Assembly (NCBI GenBank): GCA_012515615.1
Contig: JAAYYB010000355.1
Coordinates: forward strand, 1-42,971
DNA: 42,971 nucleotides
Source: Fibrobacter sp.
GTDB lineage: Bacteria; Fibrobacterota; Chitinivibrionia; Chitinivibrionales; Chitinispirillaceae
Direction of reading: 5' to 3'
Position numbers and translations under genes: made by a program. Below are positions 1 through 42,971 of this stretch, piece after piece. Below the pieces are notes generated by a model that saw only the letters and a list, made by a program, of their open reading frames with translations, searched no databases and was not told the DNA's origin. The number at the start of each line of letters is the position of its first letter. The first letter of the stretch is position 1.

Positions 1-2086
1 TATCAATTTTATCTTTGTATCTTATCTGTTCCGAATGCATGCTGTCTACTTCAGAATTCTTCACAGCCGATCCTCTTTGTGCGGTACCGGCAATCCTCTC
101 TGCAAGGAAAGCATAAGAGATACGGTCACTTTCATAACGCAGTTTCTCAGTATTGAGAGAATCTTCCAGAAGTCCCGGATAATTCCGCATTCTCTCCAAT
201 ATCGGTTTTAAGAGCAGATCCGCCTGATCGTATCGTTTCTCCAGAATATGACCATATGCCTGAAGAATGGCACCTTCACACTGCATAATAAATTTTCCGT
301 TTGTCTGTGCAAGAGCCTGGCCGGCAGCTATGCAGTCGGCCCACTGACGTGCCTTTATAGCGGTCCAGCCTAACCCGAGAAGCGCATCGGAATAATAATA
401 ACTCTCCGGAGGCACCATGCGAAGCGCAGAAACAGCCTTTGACAGAGCATTATCTTCGTAGAATATGTAACCCAGCAGCACAAGAGATCTGTTTGCAATT
501 TCCTTCTGCTCTTTTGTCTCTGTTTTTGCCCCGATACAGTTCTCCAGACTTGCTGCAATAATGTGCGTTCCTGAGTTAAGCAGAGCATGAGCAGTAGATG
601 AGGAATGCTGAGCAAAGATATAAGCAGGGTGGCTCTCGGGAACAAGTTCGAAATACTGAAGAGCCTTTCTGCTTTCTGTCTGCCTCAGTTCAGACTCTCC
701 CATTATGTAGCAGCCATGAAACCTCACAGAATCGGGTACTGTCGGCTTGTTTAGTTCTATAAACTGATTGCTGACTGCGCTGTATGATCCCTGACGATAA
801 TAAACTCTCATCAACCCAAGATCAGCCAGAGGGGCCTGACTGCTCATGTTGAAATTTTCCTTTACAGAAAGGTATGCCTTGATCGCTTCCTCTCTCATAT
901 CCATCTCTTCAAGACTTGAGCCGGCGTGATAGGCAACGACATCGTTTTTGTAAAAATCCGGGTATTCAGTCAGTATCCGCTGGAAAACAAAATAGGCATT
1001 CCAGTAATCTCCCTTGTAATAAGCCTTCATGCCCCTGTTGTAAAGTTCATTGGCCGTGAGGCTGGCCACTCTGGCAATCTTGTGAACTTTCATCTCTTCA
1101 CGGTTCCGCCCGACATCGGCACGGAAATAAACTGAATGAGATCCCTGAACATTGCTGTTCAGTTCGTTTCGGAACTGATACAGGATAGAGCAATCCCTGC
1201 CGCCGTTAACCTGAGGAACGTTTATTTCCAGGCCAAGTCCGAAATACTCAATTTTTTTTGTATCGCCATAGTCGGTGAACCCTCTGAATGCGATAAATGG
1301 CAGCGGCCATATTCCCGCCTGAATGAAAATATTCCATTCGAGCTTTTTTTCGCTCAGATAGGTTTCTGCTTTTGACATAAAATCAGAAACATCATACTGG
1401 AGATCAATCTCGACTTTGTCCTCAAGAACTGAGGCATGATAAAACCCCTTTATCTGAGCCGCGTGCGGCATCTTTTCTGTCAAATTTAAACTGGGTGCAA
1501 CAAGATTCTGAAATGACAGACCGATCAGATGAAACCCCAATAAAGGATTATAGAACAATCTGTAGCTCAATCCAAGGTCGACTCCCAATCCAAATTTGGG
1601 CTTTTCCCCGAAATTATCCTGGTATGCCCCGTTGATATTGACACCTATACAGAGTTTCCCGAGTGGATTTGCAGCATAGGAGGCCATGAAAAAGAAATTG
1701 TTATTCCTTGACACAGAGCTATCAATGAAATTGTCATTCACATACCCGGTAATATTCCGGCCGTTTTCACCAACTACAGTCAAACCAACAGAATTATAGA
1801 AGCCAAGCGGAACAGTTGCACCGAGTTCCCAGAGCTTTGAGGCTTCATCCGGAGAGACAGACCCTACACCTCTTATAGATGTATAAGACTGCTCCATCAT
1901 GAATGCAGGATTGGTTATGGGTGAATAGTATTTAAAAAATGTACGCCACTGATCAGAAAGAAGGAATTCTCCGGGGAGTCCATCGGCAGATGCACCACTG
2001 AACATCATGCAGACCAGAATAGCAGTTCCGGCAACAACCCCTGCTGATTTTCGCTTGTTAATTATATGTTTTTTTCTTTTAATCAT
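1..2086 (-). CDS. Outer-membrane barrel-like protein with TPR region (partial, runs off left edge)
   Basis: The minus-strand frame is open without a stop from the ATG at 2086 to the window edge, giving about 695 residues with the C-terminus missing. Residues 1 to about 34 form a signal peptide: a Lys/Arg-rich start, a hydrophobic stretch, then SGASA. Residues about 35-330 alternate short aromatic/glycine strands (for example WELGATVPLGFYNSVGL), as in PorV/PorQ/UPF0164-like outer-membrane proteins. From about 340 the sequence becomes helical with repeated pairs such as YNRGMKAYYKGDYWNAYFVF and ALLGLGWTAIKARQWADCI, typical of TPR/Sel1-like units. It begins 11 bp after the stop of the vWFA gene, so it is probably the last or a later gene of that operon. 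A role in exporting or anchoring the vWFA proteins is inference. Exact family not recognised. Confidence 0.75.
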   Translation of the reverse strand, partial: MIKRKKHIINKRKSAGVVAGTAILVCMMFSGASADGLPGEFLLSDQWRTFFKYYSPITNPAFMMEQSYTSIRGVGSVSPDEASKLWELGATVPLGFYNSVGLTVVGENGRNITGYVNDNFIDSSVSRNNNFFFMASYAANPLGKLCIGVNINGAYQDNFGEKPKFGLGVDLGLSYRLFYNPLLGFHLIGLSFQNLVAPSLNLTEKMPHAAQIKGFYHASVLEDKVEIDLQYDVSDFMSKAETYLSEKKLEWNIFIQAGIWPLPFIAFRGFTDYGDTKKIEYFGLGLEINVPQVNGGRDCSILYQFRNELNSNVQGSHSVYFRADVGRNREEMKVHKIARVASLTANELYNRGMKAYYKGDYWNAYFVFQRILTEYPDFYKNDVVAYHAGSSLEEMDMREEAIKAYLSVKENFNMSSQAPLADLGLMRVYYRQGSYSAVSNQFIELNKPTVPDSVRFHGCYIMGESELRQTESRKALQYFELVPESHPAYIFAQHSSSTAHALLNSGTHIIAASLENCIGAKTETKEQKEIANRSLVLLGYIFYEDNALSKAVSALRMVPPESYYYSDALLGLGWTAIKARQWADCIAAGQALAQTNGKFIMQCEGAILQAYGHILEKRYDQADLLLKPILERMRNYPGLLEDSLNTEKLRYESDRISYAFLAERIAGTAQRGSAVKNSEVDSMHSEQIRYKDKID

Positions 2087-2097
2087 CTTTTACTCTG

Positions 2098-5000
2098 CTA
2101 TCTGATCTTTTCAGAGATAACAGTTCTCCTTACTCCAATTTTGAACTTTTGAGGTGGATATACTTTACCCTGACTGTCCTTTATCACAATCATTGCCAGG
2201 TATGTCCCGGCTCCTACAAGTCTACCCTTTTTATTCCTTCCATCCCACACAAATGCTACCCCTTTTGAGCTCTGTTGTACATTCCCGATGACGTTTTTTG
2301 TCACAACATTACCGACTGCATCATAGATTACCATACTGCCGGAAAGCGTAATGTGACCTGCCAGCTTGAGGATTGGCTCCGAAATCACTACCAGCCCGTT
2401 TTTCTCTTTAATTCCGTAGTAACTCCTTACCGAGGCAGGGATAGTTGAGGAAATCGGGTCAAAAGGGTTTGGAAAAGAGATGATTCGATATTTATTATCC
2501 TGTTCACCGAAAAGCAACTGGGATCTGCGGTTTGGTGAATCCTGGATATTCCCGATTGCATCCTTTAAATCTGCATCAGGATTAATAGAGACGGAATCTG
2601 TCATGTCAGGAAATTCTCTTCCCTCTATAGAAATAACGGCAAAAACATGTTCATCAGGAGCATTCTGCTTAACATGACGAAGTTCCATGGTATATGTTAC
2701 ACCCTTTACAGGGTCGTAGAATGTAAAGGGTTGATCACTGGAAGGAACGGGTACCGATTCTGCAAATTCAGCTATAAGAGAGTCTGTACGCACAGAGCCT
2801 TTCGTTTCGCCCGGAACATACTTGGCACTTATCAAAACAGGCGACAGGCTGTCAGCAATTGGTATCTTATCGGGCATTACAACACTTCCATTTGCTGCCT
2901 CTGTATATCTCACTTCAAGAACATCTCTACTGTCTACTGCAGTATTGGGTTCCGTGCCGGCAGGCTGCTTCACACCTATTGTAAATCCGTATTCTGTCGC
3001 AGTAAAATTCTGCAGTTTATAGGAGAAGTTACGATATGAGGGAAGTTCCACGGTTGAATAAAGCTGCCGGAGAAGCAGGGAATCAGGCGTTTTATCCATA
3101 GTCACTTTTATCATATCAATAAGTCCATCACCTGTCGTGTCATAATATGCCGCGGTTTTTATACTGTAAAGAAGAAAGTAATCAAGATTTCTCCGTACAT
3201 TGTCTGGATTTGTTTGAACATTTCCTTTTACATCTGAAACATCGGCCAGAGGATTGATGTGAATAGAATCACCTTTTTTTACATCCTGTATTCCTGAAAC
3301 AGGTATAACAGAAAAAACTGCGCTGTTGCTGTCAACCCTTACAGTAGAGAGTCTCGGTTTGTAATCTTCGATATCGGCCGCAGCCCTGAAAAGGAAAGGA
3401 TAGAGGTTTGCAATCGAATCAATTTCCTCTGAGAACATCACATTAAGGGTGTCTCTTACTGATGTTGAAGCATTATCATAGTAGGTAGCTTCCAGAATAA
3501 CCGGAGCCATGCTGTCTGAAAGAAGGATGCTGGTGAAGGGAAACTCCCCCGCATCAGGAAGATCGGCGACTCTGTCAATAACCAGCCTTTCATCAGGAAA
3601 AAGTCCGGTAAACGGGGCACCCAGCGTTTTATCAACATTGAGAAAGATGTCAAAACCCAGAGCAGTGGTATCGACTGCTTTCACCGAAACAGGCCGCTCG
3701 GTCTGAAGGTTTATGTAGCCTTTAACCACAGACAAATCCTCTTTGGAAAGAACTTCTGTCCCCTGAATCACCCTGATGATATCGGGATATCCATCGCCAT
3801 TACTGTCTACATAAAAAGCATTTCTTACACCAATATCACGGGGTTCAGCCACTTTGGATGCGATTCTGATTGTGTCAAGAGGGACAGCCGGATTGCGGTA
3901 AATTGCTATCACACTGTCAGAAAACGCATTCTGCAGCAGGTTGTCACTTTCCGGTGAACCGTATTCTCTTGTAAATATTGCTGAATAATACTGACCCTCA
4001 TCTACCATCCTGAGTACAAGTGAATCGGTTCCTTCAGCATTCTTTACCACAATGTCAGCCCCGGTGATCCCCGGATCTGCCGGAGGATAATACCTGACCT
4101 CAATTGATGTCTGCTGTACCTGTATGATCTGGCCGGTTATATCTGTGTTCTGGTAATAAAACTTCAAATATCCCTGATCCCAGCACCCTACATTTAAATT
4201 GTCAGGGTTCTGACTCTGTATAATAACTGTCGTGTAAGTAGCTGTTTCATCGCGATCAAGCGGCGGGTTCCAGTGCCATTTGTAGGAAACATTTAAAGTA
4301 GTGGACTGTCCACTAAGCGGAATTACCCGGGGCAGGTAGGCAAGGGAATCATCAAATTTTGAAGTGGTGATCCCATTAACAGTCAGACTCAGAGGTGTGC
4401 TCGTGAAATACTTTGAACCACCTCCAAGGGCCAGCTGTCCAATAAGCTTTGATGCAAGATCAGACTGGGAACCTGAAGTTTTCCAAACCTCACTGGACTG
4501 ATTTGTGTTTGAATAGCCATTGGCTGCGATATTATCAGTCATGGTATTTATCTGAGATGGAATAGGTCTATTTACATTTATAAAGTAAGCTGTAAATGTA
4601 GTCGGCAGGTTCTCTCCCTGTATATAATCGGATTCAAAATTTTTCCTTTCCTGATCTACATTCTGAGATTCACCGTCAGAGAGGAATATTATGTACTGGT
4701 TTTCTTTAGGATATGAAGCACTGAGGAATGCCTTGCGCGCGGCTTCGAATGCCAATGAAATATCTGTTGTGCCATTATACCCCCCATCTATACCCCAGGC
4801 ATTCAGCCTGCCTGTAGGGCTGTAGTTTCCGTTCAGTAAACGCTGGTTCCTGCCCATATCAGTGTCATTGGGGGTACTGGATATCTGTAGTGCCCACTTC
4901 AGTTTCTCAACAGCACTCACACCCCCGACCGTTTCATTTAGTCGTGTAAGAGGCGCATAGGAATCGTGCCAGCGTGGGTCAAGCTGTTCAAAGAAAGGAT

Positions 5001-5388
5001 CATCCTCATGATTGTGAAGAAGCTGATTTGAGAAGACTGCCACCCCGACCTCAGATGCCGGTGATTTAGCTCTGAGCGAATCGACAATGCTATTAAACAG
5101 TTTGTACCGAATCCCGGTGGAATCCATGACACTCATGCTTCCGGAGTGGTCAATGATGAAAAAGAGTGAGATGGTGTCTGCCCCGGTTAAAGAGAAACCC
5201 TCATTAAATGAATCGGGGGCACAATGAAAGAAATTCTCACTTAGTGCTACAACATTTTGAGCCACCCGGACAGTATCGTTGTTGTAGTTTCCCGGGCAGT
5301 CAAGGCGCGCCTTACACACCTGGGCTGCATTTGCAACTCCAAATGAAACAAAGATAAGTGTCAGCGCTTTAAATACAGACATTATCAT
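2098..5388 (-). CDS. Secreted vWFA-domain protein with FlgD-like C-terminal domain (paralogue 1)
   Basis: This 1096-residue protein has a signal peptide at about 1-21 (hydrophobic, ending VANAA) and a short Cys-containing N-terminal segment. A von Willebrand factor A domain spans about 70-320. Its MIDAS motif is intact: D80, S82 and S84 in IIDHSGSMS, a later Thr in GTTDISLAF and Asp in FLSDGES, so it should bind a divalent metal and a partner protein. The middle has Ig-like beta repeats containing Ca-loop-like D-x-N-x-D-G motifs (DSNGDGYPD, DTTGDGLID). The last about 110 residues are a FlgD/Por-secretion-tail-like Ig domain (VWDGRNKKGRLVGAGTYLA). The start ATG overlaps the TGA of the upstream paralogue (ATGA), implying translational coupling. 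An adhesin or surface-interaction role is inferred; the ligand is unknown. Confidence 0.85.
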   Translation of the reverse strand: MIMSVFKALTLIFVSFGVANAAQVCKARLDCPGNYNNDTVRVAQNVVALSENFFHCAPDSFNEGFSLTGADTISLFFIIDHSGSMSVMDSTGIRYKLFNSIVDSLRAKSPASEVGVAVFSNQLLHNHEDDPFFEQLDPRWHDSYAPLTRLNETVGGVSAVEKLKWALQISSTPNDTDMGRNQRLLNGNYSPTGRLNAWGIDGGYNGTTDISLAFEAARKAFLSASYPKENQYIIFLSDGESQNVDQERKNFESDYIQGENLPTTFTAYFINVNRPIPSQINTMTDNIAANGYSNTNQSSEVWKTSGSQSDLASKLIGQLALGGGSKYFTSTPLSLTVNGITTSKFDDSLAYLPRVIPLSGQSTTLNVSYKWHWNPPLDRDETATYTTVIIQSQNPDNLNVGCWDQGYLKFYYQNTDITGQIIQVQQTSIEVRYYPPADPGITGADIVVKNAEGTDSLVLRMVDEGQYYSAIFTREYGSPESDNLLQNAFSDSVIAIYRNPAVPLDTIRIASKVAEPRDIGVRNAFYVDSNGDGYPDIIRVIQGTEVLSKEDLSVVKGYINLQTERPVSVKAVDTTALGFDIFLNVDKTLGAPFTGLFPDERLVIDRVADLPDAGEFPFTSILLSDSMAPVILEATYYDNASTSVRDTLNVMFSEEIDSIANLYPFLFRAAADIEDYKPRLSTVRVDSNSAVFSVIPVSGIQDVKKGDSIHINPLADVSDVKGNVQTNPDNVRRNLDYFLLYSIKTAAYYDTTGDGLIDMIKVTMDKTPDSLLLRQLYSTVELPSYRNFSYKLQNFTATEYGFTIGVKQPAGTEPNTAVDSRDVLEVRYTEAANGSVVMPDKIPIADSLSPVLISAKYVPGETKGSVRTDSLIAEFAESVPVPSSDQPFTFYDPVKGVTYTMELRHVKQNAPDEHVFAVISIEGREFPDMTDSVSINPDADLKDAIGNIQDSPNRRSQLLFGEQDNKYRIISFPNPFDPISSTIPASVRSYYGIKEKNGLVVISEPILKLAGHITLSGSMVIYDAVGNVVTKNVIGNVQQSSKGVAFVWDGRNKKGRLVGAGTYLAMIVIKDSQGKVYPPQKFKIGVRRTVISEKIR

Positions 5389-8027
5389 CTTTTTACTCCA
5401 ATACGAATTATTTTGTTCTTTGTAACAGGGGGACTCTGGTTATCGGTGATGCTTAGAATCGCCACATATGTGCCGACAGCTACTTTTCTCCCCTTATTAT
5501 TAATACCATCCCATACAAAATAAAGGTAGCCGTTCTTCTCAACCATAGGCTTATTTTCAATTATTGGATTTTTAACGACATCGTAAATAGAGGCCTTGCC
5601 TGAGAGCTTCACTCCCGGTCTCAAATTACCATCCTCCGGCTCTACCACTATTACCATCCCCCTGTTCTTTGGAGGCAAAGGCCTTCCGGCCTCAACATAA
5701 GCATCTATTACAACCGGAGGAATCGCAACAGAAGGAGAAAGAGGATTATTTATCACCCTTGGAACCACATCGTAAGGGATCTGTTTGACACTCATCTGAA
5801 CACGCCTGTTACCAGGAGAAAGCTGCGCGTTCCCAGCTGTATCCGTAATGCCCGCAACAGTATTGATCCAGATTGAATCACCTGTTGAGACATACTTATT
5901 ATCCTTTACCTGCCGTATCCTTGCAGTATAGACAGATCCGGAATTGCTGAGAATACCATCGGCATCAAGGAATACCTCAATAGAGCTACCATCCGGTTTT
6001 CTGAACAGGAAAGGCTGGGAACTTGAAAACGATTGAACAGGCTCAGAAAAAGTAACACATACAGAATCTCCGGTTGCACTTACAACCAGCTGAGCAGTAT
6101 TAATCACCGGAGCAATTTTATCCCGTACATTAATAGTGCCGCCTGCCACCAGACCACCTGCGGGCAGCAGTCCCTGCTTCAGCTGAATGATATCTTTACC
6201 TGTTACATAAGTCTGCGGCACAGCCAGACCATCCTTTACATAGTATATCAGTCCGCCGGTTGCATACACCAATGAATCTATTGTAAAGTTGCGGTAGTCT
6301 GGAAGTGTTATAAGATCATTCAGCGTATTCAGGTCCTGAGATGAGAAGATCCCGGAGACTCCGATAAAAATGCTGTCAACAAAGCCATCTGCATTCCGGT
6401 CATTATAAGTAGCCGCAGGGAATTTAATAGTCTTGCTGATTGAGAATGGTACCGACACTCTCAAAGTATCCAGCGGAAGTTTCGGGTTGCGGTAAATCAC
6501 TATTATACTGTCAAGCATCTTATGCTGCAGAGCGTTGTCTCCTATTACAGGATCTGCTATGTCACGCTCAAATTCCTTTGTCCAGGAAGCAGATTTGAGA
6601 TCAAGCTTCATGTTTTCGATGTCAGGAGATTCTCCCTGTTTGTGAGTGACCTGAACAGTAACTGACTCGTAAGTGGCATCTCCGGGATTAAACAACACCT
6701 CCAGTTTCTGCATGGTTTCATCCACAAGAGTAACAGGCTGGCCATTGTAGTTCAAGCTTAAAGAGCCTTTATCCCAGCATATCTGCTCCGCTCCAGCAGG
6801 CAGAACCGCACCCTCTTTACGAGTGACATATACAGAAGAAACTGTTTGGGTATCCTTTTGAGTACCGGTATTGTTGTTTATCAAATGGTAATTGATCTTT
6901 ACGTTTAAACTGGTGGTGTTTGCAGAAAGAGGAAATCTCTCTGAGAAGACAAACCCGCTGTCAGTCAGGCTGTCAGAAATTATAGAATTTACTGCCATCG
7001 AAACAGGTGTCCCTGAGATAACAGTTAAAATCGGTTTCATCACACTTCGCATAAAAAGTGACATCAAAGCATCGTAATCGGTTTTCAGAACCCAGATATC
7101 ACTGGCTGGATTAGATGTTGAATAACCGTTTTCACGCACATTTTCGGTTAGATCCTGCAGACATTGGGGAGCAGTAGTCTCTTTATTATGGAGGTAAACG
7201 GTAAATGCAGATGGTGTATTTAAACCCTGTGAAAAGTAATAAGGTTCCTTACCGCCATGGTCATCATTATTGCCTAATGGAAACGGTTCTCCATCTGAAA
7301 GGAAAATTATAAACTGCCGCTCTTTTGGATTAGTTGCCGACTGCATCGCCTGCAAAGCAGCAGCAAAAGCGTTATTGACATTCGTATTACCTTCAGTTGT
7401 AAACTGAGGCTGGTATTTAAGATCAACAGCCTCTACCATCCCGTTTTTAGAGGTATTTTTACTGACAGTATCGGTTTCAAGAATGGAGCGCAGCGCCTGA
7501 AGACCGGTGGTGTTGCCTTTTACCTTGCGGTTAAGTCGAAGCAGCGGCATAAAAGACTGATCCCCGTAACCTTCCAGCGGCTCAAGAAGACTGTTATTGC
7601 GATGATCAAAGTAAAGCACTTCTCTGAACACAACCAGGCCGATCTCCGCATCGGGATGAATCTTGTAGATTGTGTCGATTAGATCGCGGGTAACCCTGAA
7701 CCTGGTTCCGTAAGTGTCATTTCCGGGATAAGTGTTACCCCAGCCCGCCATACTATAGGAGTGGTCAATGACAAATACAATTGACGGCGGAGCACTGCTG
7801 TCTATCACACCCTCGATTACCCGGGTTGGATCGCATGCGTAAATTTTCGATGAGAGGGCAATCACCTCAGGAGGAACATAAATTGTGTCTCCATCAAAGT
7901 TTTCCAGGCATGTCTCTAAATAAAGTTCGCATGCTTCTTCTGCAATTCCGGAAATGCAAAGGCCGAAAACGAAGTATAGCATCGCCAATATTTTGAAATT
8001 AACAGAACTTAACCGTTTTACATTCAT
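5385..8027 (-). CDS. Secreted vWFA-domain protein with FlgD-like C-terminal domain (paralogue 2)
   Basis: This 880-residue protein has a signal peptide over about 1-29 (hydrophobic core LAMLYFVFGLCISG). It shares the Cys-rich N-terminal segment of its neighbour (C-x6-C, then VIALSSKIYAC). The vWFA domain spans about 80-330 with an intact MIDAS DxSxS (D88, S90, S92), NTNVNNAF and FLSDGEP. Ig-like segments follow, with one degenerate Ca-loop (DRNADGFVD). The C-terminus is FlgD-like (VWDGINNKGRKVAVGTY) and ends IGVKR. The start is preceded by AGAAGG at good spacing. It is the first gene of the operon and is about 200 residues shorter than paralogue 1, mainly in the central Ig region. The pair probably arose by tandem duplication. 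Role inferred as a surface or secreted binding protein. Confidence 0.85.
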   Translation of the reverse strand: MNVKRLSSVNFKILAMLYFVFGLCISGIAEEACELYLETCLENFDGDTIYVPPEVIALSSKIYACDPTRVIEGVIDSSAPPSIVFVIDHSYSMAGWGNTYPGNDTYGTRFRVTRDLIDTIYKIHPDAEIGLVVFREVLYFDHRNNSLLEPLEGYGDQSFMPLLRLNRKVKGNTTGLQALRSILETDTVSKNTSKNGMVEAVDLKYQPQFTTEGNTNVNNAFAAALQAMQSATNPKERQFIIFLSDGEPFPLGNNDDHGGKEPYYFSQGLNTPSAFTVYLHNKETTAPQCLQDLTENVRENGYSTSNPASDIWVLKTDYDALMSLFMRSVMKPILTVISGTPVSMAVNSIISDSLTDSGFVFSERFPLSANTTSLNVKINYHLINNNTGTQKDTQTVSSVYVTRKEGAVLPAGAEQICWDKGSLSLNYNGQPVTLVDETMQKLEVLFNPGDATYESVTVQVTHKQGESPDIENMKLDLKSASWTKEFERDIADPVIGDNALQHKMLDSIIVIYRNPKLPLDTLRVSVPFSISKTIKFPAATYNDRNADGFVDSIFIGVSGIFSSQDLNTLNDLITLPDYRNFTIDSLVYATGGLIYYVKDGLAVPQTYVTGKDIIQLKQGLLPAGGLVAGGTINVRDKIAPVINTAQLVVSATGDSVCVTFSEPVQSFSSSQPFLFRKPDGSSIEVFLDADGILSNSGSVYTARIRQVKDNKYVSTGDSIWINTVAGITDTAGNAQLSPGNRRVQMSVKQIPYDVVPRVINNPLSPSVAIPPVVIDAYVEAGRPLPPKNRGMVIVVEPEDGNLRPGVKLSGKASIYDVVKNPIIENKPMVEKNGYLYFVWDGINNKGRKVAVGTYVAILSITDNQSPPVTKNKIIRIGVKR

Positions 8028-8063
8028 AATAAACCTTCTGAAGTATGATTTAGAACTTTCATC

Positions 8064-8103
8064 TATGGAAGTCCTATTATTTATATGGAAGTCCTATTAT
8101 TTA
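8064..8103. repeat. Perfect 20-bp tandem duplication in vWFA operon leader
   Basis: The 20-mer tatggaagtcctattattta occurs twice head to tail (8064-8083 and 8084-8103), about 40-75 bp upstream of the vWFA operon start at 8027. Read on the minus strand each copy holds a TATAAATAAT stretch that resembles a -10 box. The duplication therefore either doubles a promoter element or lies in the 5' leader. Promoter function is inferred only. Confidence 0.8.
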
Positions 8104-8150
8104 TATAGTACAATCGTCTGGTCTAATCTTCCAATAAATATCTCTATTCT

Positions 8151-8189
8151 TTAAACAAAAACCGGTTGCCGTAAAAAACTGCAACCGGT
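8151..8189 (-). terminator. Rho-independent terminator after the decayed gene
   Basis: The arms accggttgc (8161-8169) and gcaaccggt (8181-8189) form a perfect 9-bp stem with an 11-nt loop. On the minus strand the stem is followed by a T-rich run (complement of aaacaaaa, 8153-8160). It sits just beyond the 3' end of the remnant at 8217-8584 and separates it from the vWFA operon. Confidence 0.75.
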
Positions 8190-8216
8190 ATTCCAGAAAT
8201 TCCGTCCAAATCAGTA

Positions 8217-8584
8217 TCAATCCACACCTTCGGCAATGTCCGGAGGCAGACCCGTGGTATCAATCGGAATGTCCGTAGTATCCGTCGGTGTATCATCACC
8301 GGGTATTGACGGTTTAACCGTGGTATAGAACCGGAAAGGATCCTGAGGACTTCTCCGAAACAGGCTCCGGTTGATCGGAAACCACGACCGTCTCATTCCC
8401 ATCCTTTCCCGGTGAGGCATAAACAGAAGTCATGTGCACTTTACCATATCCGGATAACCCAAAGATACCGGTAGGTATGTAGTCGGGACTTAAGCCTTGA
8501 TGCCGGGTCATCGAGACTCCAGTTATGAAACAGCGCGGGAATAAATACGGATAGTGCAATCTGTACAGACAGATGTCTTTTCAT
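8217..8584 (-). pseudogene. Frameshifted small secreted protein gene
   Basis: Three short minus-strand frames abut and together read like one small exported protein. Frame 1 starts at the ATG at 8584 and gives a signal-peptide-like MKRHLSVQIALSVFIPALF. Frame 2 (down from about 8559) gives a plausible mature region (FGLSGYGKVHMTSVYASPGK, then SDQPEPVSEKS). Frame 3 (down to the stop at 8217) gives an acidic Thr/Pro-rich tail (SIPGDDTPTDTTDIPIDTTG). A terminator lies directly downstream. Two indels would be needed to restore one frame. The product family is unrecognised. The alternative is a non-coding stretch with chance frames, or sequencing errors. Confidence 0.4.
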
Positions 8585-8762
8585 ACTACCCCCACCCTGT
8601 TTAATCCTTTACCCGAGTACAAGATTAATCTGAGCCAGACAATCCTTAAATCCTTTTATATGTATAATATAAAGATAAATCAGGATAAGGTAGAGAAAAA
8701 AGCTAACTCTATAGTGAGGTTTTCTTAAGACAGCGGGCAGGTATTCAAGAAGCTCCGGGAAT

Positions 8763-8811
8763 AAAAAAAGGCTCATGAGCGAAATAGAAATAATCAACCC
8801 GCTCATGAGCC
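8763..8811 (-). terminator. Rho-independent terminator of the outer-membrane protein gene
   Basis: A perfect 12-bp stem is formed by ggctcatgagcg (8770-8781) and cgctcatgagcc (8800-8811) with an 18-nt loop. On the minus strand it is followed by seven T (complement of 8763-8769). It lies 22 bp after the stop of the gene at 8834-10045. A 65-codon frame across this hairpin (8609-8806) is not credible as a gene. Confidence 0.85.
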
Positions 8812-8833
8812 TGATTGTACTGATATTTTGAGA

Positions 8834-10045
8834 TTAAAACCTGAGGCCAGCGGTCACAGAACCTACTGATGGCCCACCGAATAAACCATTGGCCCAGGAG
8901 CCAAGATTGATTGTCATGTCAAGTTCAAAAGGCCCTTTTCCTGCTCCCAGACCGACTGTGGGAATTAACTCGGAAACAGCAGTCTGGGCTTTTGCCCTAC
9001 CCTCATTTCCAGCATCATCATCAGCTTTGGCGGTAGGAGTTGTCAAAGCCCATACAGCGCCCCCTCTTGCAGCCACTTTGTCGAGAACCCAGACGTTTTC
9101 CCACACATTTTCTAAACCGGTTCTAAAGAATTGAGTAATAGTTTTGGTATTGGTTTTAGCATCTGCAGGAGTGGTCAGAGTATGACTTCTGAGCTGAAAA
9201 TCGTACATAATCCCGAAAACACCATTCTCAAAGACTTTTGCATCCGCACCAGCATAGACAGATGTTTTGAAATTGGTGTTGTCATTAGCATCGACATTAC
9301 CGGTCTCAAAAGAATACTTTTCCATAATGAAGTCGGTCCCGAGATCGAGATTGAAGTTACCCATGGGAACGGCTGCTTCTGCTCCGACTTCCAGGAAAAG
9401 AGCCCCTTCAGAAGAAACTTCTGTTTTTGTGGTGGCCCCACCGGCAGCAGGAGTAGTCTCGGAGTGACCTTTTGCTACAGGGACAGAGATACCAAACTTG
9501 AATGCCAAAGGAAGTGTCTCAGAACCTAAGAGCAAGGATGCGATAACTCCAGGGTTCAAAATAAGACCTCCCGCTTCAGTTGACGCCCCAGCCGCAGTTT
9601 CACTGGATGATGAGGTACGCCCATATTCACAGAAGAGATCAAAGCCAAGTGAGACAGCACCCAGGTTAAGCCCAAGCAGCACATGGGGAATATTGACAGG
9701 ATTAGCGATGTCAGGTTCAGCCACTGGATTAACATTAGCCAATGCGGCCTCATAGAAACCATTGGTAAATGAGGGATCAAGAACCAACCCTCTATTAGCA
9801 GATATTCCAAGGTTGACCATATCACCCAGAGACTTGATTCCGATTATCGGCGTATTAAAAGTCACCTGTGCGTCATCGCCGTAATTGTTCATATATGCGG
9901 CATATCTGAGAACATCATTGATATCGTCGACAATGTATGTCCCGCCCATTGCCCCGATTCTTGCATTAAGAGAGCTGAACTGAGCCGAAACATTGAATGC
10001 CAGAGCAGCAACCGCCAGTAAACAGAATTTACTTTTCAGAGACAT
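8834..10045 (-). CDS. Outer-membrane beta-barrel protein
   Basis: The protein is 403 residues with a signal peptide (LLAVAALAFNVSAQ, cleavage near 22). The mature part is rich in Gly/Ala and alternating hydrophobic strands and ends in Phe (VTAGLRF), the usual BAM-recognised terminus of outer-membrane barrels. The motif ARIGAMGGTYIVDDINDV near the mature N-terminus resembles uncharacterised FCB-group barrel proteins. The ATG at 10045 is chosen over a TTG one codon upstream because GGAGG sits at ideal distance before it. The gene is monocistronic, with its own terminator at 8763-8811. Substrate or function cannot be told. It could be a porin or a structural outer-membrane protein. Confidence 0.75.
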   Translation of the reverse strand: MSLKSKFCLLAVAALAFNVSAQFSSLNARIGAMGGTYIVDDINDVLRYAAYMNNYGDDAQVTFNTPIIGIKSLGDMVNLGISANRGLVLDPSFTNGFYEAALANVNPVAEPDIANPVNIPHVLLGLNLGAVSLGFDLFCEYGRTSSSSETAAGASTEAGGLILNPGVIASLLLGSETLPLAFKFGISVPVAKGHSETTPAAGGATTKTEVSSEGALFLEVGAEAAVPMGNFNLDLGTDFIMEKYSFETGNVDANDNTNFKTSVYAGADAKVFENGVFGIMYDFQLRSHTLTTPADAKTNTKTITQFFRTGLENVWENVWVLDKVAARGGAVWALTTPTAKADDDAGNEGRAKAQTAVSELIPTVGLGAGKGPFELDMTINLGSWANGLFGGPSVGSVTAGLRF

Positions 10046-10178
10046 CAAACACCTCCAGCGTTATGAGTTGTGAAAAAATGACGAAAAAACAGCGATTCAT
10101 GAATATAAATATTCGGTGTTACCGGAAACGAAATAAGTTCATTTCAGATAATTTGATTATGAGTAACGTCTACTATAT

Positions 10179-10922
10179 TCAGTTGTCTGCAATAACTTTT
10201 ACTATTAATACAAGCGCAATTCCGGTAAGGAAAGCGGCAAGCAGTAAGATACTGCGCAGAAGACTTGAGACATGTTTTATTTCAGGAATGAGATCGGCAG
10301 AAGCGATATATATGAACGTCCCGGCAGTAAAAGGAAGCAGACTGGAGATGTCAAGGCTTCTGGATGAGAGATAAGAGAGGATACCGCCAGGGACTATGGT
10401 CAGCGCTGAAAAAAAGTTAAAAACCAAAGCATCACGTTTCTTCCATCCCCCATGAACCAGGATACCGAAATCCCCCAGTTCCTGGGGAATCTCATGGGCT
10501 GCTACAATAAGAGCAGTTATCAGCCCGGCTTCCACACTGATAATAAATGAGCTCCCAATTGCCAGCCCATCAATAAAGTTATGCAGTCCGTCTGCAAGAA
10601 GAATCATATAGGTAAACGGTTTTTTAGATACAACCCGATGAGAAGGGAGCTTAGGGCTGTGGTGCCAATGAAAAAACTGCTCTATAACAAAAAAAAGCAC
10701 AAAACCGGCAAGTACCCAAATAAACACAGACAGTCTTAAACCATCTTCTTCGATTGACTCCATCATCAGATGTAGAAACGCTCCGCCCAAAAGTGATCCG
10801 GCAGCAAACGAAACCAGTAAAAGGAGAATTCTGTGCAGAACCACCTCTTTGAAAAGCAGGGTTATAAGCCCTATCCAGGCAAGCAGGCTTATAAAAAGAG
10901 TTATCAGGACAGTCCAGAGCAT
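10179..10922 (-). CDS. ZIP-family divalent metal transporter
   Basis: The product is a 247-residue polytopic membrane protein that imports divalent metal (Zn, Fe or Mn class) into the cytoplasm in characterised ZIP members. The diagnostic motifs are HNFIDG in the fourth helix and HEIPQELGD in the fifth; these His/Asp/Glu residues line the binuclear metal site. A His-rich loop (EQFFHWHHSP) lies between helices 3 and 4, as in many ZIPs. The frame continues upstream to a TTG at 11000, but the ATG at 10922 places the first membrane helix at the N-terminus as is usual and avoids overlap with the upstream gtrA-like gene, whose stop is 40 bp away. Probably co-transcribed with it. Metal specificity is unknown. 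Confidence 0.85.
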   Translation of the reverse strand: MLWTVLITLFISLLAWIGLITLLFKEVVLHRILLLLVSFAAGSLLGGAFLHLMMESIEEDGLRLSVFIWVLAGFVLFFVIEQFFHWHHSPKLPSHRVVSKKPFTYMILLADGLHNFIDGLAIGSSFIISVEAGLITALIVAAHEIPQELGDFGILVHGGWKKRDALVFNFFSALTIVPGGILSYLSSRSLDISSLLPFTAGTFIYIASADLIPEIKHVSSLLRSILLLAAFLTGIALVLIVKVIADN

Positions 10923-10962
10923 AATTGCAGCGATCCTGTTTTTAATGGCACAGATAAAGGAC

Positions 10963-11340
10963 TCATTTGTGGCCTTTAAAGAGTATCCTGTCAAAAACAA
11001 AGAAAGTCAGGGTAACAGTTACCACTCCTGCTATAACAGAACCCAGATAAACCCCGCCTTTAAGCGCCTCAACAGCAGAGACCATGCCCAATGTGAGCAA
11101 ATAGTTGATTGTTACCAGAATTATAAACTGCAATACCTCCCGTTTTTCGGAACCGGTTTTTCTGTGTTGGAAAACTGCAATTTTATTGGTTAAAAAGTAA
11201 AAAGCCATCGCTGAGCCATAAGAAAGCGTGACACTGATTATGTGGTGCCATTGCAGGATATCATTGAAAAGATAAAGCAGACCCAGATAGATCAAACCGG
11301 TAAGTCCGGAGCTTAACAGATAAAGTATGACCTTGTACAT
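10963..11340 (-). CDS. GtrA-like four-helix membrane protein
   Basis: A 125-residue protein with four predicted membrane helices and the short basic loop after helix 2 (TNKIAVFQHRKTGSEKRE) typical of the GtrA/DPMS1 family. These proteins are thought to flip or help transfer polyprenyl-linked sugars for O-antigen, teichoic acid or arabinogalactan decoration. The ATG at 11340 is preferred over a TTG at 11358; neither has a clear ribosome-binding site. No glycosyltransferase is adjacent; the neighbour is a ZIP transporter, so context does not sharpen the function. Confidence 0.75.
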   Translation of the reverse strand: MYKVILYLLSSGLTGLIYLGLLYLFNDILQWHHIISVTLSYGSAMAFYFLTNKIAVFQHRKTGSEKREVLQFIILVTINYLLTLGMVSAVEALKGGVYLGSVIAGVVTVTLTFFVFDRILFKGHK

Positions 11341-11389
11341 TAATAATACACTGAGCAAATTTCAGAGCAGAATTGAGTGCTGCCGGTGA

Positions 11390-11888
11390 TCACCTCCACC
11401 TCTGGGGTAAGATAGTGACTTAACTCGTTAAACGAATCCGTGGAGAGTCTCTATGTCACCTCCGGGGTGAAAGAGTGACTTAACTTGTTAAACGAATCCG
11501 TGAAGAGTCACTATATCATCTCTGGGGTGAAAGAGTGACTTAACTTGTTAAATAATCCGTGAAGAGTCACTATGTCACCTCCGGGGTGAAAGAGTGACTT
11601 AACTTGTTAAATAATCAGTGAAGAGTCACTATGTCATCTCTGGGGTGAGAGAGTGACTTAACTTGTTAAATAATCCGTGGAGAGTCACTATGTCATCTCT
11701 AGGGTGAGAGAGTGACTTAACTTGTTAAATAATCCGTGGAGAGTCACTATGTCACCTCCGGGGTGAGAGAGTGACTTAACTTGATAAACGAATCCGTGGA
11801 GAGTCACTATGTCACCTCCGGGGTGAAAGAGTGACTTAACTTGTTAAATAATCCGTGAAGAGTCACTATGTCATCTCTGGGGTGAATA
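11390..11888. repeat. Tandem array of 59-60 bp double-palindrome repeat (eight full units)
   Basis: Eight consecutive units start at 11401, 11461, 11521, 11580, 11639, 11698, 11757 and 11817, with a ninth truncated unit from 11876. Lengths alternate between 59 and 60 bp. Each unit holds a TCACC-5nt-GGTGA near-palindrome, then AGTGAC, then a TTAAC-TT-GTTAA palindrome, then GTCACT, which pairs with AGTGAC. Units differ by a few substitutions and by aaacgaatcc versus aaataatcc. The same family recurs at 14612-14738 and, mostly inverted, at 42318-42520. It lies between the minus-strand gtrA-like gene and the plus-strand acetate kinase fusion. The repeated part is contiguous with no unique spacers, so it is not a CRISPR. 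Confidence 0.95.
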
Positions 11889-12211
11889 CAACCCCAAAAA
11901 ACAGCATTAGGCAGGTAGTAAATGCAAAGCTTGTGATGAAAATTCAATTTTATTTTTTACGTTGTTTTAAACTCCTACAAAAATCGCAAAACCTACACGG
12001 AAGCGAATTTATTGGGAAACACCAGACCACCATCCTAACCCATAAAAAAGCAATCCTGCTCATGCGGTTTTTACAATCAGCAGACAATAAATAATCCTTC
12101 ACTGCAAATACAAGTACCACTTGAGCATAACATGGTACATGAAAAGCTGATTATCCTACCATTTTAATCATTTCTTTATTATATTAGTTTCTTCATTTTT
12201 CAGGAGCAACC
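11889..12211. other. Intergenic region before the acetate kinase fusion
   Basis: This AT-rich stretch of about 320 bp follows the repeat array. I see no convincing gene; a 79-codon plus-strand frame (11855-12094) begins inside the repeats and has no recognisable protein character. The last bases before 12212 carry a CAGGAG ribosome-binding site (12201-12206). A TATATT at 12180-12185 could be a -10 box but has no good -35 partner. Confidence 0.6.
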
Positions 12212-14542
12212 ATGCCAGTTAAAAATATCCTCATTTTTTTGAAAGAAAATGTATTATTGTTCAAAGATTTTCCGGATGAAAGTCTGCAGAAAATAATCGA
12301 CGAATCGCGGGTTGTAACCTTCGAGGCAAACGAGGCGATAATAGAGTTTGGTGCGGAAGGCAGATTTTTAGGTGTACTGATTGACGGTGAAGCGGTTGCA
12401 TCAAACACTGATAACAACGGTCAGAGTCATCGACTCTGGGTCATGAAATCAGGTGATATTTTTGGTGAGATGTCACTGATGACCGGGGACAGAACCGTAG
12501 CAGACATAATCGGCTTAACACACTGCACAGCGCTTATAATTCCCCAGTCTGTTTTCTCTACCGCACTTGTAACCCGGCCTTCAGCGATACGATATCTGTC
12601 TAAAGTCATTGCAGATCGCCTGAAGAATGCCCCGCTTGTTCACCAGACGTCTCCGGGTTTAAAAACTACCGCATCCGAGAAAAAACAGGATCCTTACGGC
12701 TTTAAACTTCAAAGCGCTACTCCTGAAAAAATTCTGGTCATAAACTGCGGTTCATCATCTCTTAAGTACCATGTATTCAATACTGCCGATGAAAACAAGA
12801 ACGCATTCGGCAACATAGAAAAAATCGGTGAAACTGGAACGAAACACACGATTAACACTTCCGGGGGCAAAAAGAGCATAGATCTGCCCAAAGGTGATCA
12901 CGCAGGAGCATTCATTTCGATGGTCGAGGAGCTGACCTCGGCCTCGGTGATAAAAGATCCAGGCGAGATATCAGCTATAGGCCACCGGATTGTGCAGGGT
13001 GGCGACAGGTTCAGCGGTGCAGAGGTCGTAACAGAAGAAGTCATAAATGCTATAGACGAGCTGAGTGAATTTGCCCCTAACCACAATCCGGTTCATGTGG
13101 TAGGTATCCGGGAAGCGCAGAAAGCCTTCCCCGGCGCACTTCAGGTTGTAGTATTCGACACGGCATTTCACCATACTCTTCCGCCCTATGCGTATCTTTA
13201 CGGATTCCCCTACGAATTCTATGAGAAGAACAAGATACGCAAATATGGTTTCCATGGGACATCCCACGCCTATGTAGCATTAAAGGGTTCCCAGACAATC
13301 GACAGACACTTCAATGAGCTTGAAATCATCAGTTGCCACCTCGGAAACGGATCATCGATAACCGCAATAGACCACGGCCGCTCAATAGACACCTCAATGG
13401 GCCTGACTCCTACTGACGGTCTGATAATGGGTACCCGAAGCGGAAGCATTGATCCGGTTGCCCTGATCCACATAATGAAAGATCGTAAATTGTCATCTAA
13501 AGAGGCAGAGAGACTAGTAACACGCGAAAGTGGATTGATAGGAATCTCCGGTCTCTCAAACGACATGCGGGTATTGGAAAAGGCAGCACAAGAGGGAGAT
13601 CACAAAGCCCTGTTAGCCATAAAAACATTCAGCTATCAGATCCGCAAATATATAGGTTCCTATATTGCCGCAATGGGTGGTCTTGATCTGCTTATATTTA
13701 CAGGGGGAATAGGCCAGGGCAGCTCAACAGTAAGAAGCCTTGCCTGTCAGGGATTGGGATACATGGGTATCCAGATTGATGAGGCCAAAAACCGGGCAGC
13801 AAAAGGCTTTGCGGAAGTTTGTGACATCTCTGCAGAGTTTTCCAGGATAAAGACTTTAGTTGTCCCGACAAATGAAGAATTGATGATTGCACGGGAAACA
13901 CTCCGTACTCTCAGCAAGCACCATATTACCCGCATCATTTCCAGCACCCGCCCCAAGGTAGTACCCATTGAGGTCTCTGCTCACCACATTCACCTCAGTC
14001 AGGAACATGTGGAAGCTCTGTTCGGCAAAGGACATAAGCTTACAAATCAAAGCGAGCTATCACAGCCGGGGCAGTTTGCATGTGCAGAAAAACTCAACCT
14101 TATCGGGCCAAAAGGCAGAATAGAGCGTGTCAGGGTACTTGGTCCAGTAAGAAAAGAGACCCAGGTCGAGATCGCCATGACCGAACAGTTTAAACTCGGC
14201 ATTCATCCGCCAGTAAGAGAATCCGGGGATATAAAAGATACTCCCGGAGTGACACTTGAAGGCCCGGCAGGAACAATTACGATTGAAAAGGGAGTAATCT
14301 GCGCTCTTCGACACATACACATGACCCCGGAAGACGCCTTGGGAATGGGCCTGACAGACAGAATCAAAGTCAGGGTCCGTATTGAAAATTCAGGACGGGA
14401 TCTGATCTTCGGCGATGTCCTTGTAAGGGTTCACCCATCATTTCGCCTGGCGATGCATATCGATACAGACGAGGCAAATGCAGCGGGGATTAAGACAGGG
14501 GACCTTGGACATATAGAAAGTATTCAGAACCAGATAGTTTAA
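12212..14542 (+). CDS. cNMP-binding / acetate kinase / PduL phosphotransacylase fusion
   Basis: One 776-residue chain carries three domains. Residues about 10-140 are a cyclic-nucleotide-binding (Crp/CAP-type) sensor with a phosphate-binding cassette (FGEMSLMTGDRTVA, E86 and R94 present). Residues 172-570 are acetate kinase: INCGSSSLK, catalytic Asp in FDTAFH (D316), KYGFHGTSH (H348), HLGNGSS (H376), GTRSGSIDP (R409), NEE at 554-556. Two usual motifs deviate: GHR-V-V-H-GG reads GHRIVQGG and GGIGENS reads GGIGQGS. Residues 580-776 are a PduL-type (PF06130) phosphate acyltransferase with metal-site His clusters HHIH (591-594), RHIH (700-703) and MHIDTDEAN. PduL would make acetyl-phosphate from acetyl-CoA and the kinase would convert it to acetate plus ATP, or the reverse. 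No helix-turn-helix is present, so the sensor probably acts on the enzyme. Ribosome-binding site CAGGAG. No microcompartment shell genes nearby. Confidence 0.92.
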   Translation: MPVKNILIFLKENVLLFKDFPDESLQKIIDESRVVTFEANEAIIEFGAEGRFLGVLIDGEAVASNTDNNGQSHRLWVMKSGDIFGEMSLMTGDRTVADIIGLTHCTALIIPQSVFSTALVTRPSAIRYLSKVIADRLKNAPLVHQTSPGLKTTASEKKQDPYGFKLQSATPEKILVINCGSSSLKYHVFNTADENKNAFGNIEKIGETGTKHTINTSGGKKSIDLPKGDHAGAFISMVEELTSASVIKDPGEISAIGHRIVQGGDRFSGAEVVTEEVINAIDELSEFAPNHNPVHVVGIREAQKAFPGALQVVVFDTAFHHTLPPYAYLYGFPYEFYEKNKIRKYGFHGTSHAYVALKGSQTIDRHFNELEIISCHLGNGSSITAIDHGRSIDTSMGLTPTDGLIMGTRSGSIDPVALIHIMKDRKLSSKEAERLVTRESGLIGISGLSNDMRVLEKAAQEGDHKALLAIKTFSYQIRKYIGSYIAAMGGLDLLIFTGGIGQGSSTVRSLACQGLGYMGIQIDEAKNRAAKGFAEVCDISAEFSRIKTLVVPTNEELMIARETLRTLSKHHITRIISSTRPKVVPIEVSAHHIHLSQEHVEALFGKGHKLTNQSELSQPGQFACAEKLNLIGPKGRIERVRVLGPVRKETQVEIAMTEQFKLGIHPPVRESGDIKDTPGVTLEGPAGTITIEKGVICALRHIHMTPEDALGMGLTDRIKVRVRIENSGRDLIFGDVLVRVHPSFRLAMHIDTDEANAAGIKTGDLGHIESIQNQIV

Positions 14543-14560
14543 ACAGACAGACTGGACTGC

Positions 14561-14602
14561 AAAAAAGCCGCTCTTGTGAAAAGACATGAGAGCGGCTTTT
14601 TT
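14561..14602 (+). terminator. Rho-independent terminator after the acetate kinase fusion
   Basis: A stem of gccgctct (14567-14574) and agagcggc (14589-14596), preceded by six A and followed by six T, lies 18 bp after the stop codon. It ends transcription before the repeat copies and the malic enzyme gene, so the fusion is probably monocistronic. Confidence 0.9.
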
Positions 14603-14611
14603 ATTTGCATT

Positions 14612-14738
14612 CCTCTGGGGTGAGATAATGACTTAACTCGTTAAATGGCCACAAGTGTTACTGAGTCACCTCTGGGGTGAGATAGTGAATCAACTCGTTA
14701 AATGCCACAAGCATCACTGAGTCACCTCTGGGGTGAGA
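14612..14738. repeat. Second copy of the double-palindrome repeat family (about 2.3 units)
   Basis: Units of 56-57 bp begin at 14614 and 14671, and a partial unit begins at 14727. They share TCTGGGGTGAGATA, AACTCGTTAAAT and GAGTCACC with the 11390-11888 array, but the inner segment differs (GCCACAAG instead of AATCCGTG). The rest of the gap between the terminator and the malic enzyme (14739-14867) holds no gene; it carries the malic enzyme ribosome-binding site. Confidence 0.9.
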
Positions 14739-14867
14739 TTTCGAGTTCCTCGCAATTAGCTTTTTAGCAATCCTCAAAAATTATCATTGAAACTGCCTTT
14801 GGATAAAAGAAGAAAAGAATCTATTTTTAATGATCTATTCTACTTATTATGCAAGAGGAAAAAGCAA

Positions 14868-16145
14868 ATGAAACAGGAAGCTCTCAATTACCACGAATCT
14901 GGACGCAGGGGGAAAATTGAAGTAATAGCATCAAAACCCTGCAAAACACAAAAAGATCTCTCACTGGCGTACACACCCGGGGTGGCAGAACCCTGCCGGG
15001 AGATAGAGAAAGATCCCGATGCCGCCTACCGCTACACAGCAAAAGGCAACTTGATTGCCGTAATTTCAAATGGCACCGCGGTTCTGGGCCTGGGGGACAT
15101 CGGCCCCCTTGCAGGTAAACCGGTTATGGAGGGAAAGGGCATTCTGTTTAAAAGGTTTGCGGATATCGATGTGTTCGATCTGGAGATTAACTCCAAAGAT
15201 CCCCAGGAGATCGTCAGAATTGTTGAAAGTCTGGAACCGACCTTCGGCGGAATCAATCTTGAAGATATAAAAGCTCCGGAATGTTTTTACATAGAAGAGG
15301 AGCTGAAAAAGCGGATGTCAATTCCGGTTTTCCATGATGACCAGCACGGAACTGCTATCATTTCCGGCGCCGCTCTGCTTAACGCAGTGCAGATTCAGGG
15401 AAAAGAGCTCTCCTCGATAAAGGTCGTTTTCTCCGGAGCCGGAGCCGCCGCCATTTCATGCGCAAACCATTATGTTCGGCTGGGAGTTAAAAGATCAAAC
15501 ATTCTCCTGGTTGACAGCAAGGGAGTCGTTTACAAGGGCAGAACAGACGGAATGAATAAATACAAGGAACCCTTTGCTGCTGAGACATCGAAAAGAACGC
15601 TTCGGGACGCTATGGAAGGTGCAGTTCTTTTCGCCGGTCTGAGCATGGGCGGGATAGTAAAACCTGAGATGGTAAAAAGCATGGCCGAGCGCCCCATAAT
15701 CTTTGCTCTGGCCAATCCGGATCCGGAAATCGGCTACGACGAAGCCAGGAGTGTCAGGAATGATCTTATAATGGCAACTGGCCGTTCCGATTACCCCAAT
15801 CAGGTCAACAATGTCCTTGGATTTCCGTTCATTTTCAGAGGAGCCCTCGATGTACGTGCTTCAACGATAAACGAAGAGATGAAAACTGCAGCCACACACG
15901 CTCTGGCATCTCTGGCCCAAAAAGATGACATCCCGCCTTCAGTCCTCCAGAATTTCGGACTGAAGTCACTCTCTTTCGGACCCGATTACATCATTCCAAA
16001 GCCGCTGGATCCAAGAGTTCTGGTAGAAGAGAGCGTAGCGGTAGCCCGGGCGGCAATAGAAACCGGTGTGGCACGAATTAAGATTGATCTGAATGATTAC
16101 CGGGAACGTCTTGAAAAGCTCTCGGAAACAATCAGCAGCCGATAG
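14868..16145 (+). CDS. NAD(P)-dependent malic enzyme, short form
   Basis: Oxidatively decarboxylates malate to pyruvate (reversible). The 425-residue form consists of the N-terminal malic domain plus a Rossmann NAD(P) domain and lacks the phosphotransacetylase-like tail of MaeB. Motifs seen: [12 protein letters not shown] (general-acid Tyr), [16 protein letters not shown] (catalytic Lys), EDIKAPECF and FHDDQHGTA (metal ligands), FSGAGAAA (nucleotide loop), [10 protein letters not shown]. The frame is open up to 14787, but AAGAGG directly before the ATG at 14868 and homology-like onset ([18 protein letters not shown]) support 14868. It is followed after 12 bp by the fumarase subunits, suggesting one C4-acid operon linking fumarate, malate and pyruvate. 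Cofactor preference not decided. Confidence 0.93.
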
Positions 16146-16157
16146 CAGAAAGCAATC

Positions 16158-17006
16158 ATGTCAAAGGTAATAAAGTTTTCCGACATATCCGATGCGGTCA
16201 AAGAGCTCTGCCTTCAGGCGGCTTTCAAGCTTCCTGATGACACCCTGAAAGCACTTCAGGAATCTCTGACTATCGAGAAATCACCTGCAGGCAGATCAAT
16301 TTTGAATCAATGCCTGCAGAACGCATCTCTTGCCAGTTCGGAATCTTTGCCACTTTGTCAGGATACCGGGTTTGCCATCTTTTTTGTGAACATGGGATCT
16401 GAGGTATCGGTCGATGGCGGGATTCTGACAGATGCAATCAACGATGGAGTAAGGCGCGGCTATAAAGAGGGATATCTGAGGAATTCTATTGTAAAGGATC
16501 CCCTTTTCAACCGGATCAACACGGGTGATAACACTCCGGCGCTAATTCATATTGACATTGTAAAAGGGGATATGCTCTCAATCACTCTGCTTCCCAAAGG
16601 TGGAGGAAGCGAGAATATGAGCTCGCTTGCGATGCTCAAGCCATCTGATGGCAGAGAGGGAATAATAGATTTCATAGTTTCCACTGTTGTAAAGGCAGGC
16701 GGAAACCCCTGCCCGCCTGTGGTAGTGGGGGCAGGTATAGGTGGAACTGCCGACAAAGCGGCTCTGCTTGCCAAAAAGGCTCTCCTGAGGCAAATCGGAT
16801 CATCCCATGCCGACCCGCAATACGCCGGGCTTGAAAAGGATATTCTTGCAAGAATCAATGATTCCGGTGTAGGCCCTCAGGGGCTTGGCGGAACTGTAAG
16901 TGCCCTTGCGGTTCACATTGAGACATTTCCCTGTCATATCGCATCGATGCCGGTCGCTGTAAACCTGAACTGCCATTCCGCGCGCAAAGCAACAGTCAAT
17001 TTATAG
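16158..17006 (+). CDS. Class I fumarate hydratase, alpha subunit
   Basis: The 282-residue N-terminal subunit of a two-subunit, oxygen-sensitive [4Fe-4S] hydro-lyase interconverts fumarate and malate. The three cluster cysteines are visible: C67 in PLCQDTG, C185 in NPCPPVVVGAG and C272 in NLNCHSARK. The length fits the TtdA/FumA-alpha family. It is 12 bp after malic enzyme and 9 bp before the beta subunit. L-tartrate dehydratase is a close alternative, but the malic enzyme neighbour favours fumarase. The iron-sulfur class suggests an anaerobic or microaerobic lifestyle. Confidence 0.9.
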   Translation: MSKVIKFSDISDAVKELCLQAAFKLPDDTLKALQESLTIEKSPAGRSILNQCLQNASLASSESLPLCQDTGFAIFFVNMGSEVSVDGGILTDAINDGVRRGYKEGYLRNSIVKDPLFNRINTGDNTPALIHIDIVKGDMLSITLLPKGGGSENMSSLAMLKPSDGREGIIDFIVSTVVKAGGNPCPPVVVGAGIGGTADKAALLAKKALLRQIGSSHADPQYAGLEKDILARINDSGVGPQGLGGTVSALAVHIETFPCHIASMPVAVNLNCHSARKATVNL

Positions 17007-17015
17007 GATCTTTTC

Positions 17016-17570
17016 ATGAAAAACATATCAGCTCCGCTCTCTGCAGAATTAATCCGCTCCCTGAGAGCCGGTGATGAGATACTCTTGACCGGTACAATTT
17101 ATACGGCAAGAGATGCTGCCCACAAACGGCTCATTTCTCTTCTGGAGAGCGGGGAGAAGCTCCCTGTTGATCTTTCAGGACAGGTTCTATATTATACCGG
17201 TCCAACTCCCCCCAGACCGGGAATGGCGATCGGAAGCGCAGGGCCCACAACCAGCTCCCGGATGGACAAATACACGCCATCCCTTGTAGCCGCTACGGGT
17301 CTCGGCGGAATCATCGGTAAAGGCATCAGAAGTGAAGAAGTGATCAGGTCACTGAAGGATAACACCTGCGTGTACTTTGCAGCAGTTGGCGGTGCCGGTG
17401 CATTGCTTGCCAGGCAGATAAAAAGTGCCAGAGTCGTGGCATACCCGGACCTTGGTCCCGAAGCAATTTACAAGCTTGAAGTAGTGGATTTTCCACTGAT
17501 AGTTGCTATTGACTGTGAGGGAAACAACCTTTACGTTGAAGGGCCGCGGAAGTACAAGAAACAGAACTGA
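17016..17570 (+). CDS. Class I fumarate hydratase, beta subunit
   Basis: The 184-residue C-terminal (swivelling) subunit of the fumarase/tartrate dehydratase family. Recognisable segments are GDEILLTGTIYTARDAAHKR, YTGPTPPRPG, GSAGPTTSSRMD (substrate-binding Ser/Thr/Arg) and LGGIIGKG. It completes the enzyme encoded by the preceding gene. It is the last gene of the malic enzyme operon; no strong terminator is visible downstream. Confidence 0.9.
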   Translation: MKNISAPLSAELIRSLRAGDEILLTGTIYTARDAAHKRLISLLESGEKLPVDLSGQVLYYTGPTPPRPGMAIGSAGPTTSSRMDKYTPSLVAATGLGGIIGKGIRSEEVIRSLKDNTCVYFAAVGGAGALLARQIKSARVVAYPDLGPEAIYKLEVVDFPLIVAIDCEGNNLYVEGPRKYKKQN

Positions 17571-17600
17571 ATCTCTCATTAGTCCACACGATGAAAAATT

Positions 17601-17624
17601 GGATTCCGGTTTTCACAGGAATGA
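17601..17624. repeat. Degenerate REP-like hairpin
   Basis: The sequence ggattcc-10nt-ggaatga can form a 5-bp stem (attcc 17603-17607 with ggaat 17618-17622). In reverse complement it resembles the hairpin at 18877-18900 on the other side of the aminotransferase gene, in opposite orientation. Confidence 0.45.
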
Positions 17625-17692
17625 AGAACGCAGAACCACTGCGGGCCCAAATGCAAAAGCTGCAGTAAACCATCCCGATTACAAAACGGTTT

Positions 17693-18838
17693 TTACTTCA
17701 GGCATTCTCTGAGTGCCTTTATCACATCCCACACATCTTCATCAGTCAATGCTGCCGAAAGCGGAATTGACAGAGTAGTGTCACCAACCATTTCCGAAGC
17801 GGGGAAATCGCCCTGTTTATAGCCATAAGCCTGACTGTAATATGGGTGCAGATGCAGTGCGGTATAATGCACCCCGGTACCGATATTTTTCAAAAACAGA
17901 GCATTCATCAGTTCATCTCTGTCAAGCGGTGACTCTTTTTTGACCCGGATCGCGTATAGGTGAAGGGCATGCCTGTTCTCTTTGCGGCCGATTGACGGCA
18001 GTTCCAGGGGCAGATCTTTCAGCTCATCGTCATACATTTTCCAGATTTCCTGACGTCTGAGCAGATTCGTTTCGAGTTTTTTAAGCTGGTGCAGACCGAT
18101 AGAGGACTGCAGATCGGTCATGTTGTATTTGTAACCCGGCATTACAACCTGGTAATGCTTGTAGCCCTTATCGGAAAACCTCGACCAGGCATCTTTGGAC
18201 ATTCCGTGCAGAGCATAAATCTTTATTTTGTCGATCCACTCTTCGTTCTCGGAAGTCACCATACCACCTTCAACCGTGGTCATATTTTTGGTTATATAAA
18301 AGCTGAAACATGTAATATCGCCAAGATGCCCCATTTTGCGGTTTTTGTAAATAGCTTCTATGGCATGCGCAGCATCATCGATAATCATAAGCCCGTGCCG
18401 GTCCGTTATTTCCCTTATTGGATCCATATCGACCGGATTACCGTAGAGATGCACAGGGATAATTGCTTTTGTTCTGGGCGTGATGAGCCGCAGTATTTCA
18501 TCTGGAGAGATGGTCATATCCGGGATTTTTATATCGGCAAAAACAGGACGTACACCGGTATGAATAACTGCGTTTACAGTAGCACAAAAAGTAAGATCAG
18601 GCACGATCACTTCATCGCCAGGCCCTATACCGGAAGCCAGCATGGATAAATGAAGCGCTGCGGTGCAGGAGTTTACTGCCACACTATTCTTTACACCCAG
18701 ATACCGGGCAAACTCCTTCTCCAGCCGGTGGGTTTTCGGTCCTGTCCCCAGCCATCCGGAACGCATTGTATCGACTACTTCATCTATTTCTTCCTGGCCT
18801 ATGCAGGGACTGCCGAATACAAGAAAATTTTTACGCAT
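17693..18838 (-). CDS. DegT/DnrJ/EryC1/StrS-family PLP sugar aminotransferase
   Basis: The 381-residue protein is full length for the family, which transfers an amino group from glutamate to a keto-sugar nucleotide (for lipopolysaccharide, O-antigen or glycan sugars). PLP residues: Schiff-base Lys K184 in YITKNMTTVEGG, Asp in IIDDAAHA (D154/D155), the NSCTAALHL phosphate loop and the GYKYNMTDLQSSIG segment. The start ATG has GGAAAG upstream. It stands alone, convergent with the fumarase operon, with small hairpin repeats on both sides. Its sugar substrate cannot be told; ArnB-like, PseC-like and perosamine synthase are all possible. Confidence 0.9.
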   Translation of the reverse strand: MRKNFLVFGSPCIGQEEIDEVVDTMRSGWLGTGPKTHRLEKEFARYLGVKNSVAVNSCTAALHLSMLASGIGPGDEVIVPDLTFCATVNAVIHTGVRPVFADIKIPDMTISPDEILRLITPRTKAIIPVHLYGNPVDMDPIREITDRHGLMIIDDAAHAIEAIYKNRKMGHLGDITCFSFYITKNMTTVEGGMVTSENEEWIDKIKIYALHGMSKDAWSRFSDKGYKHYQVVMPGYKYNMTDLQSSIGLHQLKKLETNLLRRQEIWKMYDDELKDLPLELPSIGRKENRHALHLYAIRVKKESPLDRDELMNALFLKNIGTGVHYTALHLHPYYSQAYGYKQGDFPASEMVGDTTLSIPLSAALTDEDVWDVIKALRECLK

Positions 18839-18876
18839 GAGATCTTTCCGGGATAATTTCTAATGATGCGTGCTCC

Positions 18877-18900
18877 GTCATTCCTGCAAAGACAGGAATC
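18877..18900. repeat. REP-like hairpin
   Basis: The arms attcctg (18880-18886) and caggaat (18893-18899) form a perfect 7-bp stem with a 6-nt loop, within gtcattcctgcaaagacagg. From memory, hairpins of this GTCATTCCTGC type are widespread extragenic palindromes in many bacteria. It lies 40 bp upstream of the DegT aminotransferase start, with a degenerate inverted partner at 17601-17624. Confidence 0.7.
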
Positions 18901-18940
18901 GAGCCTTCCCACACTTCATGCTTCTAAAATAAATATACAA

Positions 18941-19105
18941 CCTGACTTATGCATCCGGGAAGGGACGAGGTGCGCTTCGACCTTGTAACAGAAAGGCTTG
19001 AATAAATCGCAGGTGCACCACACTGGTGGAACATCTGCGATTTGTGAAAGCCTTTATGCACAAGGGATAAGTGCAATTCGCCCTGATCCGGGTGCATAAG
19101 TTAGG
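18941..19105. mobile_element. 165-bp MITE-like palindromic element with 5-bp target duplication
   Basis: Terminal inverted repeats: cctgacttatgcatccgg (18941-18958) pairs with ccgggtgcataagttagg (19088-19105) over 18 bp with two mismatches. The whole element is an imperfect palindrome: AAAGGCTT and AAATCGCAGGTG of the left arm match AAGCCTTT and CATCTGCGATTT of the right arm around a CACCACACTGGTGG centre. It is flanked on both sides by the direct repeat tacaa (18936-18940 and 19106-19110), a likely target-site duplication. No transposase frame lies inside, so it would be a non-autonomous element mobilised in trans. The IS family of its ends is not identified. Confidence 0.8.
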
Positions 19106-19163
19106 TACAATACTGTTCTCTATTACACCTCTGTTTGACAATTTATTGAATAAATCTTAGTTT

Positions 19164-19855
19164 CTGATTCCCGTCACTTTCACCCACTCCAATATGGAGG
19201 AATTTATGCTTAAACGTATTGCCGTATCAGCCGGAATGGCTGCAGTTTTGTTTTTTGCAGTTGGATGTGCAAATTATGCTGCCATGCAGTCTGCCGATGT
19301 AATGCCGGCAGGGAAAAGACAGTTCGGAGGAGGCGTCACTTTTACAAAGTACCAGTTTGAATTTTTCGATTCAGGTACAGAAAAAAACATTCCAGCTGTA
19401 ATATTCTGGTTTAGACAGGGGATAATCGAGAAGCTGGAAGCACATGCAAGCTTCTGGGTTCCATTGGGTTTCTCCGCAGGAGCAAAATACCAGCTGCTCG
19501 GGTATGGCAATGAAAGCGGTTTTGATATGTCTCTAGGATTTGACGGTGGATATCTCAAGATTACAAGCGGAGAGCTTAAAACAAATATAGTAGACTTTTA
19601 CGTACCGGTTTACCTGGGTGCAGACATCAACAAATTCACAGGGCTTTATCTGATTCCCAAGTACATAGGGAGAATCATAATCGGTGAAAATAGTAGATCA
19701 TTCGGTAACACAACTACCGGCACTCTGGGAATAAAAACCGGAAGCCGTTTTAACTTTCTCCTGGAAGGAACCTACGGGTACGACTTTGATTCTGAAAAAC
19801 CGTTTATCAATGCTGGGATAGGTTTTGGTTTCTGAACGGAAGTGACGGGAAACAG
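19164..19855. repeat. 18-bp inverted repeat boxing the lipoprotein gene
   Basis: ctgattcccgtcactttc (19164-19181) and the reverse complement of ggaagtgacgggaaacag (19838-19855) agree at 16 of 18 positions with 12 consecutive matches. The left copy ends 15 bp before the ribosome-binding site and the right copy starts 2 bp after the stop codon of the gene at 19206-19835. No target duplication is visible next to them. Confidence 0.6.
19206..19835 (+). CDS. Lipoprotein, small beta-barrel or beta-rich envelope protein
   Basis: This 209-residue protein has an N-terminal Lys-Arg, a hydrophobic core and a lipobox (FAVGC), so it is predicted to be lipidated at the Cys near residue 21. The remainder alternates aromatic and glycine residues (VTFTKYQFEFF, GIGFGF at the end), suggesting a small beta-barrel or barrel-like fold. 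The ATG at 19206 is chosen because TGGAGG precedes it; the upstream ATG at 19194 contains that ribosome-binding site. It is convergent with argH and bounded by the inverted repeat 19164/19855. No known family recognised. Confidence 0.75.
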   Translation: MLKRIAVSAGMAAVLFFAVGCANYAAMQSADVMPAGKRQFGGGVTFTKYQFEFFDSGTEKNIPAVIFWFRQGIIEKLEAHASFWVPLGFSAGAKYQLLGYGNESGFDMSLGFDGGYLKITSGELKTNIVDFYVPVYLGADINKFTGLYLIPKYIGRIIIGENSRSFGNTTTGTLGIKTGSRFNFLLEGTYGYDFDSEKPFINAGIGFGF

Positions 19856-19881
19856 ACACACAGCAGTTCCCAACTCTTTTA

Positions 19882-21249
19882 TTATGATAAGAGTCTGCTG
19901 GCAGACTCAATCTGCTTATCTACACTTTCCACCCCGGTTCCACCCGCCACCAGACGTTTCCTTACAGATCCTTCAAAAGAAAAAAGATCAGCCACATCGT
20001 CCTGAAATGATTCAGAGAACTTTCTGAGCATTTCAGATGTTAGATCTGTTAAGGGAGTACCATTCTCAATGCAGAATGCAACGATTCTGCCAACCACTTT
20101 ATGTGCCTGCCTGAAAGGCATCCCTTTACGGGCAAGATAGTCGGCAAGATCAGTTGAAAGCAGAAACGGATCCAGGTCCTCCTCGATTCTCTCGTTTTTT
20201 ACAGAAAGGGTAGCGATCACCTGAGAGAATACATTGAGCACAAGCAGAATCTGATCGACACTGTCAAACAACGGTTCTTTGTCTTCCTGCAGATCTTTAT
20301 AGTATGTCAGCCCAACCCCTTTGAGAGTAGCGGCAAACCTGGTGAGGTTGCCAATGAACCTTCCACTCTTGCCCCTTATAAGCTCAAGAGAATCCGGATT
20401 TTTCTTCTGAGGCATCATGCTGGAACCCGTTGACCAGGCATCATCAAGCTCAACGAAACCGAACTCCCGCGATGACCAGATAATAAGGTCTTCAGCATAC
20501 CGGCTCAGATGAATACCAAGAGATGAAATGCATGAGAGTGTCTCCAGGATAAAATCCCTCGCTGCCACACCATCGATGCTGTTCTGTGATACAGATGAGA
20601 ATCCAAGATTCTCAGCCAGTTTTTCCCTGTTAACGTTGAACCCGCTTCCGGCCATTGCTCCGGAACCAAGCGGCATAATATCGGTTGTGGTAATCGCGTG
20701 TTCAAGACGGCTCTTTTCGCGTTCCAGCAGGAAAAAGAGTGAGAGCCAGTAATGGGCCAGAAGGACGGGTTGAGCCTGCTGGAGATGAGTGTATCCGGGT
20801 ATAATGATTTTTTTATCGCTTTTGGCCCGGTCCAGAACAGATCTCTGCAGTTCACAGACGGCATCAATTATATGACCGATTGCTTTTTTTGCATAGAGCC
20901 TCGAATCGGTTGCCACCTGGTCATTACGGGAACGTCCGGTATGAAGTCTGGCTCCGGTATCACCGATACGCTCTATCAGCACTCTCTCGACGGCCATATG
21001 TATGTCTTCATCACCGGGAAGAAACTCGATTTTTCCATTCCGGTAATCATCAAGAATTTCCACAAGTCCCGATTTGACCTTTTTGAGTTCATCAGGGCTG
21101 AAAATCCCAAGATCAGCCAAAGCCGCAGCCCAGGCGATACTTCCAGCGATATCCTCTTCAATCAATGTCTTGTCAAAAGGAAGAGAATTGTGAAACTGTT
21201 CCATCAATTTGTCAGATGCTTTACTGAAGCGTCCGTCCCACATTTTCAT
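19882..21249 (-). CDS. argH: Argininosuccinate lyase
   Basis: Cleaves argininosuccinate to arginine and fumarate, the last step of arginine synthesis. The 455-residue length is typical. Motifs: TGRSRNDQVAT, GYTHLQQAQPV (catalytic His) and the superfamily signature GSSMMPQKKN (residues about 275-284, counted from the chosen start). The start ATG at 21249 overlaps the recJ TGA (ATGA) and has AGGGGA upstream, so the longer reading from 21297 is rejected. It is the last gene of the ftsX-argH overlapping operon. Confidence 0.97.
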   Translation of the reverse strand: MKMWDGRFSKASDKLMEQFHNSLPFDKTLIEEDIAGSIAWAAALADLGIFSPDELKKVKSGLVEILDDYRNGKIEFLPGDEDIHMAVERVLIERIGDTGARLHTGRSRNDQVATDSRLYAKKAIGHIIDAVCELQRSVLDRAKSDKKIIIPGYTHLQQAQPVLLAHYWLSLFFLLEREKSRLEHAITTTDIMPLGSGAMAGSGFNVNREKLAENLGFSSVSQNSIDGVAARDFILETLSCISSLGIHLSRYAEDLIIWSSREFGFVELDDAWSTGSSMMPQKKNPDSLELIRGKSGRFIGNLTRFAATLKGVGLTYYKDLQEDKEPLFDSVDQILLVLNVFSQVIATLSVKNERIEEDLDPFLLSTDLADYLARKGMPFRQAHKVVGRIVAFCIENGTPLTDLTSEMLRKFSESFQDDVADLFSFEGSVRKRLVAGGTGVESVDKQIESASRLLS

Positions 21250-22961
21250 AACGAAATTCCCCTTAACTTCATCTGTAAACAGGTCTTCCCGTTCCATTCG
21301 TTTTCATCTAAAGAGAACGCAAGTGAAACTGCTTCGGACCTGCGTAAATCATCTATTCTCTCACCCAGATTGAATCCAATTGCATCCATGACTATTCCAT
21401 CACCGTTCACCGCCAGCTTCAGGTGGTTCTTTCCTACAATTCTTGGAGGATATTTATGCTTTAACCCGCGGCAGAAAAGAACCGGCCGCATGTTGCCGGG
21501 CCCGAAGGGTTCCATTTCCTTGACGATCCTGTAAAATTTCGGGGTTATTTGCGGCAGATCGATCTCTGCATCAGCGACAACTGAAGGAGTCAAATCTTCG
21601 GGACTCAGAAGGGAAGCGACACAGCTGTTGAAGCGTTCCCTGAAAGCATCGATATTTTCACTCTTGATACTGACTCCCGCAGCCGCGGCATGCCCCCCGA
21701 ATCCCTCAAGCAGATCAGCACATCCGCTCAGGGCATCCAACAGATGAAGCCCCGGAACACTTCGTCCCGACCCTTTAGCCAGTCCATCAGGGCCTATTGA
21801 AAAGAGTACTGTCGGACGGAAAAATTTCTCTACGAGTTTAGAGGCCACAATACCGATTACACCTGCATGCCAGTTCTGGTCACCCAGTACAAGTACAAAG
21901 TCATTTTCCGGGCTGCAGTTTTCAATCACCCTCCGGCAGGCTTCTTCAGCTACAGTGCTGTCAAGGGATCGTCTTTCCAGATTTGCTTCCCGCAGCTCAG
22001 TAGCGATGCGCCGCGCATCGTCATCATTATCTGTCAAAAGAAGTTCTACACCCCTGTTGGGATTTCCAAGCCTTCCCACAGCATTTATGCAGGGTGCAAG
22101 GCCAAACACCACCTGTGATGTTGTGATCTTTTTTCCCTGAAGGCCCTGCTGTGCGATGAGTTCCCTGAGTCCTTTGTGCTGCGTATCCGGCATCATCTTA
22201 AAACCCAGACTGGCAATAATCCGGTTCTCCCCTGTCAACGGGACTATGTCGGCGGCTGTTCCAAGTGCTGCAATATCGAGATAGGGTTTCCAGAGCTGTT
22301 CGCCTCTTGCGGTTTTTACCCCCAACCCCTGGCACAATTTGAGAGCTACACCGACTCCGGCAAGTCTGCTATCGGGATATCCGCAGCTTTCAACTTTAGG
22401 ATCAAGTATTGAAAAAGCATCAGGCAGATCATCTTTGGGCTCATGATGATCGGTTATAATCATGTCGATGCCCAGTGATTTTGCTTTCCGGACCTCTTCA
22501 TTAGATGTAATTCCGCAGTCAACAGAGATAATAAGCTTTGCGCCGGAGGCTACAACTTGCTCTATTCCAGATATTGAGATGCCGTAGCCGTCAACAAGAC
22601 GGTTCGGTAGAAAATAGAAGCAGTCAGCACCTAAAGAACGAAGTACTCTTATAAGGAGTACCGTAGAGGTGATCCCATCAACATCATAGTCCCCGTAAAC
22701 CGCTATTTTTTCTTTTCTATCAATAGCAAGAAGAATCCGCTCTACAGAGATCTCCATTTGTCTGAAGAGGAACGGATCGTGGAACTGGGAGATATCAGGG
22801 CGAAAGAATGCCCTGCAGGACTCAAAAGTCTCAAGCTTTCTTCCTGCAAGTATTGCAGCGATCGCGTCAGGAACATTCAGCTCGGTTTTCAGACGCTGAA
22901 CAATTGCAGAGTCGACGTTTTTTACTGAAACACGTTCTCTGGCAGTTCCCGGCCAGCTCAT
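21246..22961 (-). CDS. recJ: Single-stranded-DNA-specific exonuclease RecJ
   Basis: A 5'-3' ssDNA exonuclease acting in recombination and mismatch repair. The 571-residue protein has the DHH core with GDYDVDG (D91, D93, D95) and DHH at 171-173, plus the DHHA1 motif GFGGHAAAAG and a C-terminal OB region. It overlaps metG at its start and argH at its end by 4 bp each. Confidence 0.96.
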   Translation of the reverse strand: MSWPGTARERVSVKNVDSAIVQRLKTELNVPDAIAAILAGRKLETFESCRAFFRPDISQFHDPFLFRQMEISVERILLAIDRKEKIAVYGDYDVDGITSTVLLIRVLRSLGADCFYFLPNRLVDGYGISISGIEQVVASGAKLIISVDCGITSNEEVRKAKSLGIDMIITDHHEPKDDLPDAFSILDPKVESCGYPDSRLAGVGVALKLCQGLGVKTARGEQLWKPYLDIAALGTAADIVPLTGENRIIASLGFKMMPDTQHKGLRELIAQQGLQGKKITTSQVVFGLAPCINAVGRLGNPNRGVELLLTDNDDDARRIATELREANLERRSLDSTVAEEACRRVIENCSPENDFVLVLGDQNWHAGVIGIVASKLVEKFFRPTVLFSIGPDGLAKGSGRSVPGLHLLDALSGCADLLEGFGGHAAAAGVSIKSENIDAFRERFNSCVASLLSPEDLTPSVVADAEIDLPQITPKFYRIVKEMEPFGPGNMRPVLFCRGLKHKYPPRIVGKNHLKLAVNGDGIVMDAIGFNLGERIDDLRRSEAVSLAFSLDENEWNGKTCLQMKLRGISL

Positions 22962-24967
22962 GAAATCTTTGCTCCGGATACAGCTTGTTTTTCCGGTTGT
23001 AGAATTATCAGCGATCCATCCGCGTTCTTTGCCGCAAGAAGCATCCCTTCGGATTTAAGCCCGAACAGTGTCGCAGGTTTGAGGTTTGCGATCACGACAA
23101 CCTGCCGTCCTACAAGCTGTTCGGGAGTATAGTGGGCCGCGATCCCTGCAATTATCTGTCTTTTCTCTTTTCCGATTTCCACCTGAAGTCTAAGTAGTTT
23201 AGAGGACTTCTCTACACGTTCGGCACTGTTGACCACCGCGACTCTCAGATCGACATTTTTAAACTGATCGATATCAATCAGGCCAGTTTCTGCCTGCGGT
23301 TCCTTTTTGACAACAGTAGCAAGGAGCGGGGCAAGATCATCGGTCTCAAGCGGCTTTACAAGCTTCTCAGTAGGTCCAAGCAGCTTGTTTCTAAGCGAGA
23401 ACTCATAGTCTTTCCATGAAAATACGGCCTCAAGCTGTCTCTCGACTCTGCTTGACATTTCAGGTGTTATCGGTTTAAGAAAGACAGCAATCGCTTTAAT
23501 GAGGTTTACGCATGTCACCATCACTTCAGCTGCTTTTTCAGGAGAAGTTTTAATCAGCGTCCAGGGCTGGCTGTCCTGATAGTATTTATTCCCCAGGCTT
23601 CCCAGGGCGTGCACTTTCTCAACAACCGATTTAAACTCGCAGCGCTCATAATAGCCGGCGATTTCAATGGCGGCCTCATTGACAATAGTTGCAACCGCCT
23701 CATCCCACTGCACATCAGGAATTTTCTTTTCAAAATACCTGTCACAGAAGACAAATGTCCGGTGGTGGAGATTGCCTATATTATTGGCAAGCGTAGTATT
23801 TATTCTGCTGATCAGCTCATCGGTATTAAGATCGATATCTGCTGTATTGGGCATCAGCTTTGATCCGAAATAAAACCTGAGATACTCAGGTGCCTGAGGA
23901 TGCTTTACTTTATCAAGGTACTCCCTTGCAAGTATAAAGGTTCCCCGGGATTTAGACATCTTCTCGCCCTGTATATTCAAAAATCCGTGTACCTGAATTC
24001 TGGACGGGAGGTTGAAACCTGCGTTTTTAAGCATCACCGGCCAGAAGAGCGCGTGAAAGTATACGATATCTTTACCGATAAAGTGTACTATTTCGGTTCC
24101 GCTACCTGCTCCCCAGTAGTCCTCCAGACGCTGCCCGTTATCTTTACACCACTTCTCAGTAGAGGAGACATATCCCACAGGGGCATCCAGCCAAACATAA
24201 AAATATTTATCCTGTGTACCGGGTATTTTAAATCCGAAATAAGGCCCGTCACGAGATATGCACCATTCCCTGAGCCCGTCATCAATCCATGACTTCACGA
24301 AATTGCGCATGTCTTCCTGAAGAACGTCTTTATTGCTAATGAAATCGCGGAGAAACTCCTCGCATTTTCCAAGCTGTACATACAGATGCTTTGATTTCTT
24401 CAGCACCGGTTTCTCTCCGCAGATATAGCAGCGTGGTTCACACAATTCCGTTGGTTCGTATGTGGCCCCGCACACCTCACAGACATCACCATACTGATCG
24501 TGAGCTTTGCATCTGGGGCAGGTTCCCATAATAAAGCGGTCTGGAAGAAATCGTTTGTCTTTCTCGCAATAAAACTGATCGAGTTCCCGTTCTACGATAA
24601 GCCCGTTTTTCTTGAGATTTTCGTAAATCAGCTCAGCGTAATGTCTGTTCTCTTCTGAATTTGTGGTATAGAATATGTCAAATGAGATATTAAAGCCGGC
24701 ATAGTCCCTGAGATGTCCCTGCCGTGCTTCATTGACAAGCTGTTCAGGGGAGATCCCCTTTTTAAGCGCTGAGAGTTCTATTGGTGTTCCATGTGTGTCA
24801 TCTGCACAGATATAAACAGCCTTATTGCCGCGCAGCTTCTGATATCGCACGAAGACATCGGTCTGGACTGCTTCGAGCAGATGCCCCAGATGGATGTCGT
24901 TATTGGCATAAGGCAATGCACTGGTGACAAGAAACTTCTTTACTCCTGAAGGACCTTCAGGTGACAT
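22958..24967 (-). CDS. metG: Methionyl-tRNA synthetase with C-terminal tRNA-binding domain
   Basis: Charges tRNA-Met. The 669-residue class I enzyme shows HLGH (26-29), KMSKS in GEKMSKSRG, and a metal knuckle with CPRC, CEVC and CYIC pairs (the larger four-knuckle form). The last about 100 residues are an EMAPII/Arc1-like OB domain (VDLRVAVV, IIAGIAAHYTPEQLVGRQ), which gives the dimeric long form. It overlaps ricT by 11 bp and recJ by 4 bp. Confidence 0.97.
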   Translation of the reverse strand: MSPEGPSGVKKFLVTSALPYANNDIHLGHLLEAVQTDVFVRYQKLRGNKAVYICADDTHGTPIELSALKKGISPEQLVNEARQGHLRDYAGFNISFDIFYTTNSEENRHYAELIYENLKKNGLIVERELDQFYCEKDKRFLPDRFIMGTCPRCKAHDQYGDVCEVCGATYEPTELCEPRCYICGEKPVLKKSKHLYVQLGKCEEFLRDFISNKDVLQEDMRNFVKSWIDDGLREWCISRDGPYFGFKIPGTQDKYFYVWLDAPVGYVSSTEKWCKDNGQRLEDYWGAGSGTEIVHFIGKDIVYFHALFWPVMLKNAGFNLPSRIQVHGFLNIQGEKMSKSRGTFILAREYLDKVKHPQAPEYLRFYFGSKLMPNTADIDLNTDELISRINTTLANNIGNLHHRTFVFCDRYFEKKIPDVQWDEAVATIVNEAAIEIAGYYERCEFKSVVEKVHALGSLGNKYYQDSQPWTLIKTSPEKAAEVMVTCVNLIKAIAVFLKPITPEMSSRVERQLEAVFSWKDYEFSLRNKLLGPTEKLVKPLETDDLAPLLATVVKKEPQAETGLIDIDQFKNVDLRVAVVNSAERVEKSSKLLRLQVEIGKEKRQIIAGIAAHYTPEQLVGRQVVVIANLKPATLFGLKSEGMLLAAKNADGSLIILQPEKQAVSGAKIS

Positions 24968-25781
24968 TTTCTACAGTTCCTTTCTTCAGATCTTCGGGAG
25001 CAAGCCATTCCTGTCCCCCATCTTCGTAATGTAAAAGCCCTTTATTATGGAAAATATTGACATACGTAAGGATTCCTTTTTTCCCATTGAGGATAATGCG
25101 ACTCCCCAGAGGAGGAAATTGCCTGAAAATCTCCAGATAGGCGTCGTCCTCATAACGTAGACAGCACAGAAGACGTCCGCAGTTTCCGGAAATTTTAGAA
25201 GGATTGAGCGCAAGCTGCTGATCTTTAGCCATCTGTGTTGTAATTTGTTCAAATTCGTTCAGAAATGCACTACAGCACTGTTTTCTTCCACAGACACCGT
25301 ATCCGCTTATCCTTTTTGACTCATCCCTGACTCCAATCTGGCGTAGTTCAATTCTGGTGCGGTAAATAGAAGCCAGATCCTTTACAAGCTCCCTGAAATC
25401 GACCCTCTGGGCAGCAGTGAAATAGAAGGTGATTTTACTGCCGTCAAACTGAATCTCTACATCAACCAGCTTCATATCCAACTTGTATTCTTTAATTTTT
25501 TCCTTACAAGTCTTGAAAGCAGACTTCTCCTTCTCCTTGTTTTTCTCCATAGCCTCAAGGTCAGTGTCAATTGCTTTCCGTATTATACTTCGGGTCTCAC
25601 CCTTCCCACGCTTAAGCCTCACAAGAGAGCCGACACATGAGGCCTTGCCAAGGTCCTGTCCCCGCTCAGCTTCCACAATGACATACTCTCCCTCACCAAT
25701 CTCAAGATCATTGCGGTCCCGGTAGATTGCACGCCGCTCTCCCTTGAACACGACTTCAACAAGCTTACTATTCTTCCCCAT
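24957..25781 (-). CDS. ricT: PSP1-domain protein, RicT/YaaT family
   Basis: The 274-residue protein has the cysteine arrangement GVCGRKQCCSAF and GNCGRLLCC; in Bacillus RicT, cysteines of this kind take part in Fe-S cofactors of the RicAFT (Y) complex that affects RNase Y and developmental phosphorelays. A PSP1 C-terminal domain spans about 80-170, and a KNKEKEKSAF linker is seen. It sits next to holB, the same order known in Firmicutes. GGAG lies before the ATG at 25781. It overlaps holB by 14 bp. RicA and RicF partners are not in the window, so its role here is open. Confidence 0.9.
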   Translation of the reverse strand: MGKNSKLVEVVFKGERRAIYRDRNDLEIGEGEYVIVEAERGQDLGKASCVGSLVRLKRGKGETRSIIRKAIDTDLEAMEKNKEKEKSAFKTCKEKIKEYKLDMKLVDVEIQFDGSKITFYFTAAQRVDFRELVKDLASIYRTRIELRQIGVRDESKRISGYGVCGRKQCCSAFLNEFEQITTQMAKDQQLALNPSKISGNCGRLLCCLRYEDDAYLEIFRQFPPLGSRIILNGKKGILTYVNIFHNKGLLHYEDGGQEWLAPEDLKKGTVENVT

Positions 25782-26892
25782 TCAATATCTCCATCACAGA
25801 AATTGCGAAGTTTACAAGCACAAGTGAAATATTGGCGCGGACACGAACCTGCCCGATTGCCCTCTCACACTCCATCACAAGCTTCTCCATTTTTTCAGGA
25901 GAGCGGATATTTTTCAAGTCAAGAACCGGAATCTCCAGGCTCATAATATAGTTTTCAGTACCCTTAAGCTTTCTATAAAAAGAACTTCTTATAAGATTCA
26001 TAATTTGTAAAAAGAAATTTCCATAGGCTCCTGAACTGTCTGTTTCACTGATTCTGTCGATCATCGCAGCTAAAGAATCCCAGTCGCCTGAAACACAGTG
26101 TCCCCAGAATTCAACAGCTTCAGCAGATTCTTCACTCAAAGGGCTTTCCCATAATTTTATCGACTCCCCAAGCGATCCGGTGTAAATCGACGCATCGAGG
26201 CGAGCCTGGTCCTTATCCGCCCCGTATCGCGATATCAGCTCCGAACGAATCACTTCAGGCGATAGATAGGAAAACCGCAGTATCTGGCAACGGGATATTA
26301 TAGTAGGCAAAACAGAATGAATACGCTCAGTCATCAGAAGAATAACCGATCCCTCAGGAGGTTCCTCAAGAGTCTTAAGCATTGCATTTGCCGACTCTTT
26401 CTGCATAAGATCAACCCCGTCGATAATCACAACATTTTTCCCGCCCTCCAGAGGACCTCTCATAACAGCATGGTTTATCTCCTTAAGCCACTCTAAAGGA
26501 ATAGACGGTATTGACGACAATTTGCGTGGAGCATAGGGATTTTCGACCCGGTTCTGAATGGATGTGGAAATCTCCTGCCATCCCTCAGTCGTAAGCTTTC
26601 CATCAGAAGCCCGGTGTTCTTTCTGCATGACAACAGGCATAATCACATGAAAGTCGGGGTGAGCATAATGGCGCACCTTACGGCAGGATTCGCACTCATA
26701 ACAGGGCCTGTTCTGATTTGAACTGCACAGAAGAGCCATTGCCAGGTCGACTCCCGCGGCAAACTTGCCGGTTCCCGACTCACCACAAAAAAGAAACGCA
26801 TGACCAAGAGTGCCCTTCTGAAAGGCTGAATCCAGAAACTCTTTTACTCTTTCCTGTCCTGCCAGATTTCTCCATCTAATTGCAGACATCAT
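25768..26892 (-). CDS. holB: DNA polymerase III delta' subunit
   Basis: A 374-residue clamp-loader AAA+ protein. Walker A is GESGTGKF (37-44), a four-Cys zinc module is formed by C56, C64, C67 and C70, and an arginine-finger-like SRC occurs in TIISRCQILRF. It is the delta' subunit rather than DnaX because of length and absence of a C-terminal tau region. The start ATG overlaps the EnvC-like TGA (ATGA). Confidence 0.92.
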   Translation of the reverse strand: MMSAIRWRNLAGQERVKEFLDSAFQKGTLGHAFLFCGESGTGKFAAGVDLAMALLCSSNQNRPCYECESCRKVRHYAHPDFHVIMPVVMQKEHRASDGKLTTEGWQEISTSIQNRVENPYAPRKLSSIPSIPLEWLKEINHAVMRGPLEGGKNVVIIDGVDLMQKESANAMLKTLEEPPEGSVILLMTERIHSVLPTIISRCQILRFSYLSPEVIRSELISRYGADKDQARLDASIYTGSLGESIKLWESPLSEESAEAVEFWGHCVSGDWDSLAAMIDRISETDSSGAYGNFFLQIMNLIRSSFYRKLKGTENYIMSLEIPVLDLKNIRSPEKMEKLVMECERAIGQVRVRANISLVLVNFAISVMEILNGEE

Positions 26893-28103
26893 TTACCTGC
26901 TCTTTCAAGCCATTCAACGGGATTAAGTGAACTGGTTGATTTACGTATCTCAAAATGCAATTTCTCTCCGCCTATCGATCCTGAGTCACCCACCCGTCCC
27001 AGAACCGTTCCATATGAAGCCTCCTGATCGAGACTTACATCTATCTGGTCGAGATGAGCATAGATTGTAATATACCCGCTGGTGTGATCCACTATGACAA
27101 GCCGCCCCAGTCCGCGCATCCACCCCACATGTATAACAGTCCCTGGTGCCACACAGCTGACCGGCGCCCCTTTTTTTGCGCCAATATCCACCCCGTTATT
27201 CATGGTTACCGTTTTGTAAACAGGATGAACCACTTTACCGAAGTTCGCGAGAATTGGGCCCTCCACAGGCCATGGAAGTTTTCCTTTACTTTTTTCAAAA
27301 GCAAGAACGCCTTTTCTTTTCTCCTGCTTTGCTTTTTTCCGTTTTTCCTCCAGAAGCCTGATTATACTATTCAGTTCTTTCTGTGCAGCTTCCAGTTCCG
27401 TTATCATTTCAGTAAAAGCCTTTTTCTTGGAACGGACACTCTCGAGCATCGTCTTACGCAATGTTTCCTCTTTCAAAAACGCCTGCTGCTCCTGCTTCTT
27501 TGCGTCAAGGAGTTTTGTGAGCCGTTCCTTCTCCTGCTGACGTTCTTTTTTGCTACGGTCTATCTGGCTTCTTGCCTCTACTATTTCATTTATAAGCTCC
27601 CTGTCGTACCTGTTAAGTTCCTCAAGATATCTGGTACGGTGGATAAAATCCATCGGGCCCTTTGAATTGAGCATTAGAAGCAGCGGATGAGGAGAGCCGG
27701 ACATGTAAGCCTGACGAAGTCGCTTTTTCATTGCAGCCTGACGGTCTGAGAGCCTCTTTTCGGCAGATTTCAACGAATCCTCAAGAGATGCAATCACATG
27801 TTCAACCGTATCTATACGATCCCCCATTACAATCAGATACGTTCTTGAAACGCCGATATTTTTTTCAACCTGTTCCAGACGCTCCAGGTAATTACCTTCC
27901 TCTTTCTGGAGGTCCTTCAGCTTAGATCTTCCACGGGCCAGTTCATTCTTTATAGAATCCAGCGCCCCGGCTTTGCTTCGAATCTCCAGATCAAAAGTGG
28001 TAAGTTCATCCCCGCTTATCCCGGATACACATAAAATGCCCGTTATCAGGAAAAAAAAAGTCAGGCCAGAAATTTGCGAACAGCACTGAGGCTTCCTATC
28101 CAA
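26889..28103 (-). CDS. EnvC-like amidase activator: coiled coil plus degenerate LytM domain
   Basis: A 404-residue exported protein: hydrophobic signal segment at about 12-28, long Lys/Glu-rich coiled coil over about 35-265, and an M23/LytM domain over about 275-400. Two of the catalytic zinc ligands appear lost. The HxGxD position reads NNGVD (N302) and the HxH position reads KLH (K381), while YAHL is kept. This is the pattern of EnvC/NlpD-type activators, which switch on cell-wall amidases rather than cutting peptidoglycan. Immediate coupling to ftsX matches the E. coli FtsEX-EnvC pathway. The start is a TTG at 28103, 43 bp inside ftsX; no in-frame ATG precedes the signal segment, so the exact start is uncertain. 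Confidence 0.88.
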   Translation of the reverse strand: MDRKPQCCSQISGLTFFFLITGILCVSGISGDELTTFDLEIRSKAGALDSIKNELARGRSKLKDLQKEEGNYLERLEQVEKNIGVSRTYLIVMGDRIDTVEHVIASLEDSLKSAEKRLSDRQAAMKKRLRQAYMSGSPHPLLLMLNSKGPMDFIHRTRYLEELNRYDRELINEIVEARSQIDRSKKERQQEKERLTKLLDAKKQEQQAFLKEETLRKTMLESVRSKKKAFTEMITELEAAQKELNSIIRLLEEKRKKAKQEKRKGVLAFEKSKGKLPWPVEGPILANFGKVVHPVYKTVTMNNGVDIGAKKGAPVSCVAPGTVIHVGWMRGLGRLVIVDHTSGYITIYAHLDQIDVSLDQEASYGTVLGRVGDSGSIGGEKLHFEIRKSTSSLNPVEWLERAGK

Positions 28104-28915
28104 CCGAAAAACACCCCTATAGAAAGAATTATCAAAGGAAAAGTTTCAGGGCCCCACAACAGAGGGACTTGAATCATAGACATTCTCAAAAATGTGATCG
28201 CGGCGATACAGATCAGCCCCCCTATAAGCCCCTGAAGCATCCCTTCAAGAAGAAAGGGCATATTGATAAATGTATCGGTGGCCCCTACCAGATGCATGTT
28301 CTGCACCAGTTCTTTGCGTGCGTAAATTGTGAGTTTTATGGTGTTAGATATCATGAAATGAAGCACCAGGGACAAGATCAGCCCGGCAATCACAGAAGCT
28401 GTGAAAAAGTACCACCTGAAACGCTCAATGAGATCTATCCATTCACGGGAATATCTTACATTCTCCACACCATTAATCTGCTGCATTTTCTGCTGCAGGT
28501 TCTGAGCATCTTCACTTGAACGGTACTGCTCAGAAAGGTAAACTTCTAAAGTCGCAGGAAGAGGATTTTCATCAACCGATTCGAGCATCTCACTTCCATG
28601 CATCCTTAAGAACCTTTCCCATGCTGAATCTTTAGTGATAAGTACAGCGAGCCTTACCTCAGGCATCTGCCGGATCTGCTCGATCAGTTGATCCATATCC
28701 GCAGAACCCTCCTTGACCGAATCAGTTATGTAAACTGCAATCTCCGGCTGATCTTTTGTCTTCTCGAGAATACTCTGGAGATTAATAAGGCCCAGTACAA
28801 CAATGCCCATGAAAAACAGTGATGCGGCTATCGAAACAATTGAAACAAAGGTCATCAGTTTTGCCTGATAAAACCCCCTGACAGCCTCTTTAAGGAAATA
28901 ATATAGAGTTCCCAT
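28061..28915 (-). CDS. ftsX: Cell division protein FtsX
   Basis: The 284-residue permease-like protein has four membrane helices with one large extracytoplasmic loop after helix 1 (residues about 50-165), the loop that in E. coli binds EnvC. The C-terminal half includes GATDTFINMPFLLEGMLQGL, typical of FtsX. The ATG at 28915 (GGAAGA upstream) is preferred over a start at 28981. It is the first gene of the seven-gene overlapping operon. Its ATPase partner FtsE is not upstream; the 210-bp gap on that side holds no gene. Confidence 0.93.
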   Translation of the reverse strand: MGTLYYFLKEAVRGFYQAKLMTFVSIVSIAASLFFMGIVVLGLINLQSILEKTKDQPEIAVYITDSVKEGSADMDQLIEQIRQMPEVRLAVLITKDSAWERFLRMHGSEMLESVDENPLPATLEVYLSEQYRSSEDAQNLQQKMQQINGVENVRYSREWIDLIERFRWYFFTASVIAGLILSLVLHFMISNTIKLTIYARKELVQNMHLVGATDTFINMPFLLEGMLQGLIGGLICIAAITFLRMSMIQVPLLWGPETFPLIILSIGVFFGWIGSLSAVRKFLA

Positions 28916-29149
28916 TGTTCTTCCGGAAAAAAACCGTTTATGACCAGTGTTTAAGAGTACAATACGGTTAAAAAATAGCAATCAAAAAGGTAAATTATTC
29001 TGTTACGACAGTTATTCTCATCCCTGACAACGTAACAGCACCAGAATAGATATTCTAAAGAAAATAAGTTATTGAGTCAGCGGGCAGGAATGGCGATATA
29101 GAAATGTGGTCCCTCATCCTTCGACCAGTTACAGAATAAGCTGTTTTTA

Positions 29150-29189
29150 TAACAAAAGAGCAGATAAACAATTTTTATTCAGTTGCTCT
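29150..29189 (-). terminator. Probable terminator of the periplasmic-binding protein gene
   Basis: agagca (29157-29162) pairs with tgctct (29184-29189), and an inner ATAAA/TTTAT pair extends the stem. On the minus strand a T-rich stretch follows. It sits 4 bp beyond the stop at 29193. The remainder of the gap up to ftsX (28982-29149) has only an 8-bp inverted repeat, ctgttacg/cgtaacag near 29000-29040, that might be an operator. Confidence 0.5.
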
Positions 29190-29192
29190 GAT

Positions 29193-30971
29193 TTATTGTA
29201 CCCTGATAAATCCGCTCTCAGAGATTTTAAATATTACAGCCTCATTATTGGCGCCGCTTTCCTGATCGAAAGTAATTTTACCGGTAATACCGCTGAACCC
29301 CTGGCTCTTAAGCATTGCATCTGCCAGTTTTGCCGGATCATCACCAGCCTCTTTCAATGTTTTCATAACGACTAATGCAGCATCATACCCCAGTGCAGCT
29401 ACACGGTCGGGTTCAGAATTGAATTTTGCTTTATAGGCGGCTCTGAATTCCTGCCACTCCCTGCTATTCTGGTCAATCTCGGAACTGGTTGAAATAATCG
29501 CGTTTGCAACATACTGCCTGCCATCCTGAATTGTCTTCTGATTGTGCCAGCCATTTGAACCGATCATCTGGGTGCGAATGCGGTGGAAGATGACCTGCGG
29601 TGCAATCATCACTACATCTTCAGCATCAGCCGGAATAAACAGTCCACCAACAGACAAAGTGGAATCGACATACTTGAGGCTGTCTGATCTTGCAATTTTT
29701 CTACTGAAATCACCTCCCTTGTCAAGGACTTTCTTTTCGAGGTAACGTTTGAGAAGTTTTGAGCGCAGACTCAGAAATTGGGCAGCGAAGTCATTTGCAC
29801 CCTCCTCGAAATACTCTTCGGCTACAAGTTCCACGTTTTTCTTTCTCAGTTCTTCCTTAAAGCTCTCTGCCATCAACATGCCGTAAGAGGTTTGCGGGGC
29901 CATGATTGCGAATTCTTTTATGTTAAGATTTTCCACGGCATAACGGGCAGCCTTTTGACCCAGGACACCCATTGTAGCATTCATCTGAAAGATATTTTTT
30001 CCTAGCCCGGCTATACCATCGTCAGTTGCAGTCGGAGAGATCATAACAACCGGTTTTCCGACAGACATGGCAGCACAAACTGTCGCTGTGTGGCTGAGAA
30101 CCGGTCCGATTATTACCGGGACTCTGTGGTCATCTATAAACTCCTTTGTACGGCGTGCGGTCTCAACCATGTTGCCTTTTGTGTCTAGAACAATGTTTTT
30201 AACACTCATCCCGTTCTGCCGGTTTAAAAGCTCAATCCCAAGCTGTGCTCCCTGAACCACTCTCTTGCCCACTTCCGCTTCATCACCTGAAACAGGAGCC
30301 AGAATACCAACCTGTAGAGTCACTTTCTGCTGGTCCCTGGCTTTCAGAGCCAGATCTCTGAGGATCGACTCATATCTGGACCTTGGAAAAGACCTGCGGT
30401 GATCTTCTGCCTGACTCTGAACTTTAGCAAACTGGCCCATGGAGTAAAACCCGTTAATTTCATAGTATCGTACTATTTCCAGTATTCTGTAATGCAGGGG
30501 CAATTGAGCGATTTCTGAGACTTCACCGGAAGGCATCTGCCTGCAAATAACCTCTGTATTGGCAAGAGATAGTGAGTCGAGTACAGATGAGACCCCCCCG
30601 TCAAGACAAGCCGAAAAAGCGGAAATCGACTGTGAATACATTTCCTCCCTGCCCAAAGCCACCCCTTCCAGATACCACAAGCGTGGTGTGAATCTGGATC
30701 CGGGGAATTTCTGCCGGAACATGGAAAAAAGCCTGTGCATAGAATCATAATCACCTTTTCTCACCATCGCCTCACAGATAAGAGGCACCAGCGCTTCTGA
30801 TTCATTGCCTTTGCCATTTTTTTTCAGGTAATTTCTGATGACAATTATTGTTGAATCATAATTTCCAGCCTTATAGTATCCGGTAGCTCTCTCAAGCACA
30901 GTAACTGCCTTGGGATGTTCCGGAACGGCCAAAAGTACAATGAACGCAAGGCCGAAAAACAGCTTTATCAT
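29193..30971 (-). CDS. TPR plus periplasmic-binding-protein (LpoA/LivK-like) envelope protein
   Basis: A 592-residue exported protein. The signal segment is MIKLFFGLAFIVLLAV, residues about 20-200 are a helical TPR-like region (GYYKAGNYDSTIIVIRNYLK), and from about 215 a type I periplasmic-binding fold begins (LQVGILAPVSGDEAEVGKRV, VPVIIGPVLSHTA). The order helical repeats then Peripla_BP_6 is that of LpoA-type penicillin-binding-protein activators, but a branched-chain amino acid binding relative is possible. There is no lipobox Cys near the signal end, unlike LpoA. The ATG at 30971 has GGAG at good spacing and starts 4 bp after the TAA of the preceding gene, so the two are coupled. Confidence 0.8.
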   Translation of the reverse strand: MIKLFFGLAFIVLLAVPEHPKAVTVLERATGYYKAGNYDSTIIVIRNYLKKNGKGNESEALVPLICEAMVRKGDYDSMHRLFSMFRQKFPGSRFTPRLWYLEGVALGREEMYSQSISAFSACLDGGVSSVLDSLSLANTEVICRQMPSGEVSEIAQLPLHYRILEIVRYYEINGFYSMGQFAKVQSQAEDHRRSFPRSRYESILRDLALKARDQQKVTLQVGILAPVSGDEAEVGKRVVQGAQLGIELLNRQNGMSVKNIVLDTKGNMVETARRTKEFIDDHRVPVIIGPVLSHTATVCAAMSVGKPVVMISPTATDDGIAGLGKNIFQMNATMGVLGQKAARYAVENLNIKEFAIMAPQTSYGMLMAESFKEELRKKNVELVAEEYFEEGANDFAAQFLSLRSKLLKRYLEKKVLDKGGDFSRKIARSDSLKYVDSTLSVGGLFIPADAEDVVMIAPQVIFHRIRTQMIGSNGWHNQKTIQDGRQYVANAIISTSSEIDQNSREWQEFRAAYKAKFNSEPDRVAALGYDAALVVMKTLKEAGDDPAKLADAMLKSQGFSGITGKITFDQESGANNEAVIFKISESGFIRVQ

Positions 30972-30975
30972 ATAT

Positions 30976-31452
30976 TTACTCCAGAAAAAATCTTCCGAAC
31001 TCAATGGTATCTATAGATGAGATGTTGTTGCGCAGTTTTTCTTTCTCAGACATGTTGCCTGATGTACCCTTTTCCATTACAGATTCCTTAACAAAAATGC
31101 TGGTTCCGCATCTTAGTGCCAAAGCCAGCGCATCGCTTGTGCGGCAATCGATAAAAATCATCGAATTACCATCGGTGACCTGAAGACGGGAGAGAATTGA
31201 CTGTTCCTGAATGTCATAAATAACAACCCTGGTCAGTTTTCCACCAAGCTGCTCAAGAATTATTCTGACCAGATCTATTGTGAGTGGCTTCTCAGGAGTT
31301 ACATTCAGAGACTCTATGGCGATCGCGCTTGCCTCCAGTGGTCCAACAGGAACAGGAAGTGTCCTTTTACCACTGACTTCCTTTAATATCACCACAGGGG
31401 AATTGCGGCTGGTATCCATTGCAAAAGATGCTATTTCAACCTGAACCAGCAT
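30976..31452 (-). CDS. Bifunctional nuclease domain (DUF151) protein
   Basis: The 158-residue protein has the DUF151/BFN core: LPVPVGPLEASAIAIE and a TSDALALALR helix (the usual form is PSDAIALALR), with a C-terminal extension KGTSGNMSEKEK. Members are reported to have DNase/RNase activity in plants and appear in thermophile structures; the bacterial role is poorly known. The start is taken at 31452 because GGAG lies 7 bp before; an ATG at 31464 has its GAAGGA too close. Confidence 0.88.
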   Translation of the reverse strand: MLVQVEIASFAMDTSRNSPVVILKEVSGKRTLPVPVGPLEASAIAIESLNVTPEKPLTIDLVRIILEQLGGKLTRVVIYDIQEQSILSRLQVTDGNSMIFIDCRTSDALALALRCGTSIFVKESVMEKGTSGNMSEKEKLRNNISSIDTIEFGRFFLE

Positions 31453-31558
31453 GTTTATCTCCATTCCTTCTTAAAGCCAAACATTACCGCTGTCCTCAGA
31501 CCTCAAGGACATTTTTAAGAAAAATACACTTGATATGACAGTTTTGCCAGTAAAACGC

Positions 31559-32869
31559 TCAAGTGTACTCAAAGCCTTTCTGACGGAAATATTTCCGGTG
31601 TTCTTTTTCCACTTTCCTGAGCAATCTTTTCTCATTCCAGGTAAGCTTTTCTTTGTACTTACCAGATTTTAAGTTCTCAACAGTCTTAATAACCGGGAGC
31701 AACTTATGTACAACCTTGCCGTTTTGCCGGACCATTGTATGGATTACAGGTGTCAGCCTGATATTTCCAAGCCTGACCATCTTGCGGCCGGAACTGTCAA
31801 ACCCTGTATCCAGTGTCACTTCTGCAATATGGCTCATCTTCTGAATGGCGAATTTCAGTCCCCATGATGTCAGATTTCCCAGGGAATACAGAACAGCTGT
31901 ATCCCGGCCATCCTTTGTTCTGTATCGTTCTGATAAATTAATAATATGCGGATGATGTCCGATAATCAGGTCTATCCCAGAGTCAAGCAGATTGTGGGCC
32001 CGATTAACCAGTCTATGGGGTGGATAATACTCAAACTCAACCCCCCAGTGATTGCATGCGACTATGAAATCGGCACCCCTTGAGCGTGCAAGTTTTATTT
32101 GACGGTAAATCATTGACGGGTCATAGTCGTCATCTACAAGAGCATTAAAACGTACCAGATTTGTACCATGCTTGAAACTGCTTTCAAGAGGTATACCATT
32201 TGTTGAAAACGTGTAGGATAAAACAGCAATCTTTATTCCCCTGCATTCAAAAATCGGGAAAAGATCCTGTTCATCGGAAGTCCTGCATGCACCGGAATAA
32301 GCAACCTCTCTTCTATCCAGAAAATCACAAGTCGAGATTATCCCGCCGGAGAGGCTGTCATTGATATGATTGTTTGCCAGACTGACTACATCAAACATCC
32401 CAAAACGGCTATCGCCCAGAAGCGGCTCAGCATATGACTCAGGCACAGAAAACCTGAGAAGCTCTTCGATTATGCATTTTGGATTTACTGCAAATTCCAT
32501 ATTGGCGATCCGCAGATCTCCACAGAAGACATCTGAACCGATATGACTCCATAGCTCTTTTCCGCCTTCACCCGCAAGATCCTTTCTGCACATCAAATCT
32601 CCAACAGCCTTAATCACTACCGGCTGTGGATTCAGCATCACCGCCCCCCCCTGGTCAGGACTCATATCTTTTGAAAAAGCCTCCTCAAGACCTGATCCAC
32701 GGAACGGTTTTTTAACCGGACTGAGATACTTTGAGGAGTAATAAAGCTGCCACCATGGAGCTTTGTGATAGGTCCAGTCACTTTCAGTAAGAAATGGACG
32801 CTTGAAAGGGGAATACACATATAAAAGAAGTAAAACAAAAAGAATCAATATCAGGCTGAGCACAATCAT
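31559..32869 (-). CDS. CapA-family (poly-gamma-glutamate capsule) metallophosphatase-like protein
   Basis: A 436-residue protein with one N-terminal membrane anchor (residues 1-18) and a PGA_cap/CapA fold. Motifs visible: AVGDLMC, NMEFAV, LANNHIND, CNHWGVEFEYYP and GHHPH, the usual metal-binding set. Family members act in poly-gamma-glutamate capsule synthesis or anchoring; no capB or capC is nearby, so a general envelope phosphatase-like role is equally possible. Divergent from the RND cluster. The region 32870-33046 between them is AT-rich; a TATAAT at 32956-32961 has no good -35. Confidence 0.88.
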   Translation of the reverse strand: MIVLSLILILFVLLLLYVYSPFKRPFLTESDWTYHKAPWWQLYYSSKYLSPVKKPFRGSGLEEAFSKDMSPDQGGAVMLNPQPVVIKAVGDLMCRKDLAGEGGKELWSHIGSDVFCGDLRIANMEFAVNPKCIIEELLRFSVPESYAEPLLGDSRFGMFDVVSLANNHINDSLSGGIISTCDFLDRREVAYSGACRTSDEQDLFPIFECRGIKIAVLSYTFSTNGIPLESSFKHGTNLVRFNALVDDDYDPSMIYRQIKLARSRGADFIVACNHWGVEFEYYPPHRLVNRAHNLLDSGIDLIIGHHPHIINLSERYRTKDGRDTAVLYSLGNLTSWGLKFAIQKMSHIAEVTLDTGFDSSGRKMVRLGNIRLTPVIHTMVRQNGKVVHKLLPVIKTVENLKSGKYKEKLTWNEKRLLRKVEKEHRKYFRQKGFEYT

Positions 32870-33046
32870 CTGTTATCTGCGTCTATCTGTTATGGTTTTA
32901 TTATTATGAACGGTTCTCAGAGGAACCAGATATAAATATATAATTTACTTGATGTTATAATCCTGCAAAGAGGAAAAAAGTTTAAAAAGAATTAATTCAT
33001 ACAGGCAGAGTTAAATACCGGAACATTTATTATATTTGAAAATTCT

Positions 33047-35323
33047 ATGACTAATCCAAACTCCCTACTCGATCGTTTTTTAGGCGGGCTGATCCGTTTT
33101 CGCTCACTCGTGATTTTTTTCATAATTATTTCAACACTGTTTTTTGGGTATTTCCTCTCTAAAATTCATGTTGATAATGACACATTCAAGGCGATTCCAC
33201 CGAATCTACAAGCAAAGATTGATTACGACAATCTGAAAAAGGAGTTTTCGGCTCCTTACTTCATACTGTTTATTGCCGAATTCAAGGCAGGAAACCTGAC
33301 TGAAAAAATAGATTCCCTGAATTCCTGGTCATCTGCATTTGCTTCTTTGGATGGAATCTCAGGGGTTACCAATCTTAACACATTGCAGGTTCCTGTAAAG
33401 GGCGGATTTTTCGGGGTCTCAAGTGATTATGTTGTATCAAAGAAAGACAGCAATGAAGAGCTGACCCGCCGGAGGATCCAGGAAAACCGTGAATTTTCAA
33501 AAATTTTCATATCCGATGACGAAACAGTGTTAGGTATGGTTATCGGGCTTAAACCCGATGCTGATCGTTCCATAGTCATGAAGGATGTCCTGAACAAAAC
33601 AAACAGCATCAACCAGAATCCCAATATCAAGACTTACTTTACCAGCGAAGCCGCAGTCTCATATTTCATCGATAAGGCCATGAAAAGAGACTTTTCCATC
33701 CTTCTGCCGGTCTGTTTTATAATAGTCTTTCTGCTTCTTTACCGGGTTTTAAGACGAGTACTCTATGTCTGTGCTGCTCTTCTGGTTAATGTAATCGCGC
33801 TTATCTGGACATTTGGGTTGATGGGAATGCTGAATGTGACATTCTCCGTTGTAACATCTGTTATTCCGGTGATCCTCTTTCCTATCGGGGTTGCCGGCGC
33901 AATTCACATCATAAAAGCCTACACCCGCCAAAGGCGTGATGCCGATATTATTCCGGCCATTCAAATGACATACAAAGAACAGATTCTGCCCTGTTTTCTG
34001 GCTGCTGTCACCACATTTGCCGGATTTGCGTCATTTGTATTCTCGGAGATCTCCTGGACACGGACATTCGGGCTGTACACCGGTGTATCGGTAATGTTTG
34101 CGTTTGCATTTAATGTTACTATAATTCCGGTCTTTCTCTCATTTGAAAAGAAAGGAAAAGCCGCAGCAGTGCCCCAGACATCCGATGAGGTTAAGCTTAA
34201 CAGTTTCTGGGACCTCTTTTCCAGATTCACTCTTGAGTCCAGAAAATGGGTCTGGCTTTTCCCGGTTCTCCTTATCTTATTTTATGTAGGATTCAGAATG
34301 GTAAAAGTGGAGAGCAACCCTATAGCTATGCTTCCAGAAAACAACATGCTCAGGGTTTCAGACAATTTTATTGGAAAGTACTTTGGCGGGACACGGTTCT
34401 TTTCAGTAGTGCTTGAAAACAAAGGAGAAAAAATTTCCTCAATCGAGCAGTGGAAAGCGGTTCAGGATATTACCGGATTTATTGAAAAACAGGAAGGTAT
34501 CGGCAACGTGGCATCTGTACTGCCTCTTATGAGTAAAGTTAGTACTATGCTTACAGGTGACAGTCTTTCCAAACCGGCAGTAATGCTCCTTACTTCAAAG
34601 AGCGGAATGTTCGGGAAAAATTTTTCGAGCTTTATAAGCGGCTTCCTTTCTGAAAGCAGACAGAAGACCCGCCTCAATGTAACCTGCCGCAGTGATGAGC
34701 AGACAAAACCGCTCATCATAGCGGAAAATATAGAAAAATATGTGCAGGAGAAGCACAAAGACTGGTCGGTACTGATTTCAGGCCCGGCGATTCTAAATGA
34801 ATCGATGAGCTCCGTACTGATTGATACTCAAATCTCCAGCCTCATCTCAACATTCATTCCGGTTTTTCTCTGTCTGATTCTGTTCTTCAAATCACCACGC
34901 ATTGGCATCTTCGCGCTGATTCCAATAATTTTCTCTACTGCATTTGTTTATTCAATAATGGGAGTGCTTGGCGTAACCATAAATCTGGTCACTGTTATTA
35001 TAATGAATACATGTGTCGGCATAGGAATAGACTATGCGATCCACCTGGCCAGCGGGTTTATTTTCCAGTATAAAATAACCGGCGATAAGATCAAATCTCT
35101 TAAAGCCGCAATAAAGATCAAGGGTACACCTATACTTTTCAACACACTGGTCGTAGGGATCGGTTTTCTGGTACTTGCATTCTCAAGTTTTCCCCCTATA
35201 CGTGATTTCGGAATTCTGGTGTTTGTTTCAATGATAGTCAGCGCAGGATTTTCGATGCTGTTTCTCCCTTTGCTGCTCCTGTTTTTCGGTATCGGTAAAC
35301 CTGCATTATCAGAAAGGAAATGA
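33047..35323 (+). CDS. RND/MMPL-family exporter
   Basis: A 758-residue protein with about twelve membrane helices in two halves: a first helix at about 18-40, a periplasmic loop (HVDNDTFKAIPPNLQAKIDYD), helices at about 220-360 and the second half likewise. The GIGIDYAIHLASGF segment with its Asp is typical of MMPL/SSD proteins (HpnN-like, aryl-polyene exporters), which move lipids or lipid-like products. It begins the plus-strand cluster and stops 1 bp before the next gene, so both are coupled. No clear ribosome-binding site before the ATG. Cargo is inferred to be the product of the downstream acyl synthesis genes. Confidence 0.88.
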   Translation: MTNPNSLLDRFLGGLIRFRSLVIFFIIISTLFFGYFLSKIHVDNDTFKAIPPNLQAKIDYDNLKKEFSAPYFILFIAEFKAGNLTEKIDSLNSWSSAFASLDGISGVTNLNTLQVPVKGGFFGVSSDYVVSKKDSNEELTRRRIQENREFSKIFISDDETVLGMVIGLKPDADRSIVMKDVLNKTNSINQNPNIKTYFTSEAAVSYFIDKAMKRDFSILLPVCFIIVFLLLYRVLRRVLYVCAALLVNVIALIWTFGLMGMLNVTFSVVTSVIPVILFPIGVAGAIHIIKAYTRQRRDADIIPAIQMTYKEQILPCFLAAVTTFAGFASFVFSEISWTRTFGLYTGVSVMFAFAFNVTIIPVFLSFEKKGKAAAVPQTSDEVKLNSFWDLFSRFTLESRKWVWLFPVLLILFYVGFRMVKVESNPIAMLPENNMLRVSDNFIGKYFGGTRFFSVVLENKGEKISSIEQWKAVQDITGFIEKQEGIGNVASVLPLMSKVSTMLTGDSLSKPAVMLLTSKSGMFGKNFSSFISGFLSESRQKTRLNVTCRSDEQTKPLIIAENIEKYVQEKHKDWSVLISGPAILNESMSSVLIDTQISSLISTFIPVFLCLILFFKSPRIGIFALIPIIFSTAFVYSIMGVLGVTINLVTVIIMNTCVGIGIDYAIHLASGFIFQYKITGDKIKSLKAAIKIKGTPILFNTLVVGIGFLVLAFSSFPPIRDFGILVFVSMIVSAGFSMLFLPLLLLFFGIGKPALSERK

Positions 35324-35324
35324 G

Positions 35325-35714
35325 ATGAGACTCTTAAAATCGGTTGCTGTTATCTTAAGCGCTGCTGCATTCATTATTGCCGCACCCAAAGATCCTCTCT
35401 TAGGGACCTGGTGTGCAGGTGAAGACGGCCTTGTCCTGACATTCGCAGGCAAAGATTCCCTTATTGTGACCTCCAGTGCCGATGCCAGTATCAGCGGAGC
35501 GGGAACATATAAAAGAGATGATACCACTTTCACCGCAATACTGCTCAATGAGGGTGTTGAAATGAAAATGAAATACCAGTATAAATGGCTTGGTAAGGAT
35601 ACTATATCCGCTCAGGCCCAACTCTTCACTATTGGCGATGAAGCAGTTGATTTTCCAGGAGAGTGGATGTCGATGTCAAGATGCAGACAGGAAGGCGCCA
35701 AAACAGGTAAATAG
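35325..35714 (+). CDS. Small exported protein, unknown
   Basis: A 129-residue protein with a signal peptide (LLKSVAVILSAAAFIIAA) and a beta-rich mature part beginning DPLLGTWCAGEDGLVLTF, which resembles the short lipocalin/calycin-like fold with GTW at the first strand. Two Cys (in TWCAG and SRCRQ) could form a disulfide. It starts 1 bp after the RND stop; a periplasmic partner in product export is possible but not shown. Family not recognised. Confidence 0.7.
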   Translation: MRLLKSVAVILSAAAFIIAAPKDPLLGTWCAGEDGLVLTFAGKDSLIVTSSADASISGAGTYKRDDTTFTAILLNEGVEMKMKYQYKWLGKDTISAQAQLFTIGDEAVDFPGEWMSMSRCRQEGAKTGK

Positions 35715-35775
35715 TAGCATAATACTCTGTAAAAATGTATCTTCTGGACTTAATTTTTTTAAGATTGCAATTTAG

Positions 35776-37131
35776 ATGAAAATCACTTTTGTTTATCCAA
35801 AATTTGACAAGTTTCTGGAAACCTACCCTGAACTGGCGGAGATGCCTGCCATCGCCGCTACATGGGCCTACAGAATGCCCCCTGCAATGGGCATTCCGAT
35901 CCTCATAAACATTCTTCCTCCTGATATTCAATGGCGGATTATTGATCAGAACATAGAACCTGTAGATTATGATGACGATGCGGACCTGATCGCAATCAGC
36001 TTCTTTACTCCCCAGGCGGGGTACGCCTATGAGATCGGGGATAATTTCCGTAAAAGAGGCAAGACTGTAGTGATGGGCGGTATGCACCCATCAATGGCCC
36101 CCGAATTTACTGCTCCGCATTGCGATGCTCTGTGCATAGGTGAAGGAGATAAAGTCTGGCCTTCTATTATTGAGGACTTCCGGAATAAAACGCTGAAAAG
36201 TATTTACAGAGCCGAGCCGGTTCCACAGCCCGAAGAGATCGTTTCCCCAAAGCCGGGTATCTTTGATGTGGAAAATAAATACGACTGGCACGCCTCTTTA
36301 GTCTCCATCACCAGAGGCTGCCCTTTTGGATGCGACTGGTGCAACGTTCCAATTTATCAGGGGGACAAGATCCGTCTCCGTCCTCTGGAAAAAGTTGTTG
36401 AGGAGATTAAAAAACTTTCGGGTAAAGAATTTTATATCACCGATGACATGATCATGCTCAACCGCCCCAGGATCACCCGCTATATGATGGAACTTTGCGA
36501 AAAGATCAGGGACTTTAAAGTAAACATGTTTCTCTCCTGCTCCCCTGCCATGAACACCGATCCGGAGTTTCTTGACGCGATCGCATCTGCAGGCGCAAAA
36601 AGCATGTACACTGTGTTTGCCAGCGACCCGTTCAGCGCCCGATTTTTCGCACGTCATCCGGGAATATGGCAGCGCACAATCGATCTTGTAAAGCAGCTTG
36701 AGGACCGCGGGATCCGCTTCTTTGGTTCTTTTGGTGTAGGCTTTGACACCTGCATGGAGGATCAGTTCGATCTGATTCTGGAGTTCTGCGAAAAAGCAAA
36801 CGTTAAGACCGCCGAATTCTTTATAGCCACTCCGTTTCCAAATACCCCTTTCTGGCACAAAATCGAAGCGGAAAACCGCTTTATCGAAAGGGACTGGAAA
36901 AAATTCAACTGCGCAAATGTGGTGTTTAAACCTAAACACACTTCAGAAAAGCAGCTGCGGGATGGTTTTGTGAGGCTGTGGCGGGAGTTCTTCAGTAAAG
37001 TTAATCATGAGGAATCGCTCAGCAGCTTTCATCAGAAACTTGAAAACATCCTAAAATCCAGAGAGTTTTCCCAGAATGTTAAAGATGCCGTGGCCCGTGG
37101 AATGAAACGGGCAGCAGCAAATAATCCCTGA
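35776..37131 (+). CDS. B12-binding-domain radical SAM protein
   Basis: The 451-residue protein has an N-terminal cobalamin-binding-like Rossmann region (residues about 1-150, VVMGGMHPSMAPE and CIGEGDKVWP) and a radical SAM core with the [4Fe-4S] motif CPFGCDWC (C172, C176, C179). The usual B12 ligand DxHxxG is not seen, so cobalamin may be bound differently or not at all. Class B-like enzymes modify lipids, hopanoids or polyketides by methylation, cyclisation or rearrangement. It lies between an exporter and FAS-type enzymes, so it probably acts on the ACP-bound chain or its product. Confidence 0.88.
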   Translation: MKITFVYPKFDKFLETYPELAEMPAIAATWAYRMPPAMGIPILINILPPDIQWRIIDQNIEPVDYDDDADLIAISFFTPQAGYAYEIGDNFRKRGKTVVMGGMHPSMAPEFTAPHCDALCIGEGDKVWPSIIEDFRNKTLKSIYRAEPVPQPEEIVSPKPGIFDVENKYDWHASLVSITRGCPFGCDWCNVPIYQGDKIRLRPLEKVVEEIKKLSGKEFYITDDMIMLNRPRITRYMMELCEKIRDFKVNMFLSCSPAMNTDPEFLDAIASAGAKSMYTVFASDPFSARFFARHPGIWQRTIDLVKQLEDRGIRFFGSFGVGFDTCMEDQFDLILEFCEKANVKTAEFFIATPFPNTPFWHKIEAENRFIERDWKKFNCANVVFKPKHTSEKQLRDGFVRLWREFFSKVNHEESLSSFHQKLENILKSREFSQNVKDAVARGMKRAAANNP

Positions 37132-37148
37132 TTTTTACAGGAGGTAAA

Positions 37149-37883
37149 GTGGGTAAGAAAGCGATTGTCACAGGCGGCTCAAGAGGAATAGGGACCGCAA
37201 TTGTAAAAACACTTGCAGCCGATGGTTTTCAGGTTGCCTTCAGTTACCTCTCCAACAAAGAAAAAGCTGATCTACTTGTCGAAGAAATTACCAGTCAGGG
37301 TGGCAGCGCTGCCGCATTCCAGGCTGATACTTCAAATTTCGAATCAGCTTCCGCCTTTGTTACAAAAGCAAGAGAATTTCTTACCGATGTTGATCTTCTG
37401 GTCAACAATGCCGGGATCACCCGTGATAAAAGCCTCTTTATCATGCAGCAATCTGACTGGGATCAGGTGATAAATACCAATCTTACCGGTTACTTCAATG
37501 TAACCCGCAATCTGATCGGTTATTTCTTTAAGAATAAACGGGGATGCATTATTAATATCACATCTGTAAGCGGCCTGGTAGGAATTAACGGCCAGACAAA
37601 TTACTGCGCATCTAAAGCAGGAATAATCGGCTTTACACGTGCATTAGCCAAAGAGGCTGCAAAACTCTCTATACCGGTAAACTGTGTCGCCCCTGGTTAT
37701 GTCGATACCGAAATGACCAGATCCATGCCTGAAAAGCATCTTGAAGAGATAAAGAACATGATTCCTATGCGCAGAATGGGAACAGCACAGGAGATAGCGG
37801 ATCTGGTTTCCTTTCTGGCATCAGATAAAGCCAGATATATTACAGGACAAGTATTTACAATTGATGGCGGCCTGACGGCCTGA
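37149..37883 (+). CDS. fabG: 3-oxoacyl-ACP reductase (FabG-type ketoreductase)
   Basis: A 244-residue short-chain dehydrogenase with nucleotide motif TGGSRGIG (8-15), NNAG and catalytic Ser139, Tyr152 and Lys156. The start is GTG at 37149 with AGGAGG directly upstream. It reduces the beta-keto group of an acyl-ACP chain. The local ketosynthase, dehydratase and ACP suggest it serves this pathway rather than housekeeping fatty acid synthesis; a second fabG elsewhere would confirm that. Confidence 0.93.
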   Translation: MGKKAIVTGGSRGIGTAIVKTLAADGFQVAFSYLSNKEKADLLVEEITSQGGSAAAFQADTSNFESASAFVTKAREFLTDVDLLVNNAGITRDKSLFIMQQSDWDQVINTNLTGYFNVTRNLIGYFFKNKRGCIINITSVSGLVGINGQTNYCASKAGIIGFTRALAKEAAKLSIPVNCVAPGYVDTEMTRSMPEKHLEEIKNMIPMRRMGTAQEIADLVSFLASDKARYITGQVFTIDGGLTA

Positions 37884-37900
37884 TCAGGAGGTATTTGAAG

Positions 37901-38338
37901 ATGTTTGATATTCAGGAGATAATGAAAAATGTTCCTCACCGTTACCCATTTCTGCTTATAGACAGGGTCCTGGATTTCAAGGAAAACGAATCGGTAACAG
38001 TACTAAAAAACATTTCAATCAACGAGGCACAGTTCCAGGGTCATTTTCCCTCAAAACCGGTATTCCCTGGAGTATATATAATAGAAAACATGGCCCAGGC
38101 ATCCTGCTTCCTCCTCGCAAAATCATCAGGCGGCATTAAGGAAAACAGCGTCTATTATCTGGGGAAGGTCACAAAGATGTCTTTTATACAGCCCGTTGTT
38201 CCGGGAGACCAGCTGATCACATCAGTACAAATCGAAAAAGTTTTCGGAGACAGCGCTGCAGTTATAGCCAGAGCAACAGTTGATGGCAAACTGGTTGCTA
38301 AAGGCGAAATGATGTTCGGGATGCGAAAAGAAGCCTGA
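37901..38338 (+). CDS. fabZ: 3-hydroxyacyl-ACP dehydratase (FabZ-type)
   Basis: A 145-residue hot-dog-fold protein with the catalytic GHFPSKPVFPG (His48) and Glu62 in IIENMAQ. It removes water from 3-hydroxyacyl-ACP. Residues are standard for FabZ. The ATG at 37901 has AGGAGG 9 bp upstream; a TTG two codons earlier is too close to the ribosome-binding site. Confidence 0.92.
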   Translation: MFDIQEIMKNVPHRYPFLLIDRVLDFKENESVTVLKNISINEAQFQGHFPSKPVFPGVYIIENMAQASCFLLAKSSGGIKENSVYYLGKVTKMSFIQPVVPGDQLITSVQIEKVFGDSAAVIARATVDGKLVAKGEMMFGMRKEA

Positions 38339-38428
38339 TTTTTAAGGCAAAATTTAACTAAAGCATCAATAAATTGTGCAATCTCAGGATAACCGACTCA
38401 GGTTGGAATCAGACATTTTTTTTCACAA

Positions 38429-38458
38429 TTGGATTTCTTCAGCCTAATTAACTATATT
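38429..38458 (+). promoter_or_regulatory. Candidate sigma-70-type promoter before the ketosynthase gene
   Basis: TTGGAT (38429-38434) and TATATT (38453-38458) are separated by 18 bp, and the ketosynthase ATG is 44 bp further on. The 163-bp gap after fabZ is the only large internal gap of the cluster, so an internal promoter is reasonable. Two boxes alone are weak evidence. Confidence 0.35.
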
Positions 38459-38501
38459 TAGCTTTCTTTATTATTCATGTTAATGGGATAAAAATATCAA
38501 T

Positions 38502-39731
38502 ATGTATGAAAACAGAGTTGTAATTACTGGACTTGGTCTCATAACTCCTATTGGTACCGGCATTGACAAATTCTGGCAGAACGCAGTCAAAGGGGAAAAT
38601 GGTGTCAGGCCACTGCAGATATTTGATGCCACAGAGTTCAGAACAAAAACCGGCGGTGAAGTGCTTGATTTTGACCCGACACAGTTTCTTTCTTCAGAAG
38701 AGATAGAAAACATGGGTCGTTCAAGTCAGTTTGCGGTTGCCGCAACCAGAATGGCTATTAAAGATTCAGGCCTCGACCTCTCAAAGGAAAACCTTTTCCG
38801 GATCGGTATCAGCATGGGAACCACCATGGGTGAACCACAGATTCTGGAGCAAGGTGTAAAAATCAAGTATAAGACCGGTGATGCCAACCAGATACCATCA
38901 AACCTGCCACGTCAATACCCCTGTGCCTCCATACCGGCCAATATAGCCCGTGTATTTGGCATAAAGGGTCCGCATATAATGATTCCTACTGCCTGTGCAG
39001 CTGGGAATTATGCAATCGGGTATGCTTTTGATCTCATACAACAGAACAAAATTGAAGCTGCAATAGTCGGTGGAAGTGATCCATTCTCGGGTATCGCCTT
39101 TACAGGTTTTAACCGCCTTCTTGCTACAACTCCAGATATCGTTCGTCCGTTTGACAAAAACCGTGCAGGTATGGCAGTCAGCGAAGGTTCAGGAATTCTT
39201 ATCCTCGAACGGCTCGACAAAGCCCTTGCACGCGGTGCCCACATTTACGCCGAAATTTCCGGTTACGGGCTTGGCTGTGATGCATTCAAGATGACTATTC
39301 CCGATCCCACAGGAAGCGGGGGAATTATCGCTTTACGGCGTTCAATTAAGAATTCCGGTATAACCGGAGAAGATATCGATTATATCTGTGCTCACGGCAC
39401 CGGTACCGGTGAAAATGATAAATCAGAAACTCTCATTGTTAAAGAAGTACTTGGTGAGAAAAAGGCCCGCAGCACACCAATTTCATCACTGAAATCAATG
39501 ATGGGCCACACTATGGGCGCAGCATCCGCAATAGAAGCCGCAGCCTGTGCGTTGATGATAAAGCACGGCATCGCGTTGCCAACTATAAATTACTCCGAAC
39601 CTGACCCGGAATGCGATCTTGACTATATTCCAAATCAGGCTCGTGAAATGAAACTGGAAACAGTCATTTCAAATGCCTATGCTTTTGCCGGCAACACATC
39701 ATCAATAGTCCTTAGAAAATTCAAAGGGTAA
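38502..39731 (+). CDS. Beta-ketoacyl-ACP synthase (KS, catalytically complete)
   Basis: The 409-residue thiolase-fold condensing enzyme of the FabF/KS-alpha type has the full catalytic set: C165 in IPTACAAGN, H298 in AHGTGTG, K331 and H336 in KSMMGHTMGA. It deviates from housekeeping FabF in the C-terminal gate: NAYAFAGNTSS replaces the usual NSFGFGGTN, suggesting another chain or product. It is 10 bp before a second, dead KS gene, the layout of KS-alpha/KS-beta pairs of type II polyketide and aryl-polyene systems. Confidence 0.93.
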   Translation: MYENRVVITGLGLITPIGTGIDKFWQNAVKGENGVRPLQIFDATEFRTKTGGEVLDFDPTQFLSSEEIENMGRSSQFAVAATRMAIKDSGLDLSKENLFRIGISMGTTMGEPQILEQGVKIKYKTGDANQIPSNLPRQYPCASIPANIARVFGIKGPHIMIPTACAAGNYAIGYAFDLIQQNKIEAAIVGGSDPFSGIAFTGFNRLLATTPDIVRPFDKNRAGMAVSEGSGILILERLDKALARGAHIYAEISGYGLGCDAFKMTIPDPTGSGGIIALRRSIKNSGITGEDIDYICAHGTGTGENDKSETLIVKEVLGEKKARSTPISSLKSMMGHTMGAASAIEAAACALMIKHGIALPTINYSEPDPECDLDYIPNQAREMKLETVISNAYAFAGNTSSIVLRKFKG

Positions 39732-39741
39732 GATTTTAAGA

Positions 39742-40935
39742 ATGCAATCCAGAAAAATCGTCATCACTGAAGTCGGAACCATAAGCACTCTGGGCATGGG
39801 ATTCAGCAGTCTCGCTTCTGGTATGAACCAGCCGCCCCGAAAATCAACTATAAAGGATTTCGAGTTTCATCAGTTCAGCAGTGAAATTCCCTGCTACTCT
39901 GTAGCCGGTTTTGATCCTGTTGAGGTTCTGGGTAAAAAAGGGCTCCGTAATAAAGACAATGCCACCAAGTATCTTCTGGGAACATTTGAATCAAGCATCA
40001 AATCGGTGATGGAAAATGCAGACGAAGAGAACCGTCCCGGAATATGTATCGGTACAGCTTTCGGCAGCCTACAGAGTATCGGTGATTTCCTCAGTGATTC
40101 AATCGTAAACGGCGTCAACAATGTCAATCCTCAGGCTTTTGCCAACACTGTTATCAACTCCCCTACCGGGAACTCAAATATTCGCTATGCAGCTCGTAAC
40201 CTCAGTGCCACCATCTCCACCGGTTTCAACTCCGGAATAGATGCACTGATTTATGCCTTCGACCATATAAAAATGGGTTACCTTGACTGTATCGCAGCAG
40301 GCGGCCTCGAAGAGGTAAGCTATTACAGCCTTCTGGGGCTACAGAGAACAGGCATTCTATCAAAATCCGGAAATATGCGCCCTTTTGCCGAGGATTGTGA
40401 TGGTGTAGTGGCAGGAGAAGGCTGTGCACTGTTTCTGATTGAAACAGAAGAATCTGCAAAAGCAAGGGGAGCAAAAATTCTGGCTGAAATTGCCGGAGTC
40501 GGCAGTGCGTTTAATCCTGATATCAGAAAAACCACATCTTCTTGCGAACCGGCGGTTTATGCAATCAAAACCGCATTAAGCCAGGCAGGCATCGATTCAG
40601 ATACTATCGATTTCATTGCATCAGGTGCCAACGGCAACAAACTTGTCGACAAGTTTGAAGCAGATGCGATCACATCTGCGTTTAGAACAAGTAAACCGGT
40701 CACCGCGTACAAAATGTTTACAGGTGAATGCTACGGGGCCTCTGGAGCAATCAATACCATGTGCGCTCTGGCAGATCTTAAAAATTCCCGTATCAGCGGT
40801 GTTCAACCATCTTATAAAACCATCGGCAATATTCCGCTGGTTTTCGAAACGGTCCAGAAAGAAAGCCAGTACGCACTCGTTACGTCGTTCTCATGTGACG
40901 GCAACTGCGGCGCGCTGATTCTCAAAAATGTTTAA
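39742..40935 (+). CDS. Inactive ketosynthase partner (chain-length-factor-like)
   Basis: A 397-residue KS-fold protein whose three catalytic positions are replaced: the Cys of T-A-C-x-x-G is Phe162 (STGFNSG), the His of A-H-G-T is Ser294 (ASGANGN), and the second His is Glu329 (KMFTGECYGASG), while Lys324 is retained. The fold signatures GEGCALFLIE and AAGGLEE remain. In type II PKS and aryl-polyene systems a KS-beta/CLF dimerises with the active KS and sets chain length; the usual Cys to Gln change is not present here. Placement next to KS-alpha and an ACP supports that role. Not a pseudogene: the frame is intact and codon use matches its neighbours. Confidence 0.88.
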   Translation: MQSRKIVITEVGTISTLGMGFSSLASGMNQPPRKSTIKDFEFHQFSSEIPCYSVAGFDPVEVLGKKGLRNKDNATKYLLGTFESSIKSVMENADEENRPGICIGTAFGSLQSIGDFLSDSIVNGVNNVNPQAFANTVINSPTGNSNIRYAARNLSATISTGFNSGIDALIYAFDHIKMGYLDCIAAGGLEEVSYYSLLGLQRTGILSKSGNMRPFAEDCDGVVAGEGCALFLIETEESAKARGAKILAEIAGVGSAFNPDIRKTTSSCEPAVYAIKTALSQAGIDSDTIDFIASGANGNKLVDKFEADAITSAFRTSKPVTAYKMFTGECYGASGAINTMCALADLKNSRISGVQPSYKTIGNIPLVFETVQKESQYALVTSFSCDGNCGALILKNV

Positions 40936-41019
40936 ACAACTCTGTGTACAGCACATAAGCCCGATTATTATTTTAAATCAATAACAATAAAAACCTCGAT
41001 CCAGTGAGGAGAATTTCGC

Positions 41020-41280
41020 ATGAACAAAGAAGAAATCAAAAGCGCAATTCGCGAACTCATAACAGATATCGCTGAAGACATGGACATTGATGAATCATCA
41101 ATTACCGATGAAGCCAGCTTCATAGAAGATATGGGACTGGATTCAATGGCTCTGCTGGAAGTGCTGGCAACCATGGAAAAGAAATTCGGGGTGTCTATTC
41201 CCGAATCTGAATTTCCCAACATCACTTCAATTAACAAGTGCGTTGCAACAGTAGAAAAATATCTGGCTCAAAAGAGCTGA
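41020..41280 (+). CDS. Acyl carrier protein
   Basis: An 86-residue acidic four-helix protein with the phosphopantetheine attachment Ser42 in GLDSMALLEVL. GAGGAG is well placed before the ATG. It is a dedicated carrier for the KS pair rather than the housekeeping AcpP (EELGADSLDTVE type). A holo-ACP synthase is not seen in the window. Confidence 0.92.
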   Translation: MNKEEIKSAIRELITDIAEDMDIDESSITDEASFIEDMGLDSMALLEVLATMEKKFGVSIPESEFPNITSINKCVATVEKYLAQKS

Positions 41281-41295
41281 TTATCCGCAAATTGT

Positions 41296-41326
41296 AACGG
41301 CCGCCAGAAAGGTGGCCGTTTTTTTC
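41296..41326 (+). terminator. Rho-independent terminator between ACP and MBL-fold genes
   Basis: aacggccgcc (41296-41305) pairs with ggtggccgtt (41311-41320) through a GU-tolerant 10-bp stem, loop agaaa, followed by T-rich sequence to 41326. It sits 15 bp after the ACP stop and only 6 bp before the next start codon, so it may act as an attenuator. Confidence 0.85.
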
Positions 41327-41331
41327 TCTCC

Positions 41332-42270
41332 ATGCATGATCCCGAAATTTTCAGAGCTTCATCACCACTGGGAAGCAACTCATACCTCGTAAAGATCGAT
41401 CCGCCCGTAATCATAGACACCGGGCATCCCTTATTTCAAAAACAGACATCACAATTTCTCTTAAGCCGCATCACCTCTTCTGAATCTGTCAAGTATATTT
41501 TCTGCACACATTCTCACCCGGATCACACAGGTGCCGCATCATACCTCCGGACTCTTACCGGTGCAGAAATAGTGGTTTGTGAAGGGAATAACGACCAAAA
41601 GCTCACAGAAGCACGAAGTTCTGTTCTGAATCTGACTTCTGAGCCATTGAGTCCGGACTGTATCGTACCAGATAAAACTGTTTTTTCTTTGAATAATGAA
41701 CAGATAGAAGTCCTGCGAACCACAGGACATTCAGACGACCACGCGTCCTATTTTCTTCAAAAAAGAAAACTTCTGTTCTGCGGAGACCTCCTTACTACCA
41801 ATGACATAGGTTTTTTAGATCTGAACAAACCTTACTTGACCTCTCTGGGTGAATTCTCAGTTTCAATTGAGCGATGCATTGAGCTGCAACCCCGGGTGAT
41901 TTTCCCGGGCCACGGGAATCCTATTTTTACCAACGAACAGTTCTGGAAAAAACTCAGGAGGAAGCTTAGTTCATTCTACAGAAACCCCTCTCTGCTGATT
42001 GCCCATACCATGATTGCGCCCCTTCTCTTTTTCATTGAAAGCAGGGGAACAGTATCTGTTAATTTTTGTGAAGATTACATCGCCTCGCATCGTCAGATTT
42101 TTGATGGTTTTCTTGATGGGATAACAGAAGAGATGGTGCGTAAAGAGTTCCGTAAGTTATTGTTTCTGTTGGAGATACGGAATGTGATTTTTAGAGCTGC
42201 GGGAGGAGAGTTTACTCTAAGTGGCGGGGATTTTGTTGGGGAGAGGGTAATTACCCCTGAGATGAGATAG
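41332..42270 (+). CDS. MBL-fold (metallo-beta-lactamase superfamily) hydrolase
   Basis: The 312-residue protein has the metal motif HSHPDH (H60, H62, D64, H65), GHSDDHASYF, FCGDLL and FPGHGNP, plus a C-terminal helical region (residues about 200-310) as in Lactamase_B2-type proteins. Such enzymes hydrolyse thioesters, lactones or phosphodiesters; next to an ACP and KS pair a thioesterase-like product-release role is plausible (inference). The ATG follows a terminator by 6 bp and has no ribosome-binding site; translation may depend on readthrough or a weak internal start. Confidence 0.85.
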   Translation: MHDPEIFRASSPLGSNSYLVKIDPPVIIDTGHPLFQKQTSQFLLSRITSSESVKYIFCTHSHPDHTGAASYLRTLTGAEIVVCEGNNDQKLTEARSSVLNLTSEPLSPDCIVPDKTVFSLNNEQIEVLRTTGHSDDHASYFLQKRKLLFCGDLLTTNDIGFLDLNKPYLTSLGEFSVSIERCIELQPRVIFPGHGNPIFTNEQFWKKLRRKLSSFYRNPSLLIAHTMIAPLLFFIESRGTVSVNFCEDYIASHRQIFDGFLDGITEEMVRKEFRKLLFLLEIRNVIFRAAGGEFTLSGGDFVGERVITPEMR

Positions 42271-42317
42271 GAGCTGAGTTTTTTTGCACTTAGGTCATTT
42301 CCTAGGCAGGGTGAAAA

Positions 42318-42520
42318 CATCTCTGGGATGAAACAATGACTTAAGAACACCCCAAGGTGACACATTTATTTCTCCGGGTGACTTTTTGATTTAACGCGTT
42401 AAGTCAAAGGTCTCATCCCAGAGTGACTTTTTGATTTAATGCGTTAAGTCACTGTTCCACCCCAGAGGTAACTTTGTTGTTTAGCATATTAAGTCGCAGT
42501 TTCACCTCAGGTGATTACCC
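42318..42520. repeat. Third locus of the double-palindrome repeat family, mainly inverted
   Basis: Three or more degenerate units: ttaacgcgttaagtca (42393-42408) and ttaatgcgttaagtcact (42437-42454) on the opposite strand to the 11390 array, with caccccagag and tcacctcagg after them. A half unit in the forward sense (tctctgggatgaaacaatga) starts near 42320. TTAACGCGTTAA is a perfect 12-bp palindrome. Spacing is about 40-60 bp and less regular than in the first array. Confidence 0.75.
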
Positions 42521-42846
42521 CTCACTACGGATCTAATTATTTACCACAATTTAAAACATACAAGGTGAATTAGTATCAAAATGCTAAGTTACCTCTGGGG
42601 AACTCACAAGTAAGTTACAAAATTATTACTGAGTGTAATAAAGTCTCCCCCCTGCCAAATAAAAGTCCGGAAATCCCAATCACAACAATTTTAGTTTAAT
42701 CGAATAAAATCACCTCTTCTATCCAAGCCGGAATTTCAGCAGAGCAAAGGAGATTAATTGTGAATGAAGGATATCTCTTGAAGAAGTCGCAATTGAAAAG
42801 ATGATAGATCTCATTTAATGGAATCTACTGTACCCGGTACCTCATT
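42521..42846. other. Intergenic region with no recognised gene
   Basis: AT-rich; one more fragment of the repeat (acctctgggg, 42592-42601) is present. No frame with protein character and no tRNA-like or terminator structure noticed. Confidence 0.55.
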
Positions 42847-42971
42847 TTACGAACAAACCATCTCTTTGAGTAAATCCAGTCCAACTATTTTGCTGCTTGT
42901 TGTAATCATTTTCGATACTGCAGAACCGGTTACACCCAGATAAGCTGCCAGATCGATATTGGAAAACCCGA
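42847..42971 (-). CDS. C-terminus of a helix-turn-helix protein, possibly REP-associated transposase (partial)
   Basis: The minus-strand frame is open from the right edge to the TAA at 42847-42849, giving only about 40 residues. The start GFSNIDLAAYLGVTGSAVSK has the shape of a C-terminal HTH (two helices with Gly at the turn and a Ser-Lys recognition helix). This motif ends many RAYT/IS200-like transposases (compare GxSLKEIGxxxGxxxSTVSR from memory) but also some regulators. Its position beside palindromic repeats suits a RAYT, but the catalytic domain lies outside the window. Confidence 0.5.
   Translation of the reverse strand, partial: GFSNIDLAAYLGVTGSAVSKMITTSSKIVGLDLLKEMVCS

Follow-up and report, generated by a model that had tools for sequence, protein, structure and literature searches.

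Known repeat systems and the analyzed locus

Short palindromic REP/BIME repeats accompanied by RAYT transposases (a combination called REPtron) are known from Escherichia, Pseudomonas, and Stenotrophomonas (PMC2817692, PMC3733652). Another group, the TIRtron/TIRYT elements (PMC3733652), corresponds to the TnpA-REP subclass 2.1 (PMC6006769). The GGGGWSAS inverted-repeat motif is found in most, but not all, TIRYTs (PMC3733652), and a published survey reported no REP-like sequences near the genes of the large subclass 2.1 (PMC6006769). Literature searches combining Fibrobacteres or Fibrobacterota with REP or RAYT found no paper describing such repeats in this phylum.

In the present work, a stretch of 42,971 nucleotides from Fibrobacter sp. 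(contig JAAYYB010000355.1, hereinafter the window) was analyzed. It contains a long array of two alternating palindromes, termed the A and B dyads. The array very probably represents a BIME/REPIN-type cluster of non-autonomous hairpin elements that are related to the ends of a transposase gene, designated RAYT-I, and were most likely spread by RAYT-I.

Similar to a REPtron, the family comprises more than 100 short intergenic palindromes that alternate in orientation and lie on both sides of a Y1 transposase gene, and the abundance of the repeat tracks that of the cognate transposase. Unlike in a REPtron, the unit has no GTAG tag, its two dyad types form a regular 45/60-bp lattice, and RAYT-I is a long, multicopy transposase with a DnaA-like tail. 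As with REPINs (PMC3116915), the minimal element is an inverted doublet folding as one hairpin, and doublets occur both singly and in ordered tandem clusters, some of which adjoin RAYT genes; in contrast to REPINs, adjacent hairpins share an A dyad, which results in spacerless arrays. In common with TIRtrons/TIRYTs, the Y1 transposase carries a helix-turn-helix/DnaA-like domain at its C-terminus, and there are inverted repeats on either end, a type of repeat that can disperse as dimers or clusters. However, the ends of RAYT-I carry TCACCTCnGGGG and not GGGGWSAS, and the very large regular array family also differs from what is seen in TIRYTs. RAYT-II, another transposase of the genus, with GGGGACGGACTA, is nearer to the TIRYT motif. 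What is new about the system is the association, in two species, of a 2.1-like RAYT with a large and highly regular repeat that forms arrays. This pairing provides a specific protein and DNA substrate for testing BIME formation.

Repeat arrays of the window

According to direct reading and repeat finders, array 1 (positions 11396–11886, plus strand) consists of nine A and eight B dyads in strict alternation with a period of 59–60 bp and has alpha polarity (A then TGACTTAAC). Direct reading of the window sequence gave TCACCTCnGAGGTGA as the A dyad, the copies in array 1 being mostly TCAYCTCYGGGGTGA, and TGACTTAACnnGTTAAGTCA as the B dyad, for which the array 1 form is TGACTTAACnnGTTAA...GTCA. 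Tandem Repeats Finder delimited the array at 11397–11886 (period 59, 8.3 copies, 91% matches), and a second repeat finder agreed (59–60 bp, about 91% matches). The steps from copy to copy were 60, 59, 59, 59, 60, and 59 bp. The A motif was matched 16 times in the window vs. 2.7 expected, and none of 100 shuffles reached this number.

The sequence and a repeat finder also showed two further arrays. Array 2 (14609–14739, plus strand), made up of three A dyads and two B dyads, separates the genes of the acetate kinase fusion and malic enzyme, and the degenerate array 3 (42318–42520, minus strand) flanks a RAYT gene on its 3′ side. Between array 3 and this gene lies an isolated A-type end, TTACCTCTGGGG (42589–42600, plus strand), recognized from the sequence and from the 3′ flanks of other RAYT-I copies. 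This gene, encoding a RAYT-I (Y1 transposase), is cut by the contig end; only its 3′ end (42847–42971, minus strand) lies in the window, with 93% identity to residues 285–324 of the complete copy on contig C338. Since the window runs into this 3′ end, which the original prediction had overlooked, its third array is a RAYT flank.

Direct reading, Tandem Repeats Finder, and the 59–60-bp spacing thus confirmed the array that the original prediction had placed at 11390–11888. The further copies that it had located at 14612–14738 and 42318–42520 are real as well, the latter having a 45-bp unit and, for the most part, the opposite polarity. The predicted unit of 59–60 bp holds for array 1 and was refined to a lattice in which two dyads alternate at a centre-to-centre distance of 22.5 bp; the regular spacing and alternating orientation of these half-units are those of REP/BIME repeats. 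In a sister species of the same genus, nearly all A/B centres are exactly 22.5 bp apart, so that the 45-bp lattice is the simpler form. In the window's species, many B-to-A gaps contain about 15 bp extra, giving a unit of 59–60 bp instead of 45 bp.

Two further readings of the array were rejected. Boxes of the integron attC type (RYYYAAC/GTTRRRY) can be read in the B dyad; the boxes are separated by 2 bp, and the units have no cassettes between them. The CRISPR reading was discarded since the array has no spacers.

Size and distribution of the repeat family

A search with a 36-column sequence model revealed at least 163 units in the window's genome and at least 145 in the sister species. A third genome (G010) contained six units, all on one 3.1-kb contig, and the remaining 21 genomes of the taxonomic family contained zero. 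All repeat-unit counts are lower bounds. Both assemblies of the genus are drafts, with many arrays and RAYT genes falling at contig ends, and that of the window consists of 430 contigs with 6.6% estimated contamination. BLAST with the array as a query found 46 places in the window's assembly. The repeat is therefore not confined to the array 1 locus, and these places, together with the unit count, bear out its earlier description as a dispersed family. The family shares with REP/BIMEs a short palindromic repeat, an extragenic location, and a copy number above ~100. The GTAG or CGTC tetranucleotide at the hairpin foot is absent from the unit consensus; GTAG occurs near some array edges only.

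Genome-wide, the A motif yielded 311 strand-matches vs. 0 in the reversed control. The fetched loci comprised 59 clusters from the window's genome and 39 from the sister species, and the unit matrix had zero matches on their reversed sequence. Among 98 clusters, 49 had A at both ends and 4 had B at both ends, the others being mixed or cut by contig ends; therefore, the minimal element is most likely A-B-A.

The count across the taxonomic family showed 185 and 120 A-dyad strand-matches in the two genomes of the genus, 10 in G009, 13 in G008, 7 in G010, and 0–4 in the others, i.e., A dyads are abundant only in the genus's two genomes. When ~85,000 named species genomes were scanned with a degenerate pattern, one true match was found, in a Fibrobacter-labelled MAG with the match spacing of contig C121 in G010, along with four more isolated single matches, roughly the number expected by chance. 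Viral contigs scanned with the degenerate A/B repeat pattern gave no matches. In G010, a short array of 45-bp units is located at ~1791–1940 of contig C121 (JAAYEB010000021.1), and no RAYT was detected in this genome. Such an array speaks against a link with the transposase, but the 3.1-kb contig may be misbinned or the array may be a remnant.

Transposase genes associated with the repeat

The two genomes of the genus encode Y1 transposases of three kinds, namely, RAYT-I (protein signature MxTxPRxxVPxAxY...), RAYT-II (signature MPRMARIESPGSLFH...), and short IS200-type proteins. The RAYT genes were located without reference to the repeat, through protein and profile searches. A dyads are located within 500 bp of all 31 available RAYT-I gene ends (5′ and 3′, two species), which are related copies and not 31 independent events. 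The same distance from the ends of other Y1 transposase genes, used as controls, contained A dyads in 0 of 12 cases, and by chance A sites would occur at a density of 0.026 per kb. RAYT-I is thus flanked by the repeat on both sides, as is the cognate RAYT gene of REP/BIMEs. In the RAYT-I copies of the window's genome, the 5′ homology runs to the A dyad ...TCATCTCTGGGG and is followed by divergence. The 5′ ends of RAYT-II carry TAGTCCGTCCC in place of A dyads (5 of 5).

Similar ends are kept by five RAYT-I relatives from three other genera (37–43% identity): TCACCTCnGGGG-type sequences occur in both flanks of four of them and in the 5′ flank only of the fifth. Most of the more distant RAYTs have other ends or none that were recognized. 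Two RAYT-I relatives, L175 and L196 (both G008), have a degenerate HUH motif with NQYN or NQYD replacing NHYH, which suggests that catalysis may have been lost while the A-type ends remain.

RAYT-II is flanked by a second dispersed repeat, GGGGACGGACTAC.../...GTAGTCCGTCCCC (loci L155, L157, L160, L166, and L167). This repeat is also present at L068 (13223–13863), L092 (4848–5373), and L123 (1035–1641) and bounds elements of ~230–280 bp that hold an A/B unit and form short head-to-tail runs.

The RAYT-I protein has a length of 324 aa and matches Y1_Tnp above the curated cut-off. A sequence search of PDB gave nothing useful. The structure predicted for RAYT-I (mean pLDDT 80, pTM 0.56) showed the best fold match in Foldseek with 4er8 (a RAYT in complex with a REP hairpin; E = 3.8e-5), followed by the IS608 and ISDra2 transposases. 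The Y1 fold, HUH motif, and catalytic tyrosine of RAYTs (TnpA-REP) are all present (Y1_Tnp, HYH, YVHLNP, 4er8). Foldseek additionally indicated similarity of the predicted C-terminus with the DnaA DNA-binding domains 3pvp and 1j1v (E 0.015–0.04, target TM 0.75–0.77); the Pfam HTH matches were weak. A C-terminal domain of this DnaA-like or other helix-turn-helix type, seen here in the predicted structure, characterizes TIRYTs and subclass 2.1. The motifs of TIRYTs and subclass 2.1 are Y[IV]HLNP and NH[YF]H; the RAYTs studied here contain YVHLNP or YIHFNP, and their HYH is preceded mostly by D, also by G or N. RAYT-I fits TnpA-REP subclass 2.1 and the TIRYT group, an assignment made by motif and domain only.

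The arrays are most likely the REPIN/BIME-type element of this subclass-2.1-like (TIRYT-like) RAYT; we infer their transposition from the observed family, lattice, intergenic placement, positional turnover, RAYT-I bracketing, and hairpin capacity. The HUH/tyrosine domain of RAYT-I would cut single-stranded A-B-A hairpins, probably during replication, and the cut hairpins would be re-inserted between genes. The arrays could then expand by local duplication or by repeated insertion at one place. Besides hairpin cutting by RAYT-I, its DnaA-like tail might bind the double-stranded A/B lattice, so that a nucleoprotein lattice would tie the spread of the repeat to replication or chromosome organisation; this additional function is considered unlikely.

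Genomic context and positional turnover of the arrays

A BIME-like element, a multi-site operator, and a condensation/nuclease signal had originally been proposed for the repeat; the analysis yielded no positive evidence for the last of these. In an operator, the A and B dyads would bind one or two dimeric regulators of the acetate kinase fusion and other genes. Array 1 indeed separates two divergent genes and precedes one that encodes a cyclic-nucleotide-binding domain; moreover, the dyads are well conserved and show no compensatory changes, a pattern to be expected of protein sites. However, the sister species retains the block comprising GtrA, the cyclic-nucleotide-binding–acetate kinase–PTAC fusion (73% identity), and malic enzyme, with arrays 1 and 2 both missing from the corresponding gaps. 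Among the sampled loci, only one array position is common to both species, and several orthologous genes adjoin an array in just one of the two. Such positional turnover is the hallmark of a repeat that moves or turns over rapidly, and conservation of the block without its arrays, together with array positions that are almost never shared, argues against an operator.

The gene arrangement points in the same direction. Nearly all arrays are intergenic, with a few overlaps involving small, probably spurious ORFs. The flanking gene pairs are codirectional in 47 cases, divergent in 16, and convergent in 8, with no obvious skew; arrays thus also occur between convergent genes and show no excess between divergent ones. 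The copy number is far beyond that of a usual regulon and the family is restricted to the genus. An operator function is accordingly quite unlikely, and the BIME-like option is supported by a dispersed, intergenic family whose inverted dyads alternate and are linked to a REP-associated transposase. Array 1 is most likely not a gene switch, its effect on acetate kinase, if any, being incidental; such arrays should not be read as operators of the adjoining gene.

The fusion gene itself (12212–14542, plus strand) is a single ORF in which acetate kinase and phosphate propanoyltransferase (PTAC) are joined to a cyclic-nucleotide-binding domain. The sister species has an ortholog of equal length, and searches in four other genera revealed no full-length match. 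A terminator-like hairpin, AAAAAAGCCGCTCT...AGAGCGGCTTTTTT (14565–14605), is located directly past this gene, ahead of array 2.

The dyads could also be sites of host chromosome organisation (for gyrase, IHF, or nucleoid proteins), in which case the association with the transposase would be a relic. Dyads regularly spaced in long arrays are consistent with this, such sites have been reported for BIMEs of E. coli, and according to the literature BIMEs bind several host proteins (PMC2817692). Nevertheless, this origin is very unlikely, as positions are not conserved between the sister species, the family is missing from other genera of similar gene content, and the specific bracketing of RAYT-I would be left unexplained.

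Hairpin formation and similarity of the units

Fold prediction shows that A-B-A can form a single hairpin, in which A is paired with the next A around B. This folding beats 200 shuffles, with z-scores of −3.3 and −4.5 for two short units and about −3 for the units of the window, and corresponds to the inverted doublet of REPINs, which forms one single-stranded hairpin. Compensatory base changes were sought within A, within B, and between adjacent A dyads, and none were found; hence, there is no visible sign that pairing in RNA or in single strands maintains the palindromes. This also counts against the transposase-linked reading, for which selection on hairpin pairing is not demonstrated.

The same folding, as well as the position of some arrays immediately past stop codons, would suit transcribed hairpins acting in termination or mRNA stability. 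An element of this kind would be expected neither from the lack of covariation nor from the polarity of the arrays, which has no clear relation to gene direction. In addition, an Rfam search with the array gave no match, and array 2 is downstream of a separate terminator-like hairpin, which makes a role at the RNA level highly improbable.

As for the preferred reading, a RAYT-I-spread hairpin element, the units are more alike within than between arrays (83% vs. 74% and 78% vs. 70%; 0 of 500 permutations), which fits array growth by local duplication or repeated insertion. The same similarity would suit a simple VNTR that arose by local tandem duplication and was never mobile, but that explanation has a negligible probability and is refuted by the genome-wide count, with its units spread over dozens of loci; the sister species, too, has such a family.

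Other sequences recur beside the arrays. A third repeat, CAACCGTTACGGATCGTCATCCCGTTG, adjoins several of them (L054, L055, L060, and L114), suggesting possible intergenic hot spots for repeats, and a fourth common flank sequence, TTTGCCTCATCCAACTGCGATTTTCAGGTT, adjoins the arrays at L057 and L079.
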